A stretch of DNA of 64,000 bases from Sulfurimonas marina (lineage in GTDB: Bacteria > Campylobacterota > Campylobacteria > Campylobacterales > Sulfurimonadaceae): contig NZ_CP041165.1 in the NCBI RefSeq assembly GCF_014905095.1, positions 496,001 through 560,000 on the forward strand. The letters are read 5' to 3'. Each line of letters begins with the position of its first letter. Positions within the stretch are counted from its first letter, which is position 1. The notes under the pieces are model-generated. The model was not told the origin of the DNA, did no database searches, and worked only from the letters and a program-made list of their open reading frames with translations. This document shows, in pieces, positions 1 to 64,000 of the stretch. The translations under genes were made by a program, and so were the position numbers.

Positions 1-1955
1 GAGAAGTATAAAGATGCAAACACTAAAATAAGTACAAAAGAGCCTATAATAACAGGTATCCCTGCATAGAAAAAAACTTTTTCAAGTGTATGTTTTTGAG
101 AGCGTCCAAAATATCTCAAACGGAAGTATTTAAAGGCAAAGTGAATTGTTGCATCTGAAGCAAGCCCCAAAGATATAGTCATGGCTATAAGCATCTCTAA
201 ACTTAGAGGAATGCTTAGGAGTGAGATAATAATTCCAAACCATAGTATTGGGATAACATTTATAGTAAAACCGACAAAGACCATCCCAATTGATCTAAAA
301 ATCCATCCTGTTATAAGTCCTATAATAACAAGGGCTGAAAAAAGCGATGTAGCAAGTAACAATGTTTGGCTGTATTTAGAGATACCAAGCAGTGTTTTAT
401 TGTCTATAAAATAGAGTTCTATCCCTTTATAGTTGACAAGCCACTCCAGAAGTTCAAGTTTATTGATATCAAAAAGATTGATCTCGATGTTTATGGCACT
501 CTCATCAAAATATTTATCGCTTAGATTATAAAGATCCATATAAAAAAGAGCTTGTAGCAGTGCCTCTTGGTCAAGTTCATCAGTTTGGGTATTTGCATTG
601 TTCAGGTTCTCTATGGCAGTTGCAAGAGAGTTGATATCTCCGAGTTCATCCTCAAACCTCTCTTGGAGATCGTTACTGAATTTTTCTACAGAGTGGATGA
701 GGTTTAGATCAAGCTGTTTGTAGGGTACTTTAAGTTCAATCTGCTCATTTTTGACAGGGAGTTTAAAGAGGTTATTGCTTTTTGAGTAGATCAGATACCC
801 GCCGCTGATAAGAAGCAGATAGGTAACAGTTAAAAAACTATAAAGGTATTTTTTTGAATAGTGCAATTCATTTGATGCAAGAAGGTAGCCTAGTTTTGCA
901 TAAGGAACATGGGTGTGTTTGAGTTCAAAGTGACTCACATATGCAGGTAAAAATGTTAAGTTTAACAGATACCCTATGATCGAAGAGATGATTACACTTA
1001 AACTCAGAAGTCTAATAATATCAGAATCAATAAACACTAAACTACCAAGTCCTAGTGCCGTTAAAACAGAGGTCCACATTGCCGGAACCATACTGCGGTT
1101 TAACATTTTTCTCAGGGCATTCATTTTATTCGTTTTGTACTGAGAGACATGCCATCTGTAGTAGAAGTATAAAAAATCAACTAAAGCGATACTAATGGTG
1201 ATAAATGGCATGGTTACATGTATCGTATAGATGTTTGTTACCATTATGATTGTTGTAAATGTCAAGATCGTTGATAGTCCGACAAGTATCATCCCACCGA
1301 TAGCAGCAAGATAGTTGCGAAACAGCAAGCGAAAAACAATCAATGTAACAAACATAAAAATAAATGCATAGAAAAACATTACTTGCCAGTTAATTTCGTG
1401 ATTTACATCTACATATTCATATTCCCCGGGAATATTTAAACTGCTTAGATCTATTGTTTGTTGGCTACGGATAAAAAAGTAAAATGTTTGAAACTCTTCA
1501 TCTACTACATTACAGTAATCATTATGCACCTCTTTTACAAGTTTTTTAAGACGTAAAGTATCTAAGTCTGTAGAGTTTACAACTACAACCATCTCTGAAC
1601 CATCTTCTTTTTTAGTCTCTATAAAGTCATTGCTAAAAAGGGAAGATACTTTTGTAACCCCTTGAAGTGTCAAAAGTTGTTTGTGAAGATTTTTTAACTT
1701 TTCAAGCGAATTCTCATCAAAATTTTTTATATGGACTATTAGTTTGGAAAGATCATATGTATCAAACTGTTGAGCGTTTGTTTTTTTAAGTTCTTGGGAA
1801 TCTTTTAACCAAAACAGCTCATCTGAAGAGAGAAATTTCGGTTGATATAAAAATGCGAGTAGTGCTGCAAGTAAAAAATAGAAAACTATAATAGTTTTAC
1901 GATATTTTACAACTTGATCAACATATCTATTTATATTTGGTGTATGGTAGTACAT
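1..1955 (-). CDS. RND/MMPL-type exporter, 3' end outside window
   Basis: An open frame runs from an ATG at 1955 down to base 1, giving the first 651 residues of a large inner-membrane protein. One helix (about residues 20-37) is followed by a soluble loop of roughly 150 residues, a block of closely spaced helices, a second soluble loop and the start of a second helix block. This is the topology of RND/MMPL exporters, which use the proton gradient to move hydrophobic substrates. The substrate cannot be read from the sequence. The gene upstream on this strand ends only 8 bases away, so the two are probably co-transcribed. Family confidence is good; specific function is unknown. Confidence 0.85.
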   Translation of the reverse strand, partial: MYYHTPNINRYVDQVVKYRKTIIVFYFLLAALLAFLYQPKFLSSDELFWLKDSQELKKTNAQQFDTYDLSKLIVHIKNFDENSLEKLKNLHKQLLTLQGVTKVSSLFSNDFIETKKEDGSEMVVVVNSTDLDTLRLKKLVKEVHNDYCNVVDEEFQTFYFFIRSQQTIDLSSLNIPGEYEYVDVNHEINWQVMFFYAFIFMFVTLIVFRLLFRNYLAAIGGMILVGLSTILTFTTIIMVTNIYTIHVTMPFITISIALVDFLYFYYRWHVSQYKTNKMNALRKMLNRSMVPAMWTSVLTALGLGSLVFIDSDIIRLLSLSVIISSIIGYLLNLTFLPAYVSHFELKHTHVPYAKLGYLLASNELHYSKKYLYSFLTVTYLLLISGGYLIYSKSNNLFKLPVKNEQIELKVPYKQLDLNLIHSVEKFSNDLQERFEDELGDINSLATAIENLNNANTQTDELDQEALLQALFYMDLYNLSDKYFDESAINIEINLFDINKLELLEWLVNYKGIELYFIDNKTLLGISKYSQTLLLATSLFSALVIIGLITGWIFRSIGMVFVGFTINVIPILWFGIIISLLSIPLSLEMLIAMTISLGLASDATIHFAFKYFRLRYFGRSQKHTLEKVFFYAGIPVIIGSFVLILVFASLYF

Positions 1956-1963
1956 TTAAGAAC

Positions 1964-2431
1964 TCACTTTTGAATAATTAAAAAGGGACGTTTATTAACA
2001 TTCATCTTTTTGGCTACAGTCGCAATCCTTTGTACTCTTTGTTTTGAAAGAGGAGTACCGGTAGCGAGAATTGTTTGTTTTGCTATCATGATCTTTAGTA
2101 GGGTATCTATCGGTTTTTTAGAGAGGTAAACGGCTGATACGGCATCTGTTGAATGAAGACGGGGAATACTATACAGATAGATACAGTAACGATATTTTAA
2201 TAACATTTTAGGGTTTTGTGAAACCATAGAGATAAACTTACGAGAGTAGGGGCATAACGGATCTAAAAAAACATAGACTAAACGCTTTCCCTTACCGTAA
2301 ATTAGCCCATCTCTTTCTATACTCTTTAGGAGTGAAATTGAAGTTTCATACGAGGGGGAACTATTGTGTTGAACCTCTGAAGCGTTAAGATATAGTGCCA
2401 ATAAAATAGTTAATATTACTGTTTTAAACAT
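1964..2431 (-). CDS. Exported thioredoxin-fold protein (DsbC/G-like)
   Basis: About 155 residues. The N-terminus (MFKTVILTILLALYLNASEV) is a signal peptide, so the protein should act in the periplasm. The segment VFLDPLCPYSRKF carries a thioredoxin-like Cys-Pro-Tyr-Ser site: the second active-site Cys is replaced by Ser, which suggests a monothiol or binding role rather than classical disulfide exchange. I chose the ATG at 2431 because it puts the signal peptide at the N-terminus; an in-frame GTG at 2464 is an alternative. Neither start has a clear ribosome-binding site. It lies directly upstream of the RND gene and may serve the same envelope function. Confidence 0.7.
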   Translation of the reverse strand: MFKTVILTILLALYLNASEVQHNSSPSYETSISLLKSIERDGLIYGKGKRLVYVFLDPLCPYSRKFISMVSQNPKMLLKYRYCIYLYSIPRLHSTDAVSAVYLSKKPIDTLLKIMIAKQTILATGTPLSKQRVQRIATVAKKMNVNKRPFLIIQK

Positions 2432-2492
2432 AAAAGAATTATAACTATTTTTTATTACACTCACATTACAAAATTGTATGTTTTTTAATCAG

Positions 2493-3071
2493 CTAGAGTT
2501 TTTGACCTTGGCTGATATCCACAAGACTAAGGGCTAGAGCGACTTTGTTCTGGCCAATAATATCGATTGCCTGTTTCATTGTAAGACCAGTTGTTACGAT
2601 ATCATCTACCAAAATAACGTTCTCACCTTGAAAGTTTTTCAGTTGAAAATCTCTGGGATTGTTCTCTCTAAAAGCTTTTGATTTTCCGGAGTAGGAGACT
2701 TTGTTTTTTGCTCTTATCTTATTAAAAAGAGGTTTGATGTTGTAAGAGCTGAGGTGTTTGTTGAGTATAGCCGTATGTGAATATCCACTTGTAATCTTGT
2801 CATCGATTGCAAGAGATATATAGTTCTCTTTTGTATGAAACTCTTCGGCAAATTTAGCAAATGAGTGTTTGGCTAAGATATTGTAAATATGATAACCCAC
2901 ATCTGTATGTTTTGTATGAAGCAGTTTTTTGATCTCATCGTATTTATAAAAAGAGATGAGCTCGATGTTATTGTGAAGTGTTCTTTTGTAGAGGGATGGT
3001 TGAAGAAAGTTTTCTTGACACAACTTGCAGATATGAGTGTAAGAGAATCTCTCACACATCATACAGCGCAT
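2493..3071 (-). CDS. ComF-family phosphoribosyltransferase-like protein
   Basis: About 192 residues. The N-terminus has paired cysteines (MRCMMCERF and HICKLC) typical of the zinc-ribbon start of ComF proteins. The C-terminal half carries the PRPP-binding signature VILVDDIVTTGLTM of type I phosphoribosyltransferases. In naturally competent bacteria ComF supports DNA uptake; in others its role is unclear. An in-frame start at 3101 would add ten residues that do not fit the family, so the ATG at 3071 is preferred. It lies downstream of lepA, separated by hairpins. Confidence 0.85.
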   Translation of the reverse strand: MRCMMCERFSYTHICKLCQENFLQPSLYKRTLHNNIELISFYKYDEIKKLLHTKHTDVGYHIYNILAKHSFAKFAEEFHTKENYISLAIDDKITSGYSHTAILNKHLSSYNIKPLFNKIRAKNKVSYSGKSKAFRENNPRDFQLKNFQGENVILVDDIVTTGLTMKQAIDIIGQNKVALALSLVDISQGQKL

Positions 3072-3088
3072 GTTAGTCCATTTTAAGA

Positions 3089-3144
3089 ACAGACATAACA
3101 ACTACTGTTTGTCTGTCTTCTTGCAATTGGAACAAGTTCCAATT
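3089..3144 (-). other. Two hairpins between lepA and comF
   Basis: Two inverted repeats lie in the gap: ACAGACA/TGTCTGT (3089-3095 with 3110-3116) and a perfect 9-base repeat AATTGGAAC-aa-GTTCCAATT (3125-3144). They follow lepA on the minus strand. No long U-tract follows, so they are better seen as weak terminators or mRNA-processing hairpins than as classical terminators. Confidence 0.4.
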
Positions 3145-3197
3145 AGAATTCATCTCACTAAAGCTTTTGCTTTCGCAAAGAGAGACATTCATATTTA

Positions 3198-4988
3198 TTA
3201 ATCCATTTTTAGTACGGACATAAATGCCTCTTGCGGAAGTTGTACTTTTCCGATAGCTTTCATACGTTTTTTACCTGCTTTTTGTTTTTCAAGCAGTTTT
3301 CTTTTACGGGTGATATCACCACCGTAACATTTTGCCGTAACATTTTTACCTGTAGATTTTACAGTCTCACGAGCAATAACCTGACTTCCAAGAGATGCTT
3401 GAACAGCAACTTCGAAAAGTTGGCGAGGAATTAACTCTTTCATATTTTTTACAAGTGCACGTCCGCGCGGCAGCGCTTGTGTACGTGGCACGATAACACT
3501 TAGAGCATCCACAGCTTCACCTGCAACTTTAATATCAAGTTTTACAAGGTCACCCTGTTTGAAGTCAATTGGTTCATAATCAAAAGAAGCATACCCTTTT
3601 GAGATAGATTTCAGCGTATCGTAGAAATCCATTACAATCTCATTCATAGGGATCTCATACTCAAGCATAACTCTATCCTCGTTGAGGTAAGTCATCTTCG
3701 TTTGGTTACCGCGTTTAGAAACCAGTAGCGTGATAATATTTCCAAGATATTCACTTGGAGTAATCACAGTTGCACGTACATACGGCTCTTCAATATGATC
3801 TATCTTTTGAACAGGTGGTAGTTCTGAAGGATTTTGTACTTCAATCTTTGTCCCGTCAGTCATATATACATGATAGATTACCGAAGGTGCTGTTGCAATC
3901 AAGTCAAGACCGTATTCACGCTCAAGTCTCTCTTTAATAACTTCCATGTGTAGCATTCCAAGGAAACCTACACGGAAACCAAATCCAAGAGCCACTGATG
4001 TCTCAGGCTCATAAGATAAAGATGAGTCGTTAAGTTTTAACTTGTCAAGCGCATCACGAAGATCTTCAAATTTATCAGTATCGATCGGATAAAGTCCTGC
4101 AAATACAAACGGTTTTGCCGGTTCATAATCTCCAACAGGCTCTGCAGTAGGATTTTTAGCATCTGTAATTGTATCACCAACGCTTACAACACTTACCTCT
4201 TTAAGTCCAAGTACAACAATACCGATCTCACCTGATTTGATTGAACCTGTTTTGATCTTTTTCTTAGGGTGTGGATACATAAGATCAAGTACCTGATGCT
4301 CCTCTCCACTACTCATAAGTTTAATCGTTTGACCTTTTGAGATCTCTCCGTCAAATACACGAACAAGTGCAAGTGCACCGAGATATGTATCGAACCAAGA
4401 ATCGTAAATAATCGCTTTCGTTGTTGCATCAGGATCTCCAACAGGTGCAGGTACACGATCAACGATAGCGTCAATTAGTTCACGAATACCTATACCTGTT
4501 TTCGCACTGACAAGTACGGCATCTGTTGCATCGATTCCAATTGAAGTTTCAATCTCTTCAGCTACACGTTCAGGTTCAGCTGCAGGGAGATCTATCTTGT
4601 TGATAACAGGGATCAGTTCAAGGTCATTGTCAAGTGCAAGATATACATTTGCAATCGTTTGTGCTTCAACACCTTGTGCAGCATCAACGATTAAAAGTGC
4701 ACCGTCAGATGAGGCAAGTGATTTACTTACCTCATAAGAAAAGTCAACGTGGCCCGGAGTGTCTATAAGGTTAAGGATATAGTGCTCACCGTCTTTTACA
4801 TAGTCAAGTCTAACAGATTGTGCTTTGATCGTGATACCACGCTCTTGTTCAATATCCATAGTATCCATCATCTGTGAGCTAAGCTCTCTATCACTTACTG
4901 CTCCACACTCCTGGATAATTCTATCTGCTAGTGTACTTTTACCGTGATCAATATGTGCGATAATAGAAAAGTTTCTAATATTTTCCAA
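3198..4988 (-). CDS. lepA: Elongation factor 4 (back-translocating GTPase)
   Basis: 596 residues, the normal length for LepA. The G1 motif AHIDHGKST and the G3 motif DTPGHVDF are at the N-terminus, NKIDLP is G4, and the C-terminal LepA-specific domain ends with a lysine/arginine-rich segment ([20 protein letters not shown]). LepA acts on the ribosome and helps initiation or stalled elongation. The start is TTG, preceded by a GAGGA ribosome-binding site; no ATG fits better. It begins 9 bases after prs ends, so the two are likely one transcript. Confidence 0.97.
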
Positions 4989-4997
4989 GGTTTTCCT

Positions 4998-5924
4998 CTA
5001 CATAAACAGGCTGTTAACACTTTCGTTGTGGTAAACTCTACGGATTACTTCAGCGAAAAGTGGAGCTACTGTTAAAACTTTAATTTTATTGTGTTGTTTT
5101 GTCTCTAGTGTATTTGTGATGATAAGTTCATCAAGTTCACCGTTTGAAAGGTTATCGTATGCTTTTCCGCTGAGAACTCCGTGAGTTGCACAAGCCATTA
5201 CAGAGTTAGCACCTTTATTTTTAAGTGCAGTTGCCGCTTTTACCATAGTACCTGCAGTATCTACCATATCGTCGATCATAATTACATCTTTATCTGTAAC
5301 ATCACCGATAATGTTCATAACTTCACTCTCGTTTGCTTTCTCACGACGTTTATCAACGATAACCATCTCTAAGCCCATTCTGCTTGCGAAATATCTAGCA
5401 CGAGCAACCCCACCTATGTCCGGAGAAGCGATAATAGGGTTTTTAAGATTTTTAGATTTGATATATGTCTCAAAAGTGATACTTCCGTAGAGGTTATCAA
5501 CTGGAATATCGAAGAATCCTTGAATTTGTCCAGCGTGTAGATCGATAGTTACAACTCTGTCTATACCTGCAGTTTGATACATATCGGCTACTAGTTTTGC
5601 AGTAATTGGAACTCTTGGAGCAGCTTTACGATCTTGTCTTGCATATCCATAGTATGGAACAACAGCAGTGATGCTTGATGCAGAAGAGCGGCGAAGTGCA
5701 TCTGTCATGATGAGAAGTTCCATTAAGTTATCATTAGATGGAGCACCAGTAGATTGTACAATGAAAACATCACGACCACGAACAGACTCAGAAATTTGTA
5801 CTGAGATCTCACCGTCACTAAACTTTTTAACATCAGCTTTTGCCAACGGCACATCTAAAACAGAACAGATCTCTTTAGCAAAATCGACACTTGCAGTACC
5901 AGCAAAAATTTTATAACCACGCAT
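4998..5924 (-). CDS. prs: Ribose-phosphate pyrophosphokinase
   Basis: 308 residues. The enzyme makes PRPP from ribose 5-phosphate and ATP for purine, pyrimidine, histidine and NAD synthesis. The flexible-loop segment YARQDRK, the motif VVTIDLHAGQIQGFF and the PRPP loop VIMIDDMVDTAGTM are all present and intact. The ATG is at 5924. It precedes lepA in a minus-strand operon. Confidence 0.97.
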   Translation of the reverse strand: MRGYKIFAGTASVDFAKEICSVLDVPLAKADVKKFSDGEISVQISESVRGRDVFIVQSTGAPSNDNLMELLIMTDALRRSSASSITAVVPYYGYARQDRKAAPRVPITAKLVADMYQTAGIDRVVTIDLHAGQIQGFFDIPVDNLYGSITFETYIKSKNLKNPIIASPDIGGVARARYFASRMGLEMVIVDKRREKANESEVMNIIGDVTDKDVIMIDDMVDTAGTMVKAATALKNKGANSVMACATHGVLSGKAYDNLSNGELDELIITNTLETKQHNKIKVLTVAPLFAEVIRRVYHNESVNSLFM

Positions 5925-5990
5925 AAGTTAACCTTTTGGTAAATTTAATACGTGATTATACTCCAACTGTCCTAAGAGGATGTTGAAAAA

Positions 5991-6392
5991 TTATTGGCAG
6001 TTTTTGCAAAGTCCTGATAAAACCATATCAACTTTATTAACTTGAAAATTTATATGGCTTAGGTCGAACTCATGAATAGGGGAAAGATCTAAATGGATAT
6101 CTTCCACCTCTCCACATTTTTCACATACTAAATGAGAATGTGCTTCTTTAGTAAGTTCATACACAGATTTGGCATTTGGAAGTTTTACCTCTTGTATAAA
6201 GGCATTTTCGATCATAATATTGATATTTTTATAGATCGTCGCCAAAGATATTGAGTTGAACTTTTTTAACAATATATCATAGAGTTTTTCTATTGTTAAG
6301 TGCCCATTGAGCATTAAAGCATTCGCGATCTCAATACGTTGAGGCGTCGCTTTTAGATTATGAGCTCTTAATAGTTCTGTATAATTTTCCAT
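5991..6392 (-). CDS. Fur/PerR-family metal-dependent repressor
   Basis: 133 residues. The N-terminal winged helix (NLKATPQRIEIANAL ... SLATIYKNINIM) is typical of Fur-family regulators. The C-terminal half has the structural zinc site, CEKCGEV, with a second pair CKNC at the C-terminus. HSHLVCEKCG and the absence of an obvious iron-specific His cluster make it closer to PerR than to Fur, but this needs a tree. The ATG at 6392 gives the standard N-terminus; a start at 6413 would add seven unconserved residues. It would regulate iron or peroxide responses. Confidence 0.85.
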   Translation of the reverse strand: MENYTELLRAHNLKATPQRIEIANALMLNGHLTIEKLYDILLKKFNSISLATIYKNINIMIENAFIQEVKLPNAKSVYELTKEAHSHLVCEKCGEVEDIHLDLSPIHEFDLSHINFQVNKVDMVLSGLCKNCQ

Positions 6393-6453
6393 GTTTATAT
6401 TATACAACACCAATTATTAAAGGAGAATCCTTATATTTTAATTATAATTTTTT

Positions 6454-7416
6454 TTAAAGTATCTTTTGGAATCGGATAAGGGTAGAGCGTAAAATGGCAC
6501 CTTTGTCGGTATGGGTACTTTTCATCTGAAGCTCACTATCTAAAAGGAGCTCATGAAGCTTATAGTATACAGGCGGTTTTATCTTAATTGACTGGTTTGC
6601 TTTTGCATCAACTACAAACTTCGGTGCTGGATAGCCGAGTATTTCAAGGGCATTTGGTGCACCGTTAACACGGATATAGATATTGAACATATAGAGCTGC
6701 GTAATATAAGATGTTAGTGTGGTAAGGATTCTAATCTCATCTTCACCGTGTTCAAGTATGTTTTGAAGATCCTCCGTAATGTCACGCTTTTCTAAAAGCT
6801 TTTTCATAAAGTCTTCTAGGTTTATCTCCCCTAAACCATATACTACATTATCTATATCTTTTGTTGTAATTTCACGATCGAAAACTGCGAGCTTGTCAAG
6901 CTCATTTGCAGCTAGTGCTACATCTGCATTATGAGTGTTCAGAAGATGTGAAACACTGTATTTGTCTATCTTGACATTTTTTTGCTGAGCCAGATTGAGG
7001 ATGATATTTTGCGCTTCATACTCTTTTGGATTGAAAAATCTCACGTTCATCGCTTTTGTTTTTGCAAACGCTTTCGTATATGTTTTATGATCGCTTCCGT
7101 AATAAGCATACACAAAAATATTATCGGGATTTTTTTCACATAGTGCTATGAGAGTTTCGAGGTCTTTTTTATTAACTTTTTTTTCACTCTTAATGATCAA
7201 AATATTGCGATCGCCGAAAAGTGAAGCTTGTGAAAGATGCGCTTTTGCAGAGTTGAAGTCATACTCATCATAATAATATGTAAGAGTGTTTGCATCTTCG
7301 ATGTTTGTCATCATTTTTGTGTACATATCTATAAGAAAAGCACTCTCACCGAAAAAAACTAAGGCGTTTGAAACACTTTTACTTTGAATATGTTTGTCAA
7401 ACTCTGCTTTATACAT
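6454..7416 (-). CDS. holA: DNA polymerase III delta subunit (clamp loader)
   Basis: About 320 residues. The N-terminal ALVFFGESAFLIDMY segment, the central IDNVVYGLGEINLEDFMKKL and the helical C-terminal collar match the divergent HolA proteins of Campylobacterota. Delta opens the sliding clamp during clamp loading. The ATG at 7416 is preferred over an in-frame TTG three bases upstream. The start overlaps the end of the RNase R gene by 8 bases, so translation is probably coupled. Confidence 0.85.
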   Translation of the reverse strand: MYKAEFDKHIQSKSVSNALVFFGESAFLIDMYTKMMTNIEDANTLTYYYDEYDFNSAKAHLSQASLFGDRNILIIKSEKKVNKKDLETLIALCEKNPDNIFVYAYYGSDHKTYTKAFAKTKAMNVRFFNPKEYEAQNIILNLAQQKNVKIDKYSVSHLLNTHNADVALAANELDKLAVFDREITTKDIDNVVYGLGEINLEDFMKKLLEKRDITEDLQNILEHGEDEIRILTTLTSYITQLYMFNIYIRVNGAPNALEILGYPAPKFVVDAKANQSIKIKPPVYYKLHELLLDSELQMKSTHTDKGAILRSTLIRFQKIL

Positions 7417-9343
7417 CAACTCTTCTTACAATTGTTGCAAAGATTCTTGCACGTGCAATATCAACTTTATCTATTCTTACAATTACATCTTCAAAGAGAA
7501 CAAAATTATCATGTGCAGTGAGTTGAAGTTTCGCACCGATGATCTCATCTTTGAGATCGCCACGAAGTTCTGGATCGGTTGCCGTGATTTTTGCTTTAAA
7601 CTCTTTCCCTATATTTTCGTTTGCCCATCGTGCGTATTTACGAGCCATAAACTCTATCTCTATGGTACTTGCTTCACGCTCTTTTTCACTGATCGCCATT
7701 GAGAGAGATTCTATGTTTCTAAGAACATAAGAACCTTCAGCTGTATCACCTGCATTAATAGCTTTTAAAAGGCGGTGTACAATCAGGTCACTGTATCTTC
7801 TAATTGGAGATGTAAAGTGTGTATATCGATCAAAGCCAAGTCCAAAGTGACCGTAATTAAGCGGTGCATATCGAGCCTGCATCTGTGCACGAATAATGAG
7901 GGTATCGACTTCACTCTCCAGGTTCAGATCTCGAGCCTGCTCCTGAATAAACTCTATAGTCTCTTTAACTGTGTCTTTTATCTCTATTTGAATACCGATA
8001 GATGCTAACTCTTGGTAAAGCACTTGCAGTTTTGCTTGACTAGGCGGTTCGTGAATTCTAAAGATTCCGCGATCATAACGGCTGGCTGCTTCTTTATTTG
8101 CTAAAAGCATACAATCTTCGATCAAAGAGTGTGAAGGAGTCTCCTCAGCTTCATGTGTTGAGACGATATTATGCTGTTCATCGATCTGCATCTCTATCTC
8201 GCTAGATCTGAAATCAAATCCTATTTTTAATCTTTTCTCACGTAGCGCATCGGTAATAGGTTTGAGTTTAGAGATTGCATCTAAAACCTCTTCCTCATCA
8301 CTGTTTTTCGGTTTGAGTTTCCCTTCAAAAAATAGATCTATCTCTTCATAGTTAAATCTTCTTTTTGAATGGATAATAGCTTCATAAACTTCAGAGTGTA
8401 CAACCTCTAAAGATTCTCTGTCGAGGTGCATCTCAAAAACATAAGAGAGTCTGTCCTTATGAGGCTGAAGTGAACATAAAGTCTCACTTAGTTCACGCGG
8501 TAACATCGGAATTGAACGATGAGGCAGATAGATAGAAAAACTTCTGTATATCGCTTCATCATCTATTGGACCGAATGGTTTTACATATTCACTTACATCT
8601 GCGATTGCTACATAAAGTACAGAGTTTGCATCATCCCAGCAGATGGCATCATCAAAATCTTTTGCAGTAACAGGGTCGATCGTAGAAAACGGTAGTGATC
8701 TGAGATCTTTTCTTTTTGGATATTTTGAAGCATCTACCTCAGGAAATGATTTTGCAAGTTTTAAAACCTCTTCATCAAATTCATCATGTTTATTGAACTG
8801 TGCAAGTACTATTTTTTCATCTACTAGAGGATCATCAAGGTTCCCAAGAAATTCAACTACTGTGTTTTCGAAGTTATCTATTTTAAAGAGGTCCCCCAGA
8901 TTATGGCTATTTAATTCCTCTTCACTAAGTTCTGCTCCGACGGGATGTTCAGTTTTAAGATCTACGAATGATCTATGCCCGTACTTTTCTATAATATACC
9001 CGATAGAGTAAGTTTGTTCACGCCCTACAATTTCAGCAATAGTTGCAGCAGGAGTTCCCCGTTTCCCAAGTAATCTCTTCGCAATAATAAGATCACCCTC
9101 TGTAGCTACACCAATATCATCTATATACAAGTCTTTTACATTCTCACCGATAACATGTAGATATGCTGTATTGTTTTGTACAAGTCCTAAAGTACCTGCA
9201 CGATATTTAGAATGAAACTTATAAACATTGTCTTTGTATGTGAGGTAGTTTTTGGAGAGCCACTCTCCGATAAGTTGGAGTTCGTGTTCAGTGGTATCTT
9301 GCTCACTCAATCCATGAGTGAGCTTAATGAGTAGAGATTTCAA
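7409..9343 (-). CDS. rnr: RNase R / RNB-family exoribonuclease
   Basis: 644 residues, a short form as in other Campylobacterota. An OB-type cold-shock region is followed by the RNB catalytic domain with the acidic site FSTIDPVTAKDFDDAICWDD (positions near 215-235) and the RRYSDLIVHR motif. It degrades structured RNA 3' to 5'. The C-terminal S1 domain is short. The start is TTG at 9343, since no ATG lies near. The gene sits 15 bases downstream of the HDOD gene. Confidence 0.93.
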   Translation of the reverse strand: MKSLLIKLTHGLSEQDTTEHELQLIGEWLSKNYLTYKDNVYKFHSKYRAGTLGLVQNNTAYLHVIGENVKDLYIDDIGVATEGDLIIAKRLLGKRGTPAATIAEIVGREQTYSIGYIIEKYGHRSFVDLKTEHPVGAELSEEELNSHNLGDLFKIDNFENTVVEFLGNLDDPLVDEKIVLAQFNKHDEFDEEVLKLAKSFPEVDASKYPKRKDLRSLPFSTIDPVTAKDFDDAICWDDANSVLYVAIADVSEYVKPFGPIDDEAIYRSFSIYLPHRSIPMLPRELSETLCSLQPHKDRLSYVFEMHLDRESLEVVHSEVYEAIIHSKRRFNYEEIDLFFEGKLKPKNSDEEEVLDAISKLKPITDALREKRLKIGFDFRSSEIEMQIDEQHNIVSTHEAEETPSHSLIEDCMLLANKEAASRYDRGIFRIHEPPSQAKLQVLYQELASIGIQIEIKDTVKETIEFIQEQARDLNLESEVDTLIIRAQMQARYAPLNYGHFGLGFDRYTHFTSPIRRYSDLIVHRLLKAINAGDTAEGSYVLRNIESLSMAISEKEREASTIEIEFMARKYARWANENIGKEFKAKITATDPELRGDLKDEIIGAKLQLTAHDNFVLFEDVIVRIDKVDIARARIFATIVRRVDV

Positions 9344-9358
9344 CTTGTAAGATCTTTT

Positions 9359-10159
9359 CTATAGATTTTCTATAGCTGTTTCATAGCTTTCTAAATCAAG
9401 TTCATATTTTGCGATTAACTCTTTTGCTGCTGCAATACTTTCTTCTGTAACCGTACCATTCATAGGTACCGATACACGAACAACATGAAGAATTTTTGCT
9501 GCACGTTTTGTATCTTCATCTTCAGCTTTTTCAGGGTCTTCACAATGTGCTATAACATTAACAAGACTTTCTTCAAATTTCCACTGACTGAAGATTAAAG
9601 AACTTACTTCAGGAGTATCTGCACCCACTACTTCTTTTTCAGCTTCTTCAACATCTTTTATTTTCTCTAAAGTATCACGGAATTGTTCTTGTTTTGATTC
9701 GGCAATAATTTGTTGAGCTATAAGAACTTTTCCAATCTCAACTAAAAAAGCTGCAGGAGATAAAACACCCATCAGTTTGTTCTCTTTTCTTAAACACCAT
9801 GCTGTTACAAGTGCATGTTGTTTTTTTGAAAGAGTAGAAAACATTTCATTTGAGATTCCGTAAGGAGATAAGTCAAGAGGAAAACTTTTCTTTACAATTG
9901 AAGCTAAAGCAAAACCGCGAACAGTACCCATTCCAAAAAGTCCTACTGCTTGAGAGATAGCGTTAATCTCACGTGAAAAGCCGTATAGTGGAGAGTTTGC
10001 AGCTTTTAAAATATCTGCAGTTAAAAGAGGATCTTTTTCTAGGATCTTTACCATATCGTTAAACGTACTATCCGGATTTTGATATACTGCTTCGATCTCC
10101 ATAGCAGATTCCGGAAGTGGCGGCAGTTGTTTAATCTTTTTTAAAATTGCTTCAGTCAT
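9359..10159 (-). CDS. HDOD-domain signalling protein
   Basis: 266 residues. The first 200 match the HDOD domain: LPPLPESAMEIEAVYQNPDST, LLTADILKAANSPLYGF and AISQAVGLFGMGTVRGFALAS are the usual landmarks. HDOD proteins are HD-like but lack the full catalytic metal site and act in signalling or stress control. A C-terminal helical tail has no recognised motif. It is the first gene of a minus-strand run towards rnr and holA. Confidence 0.85.
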   Translation of the reverse strand: MTEAILKKIKQLPPLPESAMEIEAVYQNPDSTFNDMVKILEKDPLLTADILKAANSPLYGFSREINAISQAVGLFGMGTVRGFALASIVKKSFPLDLSPYGISNEMFSTLSKKQHALVTAWCLRKENKLMGVLSPAAFLVEIGKVLIAQQIIAESKQEQFRDTLEKIKDVEEAEKEVVGADTPEVSSLIFSQWKFEESLVNVIAHCEDPEKAEDEDTKRAAKILHVVRVSVPMNGTVTEESIAAAKELIAKYELDLESYETAIENL

Positions 10160-10295
10160 AAGGGTAGACTCTCTTATTTTAGATTTATTGTAATTGTATA
10201 ATTATATAACTTATAGATAAAATCAGACTGAATATTTACAAAAAGCTGTTATGATTTTCTTTAAAAATTAATTACTAAAAACAGGGAGATTTAAT

Positions 10296-10622
10296 ATGCA
10301 AAATGATGCGATGCTAATACAGTTAGGATATGCACCAAATCAAACACTGGTTCAACAGTTTGAAAAGATAAAAAATAATACAAAAGATTATGCAAAAATT
10401 GAAAAACACATTATGGATTTACACGATCATTTAAAAGTGAACAATGCCTATGTAGCCCTTTCAAATTCGAAAGATTATTTAAAGATTAAAATTGAATCAG
10501 ATTCGGAAGAATTGGTGCAAGAAGCGCATCAAAAAGTAAAGCACTTCAGCGATAAGTATAAAGTTAAACTTGAAAAAATCCCTCAAAAAGAAACGTACTA
10601 CATTTTAGGATTTCATCACTAA
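10296..10622 (+). CDS. Small conserved-looking protein, function unknown
   Basis: 108 residues, mostly charged and helical with no signal peptide, membrane segment or cysteine. I do not recognise the family. A GGGAG ribosome-binding site precedes the ATG. The next gene, a Gre factor, starts 4 bases after its stop, so the two are probably co-transcribed and might share a role in transcription or RNA metabolism. That link is context only. Confidence 0.75.
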   Translation: MQNDAMLIQLGYAPNQTLVQQFEKIKNNTKDYAKIEKHIMDLHDHLKVNNAYVALSNSKDYLKIKIESDSEELVQEAHQKVKHFSDKYKVKLEKIPQKETYYILGFHH

Positions 10623-10626
10623 AATT

Positions 10627-11151
10627 ATGACAGAACCTATGAGTTTAGAAGGGTACGACCTTCTGGTAGAAGAGTTTAAATTTTTACTAGAGGTTGAAAA
10701 ACCCAAAACTGCAGAAGAGAAAAGGGTGGCTGCTGCCCTTGGTGACAGAAGCGAAAACGCAGATTACCAAGCCGCTAAAGAGAAACTTCGTTTTATTGAT
10801 AAGAGACTTTTTTATCTAGATAAAATGATAAAATCCGCGAATGTGATAGACCCTTCGCTTCATCCCCATGTAAAAGTTTCATTTGGAAGTACCGTTACCA
10901 TTGTAAATTATGATACTGACGAAGAGGAAAAATATACATTGTGTGGTGTGCTTGAAAGTGAAATTGAAAACGGTTTGATCTCTATTCATTCTCCGCTTGC
11001 TCGTGCAATGCTCGGTAAAGAAGTAGGTGATGATTTTAAAGTAAAACTTCCAAACGGTATTAAAGAGTATGAGATTGAAGCGATAGAGTATATAAATATC
11101 TTTACACTCAAAAAGAATATTAGGACTAAAAAAGACTTTTCCTTCCATTAA
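10627..11151 (+). CDS. Transcript cleavage factor, GreA/GreB family
   Basis: 174 residues. The N-terminal coiled coil contains AALGDRSENADYQAAKEKLR, the acidic tip signature that reaches into the RNA polymerase secondary channel and activates cleavage of backtracked RNA. The C-terminal FKBP-like domain includes ISIHSPLARAMLGKEVGD. Its length and N-terminal form are nearer GreB than GreA, but naming needs a tree. Confidence 0.9.
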   Translation: MTEPMSLEGYDLLVEEFKFLLEVEKPKTAEEKRVAAALGDRSENADYQAAKEKLRFIDKRLFYLDKMIKSANVIDPSLHPHVKVSFGSTVTIVNYDTDEEEKYTLCGVLESEIENGLISIHSPLARAMLGKEVGDDFKVKLPNGIKEYEIEAIEYINIFTLKKNIRTKKDFSFH

Positions 11152-11214
11152 AATAAGATTTAGCAGAATTTCGATATAATCCGCATTTAAAAACTCAAAT
11201 TTTAGGAACTATCC

Positions 11215-13428
11215 GTGAGCCAACAATTACCTGATATAGATCAACAACTTGCAAATCACAAGTTAAGCCAAGATGACTACACACATATAAAAGAGATTTT
11301 AGGTCGTGAACCGAATCTTGTAGAGCTTGGTGTTTTCTCAGCAATGTGGTCTGAGCACTGTTCGTACAAATCTTCAAAAGTACACTTAAAAGGTTTCCCT
11401 ACTAAAGCACCATGGGTTATCCAAGGTCCAGGTGAAAATGCCGGAGTTATTGACATCGGTGACGGTTATGCTGCCGTATTTAAAATGGAATCACACAACC
11501 ACCCAAGTTTTATTGAACCGTATCAAGGTGCTGCAACTGGTGTTGGTGGTATTATGCGTGACGTATTTACAATGGGTGCTCGTCCTGTTGCAAATTTAAA
11601 TGCACTAAGATTTGGTAATGTGTTAAACGATGATGATATCTCTAAGCACCAAAGATATTTAGTACGCGGTGTAACTGAAGGTATCGGTGGATACGGTAAC
11701 TGTATGGGTGTACCGACTATCGGTGGTGAGACAAGTTTTGATGAATGTTATAATGGAAACATTTTAGTAAATGCATTTACATTAGGTCTTGCAAAATCTG
11801 ATGAGATCTTCTACGGTCGTGCAGAGGGTATTGGTAACCCTGTACTTTACGTTGGTGCAAAAACTGGTCGTGACGGTCTTGGTGGAGCTGTTATGAGTTC
11901 AGATTCTTTTACTGAAGAGTCAAAATCTCTTCGCCCGACTGTTCAGGTAGGTGACCCGTTTACTGAAAAACTTTTACTTGAAGCGTGTTTAGAGCTTTTC
12001 AAAACTGATCACGTTGTTGGTATCCAAGATATGGGTGCAGCTGGACTTACATCTTCATCTTTTGAGATGGCTGGACGTTCAGGTTCGGGGATGATTATGC
12101 ATCTGGACAAAGTTCCTGCTCGTGAAGAGGGGATGACTCCGTACGACTTTATGCTTTCAGAATCTCAAGAGCGTATGCTTCTTTGTGCTAAAAAAGGTTC
12201 AGAAGAGGAGATCATCAAGATTTTTGAAAAATGGGATCTTGATGCTGCAGTTATCGGTGAAGTAACTGCAACTGGAAACATGGAACTTTTCTGGCACGGT
12301 GATAAAGTTGCTGAGGTTCCAGTTGATCCGGTTTCTGAAGAGGCACCTGAGCTGAACCGTCCGATGAAAAGACCTGCTTACTTAGATGAGATCAAAGATA
12401 CTACTATTAATGACTTTGCAAAAGTGTCAAACCAAGAAGCGTTTGAAACACTTACAAAATCTATGGAAGTTGTAGATAAATCTTGGATCTATACTCAGTA
12501 CGATTCAATGGTACAAACAAATACGGTAAAAAAAGGTGGAGAGCTTGACGCTTCTGTAATCCGTGTAAAAGAGAATGGTCGCGCACTTGCAATGAGTGCT
12601 GACTGTAACGTTCGTTACTGTTTTATCGATCCTAAAGGGGGCGGGGCTGCTGCAGTAATCGAGTCTGGTAGAAACGTTGCAATGTCTGGTGCTCGTCCAC
12701 TTGCGATCACTGACTGTCTAAACTACGGTAACCCTGAAAATCCGGAAGTTATGTGGCAATTCGGTGAAGGTTGTCTAGGTATTAAAGAAGCGTGTGCTGA
12801 ACTTACTACTCCGGTTATCGGTGGAAACGTTTCACTATATAATGAAACAAACGGAGTTTCAGTATTCCCTACACCTTCGATCGCAACTGTTGGTGTAAAT
12901 GATGACCAAAACAATGTACTTCTTTCAAACTTCCAAAACGAAGGTGATATCCTTTACCTGGTTGGTGAGTCAAAAAGTGAGTTCGGTGGTTCATTATATA
13001 TGAAAGAGATTTGTGGAACTGTTGCTGGAACTCTTCCTGAGATCGACTACAAAAAAGAGCTTGCGCTTTGGGACTTAGTGATCGAAGCAAATAAAAAACA
13101 TCTACTAGAGTGTGCTAAAGATGCTTCAAGCGGTGGTGTAGCTATCGCTTTAGCTAAAATGGCGGCAACTTCAGGTCTTGGATGTGACGTAAATATGAGT
13201 GTAGAAGATGAGCGTGATATCTTTGCTGAGTCTTTTTCTCGTGCGATCGTATCTGTAAAACCAGAAAATGCAGCTGCTTTTGAAGCTGAACTAAACGGTC
13301 TTGCTTGTGAAAAAATCGGTACAGTTGGTGGCGATACAATCAGAATCAATGATGTTTCAATGAGCATGGAACTACTTAAAGATAACTACTTCAATACATT
13401 TAAAAGAGTAATTGAGAGAGATTTATAG
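11215..13428 (+). CDS. purL: Phosphoribosylformylglycinamidine synthase subunit II
   Basis: 737 residues, the small (separate-subunit) PurL type that works with PurQ and PurS in purine synthesis. Motifs seen include [37 protein letters not shown] and [16 protein letters not shown]. The start is GTG, preceded by AGGA; no in-frame ATG lies nearby. Its stop is followed by an AT-rich palindromic region before amt. Confidence 0.97.
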
Positions 13429-13462
13429 TCTCTCCATACTCCCTCTCTACACACTTCCCCTC

Positions 13463-13495
13463 AATTATTAATCACTTTTTGATTAATAATTAATC
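13463..13495. promoter_or_regulatory. AT-rich palindromes between purL and amt
   Basis: A perfect 11-base inverted repeat (AATTATTAATC, 7-base loop, GATTAATAATT; 13463-13491) overlaps a second palindrome GATTAAT-A-ATTAATC (13481-13495). It lies about 60 bases upstream of a TATAAT-like -10 box for amt near 13551. It could be an operator for ammonium-transport control or a weak terminator for purL. No U-tract follows it. Confidence 0.4.
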
Positions 13496-13584
13496 AAAAT
13501 AACTGCCTAAAAAATAATCAGTTTTTTGTCGTCAATCACTTTGAAAAGGTATATAATTTTTCTACATTATTTCGAAGGATTAAC

Positions 13585-14889
13585 ATGAAGAAATGGCTAG
13601 TAGCGATGTTGTTCGCATTACCGACTTTGGCGTTAGCGGAAGATGCGCCTACACTAGATACAGGTGATACAGCGTGGATGATGGTATCAGCTGCATTAGT
13701 ATTACTAATGACGCCGGCAGGGTTGGCGCTTTTTTATGCAGGTATGACAAGAAGTAAGAATGTGCTTAATACTTATGCAATGGTATTAGGAGCATTTGCA
13801 GTTGCTTTTATCGCATGGATAGCAGCAGGTTATTCAATGGCATTCGGTGACGGTGGAAGCCTTCAAACATTTATCGGTGGATTTGGTAACGCATTCTTAA
13901 GCGGTATTAACTGGAATGACTTAAGTGGTACATATCCAACTTATGTATTTGTTGTATTCCAAGGTACTTTTGCAGCTATTACTGTAGCTATTGCTTCTGG
14001 TTCAGTTATTGAGAGAATCAAGTTTTCAACATGGATCGTATTTGTTGCAATCTGGACAATTGTAGTATATGCTCCAATTACACACATGGTATGGGGTGGA
14101 GACGGTGCCTTATTATTTGATGCAGGTGCATTAGATTTCGCAGGTGGTACAGTTGTACACATGAATGGTGGTTTAGCTGGTTTAGTATTAGCTTACCTAG
14201 TAGGTAAACGTAACGGTTATCCAAAAATTGCAATGAAACCAATGTCAGTAATGTTAACAGCACTAGGTGCAGCATTATTATGGTTTGGTTGGTATGGATT
14301 CAACGGTGGTTCTGCATTCGGTGCTAACGAAATCGCTGGTCTTGCTTACTTAACAACTACATTAGCTACTGCATTTGCTGCAATGGTATGGGTAGGATTA
14401 GAGTGGATGGTATTCAAAAAACCAACACTATTAGGTGCTGCTTCAGGTGTTGTAGCAGGTTTAGTTGCAATTACTCCAGCTGCTGGATTCGTTGATGTAA
14501 CTGGTGCATTCATCGTAGGTGGTGTAGGTTCAGTTGTAGGTTTCTTCGGTGTAGCTGTACTTAAAAAGAAACTTGGTTATGATGATTCTTTAGATGCATT
14601 TGGTATCCACTTCTTAGCAGGTCTATGGGGTGCATTAGCAACAGGTTTATTAGCTCTAAACGACCAAGACTTACTATGGGATGGTCCACTAAAAGCTGCA
14701 GGTGACAGAATGGGTCAATTTATGGTTCAAGTTGAATCTGTAGTAGTAGTTGGTATCTTCACTTTAGTTGGTACTGTTATCGTTTACTATATCGCTTCTG
14801 CAATCACTGGTGGTGGTAGAGTTGATGATGAAACTGAACAACTTGGTCTTGATGAAGCTGTTCATGGCGAAAAAGTTCTTAACTTATAA
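13585..14889 (+). CDS. amt: Ammonium transporter
   Basis: 434 residues with a cleavable signal peptide (MKKWLVAMLFALPTLALA) and eleven hydrophobic helices. The Amt signatures are clear: DTAWMMVSAALVLLMTPAG, the pore histidine region GGTVVHMNGG and FGIHFLAGLWG. It moves ammonium across the inner membrane and is normally gated by GlnK. The glnK gene follows directly, which is the standard amt-glnK operon order. Confidence 0.97.
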   Translation: MKKWLVAMLFALPTLALAEDAPTLDTGDTAWMMVSAALVLLMTPAGLALFYAGMTRSKNVLNTYAMVLGAFAVAFIAWIAAGYSMAFGDGGSLQTFIGGFGNAFLSGINWNDLSGTYPTYVFVVFQGTFAAITVAIASGSVIERIKFSTWIVFVAIWTIVVYAPITHMVWGGDGALLFDAGALDFAGGTVVHMNGGLAGLVLAYLVGKRNGYPKIAMKPMSVMLTALGAALLWFGWYGFNGGSAFGANEIAGLAYLTTTLATAFAAMVWVGLEWMVFKKPTLLGAASGVVAGLVAITPAAGFVDVTGAFIVGGVGSVVGFFGVAVLKKKLGYDDSLDAFGIHFLAGLWGALATGLLALNDQDLLWDGPLKAAGDRMGQFMVQVESVVVVGIFTLVGTVIVYYIASAITGGGRVDDETEQLGLDEAVHGEKVLNL

Positions 14890-14897
14890 GAACTTTT
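14871..14897 (+). terminator. Hairpin at the amt/glnK junction
   Basis: A perfect 11-base inverted repeat AAAAGTTCTTA / TAAGAACTTTT spans the amt stop codon. The U-run is inside the stem, so it is likely an attenuator or mRNA-stability hairpin that sets the amt to glnK ratio. Confidence 0.45.
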
Positions 14898-14922
14898 CGA
14901 TATTGAAAAAGAGAGAATTGAG

Positions 14923-15264
14923 ATGAAAAAAATAGAAGCAATCATAAAACCTTTTAAACTTGAAGACCTAAAAGTTGCATTAGTTGAAGTTGGTATAAGT
15001 GGTTTAACAGTAGAAGAAGTACAAGGGTATGGAGAAGCGAAAAAACATTCTGAACTTTATAGAGGTTCAGAGTATCAAATAGATTTTGTGCCCCATATGA
15101 GATTAGAGATTATTGTTGCAGATAACGAGGTTACAAAAGTAACTGATGTAATAAAAGAGGTTAATCATACCGGCAAAGCGGGTGATGGGAAAATCTTTGT
15201 ATCTTCGATGGTTAATGTTATTAGAATTCGTACCGGTGAAACTGGAGAAAATGCTGTAGGATAA
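14923..15264 (+). CDS. glnK: PII nitrogen regulatory protein
   Basis: 113 residues. All PII landmarks are present: MKKIEAIIKPFKLEDLK, the T-loop with Tyr51 in ELYRGSEY (the uridylylation site in enterics), the B-loop GKAGDGKIFV and the C-terminal RIRTGE. It senses ATP/ADP and 2-oxoglutarate and gates Amt. It contrasts with the second PII at 19965, which lacks this tyrosine. Confidence 0.96.
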   Translation: MKKIEAIIKPFKLEDLKVALVEVGISGLTVEEVQGYGEAKKHSELYRGSEYQIDFVPHMRLEIIVADNEVTKVTDVIKEVNHTGKAGDGKIFVSSMVNVIRIRTGETGENAVG

Positions 15265-15282
15265 AACTACAGCATTAATTTT
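15250..15282 (+). terminator. Terminator after glnK
   Basis: A perfect 10-base stem (AATGCTGTAG / CTACAGCATT) with a 7-base loop spans the glnK stop codon and is followed by AATTTT. It fits an intrinsic terminator of the amt-glnK operon. Confidence 0.6.
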
Positions 15283-15351
15283 AGCTTAAATTTAATATCT
15301 ACACCTTTATTATTTACTAAATATTTACCCTTAAAATATTACAATTCTGGT

Positions 15352-15633
15352 ATGAAAATTAAATCGTTATTGGTAATCTTATTGTTATCATTGTTTAGTT
15401 TAGCTTTAGAAGCACAACTCTATACAGAGGGTATAGAACCTATTTCAGTGGAAAAAGAAGTGCAGCAAACTATCGATGTTCCAGAAGAGATCGAAGATGA
15501 TGATAGACTGTTTTTTACAGTTGAAGATATTGCAAAAAATGCTTATCCTCTTGTAAAAAAAATAGATTTTCATAACACTATATCTATGCAAGAGTTCTCG
15601 ACAGAGATTCATAGACCTCCTATAGTTTTATAA
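15352..15633 (+). CDS. Small secreted protein, function unknown
   Basis: 93 residues beginning with a signal peptide (MKIKSLLVILLLSLFSLALE). The mature part is short and acidic, with no cysteine and no motif I recognise. It follows the glnK terminator and appears to have its own transcript. Confidence 0.65.
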   Translation: MKIKSLLVILLLSLFSLALEAQLYTEGIEPISVEKEVQQTIDVPEEIEDDDRLFFTVEDIAKNAYPLVKKIDFHNTISMQEFSTEIHRPPIVL

Positions 15634-15728
15634 TATCTCCCTCCTTAAAATTCAAACAAATTTCAAAAACAAATAAAATATAGCATTGTCTATAGTAAAA
15701 AAATAAATTATAAACTTAGGATAAAAAT

Positions 15729-16163
15729 ATGAAAAAAATTCTTGTATCTACATTATTTACAGCTGGTATGTTATTTACTCAGGCACAGGCACAGAGTGTT
15801 CAAAAAGATTCGATCAAAGTAGAAAAAACGTTTAAAAACAGTTTTGATACACAGGTATTAAAAGATGCTTTTATGGATGCTGCCTCAAAAGAATCATGGC
15901 GTGTTACAGGTGATACTCCCCAAAAGCTAAGTTTGGAAAAAAACTTTTCACAGAAACGAAAATACTATAATCATGCGGTTAATCGCGGTCAACGTAGAAT
16001 TATTCACGAAACGGTAAACTTAAATGTAAGTTTGGCTGAAAGCGGATTCTCTATGAACTTAACTCTTAAAGATAAAGATTCAAAGATCGCAGAAGAAGCA
16101 CAGCAGTCTTTAGAAGACCTGCAAAGTAAAGTTTATACAAACTTAGTTAAGACTACATTGTAG
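15729..16163 (+). CDS. Secreted protein, function unknown
   Basis: 144 residues. A signal peptide (MKKILVSTLFTAGMLFTQAQA) is followed by a basic, probably beta-rich domain. No enzymatic motif is visible. An unremarkable periplasmic protein of unknown role; it converges on pfkA across a strong hairpin. Confidence 0.7.
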   Translation: MKKILVSTLFTAGMLFTQAQAQSVQKDSIKVEKTFKNSFDTQVLKDAFMDAASKESWRVTGDTPQKLSLEKNFSQKRKYYNHAVNRGQRRIIHETVNLNVSLAESGFSMNLTLKDKDSKIAEEAQQSLEDLQSKVYTNLVKTTL

Positions 16164-16165
16164 AT

Positions 16166-16191
16166 TATAGTGCTGCATTTGCAGCGCTATA
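16166..16191. terminator. Bidirectional hairpin between convergent genes
   Basis: An 11-base stem with one G-T wobble (TATAGTGCTGC / GCAGCGCTATA, 4-base loop) lies in the 44-base gap between two convergent genes. U-tracts are weak on both strands, but position and stem strength suggest a shared terminator. Confidence 0.55.
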
Positions 16192-16207
16192 GTTCATCCA
16201 ATACAGT

Positions 16208-17167
16208 TTAATCGATCAAATATTGTAAAAGTTCAGGATCCAAATCTTTTTTGATACCGGCGACTTCATCAATACTTTTGAGGTTAAATCCGTTTTTATC
16301 ATAACAGATAACAGATTCTTGCTCCCCCATTATAAGTGCATCGATTGCATAATTCACAAACTTGTACCCCATAAGTCGATCATAAGATGTTGGATTACCA
16401 CCTCTTTGTATATGTCCAAGAACAGTAACACGTGCTTCAATACCAACCTCTTTTTCAAACCACTCGGCAATTTCATTCGTATCTTGTTCAATCCCTTCAG
16501 AAACTATAGCCAAAAAGTAGCGTCTTCCATGATGAAGCTGTTTTTTGAATTCGTTTACATAAAGTTCTAAATTGTAAGGAACTTCGGGAATTAAACATAG
16601 TTCACTTCCGGAAGTTAAATGGGATACTAGCGCTAAATAACCGCAATCTCTTCCCATTGTCTCTATAACAAAAGCACGCTTGAAAGATGATGCAGTATCA
16701 CGAATAGAATCAAGTGCACTTCGTATCACATTTAAAGCAGTATCTACCCCTAAACAGTATTCTGTTCCGTTGATGTCGTTATCAATTGTAGATGGTATAC
16801 CGCAAAATTTTATACCGTGCTCTTTATAAAAGATATCCAATCCTCGAAATGAACCGTCACCACCTAGTACTACGAGCATATTTATATTGTGTTTATCGAG
16901 ATTCTTTTTCGCTATTTTTCTATATTTTTTCTCAAGAAAACGTTTACTTCTGGCACTCCCAATTTTTGTACCCCCTTTAGTGATGATACCTGCAACGTCC
17001 GCATAAGTTGCCTGCTCAATATTATTGTCGATTAAACCTTCATAACCGTCGTAAATAAAGTAGGGCGTTAATCCTTTTTGTATAGAGTACTCTACAAAGT
17101 GTTTTACCGCAGGATTCATTCCTGAAACATCACCGCCGGAACATAAAATAGCTATATTATTATCCAT
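16208..17167 (-). CDS. pfkA: 6-phosphofructokinase, ATP type
   Basis: 319 residues, the usual PfkA length. Landmarks are GGDVSGMNPAV, VVLGGDGSFRG, PSTIDNDINGTE and LGHIQRGGNPT. The Gly in GGDGS is the ATP-type residue; PPi-dependent enzymes have Asp there. The ATG at 17167 has a GAGGT site just upstream; an open frame continues to 17242 but adds unrelated residues and would cover the nifN promoter. Campylobacter jejuni lacks this enzyme, so its presence implies a complete upper glycolysis or glycogen use here. Confidence 0.95.
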   Translation of the reverse strand: MDNNIAILCSGGDVSGMNPAVKHFVEYSIQKGLTPYFIYDGYEGLIDNNIEQATYADVAGIITKGGTKIGSARSKRFLEKKYRKIAKKNLDKHNINMLVVLGGDGSFRGLDIFYKEHGIKFCGIPSTIDNDINGTEYCLGVDTALNVIRSALDSIRDTASSFKRAFVIETMGRDCGYLALVSHLTSGSELCLIPEVPYNLELYVNEFKKQLHHGRRYFLAIVSEGIEQDTNEIAEWFEKEVGIEARVTVLGHIQRGGNPTSYDRLMGYKFVNYAIDALIMGEQESVICYDKNGFNLKSIDEVAGIKKDLDPELLQYLID

Positions 17168-17235
17168 TACAACCTCTATGTGTATATCTAAAGGTATTTT
17201 ATCTAATTGTTGGGAATTCATCAAATTACCTCTAT

Positions 17236-17250
17236 GGAACATTATATGAA
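17236..17250 (+). promoter_or_regulatory. Sigma-54 promoter of nifN
   Basis: GGAACATTATATGAA has the GG-N10-G spacing of a -24/-12 promoter and the GGAAC form usual in Campylobacterota. It ends 25 bases before the nifN ATG and shares the consensus with seven other units in this window. Confidence 0.65.
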
Positions 17251-17275
17251 TATTTCAGGTGTAGAGGATGATATT

Positions 17276-18541
17276 ATGAGTAAACCATTACAAACAAACC
17301 CGATAAAATTATCACAACCTATGGGAGCATTATTATGTTTTTTAGGTATCAAAAATTGTATGCCTCTTATGCATGGTGCACAAGGATGTGCTTCATTTTC
17401 CAAAGTTTTTTTTACAAGACATTTTAGTGACCCTATTGCGATCCAAACCACAGCAGTGAATGATATTACAGCCGTAATTGACGGAGGGGAGTATTCAATC
17501 TCTGAAGCGATTAAAAATATTACGAAAAAAGTGACACCCGATTTAGTGGGACTCTTTACAACCGGGATGACTGAGACCAAAGGTGATGACATTAAAGGTG
17601 CAACCGTATTACTTAAAGATGAGCAGTTGATCTGTTATGTAAATACTCCCGATTTTGAAGGTGGACTTGAGAGCGGTTTTGCAAAGTCGATAGAGGCACT
17701 TGTAGAGCAGCTGGTAAAAGAGAAAGAGAGTGTAGATAGTAATAAAGCGGTTTTAATTCCCAACGTAAATCTGACACCCATTGAGGTTGAAAAGATTAAA
17801 GAAGAGATAGCAAAATTTGGTTTTGAAGTGTATGCCTTACCCGATTTGAGCGATTCTTTAGATGGACATCTGGGCTTAAAACAAGGGGCTCTGAGCAGCG
17901 GTGGAATCAGTGTTGAGGAGATAAAGTCTTTAGGTGATGCTAGTGTAGTTATCTCTATCGGTGCTTCTGTTGAAAAAGCGGGAAATTTACTCCAAAAGAA
18001 AAATGAAAAGATGAATCATTTACATTTTGATACTGTAAGCGGTTTGTTGGCAACTGATTCTTTTTATAAAGCACTGATGGAGTTTAAAACGATCTCTAAA
18101 CCGCATCCGAGTGTAGTTAGATGGAGAAAAAGACTTCAAGATGCACTTTTAGATACCCATTTTGCAATCGGCGGGACAAAAATGATCATAGCTCTTGAAG
18201 CTGATCAAGCTTTAAGTGTCGCTACGACTGTTTTAGAAGCGGGAGCAGATATTAAAACTATAGTTGTACCGACAAAAACAACACTTTTAGAGCATTTAGA
18301 TTGTGAAGTGATTGTGGGAGATTTTGAAGATGTAGAAGAGAAGCTTGAAGATGCAGATCTTTTAATTACGAATTTCCACGGTGAACGTATTGCCCATCAG
18401 CAGGGTAAAGCACTGCTGTTACGGGGTTATCCAAACTATGAGACAGTCGGAAACCAGCTGATAAACGATACTTTATATGAGGGGAGTTGTTATCTCCTTT
18501 TTAGTTTAGCAAACCTTATAAACACCTCTGAAGAGCACTAG
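17276..18541 (+). CDS. nifN: Nitrogenase cofactor scaffold protein NifN
   Basis: 421 residues. With NifE it forms the NifEN scaffold on which the NifB-derived cluster is matured by adding molybdenum and homocitrate. The N-terminus NPIKLSQPMGALLCFLGIKNCMPLMHGAQGC has the cysteine pattern of NifN and NifK, and the protein is shorter than NifK. The ATG at 17276 follows GAGGATG; the upstream extension of the frame is the promoter. Oddly, nifN stands alone here and nifE is 8 kb away on the other strand. Confidence 0.95.
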   Translation: MSKPLQTNPIKLSQPMGALLCFLGIKNCMPLMHGAQGCASFSKVFFTRHFSDPIAIQTTAVNDITAVIDGGEYSISEAIKNITKKVTPDLVGLFTTGMTETKGDDIKGATVLLKDEQLICYVNTPDFEGGLESGFAKSIEALVEQLVKEKESVDSNKAVLIPNVNLTPIEVEKIKEEIAKFGFEVYALPDLSDSLDGHLGLKQGALSSGGISVEEIKSLGDASVVISIGASVEKAGNLLQKKNEKMNHLHFDTVSGLLATDSFYKALMEFKTISKPHPSVVRWRKRLQDALLDTHFAIGGTKMIIALEADQALSVATTVLEAGADIKTIVVPTKTTLLEHLDCEVIVGDFEDVEEKLEDADLLITNFHGERIAHQQGKALLLRGYPNYETVGNQLINDTLYEGSCYLLFSLANLINTSEEH

Positions 18542-18553
18542 GAAATTCTCTAA

Positions 18554-18568
18554 GGAACACTTTCTGTA
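18554..18568 (+). promoter_or_regulatory. Sigma-54 promoter of the nifX operon
   Basis: GGAACACTTTCTGTA, GG-N10-GT spacing, preceded by CTAA. It lies 12 bases after the nifN stop and 39 bases before nifX, giving the nifX-rpoN genes their own start in addition to any read-through from nifN. Confidence 0.7.
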
Positions 18569-18607
18569 TATATCTAAGTATATATATACAAGAAATGGAG
18601 AGAAATC

Positions 18608-19006
18608 ATGGCTTCAACAATTACGGTGACATCAAATGTCGGTGGAGTAGGAACAATTAGAGTTGCTTTTGCAACAAATGACAACGAGAACATTGATGCA
18701 CACTTTGGAAGTGCTAAACAGTTTAATGTTTATGATATCTCAAGCGAGGGTTTTGATATATCTACGATTATCAAAATAGATAGCAAAGATACGGACAAAA
18801 CAGTAGCATTACTAGATAAATGTGACATCGTTTATTTTGTAAATATAGGTCCTACGGCTGCTGCAAAAATTATTAATTCCGGCGTTTTCCCAATTAAATA
18901 CAAAGAGATTGTTTCAATTGATGAGGAGCTTAAGAAAATTGTATCTATGTTAGGTACAAATCCCCCTCCATTTATTAAAAAAATAATAGAAAAAAAGGCT
19001 GCATAA
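18608..19006 (+). CDS. nifX: Cofactor carrier protein NifX
   Basis: 132 residues. After a short N-terminal tail, IRVAFATNDNENIDAHFGSAKQFNVYDI is the hallmark of the NifX/NafY/NifB-C fold, which binds the precursor and FeMo cofactor. The C-terminal end NPPPFIKKIIEKK is typical of NifX. Its stop overlaps the next ATG by one base, which indicates coupled translation with the NifX-associated gene. Confidence 0.92.
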   Translation: MASTITVTSNVGGVGTIRVAFATNDNENIDAHFGSAKQFNVYDISSEGFDISTIIKIDSKDTDKTVALLDKCDIVYFVNIGPTAAAKIINSGVFPIKYKEIVSIDEELKKIVSMLGTNPPPFIKKIIEKKAA

Positions 19007-19428
19007 TGGAAAATATTTTTATAGATACTTTAATAGGACAAGTAAGAGCGCTTGATCAGTTTGGAACATGGGCAAACCGTGAAGACGAAGAGATCCTCAA
19101 AGAGAAGTATGTAAAGAGCAAAGAGGAACTCAAAAATATTCCAGTAATTGCAGATATCGATGAGATGCAGATTCAAGATATCCGTTTGATCTATCAATCT
19201 GTAGCACTCGCTTTCGAAAAAGAGACAGGTGTTATGTGCTCTGTTGTTATGGAGATGAGTCATGAAGGTTTCGGTCGTGCAGTTGTAATTGCAGACAAGA
19301 TCGTAATCGTAAATAAGTTTTTTAAAGATGCTCACCGTTTCTCTTTTAGAACATACGAGAAGCTTGTTGAAGAGGGTGAGAAGATGGTTCAAGATGCAAT
19401 AAAAATTTATAACGAATATAAAAAGTAG
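19006..19428 (+). CDS. NifX-associated nitrogen fixation protein (DUF269)
   Basis: 140 residues. The core LDQFGTWANREDEEILKEKYVKSKEEL and GFGRAVVIADKIVIVNKFFKDAHRFSF match the NifX-associated (DUF269) family that regularly follows nifX in diazotrophs. The biochemical role is not settled. It lies between nifX and the flavodoxin in a tight operon. Confidence 0.92.
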   Translation: MENIFIDTLIGQVRALDQFGTWANREDEEILKEKYVKSKEELKNIPVIADIDEMQIQDIRLIYQSVALAFEKETGVMCSVVMEMSHEGFGRAVVIADKIVIVNKFFKDAHRFSFRTYEKLVEEGEKMVQDAIKIYNEYKK

Positions 19429-19438
19429 GAGGTAAAAA

Positions 19439-19963
19439 ATGGCTAAATATGGGATTTTTGTAGGTACTGCAGGTGGAACTAGTATGAAAGTAGCAGACGT
19501 ATTGGCAGAGGAGTTCGGTATTGATGAGGATGATATCATCAATATGGAAGAGGACTTTGATGATGTAGAGGAGCAACTTCTAGAATATGATGTGCTGTTT
19601 TTAGGAAGTTCAACATGGGGTCAGGGTGATCTTCACTTCTCTTGGGTAGACCCAATTTTAGAGATTGAAGATGATGGCATAGATTTTAGCGGTAAAACAG
19701 TTGCCTTCTTTGGTGCGGGTGATTGTAAAAAACACGGTGAGCACTTTTGTTCAGCCTTAGGAAAACTTCACCAAACATTTACAAATGCAGGAGCAAAAGC
19801 TATCGGTGCTATTGCTAAAGATGATTATAAGTATGAATTTTCTCTTGCAGAGATAGATGGAAAATTTTGTGGTCTGGGAATTGATGAGCACAATGAAAGT
19901 GAAAAAACTCCAGAAAGGATAGAGCAATGGGTTGGCTTATTAAAATCAGAACTAGGAGAATAA
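19439..19963 (+). CDS. nifF: Flavodoxin, likely nitrogenase electron donor
   Basis: 174 residues, a long-chain flavodoxin. The FMN phosphate loop is IFVGTAGGTSMKVAD, and the ring-binding loops are STWGQGDLH and GAGDCKKHGEHFC. Its place within the nif operon supports a role as an electron donor to NifH. The ribosome-binding site AGGAGG is strong. Confidence 0.92.
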   Translation: MAKYGIFVGTAGGTSMKVADVLAEEFGIDEDDIINMEEDFDDVEEQLLEYDVLFLGSSTWGQGDLHFSWVDPILEIEDDGIDFSGKTVAFFGAGDCKKHGEHFCSALGKLHQTFTNAGAKAIGAIAKDDYKYEFSLAEIDGKFCGLGIDEHNESEKTPERIEQWVGLLKSELGE

Positions 19964-19964
19964 A

Positions 19965-20366
19965 ATGTATTTGGTTACAGCGGTAATAAACAAAACAAAT
20001 TTAAAAAACGTACTAGAAGATCTTTTTGCAAAACATTTTGAAGGGATAACAGTTAGCGATGTTATCGGAAAGGGTTCTTTTGGTCTAAAAGAAGCTGATA
20101 ACGGTGTAGCAGATCTCGTTGAAAAAGTGAAACTGGAGATGGTAGTTTCTACAGCTGAAAATAAAGAGCGTGCTATGGAATGTGTCCGCTCAAATGCACA
20201 TGACCTAGGTCGAGGTGCCGGAAAAATGTGGTGGATTGAAGTTGGCGGTGTTGAGCGTATTAGAACGGGTGAAAGAGATCAGGATGCCTTAACAACGCAA
20301 ATAGATAAGAAAATTGCTAACGTTACTCACATAGCAACAACACATATTGATACTCCATGTAGTTAA
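19965..20366 (+). CDS. Divergent PII-family protein in the nif operon
   Basis: 133 residues. The C-terminal part GAGKMWWIEVGGVERIRTGERDQDAL keeps the B-loop and RIRTGE motif of PII proteins. The T-loop (residues about 36-55, GKGSFGLKEADNGVADLVEK) is rewritten and lacks the modifiable tyrosine, and a 20-residue tail follows. PII proteins in nif clusters (NifI in archaea and anaerobes) control nitrogenase activity directly, but those sit between nifH and nifD. A nif-specific regulator is likely; the target is unknown. Confidence 0.8.
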   Translation: MYLVTAVINKTNLKNVLEDLFAKHFEGITVSDVIGKGSFGLKEADNGVADLVEKVKLEMVVSTAENKERAMECVRSNAHDLGRGAGKMWWIEVGGVERIRTGERDQDALTTQIDKKIANVTHIATTHIDTPCS

Positions 20367-20377
20367 AGGAACAGATT

Positions 20378-20719
20378 ATGAATACTATAGAAAAGTCATT
20401 AGATGAGTTCTATGAACTAACTGATGCAGAAGATTATTTCGATTTTTTTGATTTAGAATACGATGCACGCTTGGTCAATGTAAAGCGCTTTCACATTTTA
20501 AAAGAGTATGGAACTTTGATCAAAACAGGTATGCAAAACCTGGGTGATCAAGAGGAACGTCTTTTAGACTTTTTGAAGTATTCTCTTTTGAAAGTGTACG
20601 GTGAATTTGCAAACGGTTATGCTCCGAGTGCAGCAGATGTTTGGGATATGTTTAAAGATGGAAAATTAAGTGGTTGTATGAGTTGTACACCACAGGCAGG
20701 AAATAGTTGTGGCTGCTAA
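20378..20719 (+). CDS. nifW: Nitrogenase-stabilising/protective protein NifW
   Basis: 113 residues. LDEFYELTDAEDYFDFFDLEYD and the central VNVKRFHILKEYG are typical of NifW, which helps MoFe protein maturation and protection from oxygen. The C-terminus has an unusual cysteine cluster (SGCMSCTPQAGNSCGC, four Cys). It overlaps nifZ by 11 bases. Confidence 0.93.
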   Translation: MNTIEKSLDEFYELTDAEDYFDFFDLEYDARLVNVKRFHILKEYGTLIKTGMQNLGDQEERLLDFLKYSLLKVYGEFANGYAPSAADVWDMFKDGKLSGCMSCTPQAGNSCGC

Positions 20720-21110
20720 TTTTACATTTGACCCGGACGTTACTCTGTACGATAGTGTTACTGCAGATAGATCAGGGCGTGACGCTGATGAACCAAAGTA
20801 TAAAGTGGGACAAAAAGTACGACTCGTTGAAGATATTGTGAATGATGGAACATATCCGCATGCAAAAATAGGTACCTTAATGATGCCAAAGGGGAGTATC
20901 GGATATATCAAAACAATGGGGGATTTTCTTCAAGTTATTCGTGTTTATGAAGTCCATTTTTTTGGAAGCGATATGGAAGTTGAAATAGTTGGGTGTCGTG
21001 AACATGAACTAGAATCTATGGAAGATGACTATGTCGATGAAGAGACTTTGGAGCGAGAAGCATTTGAAGCGCATCGAAAGAAAATGGCTAAATTAAGAGA
21101 AGAGAAATAG
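20709..21110 (+). CDS. nifZ: NifZ, P-cluster maturation protein
   Basis: 133 residues. The NifZ core is YKVGQKVRLVEDIVNDGTYPHAKIG followed by GSIGYIKTMGDFLQVIRVYEVHF. NifZ assists formation of the second P-cluster of the MoFe protein. The start is GTG and overlaps the end of nifW, so the two are translationally coupled. Confidence 0.92.
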   Translation: MAANFTFDPDVTLYDSVTADRSGRDADEPKYKVGQKVRLVEDIVNDGTYPHAKIGTLMMPKGSIGYIKTMGDFLQVIRVYEVHFFGSDMEVEIVGCREHELESMEDDYVDEETLEREAFEAHRKKMAKLREEK

Positions 21111-21129
21111 TGAGATAAGGAGGGGAATA

Positions 21130-21474
21130 ATGGCAAAGGTAATTTTCATTGGATTTGATTCGGATAAAGATGGATTATATCATGCACCTAAGGGTGAACC
21201 AATCGTAAGATTGGCAAAAGATAACGGAATCCCGATTAACTTTGAATGTCAAGACGGTGACTGTGCTAGTTGTTTAATCAAGTATGAAAATATAGAGGAT
21301 GAAGAACCGACAAACTATATTGAAGATAAAGAGCTAGAAAAGTTAGTAGAACTAGGTGTCTTAAAAACTAAAGATGCTGAACATTGTCAACAGTTTACAA
21401 TTAGCCCTAAAGTGAGACTTGCATGTCAAACACTTGTAAAGGGTGATGTAATCATAAAACCATTTTTACAATAG
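21130..21474 (+). CDS. 2Fe-2S ferredoxin
   Basis: 114 residues. The plant-type ligands are visible as FECQDGDCASC with the fourth Cys in RLACQT. The protein is longer than classical ferredoxins by an acidic central insertion. A strong AGGAGG site precedes the ATG. As part of the nif operon it may donate electrons to NifH or to cofactor assembly enzymes. Confidence 0.9.
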   Translation: MAKVIFIGFDSDKDGLYHAPKGEPIVRLAKDNGIPINFECQDGDCASCLIKYENIEDEEPTNYIEDKELEKLVELGVLKTKDAEHCQQFTISPKVRLACQTLVKGDVIIKPFLQ

Positions 21475-21483
21475 TAAAAATAA

Positions 21484-21561
21484 ACTATAGTTTACTGCCT
21501 CGCAAAGGGGCAAGCTATAGTGAGCCAAGTGCTCCGTTATGAATGAAGAGAACTCTTCATT
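21484..21561 (+). promoter_or_regulatory. Structured leader between two ferredoxin genes
   Basis: Two stem-loops are visible. In the first, ACTATAG (21484-21490) pairs with CTATAGT (21515-21521) and encloses TGCCTC-gcaaa-GGGGCA. The second is a perfect 9-base repeat AATGAAGAG-aa-CTCTTCATT (21542-21561). No strong U-tract follows. This could tune the amount of the downstream ferredoxin or be an mRNA-processing site. Confidence 0.5.
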
Positions 21562-21590
21562 TTATGAAATCAAACTAAGGAAAGAGAAAA

Positions 21591-21887
21591 ATGACAACAA
21601 GAGTAGAGATCATTAATGATTTTTTAGCAATTAACGTAAAAGAGGGAAGTACTATTCAAGATATCGTTGAAGCTAGTGGTAGTGCACTTCCATTTGGATG
21701 CCGTGACGGTGAATGTGGTACATGTATCGTTGAAGTTGAATCTGGAATGGAATTTCTTTCTGATAAAACAGATAAAGAGGTAAAAGTACTTAAAGAGATC
21801 TGTTCAGGTACTTGTACACCAAACTCTCGTTTATCATGTCAAATGAAAATCTCTAAGCCAAACGGTTTAGTAAGATTAAAATACTAA
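21591..21887 (+). CDS. 2Fe-2S ferredoxin, second copy
   Basis: 98 residues. Ligands are FGCRDGECGTC and SCQMKIS, the plant-type pattern. It is compact and close in size to the FdxB-type ferredoxins of nif clusters. A strong AAGGAAAGAG region precedes the ATG. It is preceded by a structured leader and followed by rpoN. Confidence 0.9.
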   Translation: MTTRVEIINDFLAINVKEGSTIQDIVEASGSALPFGCRDGECGTCIVEVESGMEFLSDKTDKEVKVLKEICSGTCTPNSRLSCQMKISKPNGLVRLKY

Positions 21888-21917
21888 TAAATTGCATAAA
21901 TCTTACGCAATAAAGGG

Positions 21918-21941
21918 ACTCAAACCATTCTTGGTTTGAGT
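21918..21941 (+). promoter_or_regulatory. Hairpin just upstream of rpoN
   Basis: A perfect 9-base stem (ACTCAAACC, 6-base loop, GGTTTGAGT) ends 11 bases before the rpoN ATG. The only ribosome-binding-like bases (GAG) sit in its 3' arm, so it could limit rpoN translation; with no U-tract it is a poor terminator. Confidence 0.5.
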
Positions 21942-21952
21942 AAAATTATATT

Positions 21953-23170
21953 ATGTCAGCATCATTAGGCTTTCAAGCAAAACAAAAACAAACTTTACAA
22001 TTGTCACTAAGATTATGGCTGCCGCTTTTACAGGCACCTCTGCAAGACCTAGAAACTGTATTTAAAGAGCATAGTTTCGATAACCCATTTTTGGAATACA
22101 ACTCATCTTTTGAATCAAATTATTCAAGCAGTGGTTTGATTGAAGAGATAAATACCTACAAAGAATCGTTTTACGATAAGGTGGCTAACCAGATCGATGC
22201 ACCTCTGTTTCCGACGCCAAACTCGCAAAAGGTTGCAATGGAGATCTTAGACAACATCGACAGTGACGGCTATTTTGACGGAGATATAGATGTTTTAGCT
22301 AAAAAATGCAATACAACAAAAGAGTTCGCCGAAAGTATACGCCAACGTTTTGCATATATAGACCCGTGTGGAGTGGGTGCTAAAGATATGATCGAGTGTT
22401 TCTTGTTTCAACTTTCTCAACTAAATATTGAGAATGATTTGAGTGAGTTGATCGAGAAGATGGTCAAAAATCTTAAAAGTATTGACAAGTACCATAAACA
22501 TCACCATTTTGAAGAGGCAACTCATATCATAAAAAAATTCAAATCACCTCCTGCAATTGATTATCAAGAGGATAACGAATATATCGTTCCCGATTTTTTT
22601 GTAGATGTAGATGAAGATATATCTGTAAAAATAAACCATAGTTATTATCCAGACATCGTGATCAAGGACCCGTTTAAGAGTAAAAATGATGAGTTAAAAT
22701 ATAAGTTAAAAGAAGCGCGTGATCTTGTGAATCTTCTAGAACTTAGAAAATCGACACTTTATAAACTTGTGCTTATTATAGTTGAGAGACAAATGGGCTT
22801 TTTTATCGGGAGTGAACTTAAACCTATGACAATGGCACAAGTGGCACAGGAGATAGGTTTTGAAGAATCAACGATCTCTAGAGCGGTATCAAATAAATAT
22901 ATAAAATGTGAACGCGGTATATTCTCTCTAAAATCATTTTTTACAAATGCAGTTTCTAAAAACCTCTCTTCATCGGAAGTGAAACATTTCATTGAAAACC
23001 TGGTAGAGAATGAATCTCACGAGACACCGCTGACTGACCAGGATATCGTAGATATGGTGATGCAGCGTTACAATATGAATATGGTTAGACGTACGATCAC
23101 AAAGTACAGAAAACAGCTTGAAATCCCTTCATCTAAAGAGCGTAAAAAGATCTATAAAGTTAGAGACTAG
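21953..23170 (+). CDS. rpoN: RNA polymerase sigma-54 factor
   Basis: 405 residues. Region I is Gln/Leu-rich (KQKQTLQLSLRLWLPLLQ), the middle binds core polymerase, MAQVAQEIGFEESTISRAVSNKY is the -12 helix-turn-helix region and RRTITKYRKQLEIPSSKERK is the RpoN box that reads the -24 element. It is the sigma factor needed by NifA and by the eight promoters listed here. Whether a second rpoN serves flagella elsewhere in the genome cannot be seen. Confidence 0.95.
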   Translation: MSASLGFQAKQKQTLQLSLRLWLPLLQAPLQDLETVFKEHSFDNPFLEYNSSFESNYSSSGLIEEINTYKESFYDKVANQIDAPLFPTPNSQKVAMEILDNIDSDGYFDGDIDVLAKKCNTTKEFAESIRQRFAYIDPCGVGAKDMIECFLFQLSQLNIENDLSELIEKMVKNLKSIDKYHKHHHFEEATHIIKKFKSPPAIDYQEDNEYIVPDFFVDVDEDISVKINHSYYPDIVIKDPFKSKNDELKYKLKEARDLVNLLELRKSTLYKLVLIIVERQMGFFIGSELKPMTMAQVAQEIGFEESTISRAVSNKYIKCERGIFSLKSFFTNAVSKNLSSSEVKHFIENLVENESHETPLTDQDIVDMVMQRYNMNMVRRTITKYRKQLEIPSSKERKKIYKVRD

Positions 23171-23224
23171 TTTTATAAAGTTATAATTGTTTTGATAATA
23201 TTGAATATATTGATGTTGATAAAG

Positions 23225-23248
23225 GTTCTATACTAAAATATATAGAAC
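23225..23248 (+). other. Hairpin upstream of ald
   Basis: A perfect 8-base inverted repeat GTTCTATA / TATAGAAC lies 50 bases upstream of the alanine dehydrogenase start. It may be an operator or an rpoN-ald intergenic hairpin. Confidence 0.3.
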
Positions 23249-23297
23249 AGTAAGTCTAGGCATAAAATATGCATCGAAAACTTATAAGGAGTTGCAT

Positions 23298-24398
23298 ATG
23301 AAAATAGGTATACCAAAAGAGATCAAAAAAGATGAGTACAGAGTAAGTGTAACACCTCATGGTGTAGCAGAATTACTTGAACTTGGAGTTGAAGTTTATC
23401 TGGAAACTTTAGCCGGAGAGGGGAGCGGTTTTAGCGATCAGGAGTATCTGGATGCAGGTGCTGTTGTTTTAAAAAATGCTTCGGAGGTGTTTACCCTTGC
23501 TGATATTATCATCAAAGTTAAAGAGCCTATAGAATCGGAGTATTCGCTTTTTAAAGAGAAGCAGACACTTTTTACATATCTTCATCTTGCAGCTGATGAG
23601 AAACTTACCCATTTTTTACTTGAGAAAAAGATCCGGGCATTTTCTTATGAAACTTTATTACTAAATGGAAAACTCCCTTTACTTGAGCCCATGAGCGAAG
23701 TAGCCGGAAAAATGGCTGCTTTAATGGGAGCTGTACATCTTGGAAAATACCAAGGCGGTTTAGGATTACTTGCAGGAGGTGTTGTTGGGACACAAAAAGC
23801 AAAAGTTATGGTTTTAGGAGGTGGCGTTGCCGGAACTTGTGCAGCAGAAGTTGCCGCAGGTCTTGGTGCAGATGTAACGATCTACGACATAAATCTTGAT
23901 CGTCTACACTATCTTGATGCCGTACTTCCTGTAAACGTTGCAACAATGTACTCTTCAAAAGCTGCTATTTCAGAACTTTTACCGAATGCAGACATAGTGA
24001 TCGGAACTGTTCTTATCCCGGGGGCAAAAGCACCAAAGCTGATCACAAAAGATATGCTTGGAATGATGAAGCAAGGGAGTGTTTTAGTAGACGTCTCGAT
24101 CGATCAGGGTGGTTGTTTTGAAACATCAAAACCTACAACCCATACTGCTCCAACCTTTATAGAAGAGGGGATTGTTCACTATTGTGTTGCAAATATGCCG
24201 GGAGCTTATCCACGTACATCAACCTTTGCTTTGACAAATGCAACACTGCCGTATGTAAAAGCGCTTGCGAAATACGGAGCTGAGAAAATTTGTGATGAAT
24301 TAGATGTTATGGTAAGTGCACTTAACACTTATGACGGTGTTTTGTATAATAAAGCAGTTGGAGAAGCACACGCTATAGAGTATAAAGTAAAGGGGTAA
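23298..24398 (+). CDS. ald: Alanine dehydrogenase
   Basis: 366 residues. The N-terminus MKIGIPKEIKKDEYRVSVTP, the substrate region SYETLLLNGKLPLLEPMSEVAG and the NAD-binding VMVLGGGVAGTCAAEVAAGLGA are those of alanine dehydrogenase. It interconverts alanine with pyruvate and ammonium, so it fits a nitrogen-assimilation setting. The ATG at 23298 follows AAGGAG; an in-frame TTG two codons upstream is less likely. Confidence 0.95.
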   Translation: MKIGIPKEIKKDEYRVSVTPHGVAELLELGVEVYLETLAGEGSGFSDQEYLDAGAVVLKNASEVFTLADIIIKVKEPIESEYSLFKEKQTLFTYLHLAADEKLTHFLLEKKIRAFSYETLLLNGKLPLLEPMSEVAGKMAALMGAVHLGKYQGGLGLLAGGVVGTQKAKVMVLGGGVAGTCAAEVAAGLGADVTIYDINLDRLHYLDAVLPVNVATMYSSKAAISELLPNADIVIGTVLIPGAKAPKLITKDMLGMMKQGSVLVDVSIDQGGCFETSKPTTHTAPTFIEEGIVHYCVANMPGAYPRTSTFALTNATLPYVKALAKYGAEKICDELDVMVSALNTYDGVLYNKAVGEAHAIEYKVKG

Positions 24399-24400
24399 AA

Positions 24401-24598
24401 ATGTCACAAGAGGTAATATATTATTATTGTCAAGAGTGTGATCATGCGATCCCGATTGAGCAACTTGGATCTTTAGTAGAAGGAAAATGTCCTAAATGTA
24501 GTTCAAATGAGGGGTTTTCAACACTTCCAAAAGATAGTGCAAACGGCTTTAAAGATGATGCCGTAATACTTAATGAAGCTATCTTTTTAGAAGACTAG
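24401..24598 (+). CDS. Small zinc-ribbon protein
   Basis: 65 residues. Two Cys pairs, C10-x2-C13 and C30-x2-C33, form a probable zinc ribbon; the rest is acidic. It starts 3 bases after ald and should be co-translated with it. No further function can be read. Confidence 0.75.
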   Translation: MSQEVIYYYCQECDHAIPIEQLGSLVEGKCPKCSSNEGFSTLPKDSANGFKDDAVILNEAIFLED

Positions 24599-24619
24599 AG
24601 AAATTTCTCTGGTCACACG

Positions 24620-24643
24620 ATGAAACAGAAAATAGAGTTTCAT
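24620..24643 (+). terminator. Weak terminator before GGDEF gene
   Basis: A 7-base stem ATGAAAC / GTTTCAT followed by ATTTT lies after the zinc-ribbon gene. It could end the ald transcript. Confidence 0.35.
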
Positions 24644-24694
24644 ATTTTAAGTAACTAGATGTTACTATTAGTTCAAATATAAATAAGGTTATTT

Positions 24695-26134
24695 ATGAAA
24701 AAAACTAATAGTTTTAAGATCCTTTTTGTAGTATCTGGATTGTTGTTAGTCTTATCTATAAGTCTGACTCTTATTAACTATGCAATCTCTTTAAACTCGG
24801 TACAAAAAGATCTGGCAACACGATCGCTTCCACTATCTGTAGATAATATATATACGGAGATTCAAACCCATATAATTGAACCAAGTCTTATCTCTTCAAT
24901 GATGGCGACGGATACTTTTGTGAAAGATTGGCTACGTAACGAAGAGAATAATACGGAAAAGATTAGAAGTTATCTTGAAACTATTCGAAATAAGTATGGA
25001 CTGTTTGTAACATTTCTAGTATCTGAAAGGACACAAAATTACTATACCCATAAAGGTTTTCTAGAAAAGCTCGATCAGAATAAAACAGATAACCGTTGGT
25101 ATTTTGAATTTAAAGATTCTGCTGAAGAGCATGAGATCAATCTTGACTACAATGAAAATATAGACAACTCTTTAATGATGTTTATAAACTATAAGATCTA
25201 TGACTCAAAATACCACTTTCTCGGGGCTACTGGGATAGGACATAAAATATCGTATATTGACAGTATGTTAAAACGATTCCACGAAGAGTACAAGTTTAAA
25301 GTCTGCTTTTTAAGTGAAGATGGAAAAGTTGTTTTAGCGCAGAGAAGCGTAGAACATATTAAAAATCTTAACGAAGACCCTGAATGGTTTGGTAAGCGCG
25401 ATGAAATTCTTTCTCCAATTTCAAAAGTATTTCATTATAAAAGAGATGGCAATGAGTATCTTCTAAAAACAAAATATATTCCGGAACTGCACCTTTACTT
25501 ACTGGTAGAGGCGAAGATAGATGATTTTATTCAAAATGTAAATCAAGCATTTTATTTTAACTTGTCTATTTCACTTTTATTTACGTTTGTTGTCGCTGTT
25601 ATTATTTTAATTACAATCAAAAACTACAATCAAAGACTCTCTTTTATGGCAGAGCATGATGCCTTAACGGAACTCTACAACCGTCGTTTTTTTGAAGATA
25701 GAATGGAGCATCTGTATCAATTATCAAAACGTACAAAAGAACCACTCTCTTTACTCTTTTTAGACCTAGATGATTTCAAACAAATTAACGATAAACTTGG
25801 ACATCATACGGGAGACAAGGTCTTAAAACGTATTGCGGAGATTTTAAAGCTTTACATTCGACAGACAGATATTGTGTCTCGATGGGGCGGGGAGGAGTTT
25901 ATTATCGGACTGATAAATTCAAATGCCCAAAATGCAAAAGATATAGCGGAAAAATTAAGACTTATGATTGAAAGTGATTTAGTTCTTCAGCAGTTAGTTC
26001 AAGCAAATGTAACGGCAAGTTTCGGTGTTACACAATGTAAAGAAGATGAAGCTCTAGAACATACAATCGCACGCGTAGACAATGCAATGTATGAGGCTAA
26101 AAAAGAGGGGAAAAATAAGGTCTCTTCTATTTAG
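24695..26134 (+). CDS. Membrane-bound diguanylate cyclase
   Basis: 479 residues. A helix near residues 9-29 and another near 290-310 flank an extracytoplasmic sensor domain. The C-terminal GGDEF domain has the active site RWGGEEF and an upstream RQTD inhibitory site, so it should make c-di-GMP and be product-inhibited. It lies between the nifX-rpoN-ald run and nifE; no nif-type promoter is seen. Confidence 0.93.
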   Translation: MKKTNSFKILFVVSGLLLVLSISLTLINYAISLNSVQKDLATRSLPLSVDNIYTEIQTHIIEPSLISSMMATDTFVKDWLRNEENNTEKIRSYLETIRNKYGLFVTFLVSERTQNYYTHKGFLEKLDQNKTDNRWYFEFKDSAEEHEINLDYNENIDNSLMMFINYKIYDSKYHFLGATGIGHKISYIDSMLKRFHEEYKFKVCFLSEDGKVVLAQRSVEHIKNLNEDPEWFGKRDEILSPISKVFHYKRDGNEYLLKTKYIPELHLYLLVEAKIDDFIQNVNQAFYFNLSISLLFTFVVAVIILITIKNYNQRLSFMAEHDALTELYNRRFFEDRMEHLYQLSKRTKEPLSLLFLDLDDFKQINDKLGHHTGDKVLKRIAEILKLYIRQTDIVSRWGGEEFIIGLINSNAQNAKDIAEKLRLMIESDLVLQQLVQANVTASFGVTQCKEDEALEHTIARVDNAMYEAKKEGKNKVSSI

Positions 26135-26148
26135 CACTACACCATTTA

Positions 26149-26556
26149 TTAGTCGCTACTTTTACAGCTTTCACTCTGACACGTAGAAGTTGAAACTGAT
26201 GAGCAGATGTTTCTGTTAAAAATAGCATTGATCTTCTCTATGCTAAAGCCGCAGATCTTCTCCTCTCCAATGATCAAAAGAGGTCTTTTTATAAGGATCG
26301 GGTCTTTGAGCATAAGACCTATTAGTTCCTCTTTTGAAAGCTCTTTTGGGTTAATCTCTTTATTTTTTACCTGTGGAGCAAAAGGGTTATAGATGCTCTC
26401 TTTGGCAACGCCGTCAAAAAAAGACTCGAGTAACTCTTTTGTCCATGGGTATGTAAGTATGTTTTTTGTCATATACGAGATATTGTGCAGATCTAAGATC
26501 TGTTTTTGTTTTGCATTTCCCATACAACCCGGTTTTTCAAAAAATATGATTCCCAT
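26149..26556 (-). CDS. nifO: Nitrogenase-associated ArsC-family protein NifO
   Basis: 135 residues of the ArsC/Spx fold. The N-terminal IIFFEKPGCMGNAKQKQILD has one Cys in place of the CxxC of glutaredoxins, and KRPLLIIGEEKICGF is the usual central motif. NifO is found in nif clusters such as that of Azotobacter, where it affects nitrate or molybdenum use. The C-terminus has three extra Cys. The ATG at 26556 has GGGAG upstream and overlaps nothing; nifE ends 2 bases away. Confidence 0.85.
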   Translation of the reverse strand: MGIIFFEKPGCMGNAKQKQILDLHNISYMTKNILTYPWTKELLESFFDGVAKESIYNPFAPQVKNKEINPKELSKEELIGLMLKDPILIKRPLLIIGEEKICGFSIEKINAIFNRNICSSVSTSTCQSESCKSSD

Positions 26557-26558
26557 CT

Positions 26559-27899
26559 TTACTCCCAAGGTGCGGCTTCACCAACCACTTGAAATACAGG
26601 ATTGTTTACGGCGGCACATACATCTTTTGCTAAATTCTCCAGTCCGCCGTAAGCTCCGTAACTTACTTTTTTCTCCTGGTTCACATCCACAAAGGCTACT
26701 TTTTTCTTGATCGCAGTGTAGAGACTACGCCCACCCGCTAGGAGAATGTCAACATTATGTTCATCGATCAGTTTTCCTTGTTCTTGAGCCGGTACTTTCA
26801 TCAGAATATCTACATACTGTTTTGCGATTTCAATATCTTCAAGAGTCGCTTTACGGATACTTGTCGCGATCACCTCTATACCTATATCTTGAAGGGCTGA
26901 AGCTATTGACCAAGATTTATTTCCACCCGTATTTAAGATAGCTTTTTTATTTTGAAGAATAGTTCTGTATGGGATCAGTCTTTGTTCTAAATCTGCTTCC
27001 TCATAGGCTATCACTTTTTCTGCTCTTAATGTGAGCTCTTTGTCTCCAAAGGCATTTACGATCGAGCGAATTGCATTTGTAGTATCACGTTTTCCGTAGA
27101 AAGATACAGATATGTAAGGGATATTGTAACGCTCCTGCATTTTTCGCGTGAGTGTGACAAGAGATTTCGCACATACGATAACGTTTAGTTTCGCAGTATG
27201 AGCCGTTTGAATATCTTCAATCCGTCCGTCTCCTGCTAAAGTGGAAACAACTTTAATTCCGATTCGTTCCAGTATGGCTTTGTACTGCCACATATCACCC
27301 GTTACGTTGTATTCACCGATAAGGTTAATTCCAAACGGGTGTATCTCTTTAGGTTCACGGGTTCCTATGAGCTGATTCAAAACAGCTTCACCCCCTAAAC
27401 GGCTTCCGAGATTTTTTCCCCCTACAAAACCAGGCGAGTGCACAACTACGACTGGCAGACCGTGTTTCTCCTGCATACGTTTACATACATTGTCCATATC
27501 ATCACCGATCATAGCGGTTACACATGTCTCATACACAAAGATAGCTTTTGGATCTTTATGTTTTACTATGTACTCTATGGAATCTTCAAGTTTTTGATCC
27601 CCTCCAAAGATTACATCGTTTGTAGTAACGTCCGTATAGTAACCTGTTACCGTATTGTTTTGTCCTTTGTAGCTTGTCGGGGTTTGTCTGGTTTCCCAAG
27701 ATGCACCCTGACAAGTTGCAGGTGCATGAACTAAGTGGACTGCATCAGCGTAAGGAAATAGTGCGATCTGTGCCCCTTCAAAAGCACAGCCTCCACTTGT
27801 GGCTCCAGGTTTTGGTTTATCACAAGAGCTTTTCTTTTTTTCATTGTGAGTACAAGCAGATTCACTGAGAAGTTCGCGAATAAGTTTTCTATTTACCAT
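26559..27899 (-). CDS. nifE: Nitrogenase cofactor scaffold protein NifE
   Basis: 446 residues. TSGGCAFEGAQIALFPYADAVHLVHAP with APATCQGASWETR is the NifE form of the NifD-type N-terminal cysteine region, and YETCVTAMIGDDMD supplies the third Cys. It partners NifN in FeMo cofactor assembly. It is co-transcribed with nifO on the minus strand. No sigma-54 element with correct spacing was found in its upstream region, unlike the other nif units. Confidence 0.94.
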   Translation of the reverse strand: MVNRKLIRELLSESACTHNEKKKSSCDKPKPGATSGGCAFEGAQIALFPYADAVHLVHAPATCQGASWETRQTPTSYKGQNNTVTGYYTDVTTNDVIFGGDQKLEDSIEYIVKHKDPKAIFVYETCVTAMIGDDMDNVCKRMQEKHGLPVVVVHSPGFVGGKNLGSRLGGEAVLNQLIGTREPKEIHPFGINLIGEYNVTGDMWQYKAILERIGIKVVSTLAGDGRIEDIQTAHTAKLNVIVCAKSLVTLTRKMQERYNIPYISVSFYGKRDTTNAIRSIVNAFGDKELTLRAEKVIAYEEADLEQRLIPYRTILQNKKAILNTGGNKSWSIASALQDIGIEVIATSIRKATLEDIEIAKQYVDILMKVPAQEQGKLIDEHNVDILLAGGRSLYTAIKKKVAFVDVNQEKKVSYGAYGGLENLAKDVCAAVNNPVFQVVGEAAPWE

Positions 27900-28028
27900 A
27901 TTTGATCCTTTTTGCAGTGGAAACCTTCTTGACGAGCAAACATTTTTAATGTTAGCCCCAAAGAAAATGAGGTTTGCACTGTATTCCTTATATATTATTT
28001 ATACATATTTCATTCCTTTGAGCTCTAG

Positions 28029-28043
28029 GGAACATTATATGTA
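28029..28043 (+). promoter_or_regulatory. Sigma-54 promoter of the nifS-nifU operon
   Basis: GGAACATTATATGTA, GG-N10-GT spacing, preceded by CTAG. It lies 33 bases before the first gene of the 28-34 kb operon. The core is nearly identical to the nifN site at 17236. Confidence 0.65.
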
Positions 28044-28076
28044 TATGTTAAAGGAAAAAGATATTAGGACAATAAA

Positions 28077-28463
28077 ATGTTGGCAATCCCTTTAGATAAT
28101 GAATTTAATACAAACATATCGGAGCTATACGGTCAAGCTCCGTATTTTGGACTGTTAAACCTAAACGACGGAGAACTTACAGTTATAAAAAACGAAGTGA
28201 ATGGTCAAGGGCCAAAAAGTGCAGGTTTCCTTGCAGCTTACGGTGTAAAAGCTACGGTTTTTTATCATATGGGTGAGGGTGTATATAACTCTTTTGTGGA
28301 CAGAGGCATGGATGTTTATACGACAGAACACACGAAAATGTCTTTAAATGAAATCTATGAAAAGTTCTTGAAAAAACAGCTTAACAAGTTAGACAGATTT
28401 AACTACAGAGAGAAGTTAGATCCGGGTAACGGCGGAGCTTGTCAATGTGGATGTGAGGGATAA
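28077..28463 (+). CDS. NifX/NifB-C fold protein
   Basis: 128 residues. The fold is the dinitrogenase iron-molybdenum cofactor domain: MLAIPLDNEFNTNISELYGQAPYFGL and AYGVKATVFYHMGEGVYNSF. The C-terminus ends with a Cys cluster (GGACQCGCEG). It probably binds or carries a cofactor precursor, or serves as a metal chaperone. It is the first gene of the operon. Confidence 0.85.
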   Translation: MLAIPLDNEFNTNISELYGQAPYFGLLNLNDGELTVIKNEVNGQGPKSAGFLAAYGVKATVFYHMGEGVYNSFVDRGMDVYTTEHTKMSLNEIYEKFLKKQLNKLDRFNYREKLDPGNGGACQCGCEG

Positions 28464-28464
28464 A

Positions 28465-29445
28465 ATGTCCGCAGAGATCAAAAGTTTAGATTACTATCTG
28501 AATTTAGAGTATCCCTTAGAGTGCTTTGCCGGTGAACATGAAGTTGGAGATGCTTACTTGGCGGAATATATTGATTTTGATATTAAGGCTGCAAGTGAGG
28601 ATTATGATGAAGCTATAGAGTTGGCAAAAGAGTATCTCAAAGAGCACATCATTAGAGAATACAATGCAAACAGAGCATTGCCAAAACCTGGAGAGGGGAG
28701 AAGATTTATGAAACATAGAGAAGCACTGAGTGCATATAAAGCAAAAGATTATGAAAGAGCGTTGTCATTGTGGGAAGAGGAGATCAAGTACAAAAATGAT
28801 CAGGCTATGACAAATTTGGGACTTATGTATCTTAAAGGTGAAGGTGTATCAAAAGACTTCGCTAAAGCACGCGAATACTTTGAGATGGCAAGCGAGTATG
28901 ACAATGATTCGGCTAACTACAATTTAGCACTTATGTATCAGACAAAACTCGGTGTTGAAGAGGATATGGAAAAAACCGTAGATTATTTCAGACGTGCAGT
29001 GAAAAAGAATCATCAAGGGGCTAACTTTAGACTAGGTCTTATGCTTTTAAAAGACAGAACTGATCTTGGAAAAGTAAAAGAGGGGTTTAACTGTATGTTA
29101 AATGCCGCAAAAACAAATCATCCTATGGCTTTGGCACAAATGGGCGGAGTTGATAAAACACCAAACAGCTCTTGTGAGCCAAATCTTGCTTTTAGAAACT
29201 CTCCTAAAGAGAAACAACTTGAATTGGTAATGGATGCGATCGACAGATACATCAGACCGATACTGGTAAAAGACGGCGGTGATATTACTCTTATTGACTA
29301 TATCAATGAGCCGGATATTGAGATCCGTTTAGCATATCAAGGGAACTGTGCCGGATGTTCTATGGCCTCAACTACAACATACGAGATCATCATGGGTACA
29401 CTTTCTCAAGTTATAGATGAAAACATTAGGGTGTATGTAATATGA
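28465..29445 (+). CDS. HicB-like / Sel1-repeat / NFU fusion protein
   Basis: 326 residues with three parts. Residues 8-62 (LDYYLNLEYPLECF ... YDEAIELAKEYLKEHI) resemble the HicB/UPF0150 fold. Residues about 85-230 form four Sel1-like repeats (NLGLMYLKGEGVSKDFAKAREYF and similar). Residues 250-326 are an NFU (NifU C-terminal) domain with the cluster motif NCAGC at C295 and C298. NFU domains carry Fe-S clusters to targets; Sel1 repeats bind proteins. The ATG at 28465 follows GAGGG. I know of no described protein with this domain order. Confidence 0.85.
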   Translation: MSAEIKSLDYYLNLEYPLECFAGEHEVGDAYLAEYIDFDIKAASEDYDEAIELAKEYLKEHIIREYNANRALPKPGEGRRFMKHREALSAYKAKDYERALSLWEEEIKYKNDQAMTNLGLMYLKGEGVSKDFAKAREYFEMASEYDNDSANYNLALMYQTKLGVEEDMEKTVDYFRRAVKKNHQGANFRLGLMLLKDRTDLGKVKEGFNCMLNAAKTNHPMALAQMGGVDKTPNSSCEPNLAFRNSPKEKQLELVMDAIDRYIRPILVKDGGDITLIDYINEPDIEIRLAYQGNCAGCSMASTTTYEIIMGTLSQVIDENIRVYVI

Positions 29446-29804
29446 TCAAAATCGCTTTTGCTTCAAAAGACGGGACTAATGTTAATGAACACTTTGGCTG
29501 GTGTGAAACATTTTATCTTTATGAGATTGATGAGAACAATGCAAACTTGCTCAAAGAGATAGATTCCTATCAAAAATACGAAGCTGAGGTGGATAAACTG
29601 GAGTACAAAATAGATTGTGTCAGTGAAGCAGATATGATCTATGTAACTCAGATAGGTCCCAAGGCTGCAAACATGGTAAAAATTGCAGGTATTTATCCTA
29701 TGAAAGCAGCGTCTGAGGAGGAAAAGATCGAAGATGTGGTCGCACAGCTTCAAAAAATGATAGCGAATCCTCCACTATGGTTAAAAAGGATACTTTTAAA
29801 ATGA
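29442..29804 (+). CDS. NifX-like cofactor-binding protein
   Basis: 120 residues. IKIAFASKDGTNVNEHFGWCETFYLYEI and IGPKAANMVKIAGIYPMKA match NifX, and the end NPPLWLKRILLK resembles the first NifX at 18608. It overlaps the previous gene by 4 bases (ATGA) and the next one likewise. Either this or the 18608 copy could be the functional NifX. Confidence 0.88.
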   Translation: MIKIAFASKDGTNVNEHFGWCETFYLYEIDENNANLLKEIDSYQKYEAEVDKLEYKIDCVSEADMIYVTQIGPKAANMVKIAGIYPMKAASEEEKIEDVVAQLQKMIANPPLWLKRILLK

Positions 29805-31021
29805 GTGAAGCGATCCAAGTTATAAAAGACCTTTATTATGTTGGTGTGAGTGATCCCGATATCCGTACATTTGATATCATTATGAAAACAGCCAACGGTA
29901 CAACTTATAATGCCTACCTTCTGAAAACTTCAGAGGGTGTAATTATCTTCGATACCGTAAAAGAAGAGTTCCAAGAGGAGTTTTTCAAAAAGATAGAATC
30001 TGTTTGTTCTTATAGTGATATCAAATACATAATTATGCACCATCTTGAGCCTGATCACAGTGGGGCACTTCCCGAACTTACACGACGTGCTCCGGGGGCC
30101 AAAGTATTTATCTCCCCTATGGCTCAGCCGATGCTAAAGTCGATCGCAAAAACAAAAGATATGGAGTTTGAAACGGTTTGGACAAATAAACAGCTAAAAC
30201 TCGGTAATAAAACAATTACTTTTTTAAGTACACCGAATCTTCACTGGCCTGAGACAATGAGCTCTTATCTTGAAGAAGATTGTGTACTTTTCAGTGGGGA
30301 TGTTTTTGGCTCACACTATTACGACAGTCGTATTTTTGATGATCTTGTTGGAGATTTTGATTATGCATTTAAATACTACTATGATCACATTATGCGTCCG
30401 TTTCGCTCCGATGTGGTAAAAGCACTTAAACTTTATGACAAGTTTGATATCTCGATCATCTGTAATCTGCACGGCCCGATTATGCGGGATAATCCTCAAA
30501 AATATATAGAGCGCTATAGAGAGTGGAGTGAGAAAGTTGACCGCCTCCACGGTAAAAAAATCATCTCGATTTTTTATGTAACAAGTTATAAAAATACAAA
30601 AGATATGGCTCAAAGTATTTTCGATGGAATAGAATCTGATACGAATTTAATAGCAAACATTTATGACCTGACTGCACTCGATGAGCAAAATATGCTTACG
30701 ATCTTAGAAGAGAGTACGGGAATACTTATCGGTGCTCCAACAATTAACGGAGATGCTCCAAAACCTGTCTGGGATCTGCTTAGCTGTATGATGCTTTTAG
30801 AGAAGAAAGGGAAGTTTGGCGGGTGTTTCGGTTCTTACGGATGGAGCGGAGAAGCGGTAGAGATGATACATCATCGTCTTGGAGCACTTAATTTTCGTCT
30901 TCCTCTACAACCGATGAAGATTAAGCTGATTCCTACAAAGGAGGAGCTGGTGGATTGTTTTGAGTTTGGAATTGAATTTGGACAAATCGTAAATGGAAAA
31001 ATGGTGGAGATGACATTATGA
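29801..31021 (+). CDS. Flavodiiron protein (A-type flavoprotein, FprA-like)
   Basis: 406 residues. The metallo-beta-lactamase-like diiron domain has HHLEPDHSGALPEL, and FSGDVFGSHY and CNLHGPI supply further ligands. The C-terminal half is flavodoxin-like (FYVTSYKNTKDMAQSI, GAPTINGDAPKP). Such enzymes reduce oxygen to water or NO to N2O. In this operon it is probably for oxygen protection of nitrogenase. Start and stop codons overlap both neighbours by 4 bases. Confidence 0.93.
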   Translation: MSEAIQVIKDLYYVGVSDPDIRTFDIIMKTANGTTYNAYLLKTSEGVIIFDTVKEEFQEEFFKKIESVCSYSDIKYIIMHHLEPDHSGALPELTRRAPGAKVFISPMAQPMLKSIAKTKDMEFETVWTNKQLKLGNKTITFLSTPNLHWPETMSSYLEEDCVLFSGDVFGSHYYDSRIFDDLVGDFDYAFKYYYDHIMRPFRSDVVKALKLYDKFDISIICNLHGPIMRDNPQKYIERYREWSEKVDRLHGKKIISIFYVTSYKNTKDMAQSIFDGIESDTNLIANIYDLTALDEQNMLTILEESTGILIGAPTINGDAPKPVWDLLSCMMLLEKKGKFGGCFGSYGWSGEAVEMIHHRLGALNFRLPLQPMKIKLIPTKEELVDCFEFGIEFGQIVNGKMVEMTL

Positions 31022-31347
31022 CACAAGCATATATGACGACAAACGAAGTTTTAGAGGCAAAGGTGAAACTGTTATTAGAGTTTTTTTCAATAGATGATTA
31101 TGCCAAACAGATTATAGCTCCCCGTGTGGCCAAGGCATCTTTGGAGATGAACCATCTTTACCAGGATCTCGGATTTGCTTCGAGGGTTGAGATGGGAAGA
31201 TTTATGAATCAGTATTTTCCGAGACTTAGTGTTATGAAACCAAAAGAGACATTATGGAAAAAGTACATTTACGATCTGATTAATGAGACGGCACCGGCAT
31301 GTGCCGAATGTGATGATCAAGAAACATGTTTCAAGTGTTTAATTTAA
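31018..31347 (+). CDS. nifQ: Short NifQ-like protein
   Basis: 109 residues. The segment HLYQDLGFASRVEMGRFMNQYFPRL followed by LWKKYIYDLI and APACAECDDQETCFKC matches the C-terminal half of NifQ, which supplies molybdenum for the cofactor. Classical NifQ is nearly twice as long and has a C-x4-C-x2-C-x5-C site; here the first Cys is missing and an extra Cys107 ends the motif (C95, C98, C104, C107). It overlaps the flavodiiron gene by 4 bases. Confidence 0.75.
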   Translation: MTQAYMTTNEVLEAKVKLLLEFFSIDDYAKQIIAPRVAKASLEMNHLYQDLGFASRVEMGRFMNQYFPRLSVMKPKETLWKKYIYDLINETAPACAECDDQETCFKCLI

Positions 31348-31358
31348 AAAAAGGATAA

Positions 31359-32570
<1,212 letters not shown>

Positions 32571-32598
32571 AAGGATGAAAAAAAGGCAATAGTGCCAT

Positions 32599-32657
32599 GG
32601 GCTTCCTGCCGAAGGAAACCCAGTGTTAACGTAGTTGACGGAATTACTTCCGACAAC
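32599..32657 (+). ncRNA. Covarying two-hairpin RNA element, copy A
   Basis: Read along the nifS to nifU transcript, hairpin 1 is GGGCTTCC-TGCCGAA-GGAAACCC (32599-32621). A linker AGTGTTAACGTAG (32622-32634) follows, then hairpin 2, GTTG-a-CGGAA-TTAC-TTCCG-a-CAAC (32634-32657). A second copy lies at 52498-52553 on the other strand. Loops and linker are identical, while stem bases differ in a compensating way. It may be a cis-regulatory RNA, an mRNA-processing site or a mobile intergenic repeat. Confidence 0.65.
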
Positions 32658-32715
32658 GTATCAAAAGGGAATAAAAAAGGTTCCCTTAAATTTATGAAAT
32701 AAATTAAAGGAAAGT

Positions 32716-33699
32716 ATGATGGCAAAGGCAAGTTTAGTAGGCGGATCAATTTGGGATGAGTATAGTAATATTGTTGTAGATAGAATGAATAACCCTAAAC
32801 ACCAAGGGCATATTACTGAAGAGGAAGCTGAGGCGATGAATGCAACTTTGATCGTTGCAGACTTCGGAGCTGAGAGTTGTGGTGATGCGGTAAGACTTTA
32901 CTGGGCAGTTGAAAAAGATACGGACAAAATTGTAGGAAGTAAATTTAAAAGTTTTGGATGTGGTACTGCTATTGCGAGTTCTGACATTATGACTGAGCTT
33001 TGTATGGGTAAAACTGTTGATGAAGCGGTAAAAATTACAAATATCGATGTTGAAAAAGCGATGCGTGATACTCCAGATACTCCTGCTGTTCCACCGCAAA
33101 AGATGCACTGTTCTGTTATGGCGTATGATGTTATCAAAAAAGCGGCAGCTACGTACAAAGGTGTAGATGCTGAGAGTTTTGAAGAGGAGTTTATCATTTG
33201 TGAGTGTGCTCGTGTAACACAAGATACACTTATTGATGTAATTAAGATCAATGATCTTAAAACTATTGAGGAGATCATCGACTTTACAAAAGCGGGTGGT
33301 TTTTGTAAATCTTGTATAAAACCTGGCGGACATGAAGCAAAAGATATCTATCTAGAAGATATTTTAAAAGATACACGTGAAGAGATGGAACGTGAGCGTC
33401 TAACAGCTATGGCAAATGCTCCAAAAGAGGATAAAGCTGATTTCGCATCTATGAGTATGGTACAAAAAACACGTGCAATCGATGCTGTAGTTGAGGAGTA
33501 TGTACGCCCAATGCTTATCATGGACGGCGGAGATATGGAGCTTGTAGATATTAAAGAGGAGAACGGAAATTTTGACGTTTACATTAAATATCTCGGTGCA
33601 TGTTCAACATGTTCTACGGGAAGCACGGGTACATTGTATGCAATCGAGAGTACGCTAAAACAAAACCTTGATGATAGAATCAGAGTAATCACACTCTAA
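32716..33699 (+). CDS. nifU: Fe-S scaffold protein NifU
   Basis: 327 residues with all three NifU parts: IscU-like scaffold ([23 protein letters not shown] and MHCSVMA carry the Cys ligands), central 2Fe-2S domain (CECARVT ... GGFCKSCI) and NFU domain ([10 protein letters not shown]). It builds clusters with NifS for the nitrogenase proteins. Two ATG codons in a row start the frame; the first is listed. Confidence 0.96.
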
Positions 33700-33709
33700 A
33701 GGAGAGCAG

Positions 33710-34303
33710 ATGAGTTATGTACCTTATGTAGTAGAGCAAACGGGTCGCGGTGAAAGAAGTTACGATATCTATTCACGTCTGTTAAAAGACAGAATTGTAA
33801 TGCTAAGCGGAGAGGTAAACGATGCGGTTGCTTCAACAGTGATCGCACAACTTCTTTTTTTAGAAGCAGAAGATCCGGAGAAAGATATCTACTTTTACAT
33901 TAACTCACCCGGTGGTGTAGTTACTGCAGGTATGGCGATTTTTGATACGATGAACTATATCCGTCCAAATGTAGTAACTATCTGTATAGGTCAAGCAGCT
34001 TCAATGGGAGCTTTTTTACTCTCAAGCGGAGAGAAAGGGAAACGGTATGCGCTTCCACATGCTAGAATTATGATCCACCAACCTCTTGGCGGTGCTCAGG
34101 GACAAGCCACAGACATTGCTATTCAAGCTCAAGAGATACTGCGTATAAAAGGGGTTTTAAATGAACTTCTAGCAAAACAAACAGGCAAAAGTGTCAAAAC
34201 TATTGTCAAAGATGTAGAACGCGATAACTTTATGAGTGCAGAGGATGCTGTAGCTTATGGACTTATTGATGAAGTTCTTATCAAAAGTGAAGAAAAAGAA
34301 TAA
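33710..34303 (+). CDS. clpP: ClpP protease subunit in the nif operon
   Basis: 197 residues. The catalytic Ser is in [11 protein letters not shown] and the His in [20 protein letters not shown] is the usual landmark. It starts 10 bases after nifU with a good AGGAG site, so it is a nif-operon gene. A clpX partner lies at 46553 in another nif operon. Whether this is the only clpP of the genome is unknown. Confidence 0.95.
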
Positions 34304-34326
34304 TAGTCGTTGCCGAACTACTTCCT

Positions 34327-34348
34327 TTCTCAAGCTTTTGCTTGAGAA
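34327..34348 (+). terminator. Hairpin after clpP
   Basis: A perfect 9-base stem TTCTCAAGC-tttt-GCTTGAGAA ends the clpP operon region. No U-tract follows, so efficiency is uncertain. The remaining gap to 34448 shows only AT-rich sequence and a probable promoter region. Confidence 0.45.
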
Positions 34349-34448
34349 TAAATACTCTTATACCCTTTTTATCCCCCTTTTTTATGAAACATTAAAATAA
34401 CAAAATATACTATTAAAGAAGAAAATTGCTGATTGTAAGGAAATCAAG

Positions 34449-35225
34449 ATGCAAAAAAAGATTAATAGTTTTGTAGTGAGTGATAAGTTTGATACGAAAA
34501 TTTATCAGTTTTTATCTGGAAAATATAAAACGACACTTTACAAAGATATTTTGTTTGTTACAGTCGATGTCGAACAGTATATAGTATTGTTCAAATACGG
34601 TGTATATACCTGTTGGAATATATCTTATGAAAATCTTGAATTTTTTCAAAATGAGATCAAATCTTTTTTGATCAATCCTCTTGAAGAGTGCGCGGAGGAA
34701 AAGTTTAAGTATATACTCGAAGATGAGTTTAAAATCATCTACGATAAATTTCTTCTCGATAATGATTCAGAGCGTTTAAAAATAGCAATCTCGTCTGCTC
34801 TTGCACAAAATGCCAAACTTAGTCAGTTTGAAACAAAAGTGGAAAACACGATCGAAGAAAATTCTATCATCCCTCAAAATTTGGCTAAATACGGAAAAAT
34901 CAGTTTGAGTAAAAAAGAGATAGCAAAAAAGATCGGTGAGTTGTTTTTAGTAAAAAGCCAGATTAACCTGCAATATGATCTCCTTGATACACCGGAATTT
35001 TTTTGGGAGTATCCTGAATATGAAAAATATTATAACAGTATCAGCAAGTATTTAGATATTACACCCAGAGTTGAGGTACTTAACAAAAAGGTTGAAGTTA
35101 TTCAAGAACTGCTTGATGTTTTGAGTAATGAACAAAATCATAAATACTCCTCTTTTTTGGAATGGATAATCATCATTCTTATCTTTATCGAGATCATTAT
35201 GGGACTATACGAGTTTCTAAAATGA
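34449..35225 (+). CDS. RMD1/DUF155-family membrane protein
   Basis: 258 residues. The C-terminus TPRVEVLNKKVEVIQELLDVL ... SSFLEWIIIILIFIEIIMGLYEF is the signature of the RMD1/Sif2 (DUF155) family: a coiled helix followed by one membrane segment near residues 235-255. Eukaryotic members act at mitochondrial membranes; bacterial function is unknown. It sits alone between clpP and nifH. Confidence 0.8.
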   Translation: MQKKINSFVVSDKFDTKIYQFLSGKYKTTLYKDILFVTVDVEQYIVLFKYGVYTCWNISYENLEFFQNEIKSFLINPLEECAEEKFKYILEDEFKIIYDKFLLDNDSERLKIAISSALAQNAKLSQFETKVENTIEENSIIPQNLAKYGKISLSKKEIAKKIGELFLVKSQINLQYDLLDTPEFFWEYPEYEKYYNSISKYLDITPRVEVLNKKVEVIQELLDVLSNEQNHKYSSFLEWIIIILIFIEIIMGLYEFLK

Positions 35226-35245
35226 ATACAAATATATAAAATGAG

Positions 35246-35273
35246 ACCTGCATAACAATTTTGTTGTACAGGT
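35246..35273 (+). terminator. Hairpin after the RMD1-family gene
   Basis: A 12- to 13-base imperfect stem starting ACCTG and ending CAGGT, followed by TTTACATTATTT. It is a plausible terminator that insulates nifH. The rest of the 296-base gap (35226-35521) is very AT-rich with polypyrimidine runs and holds the nifH promoter but no gene. Confidence 0.5.
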
Positions 35274-35464
35274 TTACATTATTTGTCCTCTAAATCTTAC
35301 AAAAAACGATTTTGATCCTCCTTTTTTTTCTTTTTTGTTAATAATTTTTTTCCTCTATTCTTAAATTAAAATAAGACAAAAAAACTCCTTTTTTATTTTA
35401 AAACTCCTTAAAATAGGGCTTTGTAGATAAATTTCAAAATTTCTTTTCAAAATATTTTTTCTAA

Positions 35465-35479
35465 GGAACGCTATCTGTA
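35465..35479 (+). promoter_or_regulatory. Sigma-54 promoter of nifHDK
   Basis: GGAACGCTATCTGTA with GG-N10-GT spacing, preceded by CTAA, 42 bases upstream of nifH. No NifA upstream site of the TGT-N10-ACA form was found in the 240 bases before it. Confidence 0.72.
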
Positions 35480-35503
35480 ACAGTAGTAGCGAACTTAAAT
35501 TAA

Positions 35504-36440
<937 letters not shown>

Positions 36441-36498
36441 TGACCAAGCAATTTAAAATAAAAACAAAAATTAAATAGATAAAAAACAGGAGAAAATT

Positions 36499-36855
36499 AT
36501 GTTTGTATGTGGTTATCATTTTCCAGCAAGTGAAGGAAACGATGTTGCTTTCGATAAAGTTATTGAAAAAGTTGAAGACGGTACGTCTGCAGCAGGTAAA
36601 ACTGTTACATTAACTAGTGAAACTAGAGAGGGTGCTAAGTTAGAAGAATTAACTGTTCCAGAAGGTACTTTTGCTCACACTGCTTTTGTTGACTATTATG
36701 AAAATATCGCTGAAATGGAAGGCGAATTCAAAATGGTTTATTACACAAATAAATACCAAATCTCAGAGATTTCAAAATCTGTAGATGGTGATACAACTAA
36801 AGATCTTTGTAAAAAACTTGATGATATGAATCTTTACAGAGTTAAAGTAGCATAA
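36499..36855 (+). CDS. Unknown protein between nifH and nifD
   Basis: 118 residues, acidic, one or two cysteines (C4, and one near the C-terminus), no signal or membrane segment. I do not recognise a family. It has an AGGAG site and the same codon style as its neighbours, so it is real. It occupies the place where archaea and anaerobes keep nifI1/nifI2, but it shares no PII motif. Its position implies expression at nitrogenase levels and hence a role close to NifHDK. Confidence 0.8.
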   Translation: MFVCGYHFPASEGNDVAFDKVIEKVEDGTSAAGKTVTLTSETREGAKLEELTVPEGTFAHTAFVDYYENIAEMEGEFKMVYYTNKYQISEISKSVDGDTTKDLCKKLDDMNLYRVKVA

Positions 36856-36865
36856 AACTATTTAG

Positions 36866-36904
36866 TAAAGTTCAAATTTTCAAGATTTGGAAATTTGAAC
36901 TTTA
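36866..36904 (+). promoter_or_regulatory. Long hairpin upstream of nifD
   Basis: A perfect 14-base inverted repeat (TAAAGTTCAAATTT / AAATTTGAACTTTA) with an 11-base loop. No U-tract follows; the next features are the nifD ribosome-binding site and ATG. It is likely an RNA-processing or stability structure that allows more nifH than nifDK product. Confidence 0.55.
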
Positions 36905-36935
36905 GATGGACGTATAAAGAAGGAGAAGGAATAAA

Positions 36936-38402
36936 ATGGGACCAGAAACATTAGAAGCTTTACAGAAAGAAGCTATTGAAGAGGTTTTAGAAGTTTACCC
37001 AGCCAAAGCGGCTAAAAACAGAGCAAAACACTTAGGTGTTGATACTCCAGAGGGTGTAAAAGGTGCTTGTGACAAAACACGTTCAAACAAGCAAACAGTA
37101 CCAGGTGTTATGTCTCAACGTGGTTGTGCATATGCGGGTTCTAAAGGGGTTGTATGGGGTCCTATTAAAGATATGATCCACATTTCTCACGGTCCTGTTG
37201 GTTGTGGTCAGTATTCACGTGCTGGTCGTCGTAACTACTATATCGGTACTACTGGTGTTGATACATTCGTTACTATGAACTTTACTACAGACTTTAGTGA
37301 AAAAGATATCGTATTTGGTGGGGATAAAAAACTTAAAAAAGCTCTTGAAGAGATCGATGAGTTATTTCCATTAAACAACGGTATTTCAATTCAGTCTGAG
37401 TGTCCAATCGGTCTAATCGGTGATGATATCTCTGCTGTTGCAAAAATTCATAAAAAAGAGAGCTCAAAACCAACTGTTGCTGTATCTTGTGAAGGTTTCC
37501 GTGGTGTATCTCAGTCACTTGGTCACCACATTGCAAATGATATGATCCGTGATGAAGTTATGCCAGATGCTGCAGCTCGTGCTGATTTTGACGCAACTGA
37601 TTATGATGTAGCTATTATCGGGGACTACAACATCGGTGGTGATGCTTGGGCAACTCGTATCTTACTTGAAGAGATCGGTTTAAGAGTTATTGCACAATGG
37701 TCAGGTGATGCATCTTATAAAGAGTTAGCTATTGCTCCAAAAGCGAAGTTAAACTTACTTCACTGTTACCGTTCAATGAACTACATCTCTCGTCATATGG
37801 AACAAGAGTTCGGTATCCCTTGGATGGAATATAACTTCTTTGGACCAAGTAAAACTACTGAGTCTTTAAGAAAAATTGCTGCTTTCTTTGATGAGTCTAT
37901 TCAGAAAAAAGCAGAAGAAGTTATTGCTAAATATACAGCTATGACTGATGCAGTTATCGCAAAATATAAGCCGAAATTAGAGGGTAAACAAGTAATGCTT
38001 TACGTTGGTGGTTTACGTCCTCGTCACGTTATCGGTGCATATGAAGACCTTGGTATGGAAGTAGTTGGTACTGGTTATGAGTTCGCTCACGGTGATGACT
38101 ATAAACGTACAAAAGACGATATCGCACGTTCAACTCTTATCTATGATGATGTTAATGAGTATGAGCTTGAAAAATTCGTTAAAAAATTAAAACCGGATTT
38201 AGTAGCTGCCGGTGTAAAAGAGAAATATGTATTCCAAAAAATGGGTCTTCCATTTAGACAAATGCACTCTTGGGATTACTCTGGTCCTTACCACGGGTAT
38301 GACGCATTCGCAGTATTCGCAAAAGATATGGACTTAGCTATGAACTCTCCAGTATGGAATCATACTACAGCACCATGGGAAAAAGAAGAGGTAGGAGCTT
38401 AA
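36936..38402 (+). CDS. nifD: Nitrogenase MoFe protein alpha chain
   Basis: 488 residues. P-cluster ligands are C64 (QRGCAYAG), C90 ([10 protein letters not shown]) and C156 (QSECPIG). FeMo cofactor ligands are C277 (LLHCYRSMN) and H444 ([10 protein letters not shown]); H197 is in SQSLGHH. The residues fit the Mo enzyme rather than V- or Fe-only types. A strong AGGAGAAGGA precedes the ATG, and nifK follows after one base. Confidence 0.98.
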
Positions 38403-38403
38403 G

Positions 38404-39951
38404 ATGCAAGACGTAGAAAACATTGTAAATGGTCAGAAACTTTTCTTAAAAGAAGAGTATCAAGAAGTACTAAAAAACAAAAAACAATTCGAAGGTGCTA
38501 TGGGTGCTGTTAACCCTGCTAAAGTAGAAGAAGTAGCTGAGTGGACTAAAACTTGGGATTACCGTGAGAAAAACCTTGCTCGTGAGGCTATCACAGTTAA
38601 CCCTGCAAAAGCTTGTCAACCACTAGGTGCTATCATGGCTGGTTTAGGGTTTGAGAACACTATGCCATATGTTCATGGTTCACATGGTTGTGTTGCTTAC
38701 TTCCGTTCATACTTTACACGTCACTTCAAAGAGCCGACACCATGTGTATCTGACTCTATGAGTGAATCTGCAGCGGTATTCGGTGGTCTTGCAAATATGA
38801 AAGATGGTTTACGTAACTGTAACGCTATGTATAAACCAGATCACATTGCTGTATCTACTACTTGTATGGCAGAAGTTATCGGTGATGACTTAAATGCGTT
38901 TATTACTGGTGCTAGAGAAGATGCTGAGGGTGAATTAGATGATTTACCAATCACTTATGCTCACACTCCATCATTCGTAGGTAGCCACATCACTGGTTAC
39001 GATAACATGATGAAATCTATGCTTGAGCAACTTAATCCTTCAAAAAGTGAAAAAGTTGTTGAAGAGGGTCGTATCAACATCATCCCTGGTTTTGAACCGT
39101 ACCTAGGTTCTTTAGCAGAGGTTAAAGAGATTGCTGCAATGTTCAGTGATAAGATCCATATGCTTGGTGATCACGAAGCTCAATGGAATACTGGTGCTGG
39201 TGGATATTCATTATACGCTGGTGGTACTCCAATGGATATCGCTAAAACTGCTATCAATGCTGAGACAACTGTTTCTTTACAAAAATACTCTACAGTGCAA
39301 ACTGCTAAGACTATTAAAAACAAATGGAAACAAGGTTATGAAACTTGTAATCCAATCGGTTTAGCTGGAACTGACGCATTCGTTATGAAACTTGCTGAAC
39401 TTACTGGTAAAGAAGTACCTGAAGAGTTAAAAGCTCAACGTGGCCAACTTGTTGATGCTATGCAGGATTCTTACCCGTACATGCACGGTAAAAAGTTCGC
39501 AGTATATGGAGATCCTGACTTCTTACTAGGTCTTGTATCTTTCATCGTTGAGATGGGTGGTATTCCAACACACGTTCTTTGTCACAATGCACCAAGAAAA
39601 GGTTGGGAAGCTGATATGCAAGCTATCATCGACAAATCTCAATGGGCTGAAGATTGTCAAATCTGGCCTGGTAAAGACTTATGGCACTTACGTTCATTAC
39701 TATTCACTGAGCCGGTAGACTTTATGATCGGTAACGTATATGGTAAAGAGCTTTACCGTGATACTGGTACTCCACTAATCAGAATTGGTTTCCCAATTTT
39801 TGATAGACACCACCTACATAGATACTCTATGAGTGGTTACAAAGGTGCTTTAAACCTTCTTACATGGATCACAAATGCTGTTCTTGATCAACTTGATGAA
39901 GAAACAAAAGATATAGCAAAAACTGACTATTTCTTCGACTGTGTAAGATAA
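38404..39951 (+). CDS. nifK: Nitrogenase MoFe protein beta chain
   Basis: 515 residues. P-cluster ligands are C71 (KACQPLGA), C96 (GSHGCVAYFRSYFTRHF) and C154 (STTCMAEVIGDD). The length with an N-terminal extension is of the usual Mo type. It is followed by a clear terminator. Confidence 0.98.
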   Translation: MQDVENIVNGQKLFLKEEYQEVLKNKKQFEGAMGAVNPAKVEEVAEWTKTWDYREKNLAREAITVNPAKACQPLGAIMAGLGFENTMPYVHGSHGCVAYFRSYFTRHFKEPTPCVSDSMSESAAVFGGLANMKDGLRNCNAMYKPDHIAVSTTCMAEVIGDDLNAFITGAREDAEGELDDLPITYAHTPSFVGSHITGYDNMMKSMLEQLNPSKSEKVVEEGRINIIPGFEPYLGSLAEVKEIAAMFSDKIHMLGDHEAQWNTGAGGYSLYAGGTPMDIAKTAINAETTVSLQKYSTVQTAKTIKNKWKQGYETCNPIGLAGTDAFVMKLAELTGKEVPEELKAQRGQLVDAMQDSYPYMHGKKFAVYGDPDFLLGLVSFIVEMGGIPTHVLCHNAPRKGWEADMQAIIDKSQWAEDCQIWPGKDLWHLRSLLFTEPVDFMIGNVYGKELYRDTGTPLIRIGFPIFDRHHLHRYSMSGYKGALNLLTWITNAVLDQLDEETKDIAKTDYFFDCVR

Positions 39952-39980
39952 TTAAAAACTAATTCATTTATATTCTCCAA

Positions 39981-40013
39981 GCTAGAGTGTTTACCCCACT
40001 CTGGCTTTTTTTT
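39981..40013 (+). terminator. Intrinsic terminator after nifK
   Basis: Stem GCTAGAGTG / CACTCTGGC (one G-T wobble, 7-base loop) followed by eight T. A textbook rho-independent terminator. Confidence 0.92.
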
Positions 40014-40060
40014 ACTCAATCGTTATGTAAAAAATGATATAAAGAAAACAAAGGCTGACT

Positions 40061-40480
40061 ATGAAAATAAGTGCTAGAAATCAATTGAGTGGAATTGTTG
40101 AGTATCTCGAAGAGGGAACTGTAAACACTTCTGTATACATTAAGCTCCAAAGTGGTTATACGCTTGTAAGTGTTATAACTAATACAGCTGTAGAAGATTT
40201 GAACCTTCAACTTGGCGATGAAGTGCTTGCTTTTTTTAAATCAAGCTCGGCTCTTATAACTACCGATGTTACATTAAACATCAGTGCAAGAAACAAGTTT
40301 CAAGGAAAAATAGAAGAGATTAAAGAGGGTAGAGTTACTGCTGAGATAGATATAGCAATAGGAAATACCGATAAAATAGCTTCAGTTATAACAAAAGTTT
40401 CTACCAACTCTTTAGGCCTAAAAATAGGTGATAACGTAAGTGCAATAATAAAAGCATCAGATATTATGATCGCAAAATAG
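40061..40480 (+). CDS. Molbindin-type protein with two Mop domains
   Basis: 139 residues made of two tandem Mop (TOBE-like) domains: SARNQLSGIVEYLEEGTVNTSVYI and ISARNKFQGKIEEIKEGRVTAEID. Such proteins bind and store molybdate or tungstate. It lies after nifHDK behind the terminator, so it has its own promoter. It probably buffers molybdate for the cofactor. Confidence 0.9.
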   Translation: MKISARNQLSGIVEYLEEGTVNTSVYIKLQSGYTLVSVITNTAVEDLNLQLGDEVLAFFKSSSALITTDVTLNISARNKFQGKIEEIKEGRVTAEIDIAIGNTDKIASVITKVSTNSLGLKIGDNVSAIIKASDIMIAK

Positions 40481-40507
40481 TCCCTTTTTTTTGTAAAAAA
40501 TTTCAAA

Positions 40508-40522
40508 GGAATGGTTCTTGAA
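40508..40522 (+). promoter_or_regulatory. Sigma-54-like promoter of the 40.5 kb operon
   Basis: GGAATGGTTCTTGAA keeps the GG-N10-GA spacing but departs from GGAAC. It lies 36 bases upstream of the 30-residue gene that opens the operon. Confidence 0.5.
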
Positions 40523-40558
40523 TAGCTTTATGTAAATGAGATATTAGGGACTATATTT

Positions 40559-40651
40559 ATGGAATATTTAGTATTAGCATCAACAACAATAGTTTATGTA
40601 GTCGGCATTGGAATGTACGCAAAAAAAGTAGCACAAAAGAATCACCAATGA
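40559..40651 (+). CDS. 30-residue membrane peptide
   Basis: The product is MEYLVLASTTIVYVVGIGMY followed by AKKVAQKNHQ: one hydrophobic helix and a basic tail, so an inner-membrane peptide with its C-terminus inside. The stop overlaps the ATG of the aldo/keto reductase by 4 bases (ATGA), strong evidence that it is translated. The ribosome-binding site is weak (TTAGGGA). Such small proteins often modulate a membrane partner; the partner is not known. Confidence 0.6.
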   Translation: MEYLVLASTTIVYVVGIGMYAKKVAQKNHQ

Positions 40652-41757
40652 GTTACGCAACATTAGAAGACACTTACAATTTTGCTAAGAAATTTGCACA
40701 CTATAAAGATTTTTACACAAAATCGAATGGACTTGTATTTTCTAAATTAGGGCTGGGTACTTTTACCAAAGAGCCTTATAAAGAGGAAAATTATGTTTTT
40801 CATTATATAGAGGGTGTTAAAGAAGCAGTGAGACAGGGTATTAACCTAATCGATACTGCAAGTAATTACCGTTACGGGCAAAGTGAAAAAGAGATCGGCG
40901 AAGCACTCAAAGAACTTATGGATGCAAAAGAAGTAAGTAGAGAAGAGTTGATCATATCTTCTAAAGGGGGATTTATTCAACTCGAATATCCATTCCCTGA
41001 AAATCCTTATACTTGGATCGATGAAAATATTATAGAAGCGGGTCTTGCGACTAAAGAAGATATTGAACTTGACCAACATTGTATGACTCCGGACTTTTTA
41101 GAGTGGAGTTGTAAAAGAAGTTTAAATAACCTGGGAGTAAACAGTTTAGATATCTATTATCTTCACAACCCTGAGATGCAGCTTTTGCGTTTGGGAGAAA
41201 AAAAGTTTTACAAACATATAGAAAAGATCTTTGAGCGTTTTGAAAAACTTGCAGATGAGGGGCTTTTCCAAAGTTACGGCGTAGCAGTTTGGAACGGTTT
41301 TACATCAGAAACCAAAGATGAACGTATAAGCTTAGAGAAGTTAGTTGAGTGTGCCATTAGAGTAGCAGGGATGAATCATAGATTTAAATATATTCAAGTA
41401 CCTTTTAATATGGGTAAAACTGCCGCATATACTAATCCTACGCAAAAAGTTGACGGAGTAGAGTGTAGTGTTGTCAATGCTGCACATAATTTGGGTATCG
41501 GTGTGATGAGCTCATCTTCACTTCTACAGATGAATCTGTTTAAAAAATCTTTTTCAGCTGAAACAGGAGTAGTACTAGATAATACGATGACTTTAAAAAA
41601 TGATGTGCAGCTTGCCTTACAGTTTGTCCGTTCAACGCCGGGAATTATCAGTTCTCTTTTTGGTTCTAAAACACCAGTGAATGTACGAGAAAATTGTGAA
41701 ATCTCAAAAGTAAAAGCAGTACCGAGATCGAAGTACGATCTACTTTATAGGCTTTAA
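40648..41757 (+). CDS. Aldo/keto reductase
   Basis: 369 residues. The catalytic tetrad is visible: Asp and Tyr in NLIDTASNYRYG, Lys in IISSKGG, His in YYLHNPE. It uses NAD(P)H on an unknown carbonyl substrate. It is coupled to the small membrane peptide upstream and is followed after 3 bases by a flavoprotein, so the two may act in one redox step of nitrogenase metabolism. Confidence 0.9.
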   Translation: MSYATLEDTYNFAKKFAHYKDFYTKSNGLVFSKLGLGTFTKEPYKEENYVFHYIEGVKEAVRQGINLIDTASNYRYGQSEKEIGEALKELMDAKEVSREELIISSKGGFIQLEYPFPENPYTWIDENIIEAGLATKEDIELDQHCMTPDFLEWSCKRSLNNLGVNSLDIYYLHNPEMQLLRLGEKKFYKHIEKIFERFEKLADEGLFQSYGVAVWNGFTSETKDERISLEKLVECAIRVAGMNHRFKYIQVPFNMGKTAAYTNPTQKVDGVECSVVNAAHNLGIGVMSSSSLLQMNLFKKSFSAETGVVLDNTMTLKNDVQLALQFVRSTPGIISSLFGSKTPVNVRENCEISKVKAVPRSKYDLLYRL

Positions 41758-41760
41758 AAT

Positions 41761-43401
41761 ATGATCTATGACGTAATTGTAGTCGGCAGTGGTGTTGCCG
41801 GATTGATGGCAGCTATTGAAGCAAAAACCAGCAGCAATAAGGTAGCACTTATTACGAAAGGGAACTTGTTTAAATCAAACTCTTCTATTGCAAGCGGGGG
41901 GATTAATGCAGTCCTTGACCCAAATGAAAAAGAGGGAATCCACTTTCATGTAGTAGATACTATAAGAGCTTGTTTCGGGCTTGAAAACAAAAAAGCGATC
42001 ACCTATATGTGTGAGAGAGCTCCATATATGATCAAGAAACTGGTTGACTACGGTGTAGAGTTTGACAGAGATAAAGATGGAAACATTGCTCAAAGAAGTT
42101 TCGGCGGAGGTCGAACACAAAGAACGTGTTATGTAGGTGACAAAACTGGTTCTGCAATTACTCAGGCCCTTATAAAAAAAGCAAAAAGTGTAGGTATAAC
42201 TTTTCTTGCAAACAATTTTGTAATGAACCTGACAAGTTTAAATAATCGTATAAGCGGTGTTGTAGCTCTAAGACGATCTGACTCTTCGGTAGTGGTATAT
42301 CCTGCAAAATCTGTAGTACTCGCGGGAGGCGGTTATGCAGGGATCTATCGCGGTCATACTACAAATGCTCAAGACTATTCGGGAGATATGCTCGCCATTG
42401 CACTACGAGCAGGACTCACTCTCAAAGATATGGAGTTTGTTCAGTTTCATCCGACAGGTCTTCATAAAACTTCCTACCTTGTAAGTGAAGCTGCCCGAGG
42501 TGAGGGCGGTTATTTAATCAATGAAAAAGGGGAGCGTTTTGTCAATGAGTTAGAGCGTCGAAATGTAGTGAGTTACGCAATATCGCAACAGATTGAAGCG
42601 GGGCATAAAGTTTATATAGATCTTCGTCACCTTCCAAAAGAGAAGATCGAAACAAAACTGCCTAGTTTATATAAAGCCGCATACAATCAAGCAGGAATCG
42701 ATGTAACAAAAGAGGTGTTAGAGATACGCCCCTTGGCTCATTACTCTATGGGTGGAATTGAATCAAATATGACAAAAACATCTATAAAAGGACTTTTTGT
42801 CTGTGGTGAATGTGCTGCAGAAGGGGTACACGGGGCAAATAGATTAGGGGGGAACTCACTCTTAGAGGGTGTTGTTTTTGGAGAACTTGCAGGGGAGAAT
42901 GCCCTTGAGTTTACACAAAACAAAGAGTTCCTGCCGATTGATTACAATCTGGTTATTAAAGATCAAAAGATGGTAGATTGGATCTTTGATATGGATACCT
43001 CGAAAAACTTTAATGCAATGCGTGTGAGCATGGGGGAAACAATGTTCAAAAATGCCGGAATACATAGAAGTGAAACAAGTTTACAAAAGGCATTTGACTA
43101 TTTGAAATATCTGCGTAATGAAACAATTACGCTCCATTGTATAGATAAGGGACGACACAATAATGTAGAGCTGATCTCAATTTTAGAATTAAGAAATGCT
43201 TTAGAAGTTGCAGAAGCCGTTGTTCTTGCGGCGATGTTTAGAGAGGAGAGCAGAGGTGCCCACCATCGTGATGATTTTGTCAAAGATGATATATCTTTAC
43301 AAAAATCAATCTTGATAAGTGAGCCTAAAAAAGGGTATTTTGATGTGCGTTATGAAGATAAAGGGTTCATCAAGTTTATACGAAATTTATTTAAAGGATA
43401 G
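41761..43401 (+). CDS. FAD flavoprotein of the L-aspartate oxidase/fumarate reductase family
   Basis: 546 residues. The FAD motif is IVVGSGVAGLMAAIEA; SFGGGRTQRTCYVGDKTG, EFVQFHPTGL, SEAARGEGGYLINEKG and HYSMGG are shared by NadB and fumarate reductase/succinate dehydrogenase flavoproteins. The length fits NadB, but the His of the covalent FAD site in Sdh/Frd is not apparent, so FAD is probably non-covalent. A second NadB elsewhere in the genome would imply a nif-specific role. Confidence 0.85.
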   Translation: MIYDVIVVGSGVAGLMAAIEAKTSSNKVALITKGNLFKSNSSIASGGINAVLDPNEKEGIHFHVVDTIRACFGLENKKAITYMCERAPYMIKKLVDYGVEFDRDKDGNIAQRSFGGGRTQRTCYVGDKTGSAITQALIKKAKSVGITFLANNFVMNLTSLNNRISGVVALRRSDSSVVVYPAKSVVLAGGGYAGIYRGHTTNAQDYSGDMLAIALRAGLTLKDMEFVQFHPTGLHKTSYLVSEAARGEGGYLINEKGERFVNELERRNVVSYAISQQIEAGHKVYIDLRHLPKEKIETKLPSLYKAAYNQAGIDVTKEVLEIRPLAHYSMGGIESNMTKTSIKGLFVCGECAAEGVHGANRLGGNSLLEGVVFGELAGENALEFTQNKEFLPIDYNLVIKDQKMVDWIFDMDTSKNFNAMRVSMGETMFKNAGIHRSETSLQKAFDYLKYLRNETITLHCIDKGRHNNVELISILELRNALEVAEAVVLAAMFREESRGAHHRDDFVKDDISLQKSILISEPKKGYFDVRYEDKGFIKFIRNLFKG

Positions 43402-43404
43402 AAA

Positions 43405-43614
43405 ATGGCAAAAGTTATGTTACGTGAAAATGAGGGAGAGATATTTTTTTATATTGCAAAAAAAGATATGGAAGAGACTATAGAGTCTTTAGAGTTTAAT
43501 AGTGAAGAAAAATGGGGTGGAGAAGTTGAACTGAGTAACGGTGAAACTTGGTGGATTCAACCTGGCCCTAAAAACTTACCAAAAGAGGAAGTTTGTAAGA
43601 AGATTGCTGATTGA
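43405..43614 (+). CDS. nifT: NifT/FixU protein
   Basis: 69 residues. MAKVMLRENEGEIFFYIAKKDMEE and the WGGEVELSNGETWWI segment are the NifT pattern. NifT usually follows nifK; here it is separated from nifK by the Mop, aldo/keto reductase and flavoprotein genes. Its biochemical role is unknown. Confidence 0.9.
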   Translation: MAKVMLRENEGEIFFYIAKKDMEETIESLEFNSEEKWGGEVELSNGETWWIQPGPKNLPKEEVCKKIAD

Positions 43615-43646
43615 TGAAAAATTATACATTATAATGTTTATTATAT

Positions 43647-43660
43647 GGACTGATGTCAGT
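43647..43660 (+). promoter_or_regulatory. Possible nifA promoter/operator
   Basis: The short inverted repeat ACTGA-tg-TCAGT lies 18 bases before nifA and overlaps a GG-N10-GT pattern. TATAAT-like boxes occur on both sides (near 43630 and 43660). It could be a sigma-70 promoter with an operator rather than a sigma-54 site. Confidence 0.35.
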
Positions 43661-43677
43661 ATAATAAAATAAAAAAG

Positions 43678-45210
43678 ATGGATAATATGTTTGGACAATG
43701 TGAACAATGCTTAACGCACAAAGAATTAAAAGTACTCTATGATATAGCGTCATTGATCTCAGATTCAAGAGATATAAAAAAATCATTAGAAAAAAGTTTA
43801 TTGGCACTGAAGAACTCTTTGCAGTTAGAAAATTGTGTTATTTATAAACTTGATGATGAGAACTTAAGTGTGTTTGCTTCACTGGGATTTAGTAAATTTC
43901 AAAAAGTAAACTCTGAGTATAAACTCGGTGAGGGTGCAACCGGTCTTGCAGCAAAAAGTATGGAACCTGTTGTGATTGAAAATATTCACAACGACATACT
44001 TTTTTTGAACAAATCGGGAAATAAAACTAATCATACACTCTCATATATAGCTGTTCCTATGATAGCTGAAGATGATGTAATTGGTGTAATCGGTGCAAAC
44101 TTAACTAAAGATACAGAGATTGACTATGAAGCAACTATCCGTATCCTAACTATTATCAGCTCATTATTCGCACAGTATATAAACTCATATACTGTTGTAG
44201 AACAGGAAAAAGAAAGATTAAAAGAATTAAAACTATATTACAAAATGGAATGGGATTCAAAAGTGCACAATTTCGGTGACATAATCGGTGATTCTCCAAA
44301 GATGCAAACTGTGTATCAAGTGATCGAACGTATTGCACAAAGTGATGTGACTGTACTTGTACGCGGTGAAACGGGAACAGGTAAAGAACTCGTAGCAGCA
44401 GCTATACATAAACGTTCTAAGCGTGCAGAGGAACCGTTCATTAAACTAAACTGTGCAGCGATTACGGATACACTGTTAGAGAGTGAACTTTTCGGACATG
44501 AAAAGGGTGCATTTACCGATGCAAAAGAGACAAGAAAAGGGCGTTTCGAATTAGCTGACGGCGGGACACTTTTCTTAGATGAGATCGGGGATATCTCCGC
44601 ATCAGCTCAGGTAAAACTCTTACGTGTTCTTCAAGAGAGAGAGTTTGAGCGTGTAGGTGGTAGTAAAACTATTCGAGTAAACGTGCGTTTGGTGGCGGCT
44701 ACAAACAGGGACCTCGAACAGATGGTAAAAGATGGAGAGTTCAGAGAAGACCTCTACTATCGTTTAAATGTTATTCCGATCGACCTGCCGCCGCTTAGAA
44801 AACGTGGAGAAGATATTAAACTATTGGTGAATTTTTTCTTGGAACGCTCTATGAAAAATCACAAGAAAATAGTGAAAATTACAGACGAAGCTATGGAACA
44901 GTTAATGTCGTACCCTTGGCCGGGTAATGTTCGTGAACTGGAAAATACGATCGAGCGTATCGTACTTATGGGTAGTGAAGAGGGAATTACGGCAAGTGAT
45001 ATGATGCTTCTTCTTCCTGCACTTAACAATGAAAAACTCATAGGTGAGTATTGTCCGATGCCTACAGAAAATATGACTCTTGAAGAGATTGAAAAAGATG
45101 CACTTGTAAGAGCTTTGGAGAAAAGTGGCGGTAATCAAGCTGAAGCGGCAAAAGTGTTAGGACTGACACAAAGACAAATTGGATATAAGGTGAAAAAGTA
45201 TGGAATCTAG
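43678..45210 (+). CDS. nifA: NifA, sigma-54-dependent nif activator
   Basis: 510 residues. A short N-terminus with C5-x2-C8 leads into a GAF domain (to about 170), then the AAA+ domain (Walker A GETGTGKE) and a C-terminal Fis-type helix-turn-helix. The sigma-54 contact loop reads GAFTDA instead of GAFTGA. The cysteine series of oxygen-sensitive alpha-proteobacterial NifA is absent and no nifL is seen. The last 11 bases overlap the next gene, so NifA and the downstream proteins are made together. Confidence 0.93.
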   Translation: MDNMFGQCEQCLTHKELKVLYDIASLISDSRDIKKSLEKSLLALKNSLQLENCVIYKLDDENLSVFASLGFSKFQKVNSEYKLGEGATGLAAKSMEPVVIENIHNDILFLNKSGNKTNHTLSYIAVPMIAEDDVIGVIGANLTKDTEIDYEATIRILTIISSLFAQYINSYTVVEQEKERLKELKLYYKMEWDSKVHNFGDIIGDSPKMQTVYQVIERIAQSDVTVLVRGETGTGKELVAAAIHKRSKRAEEPFIKLNCAAITDTLLESELFGHEKGAFTDAKETRKGRFELADGGTLFLDEIGDISASAQVKLLRVLQEREFERVGGSKTIRVNVRLVAATNRDLEQMVKDGEFREDLYYRLNVIPIDLPPLRKRGEDIKLLVNFFLERSMKNHKKIVKITDEAMEQLMSYPWPGNVRELENTIERIVLMGSEEGITASDMMLLLPALNNEKLIGEYCPMPTENMTLEEIEKDALVRALEKSGGNQAEAAKVLGLTQRQIGYKVKKYGI

Positions 45211-45739
45211 TATAAATTATAAAGGTGAAAGTTTAGAGCTGTGTGAAGACTTTATAGATATAGGGTACATGGCTGAAAACATAGAGGTTACAGATAAGCA
45301 GGGGGAAACAAAAGAGATCAGAAGAAGTCATCCAGATCGTTCGATGACTCTTTTGATCTCTTTTCCAAACGCTTCTGATGATTTTATTGATGAGATTTTA
45401 AAAATTGACGAGCTGCTTAGTCATATCCAGGTACCTTTGCATTGTTACATGATCTTTGATAAAGAGTATAAGGAACAAACTCTTTTAAAAAACAGATTGA
45501 AAAAATTTGAAGTGGTTTTAGACACTGAAGATGAGTATGGAAACATGTACGGTACGAAACTTGTAAGTGGAACTCTAGCAGGTAAGTTAACTAAGTCTCT
45601 GTTTTTAATATCTAAAGACGGAGCTATTTTTTATCTTGATATGCCGAGTGACTTGGAAAAACCATTCGATCTAGAGAGACTAAGAATAGAGTTAAACAAA
45701 GCCTATACTAGCTACACTGGAGTAGGATGTCATGGATAA
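45200..45739 (+). CDS. Tpx-like thioredoxin-fold protein without peroxidatic Cys
   Basis: 179 residues with the Tpx/peroxiredoxin fold (KGESLEL ... IEVTDKQGETKEI, then MTLLISFPNASDDFIDEIL, then KSLFLISKDGAIFYLDM). In active Tpx the segment after the beta strand is SIDTPVC; here it is PNASDDF near residues 56-62, with no Cys. Three other Cys remain (C15, one near 82, one in the C-terminal GVGCHG). It probably senses or binds rather than reduces peroxide. It overlaps nifA by 11 and the SIR2-like gene by 8 bases. Confidence 0.75.
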   Translation: MESSINYKGESLELCEDFIDIGYMAENIEVTDKQGETKEIRRSHPDRSMTLLISFPNASDDFIDEILKIDELLSHIQVPLHCYMIFDKEYKEQTLLKNRLKKFEVVLDTEDEYGNMYGTKLVSGTLAGKLTKSLFLISKDGAIFYLDMPSDLEKPFDLERLRIELNKAYTSYTGVGCHG

Positions 45740-46553
45740 TGTCGTAGAAAAATTGAAAAGTGGGGAGCTTATTCCATTTATAGGATTAGGTGTTTTTGAA
45801 CATACAAAAGCTAAAGACGGAAGCGATTTGCCTTATGACAGTGACAGTATGATACTGGCACTTAATAACGGTCGTGCAATGAGCCCGAGACTGATGTACG
45901 AATACTCTCGTGCAGCTATGAGCTTGGAACAAAGAAAAGGGCGTGAGTTTATTGTTCAGATGACAAACCACATCTACGCTTCAAAAGAGTACGATCTTCC
46001 TTTCACGTACGAATATCTCAAAACTATACAGCCAAAATATATGATCGATACAAATGTAGATGACAGCGGATGTAAAGTGTATGAGGATGTCCCACACTTT
46101 ATGATTACGGGAGTCTCTCGTATTACGGCTGATTACGATAGATTTCTTATCTACAAATATGATCCGAAAACAAAAGAGTACACAAGAGTTGAAAAAGAGG
46201 AACTAGATGATTCTTTACCGATTCTTTTTAAACCTATGGGGTGTATGAAGCCGGAGATGAACTTTATCATCTCTGATGCAGATTTTGTTGACTGGTTGAC
46301 TGAAGCGATGGGCGGATATGCACTTCCACCGTTTCTAAAAGATTACAAAAAAGATAAATCATATCTGTTTTTAGGGGTGGATTTCTCACGTGACACTTTT
46401 AGAATGGTGGCACATGAAACTACTTTAGGATTAGATACAGGCCTGGTAGTTACACCGAAAGAGGAACTTACAAAAAAAGAGAACAAATTTGTAACTACAC
46501 ACAATCTTGAAGTATTACAACAAGATTGTGACACTTTTTTAAAGGCTTTATAA
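45732..46553 (+). CDS. SIR2-like (SIR2_2) NAD-binding domain protein
   Basis: 273 residues. LIPFIGLGVF (13-22) fits the NAD-binding G-x-G start of SIR2-like domains, LPILFKPMGCMKP (162-174) the K-x-H-G region, and YLFLGVDFSRDTFR (211-224) the late GxxxxDxxxR motif. The His expected near 169 is Met, so catalysis may be lost or altered. It lies between the Tpx-like gene and clpX with overlaps on both sides. NAD sensing or an adaptor role is an inference. Confidence 0.7.
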   Translation: MDNVVEKLKSGELIPFIGLGVFEHTKAKDGSDLPYDSDSMILALNNGRAMSPRLMYEYSRAAMSLEQRKGREFIVQMTNHIYASKEYDLPFTYEYLKTIQPKYMIDTNVDDSGCKVYEDVPHFMITGVSRITADYDRFLIYKYDPKTKEYTRVEKEELDDSLPILFKPMGCMKPEMNFIISDADFVDWLTEAMGGYALPPFLKDYKKDKSYLFLGVDFSRDTFRMVAHETTLGLDTGLVVTPKEELTKKENKFVTTHNLEVLQQDCDTFLKAL

Positions 46554-47770
46554 TGAGTGATTTAGTTTGTGACTTTTGTGGTAAAAGCGTAAAAGAGGTT
46601 GAAAAGATTTTCAGTGCAGAAAATGCACATATCTGTAACGAGTGTATAGGTACTTGTTCAGACATCATTGCTAAAGAGCATCTCAAAAAAGAGCGTGCAC
46701 AGTTTCAAAAGGGGTTAAATATTCCAACACAGATTAAGGAACATTTGGACAATTATGTAATTGGACAAGAGGAAGCAAAAAAAGTGCTTTCAGTTGCTCT
46801 GTATTCCCACTACAAACGTATAGATAAACCAACTTTTAAAAATGTAGAGATCGAAAAAAGTAATATCTTGCTTGTTGGACCGACGGGAAGCGGTAAGACA
46901 CTTTTAGCGAAATCGCTTGCAAAAATTATGGATGTGCCTTTTGCGGTCGCCGATGCTACTGCACTCACGGAAGCGGGATATGTAGGAGAAGATGTTGAGT
47001 CTATCCTTTCTCGTCTTTTAGCTTCGGCTGACTATGACATAGAGCGTGCACAAAAAGGGATCATCTACATCGATGAGATCGACAAAATTGCAAACAAAAG
47101 TGAAAGTGCGACAAGCGGTCGTGATGTTTCGGGTGAAGGTGTACAGCAAGGACTTCTGAAAATTTTAGAAGGTGGTGAAGTGTATGTCCCTTTAAAAGGG
47201 AGTCGTAAAAGCTCTTCGGCAGAGACTGTACTCTTTGACACGACACACGTACTTTTCATCTGTGGTGGTGCTTTTGTCGGCCTTGTAGGGGATGATGAGC
47301 ACAAGAAAAAATTTAAACCTAAAAAGATGGGATTTTTAAAATCAGGTGATGATGAACAGTCTCAAAAAGAGATAGAATCTAAAGACCTAATAAACTTCGG
47401 GCTTATCCCTGAGTTTATAGGGCGTATACCTGTGATAGCAACACTTAACCCTCTCTCAATTGAAGACCTCATTCGCGTACTTAAAGAACCGAAAAATGCG
47501 ATTATTAAACAGTACCAGGCCCTATTTGAACTTGACGGCATGGAGCTTGAGTTTAGCGATGATGCACTTGAAGCGATAGCAAAAGAAGCTGATGAAAAAG
47601 GTGTAGGGGCTCGTGGTCTGCGCGGAATTATCGAGAAGATTATGTTACCGCTTCAGTATGAACTTCCTGCAAGAGAAGGTGTAGAGGCTTGTATTATTAC
47701 CAATGATTTTATCGAAGGTAAAAAAGATGTAGAGCTTCGTTTCGAAGAAGTTAAAAAGGAAGCAGAGTAA
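46553..47770 (+). CDS. clpX: ClpX unfoldase in the nif regulatory operon
   Basis: 405 residues. The zinc-binding domain has C6, C9, C28, C31. Walker A is GPTGSGKT, Walker B is IIYIDEIDK, the pore loop is GYVGED. At the position of the IGF loop that docks ClpP the sequence reads MGF, so ClpP binding is likely kept. It starts within the stop of the SIR2-like gene (TAATG). In Azotobacter a nif-linked ClpX2 limits NifB and NifEN levels, which makes a similar role plausible. Confidence 0.95.
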   Translation: MSDLVCDFCGKSVKEVEKIFSAENAHICNECIGTCSDIIAKEHLKKERAQFQKGLNIPTQIKEHLDNYVIGQEEAKKVLSVALYSHYKRIDKPTFKNVEIEKSNILLVGPTGSGKTLLAKSLAKIMDVPFAVADATALTEAGYVGEDVESILSRLLASADYDIERAQKGIIYIDEIDKIANKSESATSGRDVSGEGVQQGLLKILEGGEVYVPLKGSRKSSSAETVLFDTTHVLFICGGAFVGLVGDDEHKKKFKPKKMGFLKSGDDEQSQKEIESKDLINFGLIPEFIGRIPVIATLNPLSIEDLIRVLKEPKNAIIKQYQALFELDGMELEFSDDALEAIAKEADEKGVGARGLRGIIEKIMLPLQYELPAREGVEACIITNDFIEGKKDVELRFEEVKKEAE

Positions 47771-47846
47771 ACCTGATTTCTCTTCGGCTCAACATCAAAG
47801 ATGTTGGCTCGTCGAGAAGGTTTACACTGTAAAAAAGCAGAGTAAA
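47760..47846 (+). repeat. Hairpin element flanked by a 12-base direct repeat
   Basis: AAGCAGAGTAAA occurs at 47760-47771 and again at 47835-47846. Between them GTAAACC (47767) pairs with GGTTTAC (47819-47825), TTCTC with GAGAA and CAACATC with GATGTTG, forming a long nested hairpin. GGTTTAC can also pair with the downstream GTAAA, so two folds compete. The layout could be an attenuator or a small inserted repeat with a duplicated target. Confidence 0.5.
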
Positions 47847-47868
47847 ACTCTAAAGGAGACACAAAACA

Positions 47869-48222
47869 ATGGATGATCAATCAACTGTATATGAGTGGGC
47901 AAAAACGTATAATTTTACAGAAGAAGAGATTCAGTATGCTACGATCTTGGCATTAAAGATCTTAGATGACGAGTGTAAAATGGATTATGACAACTATAAT
48001 CTTTTCATGTCTGTGTATGACGGGATCAAAGATAAAGCAAATACACCGTTTAATCTAAGTGTACACAGCATTATTGATTTAGCTCGTGCAAAAGATCCAA
48101 TTAAAGCTGATCCGGTTTATAAAGATATGATCGGCGAGTTACGTGTAACAATGATGAAAGATATGAAAAAACCTATTATGAAAGCGTATAAAAATCTTGT
48201 TTGGGATGTTGTAAGCTGTTAG
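47869..48222 (+). CDS. Unknown protein downstream of clpX
   Basis: 117 residues, helical and acidic, no signal peptide; a single Cys ends the protein. I do not recognise a family. It has a strong AAGGAGA site and follows clpX behind the hairpin element, so it belongs to the nifA-clpX transcript or a processed part of it. An adaptor or anti-adaptor for ClpX is one possibility, from context only. Confidence 0.7.
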   Translation: MDDQSTVYEWAKTYNFTEEEIQYATILALKILDDECKMDYDNYNLFMSVYDGIKDKANTPFNLSVHSIIDLARAKDPIKADPVYKDMIGELRVTMMKDMKKPIMKAYKNLVWDVVSC

Positions 48223-48304
48223 CAAATATAAAAAAGAGTTGTTTGACTTACAATAGCTATTTTTGATATTATTCAAACAAATTTGATTATGTGTAGGAAT
48301 AGTT

Positions 48305-48940
48305 GTGTATAAAAAAATATTATTAGTTGTTGGTGCAATGTTCGTATTTACCGGTTGTGATCCAGATACGGTTTCTCTTGTAAAAAATGGTAAATTAGAT
48401 AAAGCAGATAACTTTACTGTAGGTAAGGCACTTGATACTTGGTCAGCTTGTAAAGAGTCAAAATGGACAGAAAATCTTGATGAAGATAATGAAAAATATG
48501 TTGAGTTTGTATGTACATTAAAAACAGACTTAGGGCTGCATCCTCTTGAGAAAGCTAAAGTTAACATGGATATTATTAACGAAGCTAAAGAAAATCAAAA
48601 AAAACTTGAAGAAAAATATAAATACGGCAAGTATAAACATCGTGATGAGTTTAATGCAGCTGAAGAAAAAATAGTAGAAGCAGAAGATGAATATATTGCT
48701 GATAAAATAAGAAAAACAGTTCTTATAATGCAATTTAATGTCAATACAGAAAGAGAAACATTCAATTTAGGATGGACTGGATATATTCACTATATGAAAG
48801 ATGGCGGATTTATTCCTGATACTCGTAACTCTTTAATGCAAGATGCATATGATGATTTAGAACCTTACAGTCCGCTACCAAGCTCAGATATTTGGAAAGA
48901 CCTTACTAACGAAGAGCATTCAGAACGTTTTTCTAGTTAA
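48305..48940 (+). CDS. Lipoprotein of unknown function
   Basis: 211 residues. The N-terminus MYKKILLVVGAMFVFTGCDP has a lipobox (FTGC), so it should be lipid-anchored. The central part (about residues 95-145) is a charged coiled coil. The start is GTG. It has no nif motif and seems to stand alone before the tRNA gene. Confidence 0.75.
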   Translation: MYKKILLVVGAMFVFTGCDPDTVSLVKNGKLDKADNFTVGKALDTWSACKESKWTENLDEDNEKYVEFVCTLKTDLGLHPLEKAKVNMDIINEAKENQKKLEEKYKYGKYKHRDEFNAAEEKIVEAEDEYIADKIRKTVLIMQFNVNTERETFNLGWTGYIHYMKDGGFIPDTRNSLMQDAYDDLEPYSPLPSSDIWKDLTNEEHSERFSS

Positions 48941-48954
48941 TGATTATATAAAGG

Positions 48955-49030
<76 letters not shown>

Positions 49031-49100
49031 ATAGGTGAATGTAGGGCAGAATTTTACTCTATAAAAACTAAGAACTTCATTAATCTTCTCTAGGATGCAA

Positions 49101-50963
49101 CTACAGATTATCAAAATGAACTACTTTGTTTCTGCCGTGTTCCTTGGCAAAATAGAGTGCTTCGTCTGCTTGGTTTCGCAAAATATCTGCAATCTTTTCG
49201 GTATTGTCATTGGGCTGAGGGGTTATAGTGGCAACTCCTGCACTGATAGTGATTTTGTTGATTTTCTCTATAGAACTGTTTTGAATCGATAATCTAATCC
49301 TCTCGGCTGCAATAATAGCTTCTTCTTTATCTGTTTTTGGAGGCATTAACAAAATAAACTCTTCTCCGCCATGGCGCCCTATAATATCACTCTTTCTGCC
49401 TACATCGACTAAAATCTCTGCAACAAATTTCAAGACCTTGTCGCCTTCGTCATGTCCGTAAGTATCATTGACTTTTTTGAAATGATCAATATCAAACATC
49501 GCGATGCTTATTTTAGAACCGTCACGCTTTGCCAGTTCGATAATCTCTTTACAATGTTCCTCAAATCCGCGTCGGTTATAAAGTCTTGTTAAAAAATCTT
49601 TGTTAGCTTGTTCAGCCAGTTGTTTATTTACCTTTTCCAGTTGTTTTCTAAGTTTAGTAGTTTCAGTGACATCAACGAGTACCACGACCACCTCACTTAA
49701 GTCCTTCTTGAGTGCCGTCATACTGACCAAAAAAGTAATATGAGTAGCATCTTTTTTTACCAGATCTACCTCTTGGGTATATACTCCTTTATCGGCTAAC
49801 TCCGGATAGCCTTGTTTACCGATAGAAAGATAATACTCCTCGCTGGGATAGACTACTCTGCTCTCTTTTCCGATAAGTTCACCGCTCTCATAACCTAGCA
49901 TATTCTCCAGCACACTGTTCATCCATGTAAACTTTCGGTTTTTTAAAAAAGCAAAGCCGACGTTTTGCACTTTTAATAGAGCCTCTTGCTTATTAATAGT
50001 TCTTTGAAGCTTCTTTTCTATCTGCTTTATTCTGGATATATCATAAACCGTTCCAATTGATTTTAGAGCATTTCCCTGTGAATCAAACTCCGTTTCACAC
50101 TGTTCTTCTACCCATTTGATTCTGCCATCATTCATCAACAGTCGATGGGTGATTTGATATTTGTTTTTAGTGATAAGAGAGTTTTCATACGCTTTTGACA
50201 CCATATCCCGATCATCAGGATGAATCGTCTGCAAAAAAGCTTCGTACGATGCATTGAACTTCTCTTTATCTATCTCAAAGATCTTATATATCTCATCTGA
50301 CCAGTTCAACTTATTGTTTACAATATCAAGTTCCCAGATTCCCAAGTTTGCAATTTCCTGTGATTTTTGTAGAAGCCGGTTTGTTTTTTCAAGCGTACTT
50401 GTTCTTTCTTTCACTTTTTGTTCAAGCTTATAATTTGCTTCATGTGCATCAAAATATGCTTTTCCGAGTAAGGCTAATATATTGACCTCTTTTGTAAAAA
50501 ATTTCAAAAGATTTTTTATTTCATCTTCTGAAAAAACTTTTACTTCATCAAGAGCCTGTAAATAATCTTCAGTATCAAAACCAAATGTTTTGGCTTGGTT
50601 TATGAAGTATTCCCTGTCAGGTTCTTCAAAAAGAAATTGACCGATAAAAAAGTTGGCGAGGTGTTGACCGTCAATAATAATTGGAAACGCTACATCAACA
50701 AGGCCGTTTTTGCATTTATAAACGTTATACTCTTTTTGCTCTTTAAGCCCGTTTGCAAGTGCCGTATCACTCTCCAGACATCGCTGCGATGTTGCCGGAT
50801 TAACTCTATGGTACACGGTACATATACGCCTCCAGCTTGAAGCGGCAAGTATTTTTCCGTCTACATCAAGGATAGCAGTGGCTACAGGATATAGTGGGGC
50901 AAAACTATCCAAAAGTTCTTGCATAACTGTAATATCAACAATTTCCGAGAATTTATAATTCAT
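49101..50963 (-). CDS. PocR-PAS-PAS-GGDEF diguanylate cyclase
   Basis: 620 residues, no membrane segment. Residues about 10-165 form a PocR ligand-binding domain (SQRCLESDTALANGL, YKCKNGLVDVAFPIIIDGQ), followed by a coiled coil, two PAS domains (about 195-315 and 325-435) and a GGDEF domain with RHGGEEF and an RKSD inhibitory site. PocR domains sense small molecules, sometimes hydrocarbon derivatives. It should make c-di-GMP in response to a cytoplasmic ligand. Confidence 0.92.
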   Translation of the reverse strand: MNYKFSEIVDITVMQELLDSFAPLYPVATAILDVDGKILAASSWRRICTVYHRVNPATSQRCLESDTALANGLKEQKEYNVYKCKNGLVDVAFPIIIDGQHLANFFIGQFLFEEPDREYFINQAKTFGFDTEDYLQALDEVKVFSEDEIKNLLKFFTKEVNILALLGKAYFDAHEANYKLEQKVKERTSTLEKTNRLLQKSQEIANLGIWELDIVNNKLNWSDEIYKIFEIDKEKFNASYEAFLQTIHPDDRDMVSKAYENSLITKNKYQITHRLLMNDGRIKWVEEQCETEFDSQGNALKSIGTVYDISRIKQIEKKLQRTINKQEALLKVQNVGFAFLKNRKFTWMNSVLENMLGYESGELIGKESRVVYPSEEYYLSIGKQGYPELADKGVYTQEVDLVKKDATHITFLVSMTALKKDLSEVVVVLVDVTETTKLRKQLEKVNKQLAEQANKDFLTRLYNRRGFEEHCKEIIELAKRDGSKISIAMFDIDHFKKVNDTYGHDEGDKVLKFVAEILVDVGRKSDIIGRHGGEEFILLMPPKTDKEEAIIAAERIRLSIQNSSIEKINKITISAGVATITPQPNDNTEKIADILRNQADEALYFAKEHGRNKVVHFDNL

Positions 50964-51017
50964 ACTATTCCTTTTATAGATTAAAGCTAAAATAATATGA
51001 AAAGTAAATTAATCGGA

Positions 51018-52010
51018 CTAATCAAGATCGCAAAACTCTAGATTTGGCAACTCCGGGCGTTCTAAAGAGTTCTCCTGGATATATAGATTTTTAAGTTTTG
51101 TAAGCTTTGAGAAAGACTCAGGATACTCCTCTAGATAGTTCTCCTCTATATCTAATTCTAAAAGATTTTCCAACTCCCCTATACACTCAGGAAGTGTTTT
51201 TAGTTTATTTGCACTCACACTTAAATGGTTGAGCTTTTTGAGTTTGCACAGAGAATCGGGCAGATATTCAAGGTGATTATTGTCAAGTGTTAAGATCTGG
51301 AGATCTTCTAAGGCACTTAGGTCAAAGTCGATAGTTGTAAGATCATTATCATTCAGATTGAGTTTAATTAACATATCGTGAGACTCTAAAGAGGGAAGAT
51401 TATTGATCTGGTTCCCCTCAAGGAGCAGCGTTTCTAGTTCATCTATATGACTCAAAGAGGATGGTAGTTTCGTAAAGTTGTTATACGAAAGATCGAGATA
51501 ATAAAGTGATCTCATCCCTTCAAAAATTTCCGGAAGTTCGTCTAAGTTATTTGTATCGAGTGAAAAATACAACAGTTTTTTAAGTTTATAAAACTCTTTT
51601 GGAATACTCTCCAGGGCATTTGCAGCTATCGTTAGACGTGTTAGCGTAGTTAGTTTGCAAAAACTGTTAGGAAGTGATTTTAGTCTATTGCCGTTTAGGT
51701 TTAAGATGATCAAAGAATCGAGTGCACCGATTGAATCGGGTAGTTCTTTTAAAAGATTGTTTTCACATTGCAGATTTTTGAGTTTTTTTAGGTTCCCTAT
51801 ACTTTTTGGAAGTGCTTCAAGTCTGTTGTTTGAAAGTTTCAGGACAACAAGGTTTGGTAAAAAACCGATACTTGGAGGAAGTTCACGAATCTTGCATTTT
51901 GAGAGATCAAGCACAGATAGTGTTTTTAGTTTTTCTATATCTGTAGGAACTTTTGAAGTCAGCCCTTTGCTCTTGATCCATCTTGCGAAATCTTCTAAAA
52001 TCGTATCCAT
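51018..52010 (-). CDS. Cytoplasmic leucine-rich repeat protein in the nifV operon
   Basis: 330 residues with about twelve 23-residue repeats of the form L-x-x-L-x-L-x-x-N-x-L-x-x-L-P. There is no signal peptide, so it should act in the cytoplasm as a protein-binding surface. It starts 8 bases after the small Cys protein and is last in the nifV operon. Azotobacter has a different Leu-rich variant protein in its nif cluster. No partner is known here. Confidence 0.88.
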   Translation of the reverse strand: MDTILEDFARWIKSKGLTSKVPTDIEKLKTLSVLDLSKCKIRELPPSIGFLPNLVVLKLSNNRLEALPKSIGNLKKLKNLQCENNLLKELPDSIGALDSLIILNLNGNRLKSLPNSFCKLTTLTRLTIAANALESIPKEFYKLKKLLYFSLDTNNLDELPEIFEGMRSLYYLDLSYNNFTKLPSSLSHIDELETLLLEGNQINNLPSLESHDMLIKLNLNDNDLTTIDFDLSALEDLQILTLDNNHLEYLPDSLCKLKKLNHLSVSANKLKTLPECIGELENLLELDIEENYLEEYPESFSKLTKLKNLYIQENSLERPELPNLEFCDLD

Positions 52011-52018
52011 CTTAACAC

Positions 52019-52252
52019 CTATGTAGCATTTTTTTGTTCTATGAGAAAGTCTATCTCCTCATAGTCTATCTCACCAAACTCAATCATCTTGAATAGTGCC
52101 ATTAAGGGGCGTCTGCAACATGTCTTATTACATCCGGTGACTAGTTTTTTCGCTTTTTTGTATGGAAGATCAGTTGTGCGTAAAATATCCTCTGCTTCTG
52201 CGACTGTTTTATTGCCGCACTCACAAATAATTTTTGCTTGTACTGTTTCCAT
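52019..52252 (-). CDS. Small Cys-rich protein, possibly 2Fe-2S (Bfd-like)
   Basis: 77 residues. Cysteines form C10-x-C12 (IICECGNKTV) and C41-x3-C45-C46 (TGCNKTCCRRP), which is close to the C-x-C ... C-x2-C pattern of Bfd-type 2Fe-2S domains. Cluster binding is probable but not certain. It lies between the DUF683 gene and the LRR gene. Confidence 0.65.
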   Translation of the reverse strand: METVQAKIICECGNKTVAEAEDILRTTDLPYKKAKKLVTGCNKTCCRRPLMALFKMIEFGEIDYEEIDFLIEQKNAT

Positions 52253-52260
52253 TGGGTTTG

Positions 52261-52467
52261 TTATTGTAAAAACGAATGCTCAGCTTTGAAGTCTTCAACT
52301 ACTTTCATAGCTGTTTGAACTTCTTCGCTAAGAGGTATGAGTCTGCCATAATCAGTCCAGATTGTATCTTCAACTATGTCATGGATCTCACCTGCAAGTT
52401 CTACAACTTTTCTTTTGTAACCTGCTAACTCTTTTTTTAGTGCTTTTTGTTCATCTGTTAATGCCAT
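52261..52467 (-). CDS. Nif-associated DUF683 (CCE_0567-like) protein
   Basis: 68 residues, a helical hairpin. LKKELAGYKRKVVELAGEIHDIVED and the following IPLSEEVQTAM match the small metalloprotein family typified by cyanobacterial CCE_0567, which is tied to nif clusters, usually near nifX. A strong AAGGAG precedes the ATG. Here it is in the nifV operon. Confidence 0.8.
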   Translation of the reverse strand: MALTDEQKALKKELAGYKRKVVELAGEIHDIVEDTIWTDYGRLIPLSEEVQTAMKVVEDFKAEHSFLQ

Positions 52468-52497
52468 TATATTACTCCTTAATTTTATTTTATACGC

Positions 52498-52553
52498 TAC
52501 TGAAAGTAATTTCAGTACCTACGTTAACACTAGGTTCTCTTCGGCAGAGAGCC
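52498..52553 (-). ncRNA. Covarying two-hairpin RNA element, copy B
   Basis: Read on the minus strand, along the nifV transcript, the element has hairpin 1 GGCTCTC-TGCCGAA-GAGAACC, the linker AGTGTTAACGTAG and hairpin 2 TACTGAAA-TTAC-TTTCAGTA. It is collinear with copy A (32599-32657) over about 75 bases. Both copies are sense to their operons and fill an internal gap, here between the GNAT-like and DUF683 genes. Confidence 0.65.
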
Positions 52554-52594
52554 CGGCGCACCTTCGATGCTTTTAAATATGCAAAAAACTTTCC

Positions 52595-53410
52595 CTAAAA
52601 TCCATACACCATCTCTAAATTGATGTCGGGTTTTTTGTTTATATATAAAAGTGAGTACTCCTCACTCAGGCTAAAATTGTAAGACTTGTACAAATTTGTT
52701 ATCTCATTTACATCACTTGGAATATAGGCAAAAATTCTTTTAAGTCCTCTGTGGTAAATCACTCCTCGGAGTATCTTTTCCGCATCTATATAGGCCGCAT
52801 CTTCCATAATCCATGGAGAGATTTTGATAAGGGACTTATCTATAGCGTAAGAGTGTTGGTACCCAAAATCTGTAGAGAGTACAAGAGATGACTGTTTAAA
52901 GAGCACATCTCGAATATACTCCATTCTTGTTTCGTGATACGCTTTTTTATCGAGCTTCATAATAGTTGGTATGTAGTTTTCGTTAGCTATGCTTTTTGCC
53001 GTTGCGTTTGAGAAGTTAAATGCCGGTGCTCCACCTGCATAGATCGCTTTTTTAAACTTTGCATACTCTTTAAAGCCAAATGCAAGGAGCATCGTTCGCT
53101 CATCTTTTTTACTCATAATGCAGAGAGACTTTTCAGTTTGTGAAGCATTGTTAAGTAAGAGTTTTACAAGACGCTTTTTTATATCATCAGTGATGTTTGA
53201 CATATAATAAAAGTTGTTGATAAGTATAGAACTTTCCATCTCATACGCTGATATAAAAGCTACAAGCTTATTTTCATCATAAGCTCCGAAACATAAAGAT
53301 GGGTTTTGCTCAAATGTTTTTAAAACAAGTGATTTGTCTATAGTTATGCTACTGCTAAAAGCCTCGAGATCGGCACTGAAATTTTTTGCACGTATCCATC
53401 CTATGAACAT
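52595..53410 (-). CDS. GNAT-like protein in the nifV operon
   Basis: 271 residues. Two lobes resemble acetyltransferase halves: an N-terminal one with LCFGAYDENKLVAFISAYEM and KLLLNNASQTEKSLCIMS, and a C-terminal one with AAYIDAEKILRGVIYHRGLKRIFAYIPSD. The acetyl-CoA loop is not clear, so this assignment is tentative. It overlaps nifV by 10 bases, which ties it to homocitrate synthesis or nitrogenase maturation. Confidence 0.55.
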   Translation of the reverse strand: MFIGWIRAKNFSADLEAFSSSITIDKSLVLKTFEQNPSLCFGAYDENKLVAFISAYEMESSILINNFYYMSNITDDIKKRLVKLLLNNASQTEKSLCIMSKKDERTMLLAFGFKEYAKFKKAIYAGGAPAFNFSNATAKSIANENYIPTIMKLDKKAYHETRMEYIRDVLFKQSSLVLSTDFGYQHSYAIDKSLIKISPWIMEDAAYIDAEKILRGVIYHRGLKRIFAYIPSDVNEITNLYKSYNFSLSEEYSLLYINKKPDINLEMVYGF

Positions 53411-54507
53411 AAATATAACTCCACTAATTCATTTGGTTCTAACACCGTTTTTCTTTGTGTCACTATCTCACGAACTTTCGGTAAAAGACCTTGCACCTTT
53501 GCTTTTACAGGTGTAATACCAAATGCTTTAAGGTGATAGTTAATAGTCGCACTTCCTGAGTGTTTTCCGATCGGGAAAAAGCGGTGCAGTCCAACCATTT
53601 CCGGCTCAAACGCTTCATATGCATTGAGGCTTTTAATCATTCCGCTTACATGGATGCCCGATTCGTGTGAGAAGATATTTCTCCCGACAATAGGTCTGTT
53701 GTGACTTATCTGTCTGTTTGCTGCAAGTGCAACACTTTGTACAAGCGTCTGTAGATTAATAGGATCTATCTCACGATCTTCGTGGAATTGGTGTTTTAAA
53801 CTCATTAACACCTGCTCAAACGAAGCGTTTCCGGCACGTTCACCTAAACCGATTACCGTCGTATTCGCACTGATTGCTCCCGCTTCAAAACCTGCTACAG
53901 AGTTGGCAGTAGCCATTCCGAAATCGTTATGCATATGCATCTCTATATCTAAACTTGAATGTTTTGCAAGGTAGTCTATTTTCTCGTAAGTAGCATGTGG
54001 TGTCAGTATTCCAACCGTATCACAGTAGCGAAAGCGATCAGCACCGAGTGACTCGCCGAAGTTCATAATTTCAGCTAAAAACTCTTCATCCCCGCGAGAA
54101 GAATCTTCTCCACCGATACAAACAAACAGCCCCTCTTTTTTTGCCGTAGTGACAACATCCTCAAGGTTTCTAAAAAGTTTCTCTTTGTCTCCGCCAAACT
54201 TTACATCGATTAAAGTTTGAGAAACAGGGACTGAGAGATCAACAGCCTGCACACCGCATGAAAGAGATGCTTCCAAGTCCTGTAAAGTGGCTCTGTTCCA
54301 AGTCATTACACGAAGCGGAAGTTCAAGGTTCAAGATCTCTTTTATATCCTCTTGCTCTTTTATTCCCATGGCAGGAATCCCCACTTCAAGTTCATCAGCA
54401 CCACAGTTATGAAGAAGTTTGGCAATTTCTAATTTTTCATGCGTATTAAACGCAACATAGGGAGCCTGTTCCCCGTCTCGAAGTGTCGTGTCATTTATGA
54501 TCGCCAT
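53401..54507 (-). CDS. nifV: Homocitrate synthase NifV
   Basis: 368 residues. The N-terminal INDTTLRDGEQAPYVAF and the metal-binding EMHMHNDFGMATAN are those of the isopropylmalate/homocitrate synthase family. NifV makes homocitrate, the organic ligand of FeMo cofactor. The short length and nif promoter support NifV over LeuA. It is the first gene of the minus-strand operon. Confidence 0.95.
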   Translation of the reverse strand: MAIINDTTLRDGEQAPYVAFNTHEKLEIAKLLHNCGADELEVGIPAMGIKEQEDIKEILNLELPLRVMTWNRATLQDLEASLSCGVQAVDLSVPVSQTLIDVKFGGDKEKLFRNLEDVVTTAKKEGLFVCIGGEDSSRGDEEFLAEIMNFGESLGADRFRYCDTVGILTPHATYEKIDYLAKHSSLDIEMHMHNDFGMATANSVAGFEAGAISANTTVIGLGERAGNASFEQVLMSLKHQFHEDREIDPINLQTLVQSVALAANRQISHNRPIVGRNIFSHESGIHVSGMIKSLNAYEAFEPEMVGLHRFFPIGKHSGSATINYHLKAFGITPVKAKVQGLLPKVREIVTQRKTVLEPNELVELYLCS

Positions 54508-54542
54508 GAGAACCCCTTAGAAATATAGTTATGTTGTAGATA

Positions 54543-54557
54543 TTCAGAAAGTGTTCC
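54543..54557 (-). promoter_or_regulatory. Sigma-54 promoter of the nifV operon
   Basis: On the minus strand GGAACACTTTCTGAA, preceded by CTAA, with GG-N10-GA spacing, 35 bases upstream of the nifV ATG. The first 13 bases equal those of the nifX site at 18554. Confidence 0.7.
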
Positions 54558-54583
54558 TTAGAAATATCATTTTTTTTAGATAA

Positions 54584-54607
54584 ATATGTGATATTTTTAT
54601 CACATAT
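54584..54607. promoter_or_regulatory. 10-base inverted repeat between nifV and the FccB-like gene
   Basis: ATATGTGATA-tttt-TATCACATAT is perfect over 10 bases. It holds TGTGA and TCACA half-sites spaced 8, not the 6 of CRP. It lies 26 bases upstream of the nifV -24 element and 129 bases before the divergent flavoprotein gene, so it could be an operator for either. Confidence 0.5.
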
Positions 54608-54736
54608 GATAATGCAATATTGTTGATTTTTGGTAAAATTATCTCGTTTTAGTTTCGATTAATATAATTAGGAGTAATCTTTGTAAGGTTTAGTTTTATT
54701 TGAAAATCTAATATTTTAAAACAAAGAGGAGAAACT

Positions 54737-56089
54737 ATGAATCGTAGAGACATATTGAAATTTGGTGCTATCAGTGCAGCTGCAGCAACAGTTACTTTAA
54801 CAGGTTGTACAACTAGTCCGAAACCGGATGACAGCGTAAAACCTGCTGTCGGAATGGGCTCTAAAGCACCGTTACCAGCGGCTAAAGGTCCTAGAGTTGT
54901 TATAGTAGGTGGTGGATGGTCAGGTCTGTCAGTTGCCAAATATACTAAAAAATTTGCACCTAATGCTGATGTTGTTTTAGTTGAACAAAGAACACAATTC
55001 CATTCTTGTCCTATTAGTAACTTATACCTTGTAGGTGCAGTTGATTTAGAATTTATAACTCACGATTATTTACAAGCTGCTCGTGAAAATAAATATACAT
55101 ATTTTAACGCTTCAGCTATCGGAATAGATAAAGCTCAAAAAATAGTAAAAACAACGAATGGTGATATAGATTATGATTATTTAGTTTTAGCTCCGGGAAT
55201 TGATTATGATTATAGTCCTTGGAATGTAGACCTTGCAACTGAACAAAGATTAAGAACGGAATACCCTGCAGGTTTTATGTCACCAAGTGAACATATGACA
55301 ATCAAAAGCAAGTTAGAAGACTTTGAAGGCGGTAACTTCATTATAACTGTACCTGGCGGTAACTATAGATGTCTTCCAGCTCCATATGAAAGAGCTTGTT
55401 TAATAGCAGATTATTTCAAAAAGAACGAGATTGAAGGTAAGGTACTGATTTTAGATGCTAATCCGGATATTACGATCAAGTCTGAAGGTTTCCACTCGGC
55501 ATACGATGAGATGTATAAAGATTATGTAGAGTATGTTCCAAATGCAGCTATTATGAGTGTCGATCTAGAAAACAAAAAAGTGATCGCAGGTGAACTTGAA
55601 GATGAATTTGAGTTTAGTGATGCTGCATTCTACCCTCATGTACGTGGTGGGAAACTATTAGAAGTTTGTGGTGTAGCAAAAGACAATGCCTTTAATAAAA
55701 TGGAAGGAAATATTGATCCGTTTACATATGAAGTAATTGGTGAAAAAAATATCTTCGTAGCGGGTGATGCTCGTCCTATGGGTTACTCAAAATCAGGTAA
55801 TACGTCAAACTCTGAAGGTCACTACTTAGGGAAATTGTTAGCTGAGAGAATTACTAAAAATAAAGATATTCCATGGAAATCTCCGTTAACTGTATGTTAT
55901 TCTGCAGTTTCTGCTATGCCTAATCATGCAATCTCTGTTAGAGCAGAGTATGAATTTAAAGGTAAAACACTTGCAGGTTTCACAAATGTTGAACTTTCAC
56001 AAGAGTGGCGTGGCAAAATAGGTGAAAATAACGGAAAAGCACTGATGGAATGGGCTAAAGGTATGTATAGAGATATGTTTAACGCATAA
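54737..56089 (+). CDS. FccB/SoxF-like sulfide dehydrogenase flavoprotein (Tat lipoprotein)
   Basis: 450 residues. The N-terminus MNRRDILKFG is a twin-arginine signal and LTGC (21-24) a lipobox, so it is exported folded and lipid-anchored. VVIVGGGWSGLSVAKY binds FAD. FHSCPISN (C91) matches the Cys that holds FAD covalently in flavocytochrome c, and YRCLPAPYERAC matches the first redox Cys. The partner Cys before the last motif appears to be missing (EGNIDPFTYEV). It probably oxidises sulfide or a related sulfur compound. Confidence 0.85.
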   Translation: MNRRDILKFGAISAAAATVTLTGCTTSPKPDDSVKPAVGMGSKAPLPAAKGPRVVIVGGGWSGLSVAKYTKKFAPNADVVLVEQRTQFHSCPISNLYLVGAVDLEFITHDYLQAARENKYTYFNASAIGIDKAQKIVKTTNGDIDYDYLVLAPGIDYDYSPWNVDLATEQRLRTEYPAGFMSPSEHMTIKSKLEDFEGGNFIITVPGGNYRCLPAPYERACLIADYFKKNEIEGKVLILDANPDITIKSEGFHSAYDEMYKDYVEYVPNAAIMSVDLENKKVIAGELEDEFEFSDAAFYPHVRGGKLLEVCGVAKDNAFNKMEGNIDPFTYEVIGEKNIFVAGDARPMGYSKSGNTSNSEGHYLGKLLAERITKNKDIPWKSPLTVCYSAVSAMPNHAISVRAEYEFKGKTLAGFTNVELSQEWRGKIGENNGKALMEWAKGMYRDMFNA

Positions 56090-56119
56090 TCTATAGAGTC
56101 TATTTAAGGAGAAGTATTA

Positions 56120-56845
56120 ATGCAAAGAAGAGAGTTCTTCAAAGTAGTTGCAGGGGTTGGAGCGGTGATAGTCGCTCCATCTCTTATAACTACAGACTTA
56201 AGAGCTGATGATGGCAGATTGTATAAAACATACAATAAAGTTCAGTTGGTTGATGCTAAGGGTAATCCTATTTTAGCTTCAAAACTTCTAGAGGAAGAAA
56301 ACTACATATTTAACTATCCGTATGTAGGAGTAAGTTCATTTCTAATAGCTTTACCGGAAAAAACAGAGACAGATGTTACACTGAAAAGTGAAAGCGGTGA
56401 AGAGTATATCTGGAAAGGCGGTATAGGGAAAAAAGGAAATATAGTAGCGTATAGCTCTATATGTAGTCATCAGATGACACATGTTCATAAAAATGAGTCT
56501 TTTATCTCTTACCAAAAGAAGGGTCAAAAAACTATGGCTTGTAAACAAACGGGTGTTATGGTCTGCGGCTCACATCTTTCAGCATATGATGCTAATAAAG
56601 GGTGTAAAGTGATAAGTGGACCTGCACCACAACCTCTTGCAAGTATAGTATTGGAGCATCATGATGATGATACTCTTTGGGCAGTCGGTGTCCTCGGTTC
56701 AGACAAGTTCCATGAATTTTTTAAAGCGTTCAAGTCTGAACTCAAAGAGCAGTACGGCGGAGCTAGAAAAGCAAAGAAAAAAGTAAAAGAGACTGCTCAA
56801 GTTGTTACTTTAGCAGAATTTACAAAAGATATAATTCAATACTAA
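56120..56845 (+). CDS. Tat-exported Rieske 2Fe-2S protein
   Basis: 241 residues. A twin-arginine signal (MQRREFFKVVAGVGAVIVAP) precedes a soluble domain with the Rieske ligands C115-S-H117 and C149-G-S-H152. It follows the FccB-like gene after 30 bases and probably accepts its electrons in the periplasm, in place of the usual cytochrome FccA. Confidence 0.88.
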   Translation: MQRREFFKVVAGVGAVIVAPSLITTDLRADDGRLYKTYNKVQLVDAKGNPILASKLLEEENYIFNYPYVGVSSFLIALPEKTETDVTLKSESGEEYIWKGGIGKKGNIVAYSSICSHQMTHVHKNESFISYQKKGQKTMACKQTGVMVCGSHLSAYDANKGCKVISGPAPQPLASIVLEHHDDDTLWAVGVLGSDKFHEFFKAFKSELKEQYGGARKAKKKVKETAQVVTLAEFTKDIIQY

Positions 56846-56857
56846 AAGAATTCATAC

Positions 56858-56889
56858 AAAGGTGGAGTATTATAAGACTCTGCCTTTTT
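56858..56889 (+). terminator. Terminator after the Rieske gene
   Basis: An 11-base stem with two G-T wobbles (AAAGGTGGAGT / ACTCTGCCTTT, 8-base loop) is followed by TT. It ends the flavoprotein-Rieske transcript. Confidence 0.7.
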
Positions 56890-56975
56890 CTTCATACAAT
56901 ACACTCACACAAATCCTTTTTATTTTACATAATGTTTTTTGGGCTATAATTTCGCAGATTTTATAAGGAACGTAT

Positions 56976-58181
56976 GTGAAAAAAGTTGCAGTTATTGGTG
57001 CGGGTTACGGCGGTTTGCGGGCTATTGAAAATTTAGCAAACAATAAAGAGGTATCACTTTACCTTTTTGATGAAAATTCTTACCATTATTTACAAACTGA
57101 AGCATACGGATATATTGCAGGGAGATTTGATTTGCACGATGTTGCACTCGATCTGCAAAACTGGTGTCACGGATTTAAAAATAGAGTTAATTTTATACAA
57201 GAAAAAGTAACTTTTATCGATTCGAGAAACAATAATGTTCAAACAGAGAATGGAAAATATGATTTTGATTATCTGATCATTGCAAGCGGGGCGAGAACAA
57301 ACTTTTTTAAACAGATAAGCGGTTTGGACCAATACGGTTTCGGTGTAAAAAAACTGTTTCGCTCTCACGGTTTTAGAACAGCTTTTGAGAAACTGCTCTA
57401 TGAAAAGCTTGTAGAGGAAAAATCGCACGGAAAGTTGATGAATCTGGCAATCGGCGGAGCGGGACTGAGCGGTGTTGAGATTGCAGCCGAGATGGCAGAC
57501 GTAGTTGCAAGACAAACAAAAAGTATAGGGGAATCTGCACAAGAACTGCAGATATATCTTATTGATGCCAGTGAGACAATACTTCCTGGAATGAGTGAAT
57601 ATATTATTAACAACACTCAAAAAAGACTTGAAGAATTAGGTGTAAAAATAATTACTAATAGTTTCATTGACAGTGTGGATAAAGATACGATCTACTTTAA
57701 AGATAAAACAGAGCTTGAGTACACATTTATGATCTTTACGGGTGGAATCATAGCCAATACAATCGAGATGGACAAAGAGGTGCAAACAAACAGAATAGGG
57801 CAGTATATTTGTAACGATACTTTGCGTATAGATGAAAATATTTTTGCCATAGGTGATTGTGCTGAACTGACAAGTAAGAGCGGTAATATTTTACCACCTA
57901 CTGCACAAACTGCCGAGAGAAGTGCTGAGTATGTTGCAAAATCGATTTTAAAACTGTTAGAAGAAAAAGAGCTTCAGCCCTTTAAAGCAAAAGTGGACGG
58001 TGTGTTTGTTGCACTTGGCGGTTACTATGCAGTGGGTGAGTTGTTTAGTTTTATAAAAGTGAAGGGAAAATTTGCTTACATCTTGAAAAAACTGATCACG
58101 AAAAGTTACTACATAGGTTTAAAATTACGACTCAATACAGGATTTATGAAGCGTACATCTTTAGAGAAGGAAAATCTCTAA
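56976..58181 (+). CDS. Type II NADH dehydrogenase-like oxidoreductase
   Basis: 401 residues. Two dinucleotide-binding motifs are present, VAVIGAGYGGLRAIENL at the start and LAIGGAGLSGVEIAAEM near 165, and AIGDCAEL closes the FAD site, as in NDH-2 and related quinone reductases. A membrane-active C-terminal region is basic. The start is GTG with AAGGAAC upstream. Its stop overlaps the convergent small gene by 4 bases. Confidence 0.88.
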   Translation: MKKVAVIGAGYGGLRAIENLANNKEVSLYLFDENSYHYLQTEAYGYIAGRFDLHDVALDLQNWCHGFKNRVNFIQEKVTFIDSRNNNVQTENGKYDFDYLIIASGARTNFFKQISGLDQYGFGVKKLFRSHGFRTAFEKLLYEKLVEEKSHGKLMNLAIGGAGLSGVEIAAEMADVVARQTKSIGESAQELQIYLIDASETILPGMSEYIINNTQKRLEELGVKIITNSFIDSVDKDTIYFKDKTELEYTFMIFTGGIIANTIEMDKEVQTNRIGQYICNDTLRIDENIFAIGDCAELTSKSGNILPPTAQTAERSAEYVAKSILKLLEEKELQPFKAKVDGVFVALGGYYAVGELFSFIKVKGKFAYILKKLITKSYYIGLKLRLNTGFMKRTSLEKENL

Positions 58182-58459
58182 AGGTATTGAATATTATTTG
58201 CTTTTATCTTCTCTAAATCTTTATCATGCAACCCGTCATAAGCATACAAATAACACATATTTTCAGGTTTTAGTTTTTTAGACAAAGACCAAAAGTTGAT
58301 GATATTTGTAACAATAGTTACATTCTCAGCTCTAAGAGATTTTAATGGAAAACCTATTGCTCCGTGTGAAGTTGTCACGGGGTAGAGCTCCAGTAGTTCA
58401 TTGTTTATGGATATTGGACCGTAACCGTTTAGTAGTACGATGGTGGGATTGTTTTTCAT
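58178..58459 (-). CDS. Small protein downstream of nifB, unknown
   Basis: 93 residues from the ATG at 58459 (an in-frame TTG at 58474 is possible). It has an alternating hydrophobic pattern (NPTIVLLNGYGPISI, ENVTIVTNIINFW) suggesting an alpha/beta fold. I do not recognise the family. It follows nifB by 25 bases and so is probably made with it. Confidence 0.65.
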   Translation of the reverse strand: MKNNPTIVLLNGYGPISINNELLELYPVTTSHGAIGFPLKSLRAENVTIVTNIINFWSLSKKLKPENMCYLYAYDGLHDKDLEKIKANNIQYL

Positions 58460-58484
58460 TTTTCTAGCTTTCAAGAGCAGGGAG

Positions 58485-59942
58485 TTACCCTAACTCTTGC
58501 TCGTTGTTAAAGAAGTATTTTTTAGCAGCTTCGTGAACTGAGATCTCGATTGGCTCGTTTGCATAGCTGTCATCACAGATAAGTCCGATCTCATTTAAGT
58601 CGTTCATAGGACACTCCCCGATTTTTGCAGTAAGAAGTACATCTACATCTTTGAGTGTTGTTTTGATCTCTTCGATCGGGTTATAATCTTCGGCAACATC
58701 TGCACCTGAGTAAGAACTCTCGATTTTTCTGTGCATTACAAATTTGATCGCCTTGTCACCTGCTTCGTAGATTAGGAACTCTTGAGCAGAACCGAAGTGT
58801 TGGTTGATCATACCTTCACCGGCAGTTGTAATAGCGATAAGTTTTGTCTCACCGTTTGAGCTTAGTTGCTCTTTAGCAGCCTGCTCAATTTTAATACGTT
58901 TATTCGCTTCTTCAAGATGACTTCTCCAAGTCTCAATCATCTCATGTTTTTTCGAACGAGCTTCGATGTTGTACTTATCTTCAAGTGCTGTAAAACTCAT
59001 GTTCATAAATACATCTTTAGTGAACTCTTCACCTCTGTCTTCACCGATAAGACCTACTGCATCCGCACGACACTGACGACAGTGGCTCATAAGTTTCATA
59101 TCCATTCCACATGCTTCTTGAGCCGCCATTGTTTCTTGGTCAGTTGCACTAGGAACTCCGTCAAGTCCAAATTTTGTACCAAACTCAGGAGAAGAGAGAA
59201 GTGGCATAATATTGTGTAAAAATACATTCATCTCTTTTAGCTTTTTAGCAACATTTGGAAGATCTTTGTCATTAATACCAGGGATTAAAACAGAGTTGGC
59301 TTTTACAAGGATTCCACGCTCAGTAAGCATACGGATACCTTCAAGTTGCTTCTCTAAAAGAAGTTTTGCCCCTTCAGGACCCCAGATTTTTTTGTGATCC
59401 CAGTGTACCCATGGATAGATCTGAGAACCGATCTCACCGGTTGGATCTACAGTGTTGATCGTTACAGTTACGTGGTCAACATTGTATTTTTCGATCTCAT
59501 CGATGTAGTCAGGTAAACGAAGACCGTTTGTTGAAAGACACAGTTTAAGATCCGGTGCTTTTTCTTGAAGCATTCTAAATGTATCAAATGTCTTTTTAGG
59601 GTTTGCCAGTGCATCACCCGGTCCTGCAACACCTACAACAGAAAGCTGTTGAATGTCACCACCGACATAAAGTACTTTTTTTACAGCCTCTTCAGGTGTC
59701 AGTTTAGAACTTGTTACTCCCGGACGAGATTCGTTTGAACAGTCATACTTTCTGTTACAGTAGTTACATTGAATATTACATGCCGGAGCTACCGCCACGT
59801 GAATCCTTGCATAGTGTTGGTGAGCTCCCTCACTATAACACGGGTGATTATTGATCTTTTCTTGGATAGCCATAGCTTCGGGATTGTTTGGATCAAATCC
59901 CATATCTGGTGACGTACCGCATCCTCCAGTTGAACAACTCAT
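58485..59942 (-). CDS. nifB: NifB, FeMo cofactor radical SAM synthase
   Basis: 485 residues. The radical SAM site is C55-x3-C59-x2-C62 (CNIQCNYC). The C-terminal third is a NifX-type domain (LIAITTAGEGMINQHFGSAQEFLIYEAG). NifB makes the 8Fe-9S-C precursor. It has its own sigma-54 promoter directly upstream of a ribosome-binding site (AAAGGAG). Confidence 0.97.
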   Translation of the reverse strand: MSCSTGGCGTSPDMGFDPNNPEAMAIQEKINNHPCYSEGAHQHYARIHVAVAPACNIQCNYCNRKYDCSNESRPGVTSSKLTPEEAVKKVLYVGGDIQQLSVVGVAGPGDALANPKKTFDTFRMLQEKAPDLKLCLSTNGLRLPDYIDEIEKYNVDHVTVTINTVDPTGEIGSQIYPWVHWDHKKIWGPEGAKLLLEKQLEGIRMLTERGILVKANSVLIPGINDKDLPNVAKKLKEMNVFLHNIMPLLSSPEFGTKFGLDGVPSATDQETMAAQEACGMDMKLMSHCRQCRADAVGLIGEDRGEEFTKDVFMNMSFTALEDKYNIEARSKKHEMIETWRSHLEEANKRIKIEQAAKEQLSSNGETKLIAITTAGEGMINQHFGSAQEFLIYEAGDKAIKFVMHRKIESSYSGADVAEDYNPIEEIKTTLKDVDVLLTAKIGECPMNDLNEIGLICDDSYANEPIEISVHEAAKKYFFNNEQELG

Positions 59943-59979
59943 GAAAACTCCTTTGCCGTTTGTTTATTAGGCTTAGAGT

Positions 59980-59994
59980 TTCAAAAACTGTTCC
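59980..59994 (-). promoter_or_regulatory. Sigma-54 promoter of nifB
   Basis: On the minus strand GGAACAGTTTTTGAA with GG-N10-GA spacing, 37 bases before the nifB ATG. It abuts the stop codon of the upstream GGDEF gene, so any enhancer site must lie inside that coding region. Confidence 0.65.
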
Positions 59995-61890
59995 TTAAGA
60001 GCTTTTTTCTACTCTGTTTTTACCGTTTTCTTTTGCTTTGTATAAAGCAAGGTCAGCATCTTTGAAGATACTTAGAGGATGTTCTTTATCGCTAGGAGCG
60101 GCTACACCGAAGCTACATGTAATCTGTCCGACACCTTCAATTGTATGTTCTGCAATTGTTTTACAAATATGCTGAGCTTTTTCATATGCAACATCAAGAG
60201 TTGTTCTTCTCATTAAAATTACAAACTCTTCACCACCCCAACGTGCAAAAATGTCAGTTTCTCTGACATTTTTATCTACAACCTTTACAAGTTCGGTTAG
60301 TACTTTGTCTCCGACATCGTGTCCAAAAGTATCGTTAATATTTTTAAAATTGTCAATATCAAACAGAATTAAACTCATAGGTGTTTGGTAACGGCGATAA
60401 GAGTTAAATTCGCGTTTATAGAGATCATCAAACATCTGTCTGTTGTAAATTTTAGTTAAATAGTCGTGTGTAGCAATATTGTAAAACTTCTCTTTCTCTT
60501 TGATCGCCTTATTTCGTTTGGTGATATCTTGAATGAATGCAACAAATTTGTCACTGTTGCCTATATGCATCAATTGCAGTTGAATCTCAACATCGTATAA
60601 GGTGCCGTCTTTTCTTCTATGTTTTGTTTCAAAAAAGATCTGCTCAAGTTCTTTTTTCAAAAGGGGTTTAATGATCTGAGCAAAAAGATCTGCATCAAAT
60701 TTTGGTTTAATATCCAAAGGAGTCATCTCTAAAAACTCTTCACAGCTATAGCCGCAGTTTTCTATGGCACTGCTGTTAACATAGCTAAATTTAAGTGTTT
60801 TCGGATTAAAGATGTAAATCTCATTGAGTGAATTTTTAATAATATCTTCAAAACCTTTTGCACGCTTATAACTTTTTTGCAGTGGGGTAAGTACACTTAC
60901 TTTTAATATCTTCATAATTATCAGATAGCCAATAATAGTAATGGCAAGTGATGTAAATATACTCCATAACATTATGTCGTAGCGAATATTTGTGTAATGC
61001 TCTATGAGTTCACTTTCATCAAGTTCTGAGATAAGTGCCCACTGAAGCGTGTTCAGTTGAAAAGGTTTGTATACTGAAAGTACATCAACATTTCTGTAAT
61101 CTTTAATAATGTTATGGGAACTGTTTCCCTCTAAAGCCTCTTTAACAGCTTTTGTATCTATTTTATATTTTTGCGGTTCTAAAAAAGAGTTTTTTAGATT
61201 GAATGTTTTTTTGAGATAAGAACTGCTTCTTAAAAGATGATCAGAACCTACAAGATAACTCTCAGCAGTTTTTTCCATACCGGCTCTAAAGTATATGATC
61301 TCATCAATAACATTAACAGGCATAACCAAAACCAAAATATTTAAGAGTTTCTTTCCTTCTCTGACAGGGGTTGCAAAAAGGAGATACGGGTTCTCTTTAT
61401 TAAAAACTGAAAACTCTGTATCTGCAATATTGGTTTTATTTGTTTCTAATACATTTTTGTAAAGCTTTGCAATATTTGAATTAGAAAAACTTTGTGAAGT
61501 GACCTCTTTACCAATAAGAGAATGGTTCTTCGCACTAAAGGTTATTTTTGAATTTTTTGGATCAAGGAGTAAAAGATCGCTGTATTCATACTCATTTAAA
61601 AAGATCGAAATATAAGAAGTATCCTTCATACCATCTTTGGATATTTCTAAAATATCATTGTTGTGTGCCAATGTGTTTATATCTTGAAGTCTGTGTTTGA
61701 AAAAAAGTTTGAGTTTATGCTCTTTTATATTGTTAATCGCTTCAAGGTTTTTAAATGCCAGAGTGTAAGAGAGCTGTTCATTTTTGTCTGCATAAATGTA
61801 AGCGGTTATCCCAACGGTTATGTTTACAAGCATTAAAAAAGTAAGAGGCAGAATGATTTTAGGATTTAAAAAAAGTTTTTGAATATTCAT
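59995..61890 (-). CDS. Membrane diguanylate cyclase with PAS domain
   Basis: 631 residues from the ATG at 61890, which follows AAGGGG. Helices near residues 12-32 and 310-335 flank a periplasmic sensor domain; a PAS domain and a GGDEF domain follow. The active site is RWGGEEF with an RETD inhibitory site. It is the third c-di-GMP synthase in the nif region. It ends exactly where the nifB promoter begins. Confidence 0.92.
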   Translation of the reverse strand: MNIQKLFLNPKIILPLTFLMLVNITVGITAYIYADKNEQLSYTLAFKNLEAINNIKEHKLKLFFKHRLQDINTLAHNNDILEISKDGMKDTSYISIFLNEYEYSDLLLLDPKNSKITFSAKNHSLIGKEVTSQSFSNSNIAKLYKNVLETNKTNIADTEFSVFNKENPYLLFATPVREGKKLLNILVLVMPVNVIDEIIYFRAGMEKTAESYLVGSDHLLRSSSYLKKTFNLKNSFLEPQKYKIDTKAVKEALEGNSSHNIIKDYRNVDVLSVYKPFQLNTLQWALISELDESELIEHYTNIRYDIMLWSIFTSLAITIIGYLIIMKILKVSVLTPLQKSYKRAKGFEDIIKNSLNEIYIFNPKTLKFSYVNSSAIENCGYSCEEFLEMTPLDIKPKFDADLFAQIIKPLLKKELEQIFFETKHRRKDGTLYDVEIQLQLMHIGNSDKFVAFIQDITKRNKAIKEKEKFYNIATHDYLTKIYNRQMFDDLYKREFNSYRRYQTPMSLILFDIDNFKNINDTFGHDVGDKVLTELVKVVDKNVRETDIFARWGGEEFVILMRRTTLDVAYEKAQHICKTIAEHTIEGVGQITCSFGVAAPSDKEHPLSIFKDADLALYKAKENGKNRVEKSS

Positions 61891-61938
61891 AGAAACCCCT
61901 TGTTTGCCAAGTATAGCAAATTTGAGTTTACAAAAGCT

Positions 61939-61968
61939 TATAGGATTCAAGTGCTTATGAATCCTATA
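61939..61968 (-). terminator. Terminator after the His-rich NifX-like gene
   Basis: A perfect 10-base stem (TATAGGATTC / GAATCCTATA) with a 10-base loop; on the minus strand AGCTTTTG follows. It separates this gene from the GGDEF gene. Confidence 0.65.
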
Positions 61969-61989
61969 TGATATTAAAGTTACGAAGTT

Positions 61990-62385
61990 TTAAAGAGTGA
62001 AGTTTCCTGCCACTTCTTTAAGAATAGCATTTGCATCATGAGAGTTCCCAGTGTATTTTACAATTGAAACACCGTGGTTCTTCATCGTATTTGCAGTGTT
62101 TTTACACGCACGGTTTACGACAATGTAGTCACATTCATCTAACACTACACCCATTTTGTCATGCTGTGCAATATGTTCTGCATCATCATGATCGTGATCA
62201 CATACATGATTTTCGTCATCATGGTCGTGGTCAAGGTCTGTTCTTGGATTGTTTTTGATCTCATCTAAAGTGAAAGATTTAAACATCCCTCCGCCTTGCA
62301 TCGTAAAAATTGCAAACTTAGGAGTGTGTCCTGCATTGCCGAAAAAAGTTAGTGAATCATCTTTAACTGGAATAGCTATTTTCAT
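61990..62385 (-). CDS. NifX/NifB-C fold protein with His-rich insert
   Basis: 131 residues. MKIAIPVKDDSLTFFGNAGHTPKFAIF is the cofactor-binding fold. Residues 52-76 are a His/Asp-rich insert with seven His and one Cys, suited to binding a metal such as zinc, nickel or iron. It lies between the ferredoxins and nifB. It may be a metal-store or cofactor carrier. Confidence 0.85.
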   Translation of the reverse strand: MKIAIPVKDDSLTFFGNAGHTPKFAIFTMQGGGMFKSFTLDEIKNNPRTDLDHDHDDENHVCDHDHDDAEHIAQHDKMGVVLDECDYIVVNRACKNTANTMKNHGVSIVKYTGNSHDANAILKEVAGNFTL

Positions 62386-62454
62386 TATATTTACCTTGAT
62401 TTTTTGATTTTAAATTTAAATATTGTAGCACTAATTTTGTTTAGAAATTCTTTA

Positions 62455-62485
62455 TAAAAAGAGGCGGAAAAACCCTCTTTTTATA
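62455..62485 (-). terminator. Terminator after the tandem ferredoxins
   Basis: A perfect 11-base stem (ATAAAAAGAGG / CCTCTTTTTAT) spans the stop codon of the ferredoxin gene. The U-run is within the 3' arm. Confidence 0.7.
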
Positions 62486-62861
62486 CCTCTACAGCCATTG
62501 ACTCGGCTCTTTGAGTCAAGCTAATAGAATCACGGAAAGGTCGTGGTTGGTTTGCCGGGGAGAGCAAACCTTTTTTCTTATGTGTTCTGATGAGGTATTT
62601 TCCAGCCTCTTGGCCTTGGATATAGTACTCATCATAGTCTGGAATGTAAGGCATATCCCAAACTATACATCCCTCTGTCGGACAAACATCGGCACATTTT
62701 GGTACAGTAGTGTCTACACACTCTATACATTTTTCAGGTTTAACATATGTATACTCACCATCAGCAAGAGGGGATTCGTCTGCACTAACTATAGCAGTAG
62801 CGGGACACTCCTCTATACAAGCATCACAGTTAATACAAAGGTCGGTTATATAGACAGACAT
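62481..62861 (-). CDS. 2[4Fe-4S] ferredoxin, second of a tandem pair
   Basis: 126 residues. Clusters: C-x2-C-x2-C-x3-CP (CINCDACIEECP) and C-x2-C-x8-C-x3-CP (CIECVDTTVPKCADVCP), the Alvin-type pattern. The C-terminal extension of about 45 residues (PYIPDYDEYYIQGQEAGKY) is shared with its neighbour. The ATG follows the stop of the first ferredoxin with no gap (TAAATG). Confidence 0.92.
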   Translation of the reverse strand: MSVYITDLCINCDACIEECPATAIVSADESPLADGEYTYVKPEKCIECVDTTVPKCADVCPTEGCIVWDMPYIPDYDEYYIQGQEAGKYLIRTHKKKGLLSPANQPRPFRDSISLTQRAESMAVEV

Positions 62862-63251
62862 TTATGCCCAGCGACCGATATTTGCATTAGATTCTCTATC
62901 GCTCATTGAAACATCAGCGATAAAAGGTTGTTCTTTTTGCTCAGGAAGCATAAGACCTTTTTTCTTATGTACACGAATGTTGTATGTTCCAGCATCCTGA
63001 CCAGCTTGCCAATAGTCGTTATACTCTTTTGTATAAGGCATATCCCAAACGATCGCACCCTCAGTAGGACACGCTTCAACACAACGAGGTGCATCTGCAT
63101 GACCTACACACTCAACACAACTCTCAGGTTTTACATAAAAGAAAGAATCTTGAGGATTTTTTTCATTGTTTTCATCTAAAATTGCTGCAACCGGGCACTC
63201 AGGTGCACAAGCGTCACAAGAGATACACTCTTCTGTAATCATAACTGCCAT
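62862..63251 (-). CDS. 2[4Fe-4S] ferredoxin, first of a tandem pair
   Basis: 129 residues. Ligands CISCDACAPECP and CVECVGHADAPRCVEACP, then the same long tail as the next gene, so the two are a duplication. Probably low-potential donors to nitrogenase or NifB. The operon has its own sigma-54 promoter and an AGGAG site. Confidence 0.92.
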   Translation of the reverse strand: MAVMITEECISCDACAPECPVAAILDENNEKNPQDSFFYVKPESCVECVGHADAPRCVEACPTEGAIVWDMPYTKEYNDYWQAGQDAGTYNIRVHKKKGLMLPEQKEQPFIADVSMSDRESNANIGRWA

Positions 63252-63284
63252 AATAGCTCCTTTAATAATAATTAGTTTTATCTA

Positions 63285-63299
63285 TTCAGATAGTGTTCC
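63285..63299 (-). promoter_or_regulatory. Sigma-54 promoter of the ferredoxin pair
   Basis: On the minus strand GGAACACTATCTGAA, GG-N10-GA spacing, 33 bases upstream of the ferredoxin ATG. A weaker GG-N10-GT pattern (63307-63320) points the other way, towards the Tpx-like gene. Confidence 0.65.
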
Positions 63300-63353
63300 C
63301 TCTAAGGGTATGCTACTTGTATATCTATATAAAATAACATTTGGAGGGGTATT

Positions 63354-63851
63354 TTGGAAGTTGTTGTAAACGGTAGAAAGTTAGAGCTACAAAAAAAAGA
63401 GCGTCATATCGGGGGCGAAGCTCCTGCTGCAAGAGTAAAGATGTTAAACGGTGAGACAAAAGTGATCGGGATGATGGCTGATAAAGTACAGTGTATGATA
63501 ACTCTCAGCAACAGTTACGATCTAAACGGTTCACTTTTAGAAGTGATAAATAAACATAAAGAAAAAGCAAATATATATGTAGTTTCCTCTTCGGAACTTG
63601 AGAATAGTTACGATGATTCTATGTGTGCATACGATTTTAAAGATTTCTCACTTAAATACGGGGTAAATATAGATGACACAACCTGTGCAAAGTCTGTTTT
63701 TATTATTAACAAAGATGGAGAGATTGTTTACAAAGAGGTTTTAGATGATCTTGTAAGTGAATTTAATTTACAGGTTTTAGACAAAGAGTTAGAGAGTGCG
63801 ATCAGTTTCAAGAAAAAAGGGCATACGCATGAGAACTGGATGGGTGTGTAA
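63354..63851 (+). CDS. Second Tpx-like protein without peroxidatic Cys
   Basis: 165 residues. The layout follows thiol peroxidase (Tpx): VNGRKLEL, then VKMLNGETKVI, then VQCMITLSNSYDLNGSL where active Tpx has the peroxidatic Cys, then SMCAYDF at the resolving Cys position, then SVFIINKDGEIVY. The peroxidatic Cys is missing. It is distantly like the protein at 45200. The start is TTG behind GGAGGGG. It is divergent from the ferredoxin pair and overlaps the next ATG by one base. Confidence 0.75.
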   Translation: MEVVVNGRKLELQKKERHIGGEAPAARVKMLNGETKVIGMMADKVQCMITLSNSYDLNGSLLEVINKHKEKANIYVVSSSELENSYDDSMCAYDFKDFSLKYGVNIDDTTCAKSVFIINKDGEIVYKEVLDDLVSEFNLQVLDKELESAISFKKKGHTHENWMGV

Positions 63852-64000
63852 TGTTAAGCGAAACAACAATAGAGTGGATGGTTGCAAACGATTACGATCC
63901 AAAGGTGATAGACAAGGTCGGCAAGCACGGCAACTCTGCACTTATGAAAGCGGTAAGGGAAGCAAAAAGTGAAATCGCTTCTGAGTTTATAAAAGCTGGA
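63851..64000 (+). CDS. Ankyrin-repeat protein, 3' end outside window
   Basis: The first 50 residues are seen; VGKHGNSALMKAVREAKSEIASEFIKAG is an ankyrin repeat. The ATG overlaps the stop of the Tpx-like gene (TAATG), so they are coupled. Ankyrin genes occur in other nif clusters; the function is protein binding. Confidence 0.7.
   Translation, partial: MLSETTIEWMVANDYDPKVIDKVGKHGNSALMKAVREAKSEIASEFIKAG

What the first reader, a model, noticed from the sequence alone, without database searches (positions are those of the whole stretch)
28465..29445. HicB-like / Sel1 / NFU fusion in the nifS-nifU operon
One protein joins a HicB-like N-domain, four Sel1-type repeats and a NifU C-terminal Fe-S domain with NCAGC. 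A cluster carrier fused to a protein-binding repeat suggests a dedicated delivery factor for nitrogenase or its assembly proteins. I know of no described example.
Basis: partly seen in the sequence, partly recalled or inferred. Interest (0 to 1): 0.7.

Follow-up and report, generated by a model that had tools for sequence, protein, structure and literature searches.

The report
Antitoxin-domain-capped iron-sulfur carrier in nif cluster
In nitrogen-fixing Campylobacterota (Sulfurimonas, Arcobacter, Sulfurovum and relatives), a conserved nitrogenase-cluster gene joins an iron-sulfur-carrier domain to a protein-docking repeat, and in about half of them to the front half of a HicB antitoxin, probably to deliver iron-sulfur clusters to nitrogenase assembly proteins.

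Summary
Window 28465-29445 (+) encodes a 326-aa protein with a HicB-like N-domain (1-81), a Sel1/TPR-like solenoid (82-226) and a C-terminal NFU domain with CxxC. Pfam alone misses the HicB part, but stand-alone HicB antitoxins of the same phylum (PF15919; several beside hicA) reveal it: profile-profile probability 98%, E 4e-15. The AlphaFold N-domain model ranks HicB/UPF0150 structures first. The fusion is no artefact: type A caps occur in 17 of 397 sampled Campylobacterota genomes, a shorter type B in 9, and all parts are under purifying selection. The underlying Sel1-NFU gene occurs in 53 of 397 genomes, 52 of them NifK-positive, nearly always with nifX next or close downstream; CxxC is invariant in 59 aligned proteins. 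HicA is undetected in 22 of 26 capped genomes, so a working antitoxin is unlikely. Best reading: a nif-dedicated [4Fe-4S] carrier whose solenoid docks assembly clients and whose HicB-derived cap was gained (probably more than once) as an extra docking or dimerisation module. Cluster binding, clients and the cap's role are inferred. I found no description in the papers searched. New variant of a known kind (NFU carriers).

The parts
28465..29445 (+). HicB-like/Sel1/NFU fusion gene, 326 aa
   Evidence: open frame; Pfam Sel1 and NifU; Sel1-NFU homologues in 53 of 397 Campylobacterota genomes
28465..28707 (+). HicB-like N-domain, aa 1-81 (b-b-b-a)
   Evidence: hhalign 98.4%, E 4e-15 to stand-alone HicB antitoxins; PDB profile hits 6hpb, 6u0i, 5yrz; AF2 model and VIA-align ranks 1-5
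28690..28710 (+). SD-like GGAGAGGGGAG, 7-nt spacer and in-frame ATG (codon 82): candidate internal start, same place as the start of N-domain-less homologues
   Evidence: codon resampling gives no proof of selection for the SD
28708..29142 (+). Sel1/TPR-like solenoid, aa 82-226
   Evidence: Pfam Sel1 E 3.9e-15; Foldseek 6ur7, 6ork, 1ouv
29206..29442 (+). NFU domain, aa 248-326; CxxC codons 29347-29358
   Evidence: Pfam NifU E 1.6e-16; Cys295 and Cys298 invariant in 59 homologues
28077..28463 (+). NifX/NifB-type dinitrogenase Fe-Mo cofactor domain protein directly upstream
   Evidence: PF02579 E 3e-10
29442..29804 (+). nifX, overlapping the fusion gene by 4 bp; usual downstream partner
   Evidence: TIGR02663 E 1.8e-27 (just under the cut-off); synteny
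29777..31021 (+). FprA-like flavodiiron protein
   Evidence: ODP and flavodoxin domains
31018..31347 (+). nifQ
   Evidence: PF04891 E 4e-18
31365..32570 (+). nifS-type cysteine desulfurase
   Evidence: PF00266 E 2e-82
32716..33699 (+). full-length NifU (IscU-like, BFD [2Fe-2S], NFU)
   Evidence: three Pfam domains

Best explanation
The protein is a nif-dedicated [4Fe-4S] cluster carrier. Its NFU domain receives a cluster (most likely from full-length NifU, encoded further down the same gene string) on the CxxC cysteines of a dimer; the Sel1 superhelix docks client assembly proteins and brings them to the cluster. The most likely clients are on the FeMo-cofactor side (NifB, NifQ, NifEN/NifX), because nifX is its usual neighbour. 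In the window's lineage the N-terminal half of a HicB antitoxin, without its DNA-binding part, has been fused in front and most likely serves as an added docking or oligomerisation surface rather than as an antitoxin. An in-frame ATG with a ribosome-binding-like sequence at the junction may also allow the short, cap-less form to be made from the same gene. Shown here: domains, phylogenetic spread, synteny, co-occurrence with nif, Cys conservation, origin of the cap from HicB, purifying selection. Inferred: cluster binding, dimerisation, donor and clients, role of the cap, internal initiation.
For: NFU and Sel1 profiles pass cut-offs. Cys295/Gly297/Cys298 invariant in 59 homologues. 52 of 53 carriers are NifK-positive and 322 of 344 non-carriers NifK-negative. 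nifX is directly downstream (group 1) or follows after Mop-like and/or FdxN genes (group 2) in nearly all loci with enough sequence (exceptions L042, L062, L162). HicB relationship. HicA not found in 22 of 26 capped genomes including the window's. dN/dS of N-domain 0.02-0.26, Sel1 0.02-0.19, NFU 0.02-0.06. NifU supplies [4Fe-4S] clusters to NifH, NifB and NifQ in A. vinelandii (PMC11605450; PMC13128457).
Against: No experiment exists. 22 NifK-positive genomes (by the search threshold; two of these matches are weak or partial), mostly one Sulfurospirillaceae genus, lack the gene, so it is not indispensable. The cap is absent in half of the carriers and was apparently lost several times. Some lineages have lost most of the Sel1 region and keep NFU, so Sel1 docking is not essential everywhere either.
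Confidence: 0.6

Rival explanations
1. The HicB cap is functionally neutral: Sel1-NFU does all the work and the cap is a tolerated in-frame fusion.
For: Half of the carriers lack it, including a same-genus relative (L171, 67% identical); several losses on the tree.
Against: Purifying selection on the cap; retained across three families; a second, divergent type B fused at the same junction in other lineages.
Confidence: 0.2
2. Fe-S cluster store or repair factor that protects nitrogenase or its maturases from O2, NO or iron shortage, rather than an assembly-line carrier.
For: FprA-like flavodiiron protein in the same gene string; CowN, a CO-protection protein, adjacent in relatives; microaerophilic hosts (general knowledge).
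Against: The usual neighbour is nifX, a cofactor carrier; the flavodiiron gene is not always adjacent.
Confidence: 0.12
3. Functional antitoxin: the HicB part binds a HicA toxin so that toxin release is coupled to Fe-S or nitrogen status.
For: Homology to real HicB antitoxins with the HicA-facing helix alpha-1 retained (helix role from PMC10865869).
Against: No HicA profile match in 22 of 26 capped genomes, none in the window's genome; DNA-binding C-terminus replaced; no toxin-like neighbour.
Confidence: 0.04
4. Sensor or regulator: cluster occupancy of NFU modulates interaction with NifA or P-II rather than delivering clusters.
For: A solenoid plus an Fe-S domain could act as a scaffold; nifA-like and P-II genes are in the same cluster.
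Against: Adjacent to assembly genes, not regulators; NFU CxxC sites in known proteins hold labile clusters for transfer (established knowledge).
Confidence: 0.04

Closest known systems
Full-length NifU (C-terminal NFU domain)
   Same: NFU domain with CxxC; nif-linked; in the same gene string
   Different: No IscU-like scaffold and no [2Fe-2S] ferredoxin domain here; carries a Sel1 solenoid and a HicB-like cap instead
NfuA-type carriers
   Same: NFU domain attached to an N-terminal module (from general knowledge, a client-selecting one)
   Different: NfuA has a degenerate A-type (IscA-like) N-domain; here Sel1 with or without a HicB-like domain
HicB antitoxins with RHH domain (PF15919) of Campylobacterota
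   Same: N-terminal b-b-b-a domain including the KKDLxYYxxLxY lead-in; about 30-35% identity to L237-L243
   Different: RHH DNA-binding part absent; no HicA partner in most genomes
Sel1-repeat assembly factors (e.g. COA7)
   Same: Sel1 solenoid, Foldseek hit 7mqz; a metalloprotein assembly role
   Different: COA7 has no NFU domain; the resemblance is of the repeat only
NifU-NifQ and NifB-NifX fusions
   Same: Fusions of cluster donor/carrier parts in nif assembly (PMC11605450)
   Different: There donor and client are fused; here a carrier is fused to docking modules

Membership tests
NFU-domain Fe-S carriers (PF01106) | NFU domain profile match | tested here: met
   E 1.6e-16, 60.6 bits against cut-off 27
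NFU-domain Fe-S carriers (PF01106) | conserved CxxC | tested here: met
   Cys295 and Cys298 invariant in 59 sequences
NFU-domain Fe-S carriers (PF01106) | binds and transfers [4Fe-4S] as a dimer | not testable with these tools
   needs biochemistry
NifU proper (TIGR02000) | IscU-like N-domain and central [2Fe-2S] domain | tested here: not met
   38 bits against cut-off 273; only the C-terminus matches
Sel1-like repeat proteins | Sel1 repeats by profile and alpha/alpha solenoid | tested here: met
   PF08238 56 bits, cut-off 30.7, two stretches; AF2 helix pairs; Foldseek 6ur7 E 7.5e-8
HicB antitoxins (PF15919) | N-terminal partial RNase H-like domain | tested here: met
   hhalign 98.4%, E 4e-15 to PF15919-matching stand-alone HicBs; structure Z 7.6 to 2dsy, 7.2 to 6hpb. 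Direct Pfam match of the window N-domain absent
HicB antitoxins (PF15919) | C-terminal DNA-binding domain (RHH/HTH), absent in some classes | tested here: not met
   replaced by Sel1-NFU
HicB antitoxins (PF15919) | adjacent hicA toxin gene | tested here: not met
   neighbours are nif genes; no HicA match in the genome

The most novel reading that the evidence does not exclude
A toxin-antitoxin part has been repeatedly recruited as a client-selection or oligomerisation module of a nitrogenase-specific Fe-S carrier, and the gene encodes two products (capped and cap-less) through an internal start, so that the two forms serve different nif clients.
Probability: 0.2. Interest if true: 0.8.

Novelty: new variant of a known kind. 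Interest (0 to 1): 0.58.

Why it matters
How [4Fe-4S] clusters are routed from NifU to NifB, NifQ and NifH is an open part of nitrogenase assembly and a bottleneck in engineering nitrogen fixation. A nif gene that is widespread in one phylum and joins a cluster carrier to docking modules is a concrete, testable candidate for a routing factor. It also shows an antitoxin domain moved into metallocluster assembly, with natural capped and cap-less versions to compare.

Tried and rejected
Pfam and NCBIfam scans of the N-domain alone gave no significant family. A first hhalign against a mixed set of short HicB-like proteins was weak (probability 40) and was replaced by closer intermediates. Codon resampling to test whether the internal Shine-Dalgarno is kept beyond the protein's needs gave no support in type A (P 0.15-0.96) and at most a hint in type B (P 0.01-0.16 in genus g26, about 0.5 in g27). 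No sigma-54-like pattern above chance in the window. The plasmid search found no record with one place covering 80% of the protein; listed hits end within the Sel1 part or the linker behind it. The all-species scan found NFU-spanning matches only in Campylobacterota-type loci, but its patterns came from the Sel1 part, so distant versions elsewhere are not excluded; sampling of other phyla could not be started. A split-gene or frameshift origin of the fusion was rejected: only L042 is interrupted.

Full report
What is there. The window lies in a 2.26-Mb single-contig genome of the same genus as an assembly labelled Sulfurimonadaceae (G015 = L040), most likely Sulfurimonas. At 28465-29445 (+) an intact frame encodes 326 aa. 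It sits in a string of co-directional, mostly overlapping or abutting genes: a NifX-type protein (28077-28463), the fusion gene, nifX, an FprA-like flavodiiron protein, nifQ, nifS, nifU. Elsewhere in the window are nifN, nifW, nifZ, two ferredoxins, rpoN, nifE, nifHDK, a nifA-like activator and nifB (names without a scan are from reading the translations).

Domains. The C-terminus is an NFU domain (PF01106, E 1.6e-16) and the middle holds Sel1 repeats (PF08238, E 3.9e-15). AlphaFold2 from 59 homologues gives mean pLDDT 91 with b-b-b-a (18-67), helix pairs 81-216 and an a-b-b-a-b NFU fold. Foldseek finds Sel1 proteins for the middle part. C295, G297 and C298 are invariant in all 59.

The HicB question. 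Pfam does not see the N-domain in the window protein. A profile of N-domains against all PDB sequences returned three HicB antitoxins as its best hits, at weak E (0.02-0.5). A search of 397 genomes with the N-domain profile then found, besides the fusions, stand-alone proteins of mostly 100-145 aa at E down to 3e-13. All five of those scanned match PF15919 HicB_lk_antitox over the cut-off, and several have a HicA-like gene immediately upstream (PF07927 matches, one over and one under the cut-off). Type-A N-domains against ten of these proteins: hhalign probability 98.4, E 4e-15 over 74 columns, with the lead-in KKDLxYYxxLxY shared; the window N-domain alone, blastp E 2.6e-6 at an assumed database size of 600,000 letters. 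The ten were found with a profile of these same domains, so this is a chained search, but the two-way match and the single-sequence match stand on their own. The N-domain model aligns best with 2dsy, 6hpb, 6u0i, 6g1c and 6g1n, all HicB/UPF0150 (Z 7.6-6.3), above double-stranded-RNA-binding domains at 5.9 and below; Z of this size alone would not be proof.

Spread. Sel1-NFU homologues (E <= 1e-25) occur in 53 of 397 sampled Campylobacterota genomes after removing one Sel1-only match; NifK (E <= 1e-60) in 74; overlap 52 (Fisher P 3.5e-46; relatedness not corrected). NifK-positive genomes without it are mainly one Sulfurospirillaceae genus (assigned from named loci); two of the 22 have weak or partial NifK matches. 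In the loci read, nifX follows either directly (group 1) or after a Mop-like and/or FdxN gene (group 2); L042, L062 and L162 are exceptions, and a few loci end too early. The all-species scan gave no NFU-spanning match outside Campylobacterota-type loci, with the limits named under Tried and rejected.

Evolution of the cap. Type A (78 aa) is in 17 sampled genomes, type B (54-58 aa) in 9. On a quick maximum-likelihood tree of the Sel1-NFU part, caps need seven changes; starred branches force at least two changes for type B and four for type A. One gain of A followed by several losses, and two gains of B, is the simplest story, but an old fusion with many losses is not excluded because the root is only a midpoint. 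Short homologues grouped with a type-A carrier (L052, L053, L069 with L045) start exactly at the Met that is internal in the long forms; in L052 and L069 the DNA before that ATG (GGAGTAAGATTT or GGAGTACGATTT) is the same sequence that long forms read as the linker peptide EGVRF. So that ATG and its SD-like sequence appear to work as a start in those lineages, and internal initiation in long forms is plausible; codon resampling neither supports nor excludes it, and one long form (L045) has lost the ATG.

Is the cap functional? dN/dS of the N-domain is 0.02-0.26 in seven pairs (synonymous distances partly saturated), similar to or above the rest. HicA profile matches are absent in 22 of 26 capped genomes, including the window's; the control genomes rang, so the search works, though divergent HicAs could be missed. 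In HicAB complexes helix alpha-1 of HicB packs on HicA's sheet (PMC10865869); the same helix is kept here, so the cap may dock onto another protein. That is inference.

Mechanism proposed. NifU builds [4Fe-4S] clusters for NifH, NifB and NifQ (PMC11605450, PMC13128457). A stand-alone NFU domain on a docking solenoid next to nifX and often nifQ suggests a second-tier carrier between NifU and the FeMo-cofactor branch. Shown: architecture, conservation, nif linkage, HicB origin. Inferred: binding, donor, clients, dimerisation, cap role.

Literature. Searches for Sel1 with NifU or nitrogenase, for HicB with nitrogenase or iron-sulfur, and for Campylobacterota nif genes listed no paper whose title or abstract describes this gene. 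The library holds only open-licence papers, and a description elsewhere is not excluded. Two Sulfurimonas species with nif genes have been shown to fix 15N2 (PMC12029903), so the genus is experimentally usable.

Noticed in passing
window 28463-28465; L120, L121, L007, L008, L009: Relatives carry cowN (PF20543, E 2e-26 for L008) between the NifX-type gene and the fusion gene; the window shows a seamless junction and no CowN match in its genome, so the CO-protection gene cowN seems lost.
   Followed up: partly
window 36499-36852: ORF between nifH and nifD, found beside nifH/nifD in the other Campylobacterota nif clusters whose nifHD was read, with no Pfam or NCBIfam match; an unnamed nif-linked family.
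   Followed up: no
L163-L169: Lineages in which the Sel1 region has shrunk while NFU and its place near nifX remain.
   Followed up: no
L241:511-1211: HicB-type antitoxin next to a RelE/ParE-like ORF (read by eye) rather than HicA.
   Followed up: no
L042:5995-6966: One Arcobacter MAG has a single in-frame TAA inside the fusion gene; sequencing error or decay.
   Followed up: yes
G000:C1:2157644 and 224226 (L005, L006): The genome has a further NFU match in a 329-aa frame (probably a second NifU) and a small one in a 97-aa frame, so at least four NFU domains coexist.
   Followed up: no
window 45200-46553: Redoxin-like and SIR2_2-like genes directly after the nifA-like activator; homologues lie near a few other nif clusters.
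   Followed up: no

Follow-up and report, generated by a model that had tools for sequence, protein, structure and literature searches.

Small repeats of bacterial genomes such as MITEs, Correia/NEMIS, RUP and BOX are short, non-autonomous, structured and modular sequences that lie between genes and are read into operons. According to the text of Di Nocera et al. 2013 (PMC3733652), repeats of the GTAG type occur in an unnamed epsilon-proteobacterium and those of the CGTC type in Sulfurovum NBC37-1. REPs have been counted in Sulfurimonas gotlandica with RepRanger, in whose accessible text the element analysed here is not described. Likewise, no paper naming or describing it was found in the text of the open-access literature searched. 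We studied a stretch of 64,000 nucleotides from Sulfurimonas marina (hereafter the window), where a two-hairpin RNA element between nifS and nifU and a second copy had been predicted to act as a regulator within nif operons. We conclude, with a probability of about 0.78, that the nifS-nifU element is one member of a family of dispersed, probably mobile, non-autonomous REP-like structured repeats of free-living Campylobacterota. This previously unnamed family is real and its structure is strongly conserved, and it is not a nitrogen-fixation switch.

The window carries two copies, A in the nifS-nifU spacer and B upstream of a gene for a Rop-like protein, and Pfam matches agree with the identities of NifS (aminotransferase class V), NifU and the Rop-like protein. 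Their parts are as follows.

32571..32576, + strand: AAGGAT 5' of copy A, the probable ancestral nifU Shine-Dalgarno sequence (SD), judged against the empty site AAAAAGGATATCAAATGG of relative G047
32585..32596, + strand: copy A hairpin P1, GGCA-ATAG-TGCC (fold)
32599..32621, + strand: copy A hairpin P2, GGGC-UUCC-UGCCGAA-GGAA-ACCC, with the conserved loop (fold and 24-copy alignment)
32622..32634, + strand: copy A conserved linker AGUGUUAACGUAG, its GTAG end at the foot of P3
32635..32661, + strand: copy A hairpin P3 with a UUAC loop, then CGUAU (fold and 24-copy alignment)
32665..32687, + strand: copy A hairpin P4, AAGGGAA...UUCCCUU, a Sulfurimonas-type downstream module (fold; recurs 3' of the core)
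32689..32711, + strand: copy A A/T hairpin P5, AAUUUAU-GAA-AUAAAUU, then the SD (fold)
32706-32711, + strand: SD AAAGGA after P5 of copy A, with the nifU start codon at 32716
52261-52467: Rop-like gene (PF05082), downstream of copy B
52492..52554, - strand: copy B core, P2-linker-P3-CGUAU
52558..52570, - strand: copy B hairpin P1, GCAUC-GAA-GGUGC (fold)

A gap-free alignment of copy A (32599-32661, + strand) and copy B (52554-52492, - strand) spans 63 nt and contains 15 differences. None of these falls in the TGCCGAA loop, the TTAC loop or the linker AGTGTTAACGTAG, and five pairs have changed on both sides with pairing intact (6/18, 7/17, 39/56, 41/54 and 43/52), while a sixth, 40/55, changes from A.A to C-G. 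When 15 substitutions were placed at random, five or more compensated pairs arose in 0 of 200,000 draws, and both copies folded better than their shuffles (z -2.4 for A and -2.3 for B). The predicted pattern of identical loops and 13-base linker, with stems that differ at paired positions, is therefore borne out. The alignment itself, described as covering about 75 bases, is real and gap-free over the 63 nt; the bounds first drawn for the element were too narrow, because a third hairpin, P1, sits upstream of both copies, and P4, P5 and the SD of copy A (32665-32711) had been missed as well. Immediately 3' of the copy B core lies AAAATAAAATTAAGGA, which corresponds to the 3' half of P5 plus an SD, with P4 absent. 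A consensus scan of the copy A leader returned neither a promoter nor a terminator. Copy B and the nif region are also adjoined by a gene for a leucine-rich-repeat protein of 330 aa (51018-52010, - strand). Elsewhere in the window, a multi-hairpin spacer that separates two 2Fe-2S ferredoxin genes (21475-21590, + strand) has a P4-P5-like module (ATGAAGAGAACTCTTCATTTTATGAAATC..AAGGA) and an SD at its end, whereas its upstream core is a different one (ACTGCCTCGCAAAGGGGCAAGCTATAGTG).

The general plan of the element is P1-P2-13-nt linker-GTAG-P3, spanning about 75-90 nt. In an alignment of 24 same-genus copies, the three helices comprised 22 pairs, of which 14 had changed on both sides, and 93% of the cells were paired; covariation reached 0.475, as compared with 0.19 for shuffled and at most 0.13 for slid alignments. 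P1, which has the most variable stem sequence of the family, was paired in 80.6% of its cells and showed double changes at all 6 of its pairs. The P2 loop takes the form C-GCUGA-G in other copies, and the linker reads AGCGUUAGCGUAG in many relatives as opposed to AGUGUUAACGUAG in copy A. The GTAG 5' of P3 was invariant in alignment A3, its final G being mostly base-paired (G-C in 22 of the 24 copies). Downstream, P5 was present in 39 of 63 distinct Sulfurimonas copies (about 60%), usually with P4 alongside; nearly all of these P5-bearing copies have a start codon nearby, usually 78-88 nt past the core, and most have an SD.

Several variations on this plan were observed. A sister core, type II, consists of P1, AGCTTYAGTGCCAYAGCGGCTAGCGWAG and the same P3, and in several genomes it lies between iscS and iscU; we found 14 distinct instances (L110, L261-L272, L062, L091, L139, L195), often at this site and with the same P4-P5-SD module downstream. 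Five loci (L026, L258, L147, L081 and L111) carry another small palindrome, GYGCCCC..GRGGGTAT, inserted within the linker or the P3 loop of the element. At the rpiB site of the host (L043), P1 forms a stem of 10 bp that takes in, on its 5' strand, the end of the rpiB coding sequence, as if it had been formed against host flank sequence. Adjacent tandem copies (L145, L171, L179) differ mainly in compensated stem bases, their loops and linkers being alike.

The wobble pairs of P3 indicate which strand is constrained. With both kinds treated alike in pairing, we counted 111 G.U against 21 A.C cells, distributed as 48:12 in sense, 34:7 in antisense and 29:2 in mixed copies, counts in which the copies share ancestry, the cells are not independent and strand-biased mutation could contribute. 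Quasipalindrome correction as the only source of the covariation predicts equal numbers of G.U and A.C, and was rejected. The element preserves its fold on its own strand irrespective of the direction of the genes around it, a bias that would be expected neither from mRNA function alone nor from palindrome correction at the duplex level. The recognised form is therefore suggested to be a folded single strand, either ssDNA or the element's own RNA. Together with the covariation and the compensated pairs, this bias supports the selected folded structure that the original prediction had read from two copies.

To describe the distribution of the element, we combined exact, pattern and covariance-model searches. 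An exact search for the core TGCCGAA..GTGTTAACGTAG gave two matches in the host genome and matches in 19 of 100 same-genus genomes, as against zero for the reversed control pattern. The covariance-model search that had been proposed at the outset (model R1) yielded 10 copies in the host genome (E<=1.5e-6) and many more across the phylum: copies were found in 77 of 85 near-complete same-genus genomes (0-49 each listed, and 59 in the richest, G036, in a fuller search) and, in a phylum sample, in 50 of 298 genomes and 11 of 58 genera. A pattern scan of named genomes gave at least 120 stretches. Among the matches listed, the hosts were campylobacterotal by name (Sulfurimonas, Sulfurovum, Sulfurospirillum, Sulfuricurvum, Hydrogenimonas, Arcobacter and others), with the lone exception of one MAG labelled Proteobacteria. 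On mobile DNA, we found one short plasmid match (Sulfurovum) and one IMG/VR match, and the phage sequences searched held none; spread by plasmids or phages was rejected on these counts.

Copies also occur in arrays and inverted pairs. Exact head-to-tail arrays comprised 5 units of 90 nt (L102), 2 of 91 nt (L103) and 3 of 96 nt (L110 in G038, with the type II core), and Sulfurospirillum cavolei has four model matches spaced 92 nt apart. In genome G274, an inverted pair lies directly 5' of the 23S gene in four near-identical rRNA operon loci (L333-L336). In genome G012, an inverted pair lies inside the 23S rRNA gene itself (L337, 1497-1666, within the LSU at 329-3201), at a position estimated from the Rfam match as near E. 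coli 1170, and it folds as a long duplex (z -9.0). The G012 pair, and neither of the window copies, is located at a known intervening-sequence helix of 23S, and it would be an intervening sequence that derives from a dispersed repeat. Intervening sequences of 23S are not known to be copies of a genome-wide dispersed repeat.

The ten host copies, seven sense and three antisense, all lie in unrelated operon spacers: nifS-nifU, leuC, the Rop-like gene, hisH-hisA (antisense), gpmI-fabG, frr-pyrE (antisense), thiC-mrp, rpiB, cbiA-fec (antisense) and ilvE-hflK, where the gene names beyond NifS, NifU and Rop-like were read from translations. Neighbours in other genomes include lpxA-clpX, plsX, rplJ/rplL, nusG-rplK, fabI, nusB and many others. 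The commonest single site sampled was the nifS/iscS-nifU/iscU spacer (6 loci), one among many housekeeping spacers, and a search for a recurrent flanking 'helper' gene found none, the repeated neighbours being housekeeping genes. These data bear directly on a nif-specific cis-regulatory RNA, that is, one that controls nifU and a nif-cluster gene as a riboswitch, an attenuator or an sRNA target. Such an RNA would suit the strong covarying structure and the position of both window copies, which are indeed in sense orientation within the nif region and just 5' of genes, as originally stated. This context does not extend beyond the pair: eight of the ten genome copies are elsewhere, and the genes downstream of copies, among them leuC, hisH/hisA, fabG, pyrE, mrp, clpX, plsX, fabI, rplK and nusB, do not form a single class or pathway read in sense. 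Moreover, the nifS-nifU spacer is empty in four relatives, including the closest, orientation across the phylum is near even, and comparison with Rfam, which the original prediction had also proposed, gave nothing relevant either at the gathering threshold or at E<=10. Because of this distribution we reject nif-specific regulation, which we regard as highly improbable; the prediction itself had stated that many copies scattered regardless of gene context would favour a dispersed repeat, and this is what the ten host sites present.

The reading of the element as a dispersed, probably mobile repeat was examined further at orthologous sites of related genomes. At nifS-nifU, the element is absent from G047, whose flanks are 92-93% identical, and from G082, G002 and G085, and at gpmI-fabG and thiC-mrp the core is found in the host alone among these five genomes. 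The rpiB and cbiA-fec copies are common to the host and G047, their sites being empty in G082 and G002; at frr-pyrE, the element is present in G082 (by sequence) and G047 (by flank spacing) and missing from G002 and G085. The Rop-like site lacks it in G047 and, by flank spacing, in G002 and G085, while G082 has a model match. This nested occupancy fits a stepwise gain of copies. The leuC, hisH-hisA and ilvE-hflK sites are occupied in the host and G085 and empty in G047, and therefore recurrent insertion, loss or recombination also occurs. At nifS-nifU, comparison with the empty site of G047 suggests that the element was inserted downstream of the ancestral SD and ahead of the start codon, bringing a new SD with it. 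Clean junctions, exact ends or target duplications could not be read from the empty sites, because the relatives are only ~80-98% identical and the spacers have been rewritten, and terminal inverted repeats were not demonstrated. The nifS-nifU and Rop-like-gene copies are probably near-neutral passengers, which perhaps alter local mRNA processing or translation.

Alternatively, an RNA-level spacer element under selection, such as an RNase III/E processing or stability site or a translation leader, might have been duplicated and then retained at each site for its function. The Sulfurimonas sets, in which sense copies dominate (12:2 and 11:1), leave room for such a role, and the frequent P5 with its nearby start codon and SD, the sites shared between species (iscS-iscU, hisH-hisA, rplJ-rplL and nusG-rplK) and the duplex of the inverted pair in 23S all point in the same direction. 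Against this, copies between co-directional genes in the phylum-wide named set numbered 29 sense and 26 antisense, the wobble bias tracks the strand of the element rather than that of the gene, and the same sites are unoccupied in related species. We thus consider retention for an RNA-level function unlikely.

If the element is a mobile repeat, as we favour, a factor acting in trans would be expected to move it, yet no Y1 transposase, RAYT (REP-associated tyrosine transposase) or reverse transcriptase was found above threshold in the host genome. A classical GTAG-tagged REP/REPIN moved by a RAYT would agree with the GTAG immediately 5' of hairpin P3, with the intergenic location of the copies, their dimers and arrays, and with the occurrence of RAYTs (NF047646) in the genus. 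However, no RAYT match was obtained in the host, G047, G085 (12 copies) or G015 (13 copies), none of the 20 Y1/RAYT loci examined contained the element, and copy number was uncorrelated with Y1 count (rho 0.06, p 0.58). The Sulfurimonas RAYT at L319 (G118, 420-1330) is flanked by a different palindrome/REP family of its own, GTTCCACC..GGTGGAAC; the form GTTCCACC..GGTGGAACTAG was also noted for this family. Even the GTAG at the 5' foot of the hairpin departs from the classical form in that its last G is usually paired, and the unit is not a single 20-40 bp palindrome with mostly inverted dimers. The element therefore behaves like a REP, yet differs from REPs in unit form and in lacking a RAYT link, and a RAYT-driven origin appears very unlikely. 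RAYTs and Y1 proteins were accordingly rejected as mobilisers, as in the genomes and loci examined neither was associated with the element by co-occurrence or by adjacency. Reverse transcriptases, present in 18 of 85 genus genomes and without a match in the host, were rejected as well. Integron attC sites have the core GTTRRRY, and the GTTARCG of the element does not fit it.

For the spread of the repeat, we propose that a trans-acting factor would recognise the folded single strand by its invariant parts, namely the P2 loop, the linker and P3, either as ssDNA during replication or transfer or as the element's RNA, and would insert new copies into spacers. Arrays might then grow by slippage or by insertion beside an existing copy. 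Sense copies in Sulfurimonas, which usually bring P4, P5 and an SD, could restore initiation after insertion between a stop and a start codon, and such insertions would be tolerated because of the carried SD. The inverted pair in 23S would fold into a long duplex such as RNase III trims out. Taken further, the family might represent a mobile element of a new kind, moving as a folded single strand and, in Sulfurimonas, with core-P4-P5-SD as a portable 5' leader replacing the native ribosome-binding region and with inverted pairs creating RNase III-removable 23S intervening sequences, a proposal that we put forward tentatively, as a speculative possibility.

The family is a sharply defined and undescribed one in an ecologically dominant phylum, that of the sulfur-oxidising Campylobacterota, and sister species offer ready pairs of empty and occupied sites. 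It separates REP-like spread from RAYTs and connects an element dispersed throughout the genome with 16S-23S spacers and with a putative 23S intervening sequence. It also cautions against reading a gene regulator from compensating base changes alone.

Compared with known systems, the element resembles riboswitch-like leaders in being a covarying multi-hairpin structure 5' of start codons, at a fairly constant start distance in Sulfurimonas, but it differs in having no gene-class association, antisense copies, presence or absence among relatives and no Rfam family. With MITEs and small palindromic repeats, it shares the short, structured, intergenic and modular form that is read into operons, but its single-strand loops and linker are conserved. 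The G012 pair is like 23S intervening sequences such as that in helix 45 of Coxiella (PMC4990558) in lying in the helix-45 region and in its predicted long duplex, whereas its 170-nt insert is too small for an S23 protein ORF. REPs and REPINs, as described in the texts of PMC3733652 and of Bertels and Rainey 2011 (PMC3116915), are alike in being intergenic, dispersed and palindromic, with GTAG by the hairpin, frequent G-T pairs in the stem and dimers or arrays, and the epsilon-proteobacterial GTAG family, compared through the text of the former paper alone, may overlap with ours. As far as those texts describe REPs, the element nevertheless stands apart from them: it has three hairpins and an invariant linker of 13 nt where REPs have a single hairpin of 20-40 bp, its arrays are mostly head-to-tail, an arrangement rare or absent as dimers in most REP families, and it lacks a RAYT link, reaches lower copy numbers (0-59) and carries an SD.
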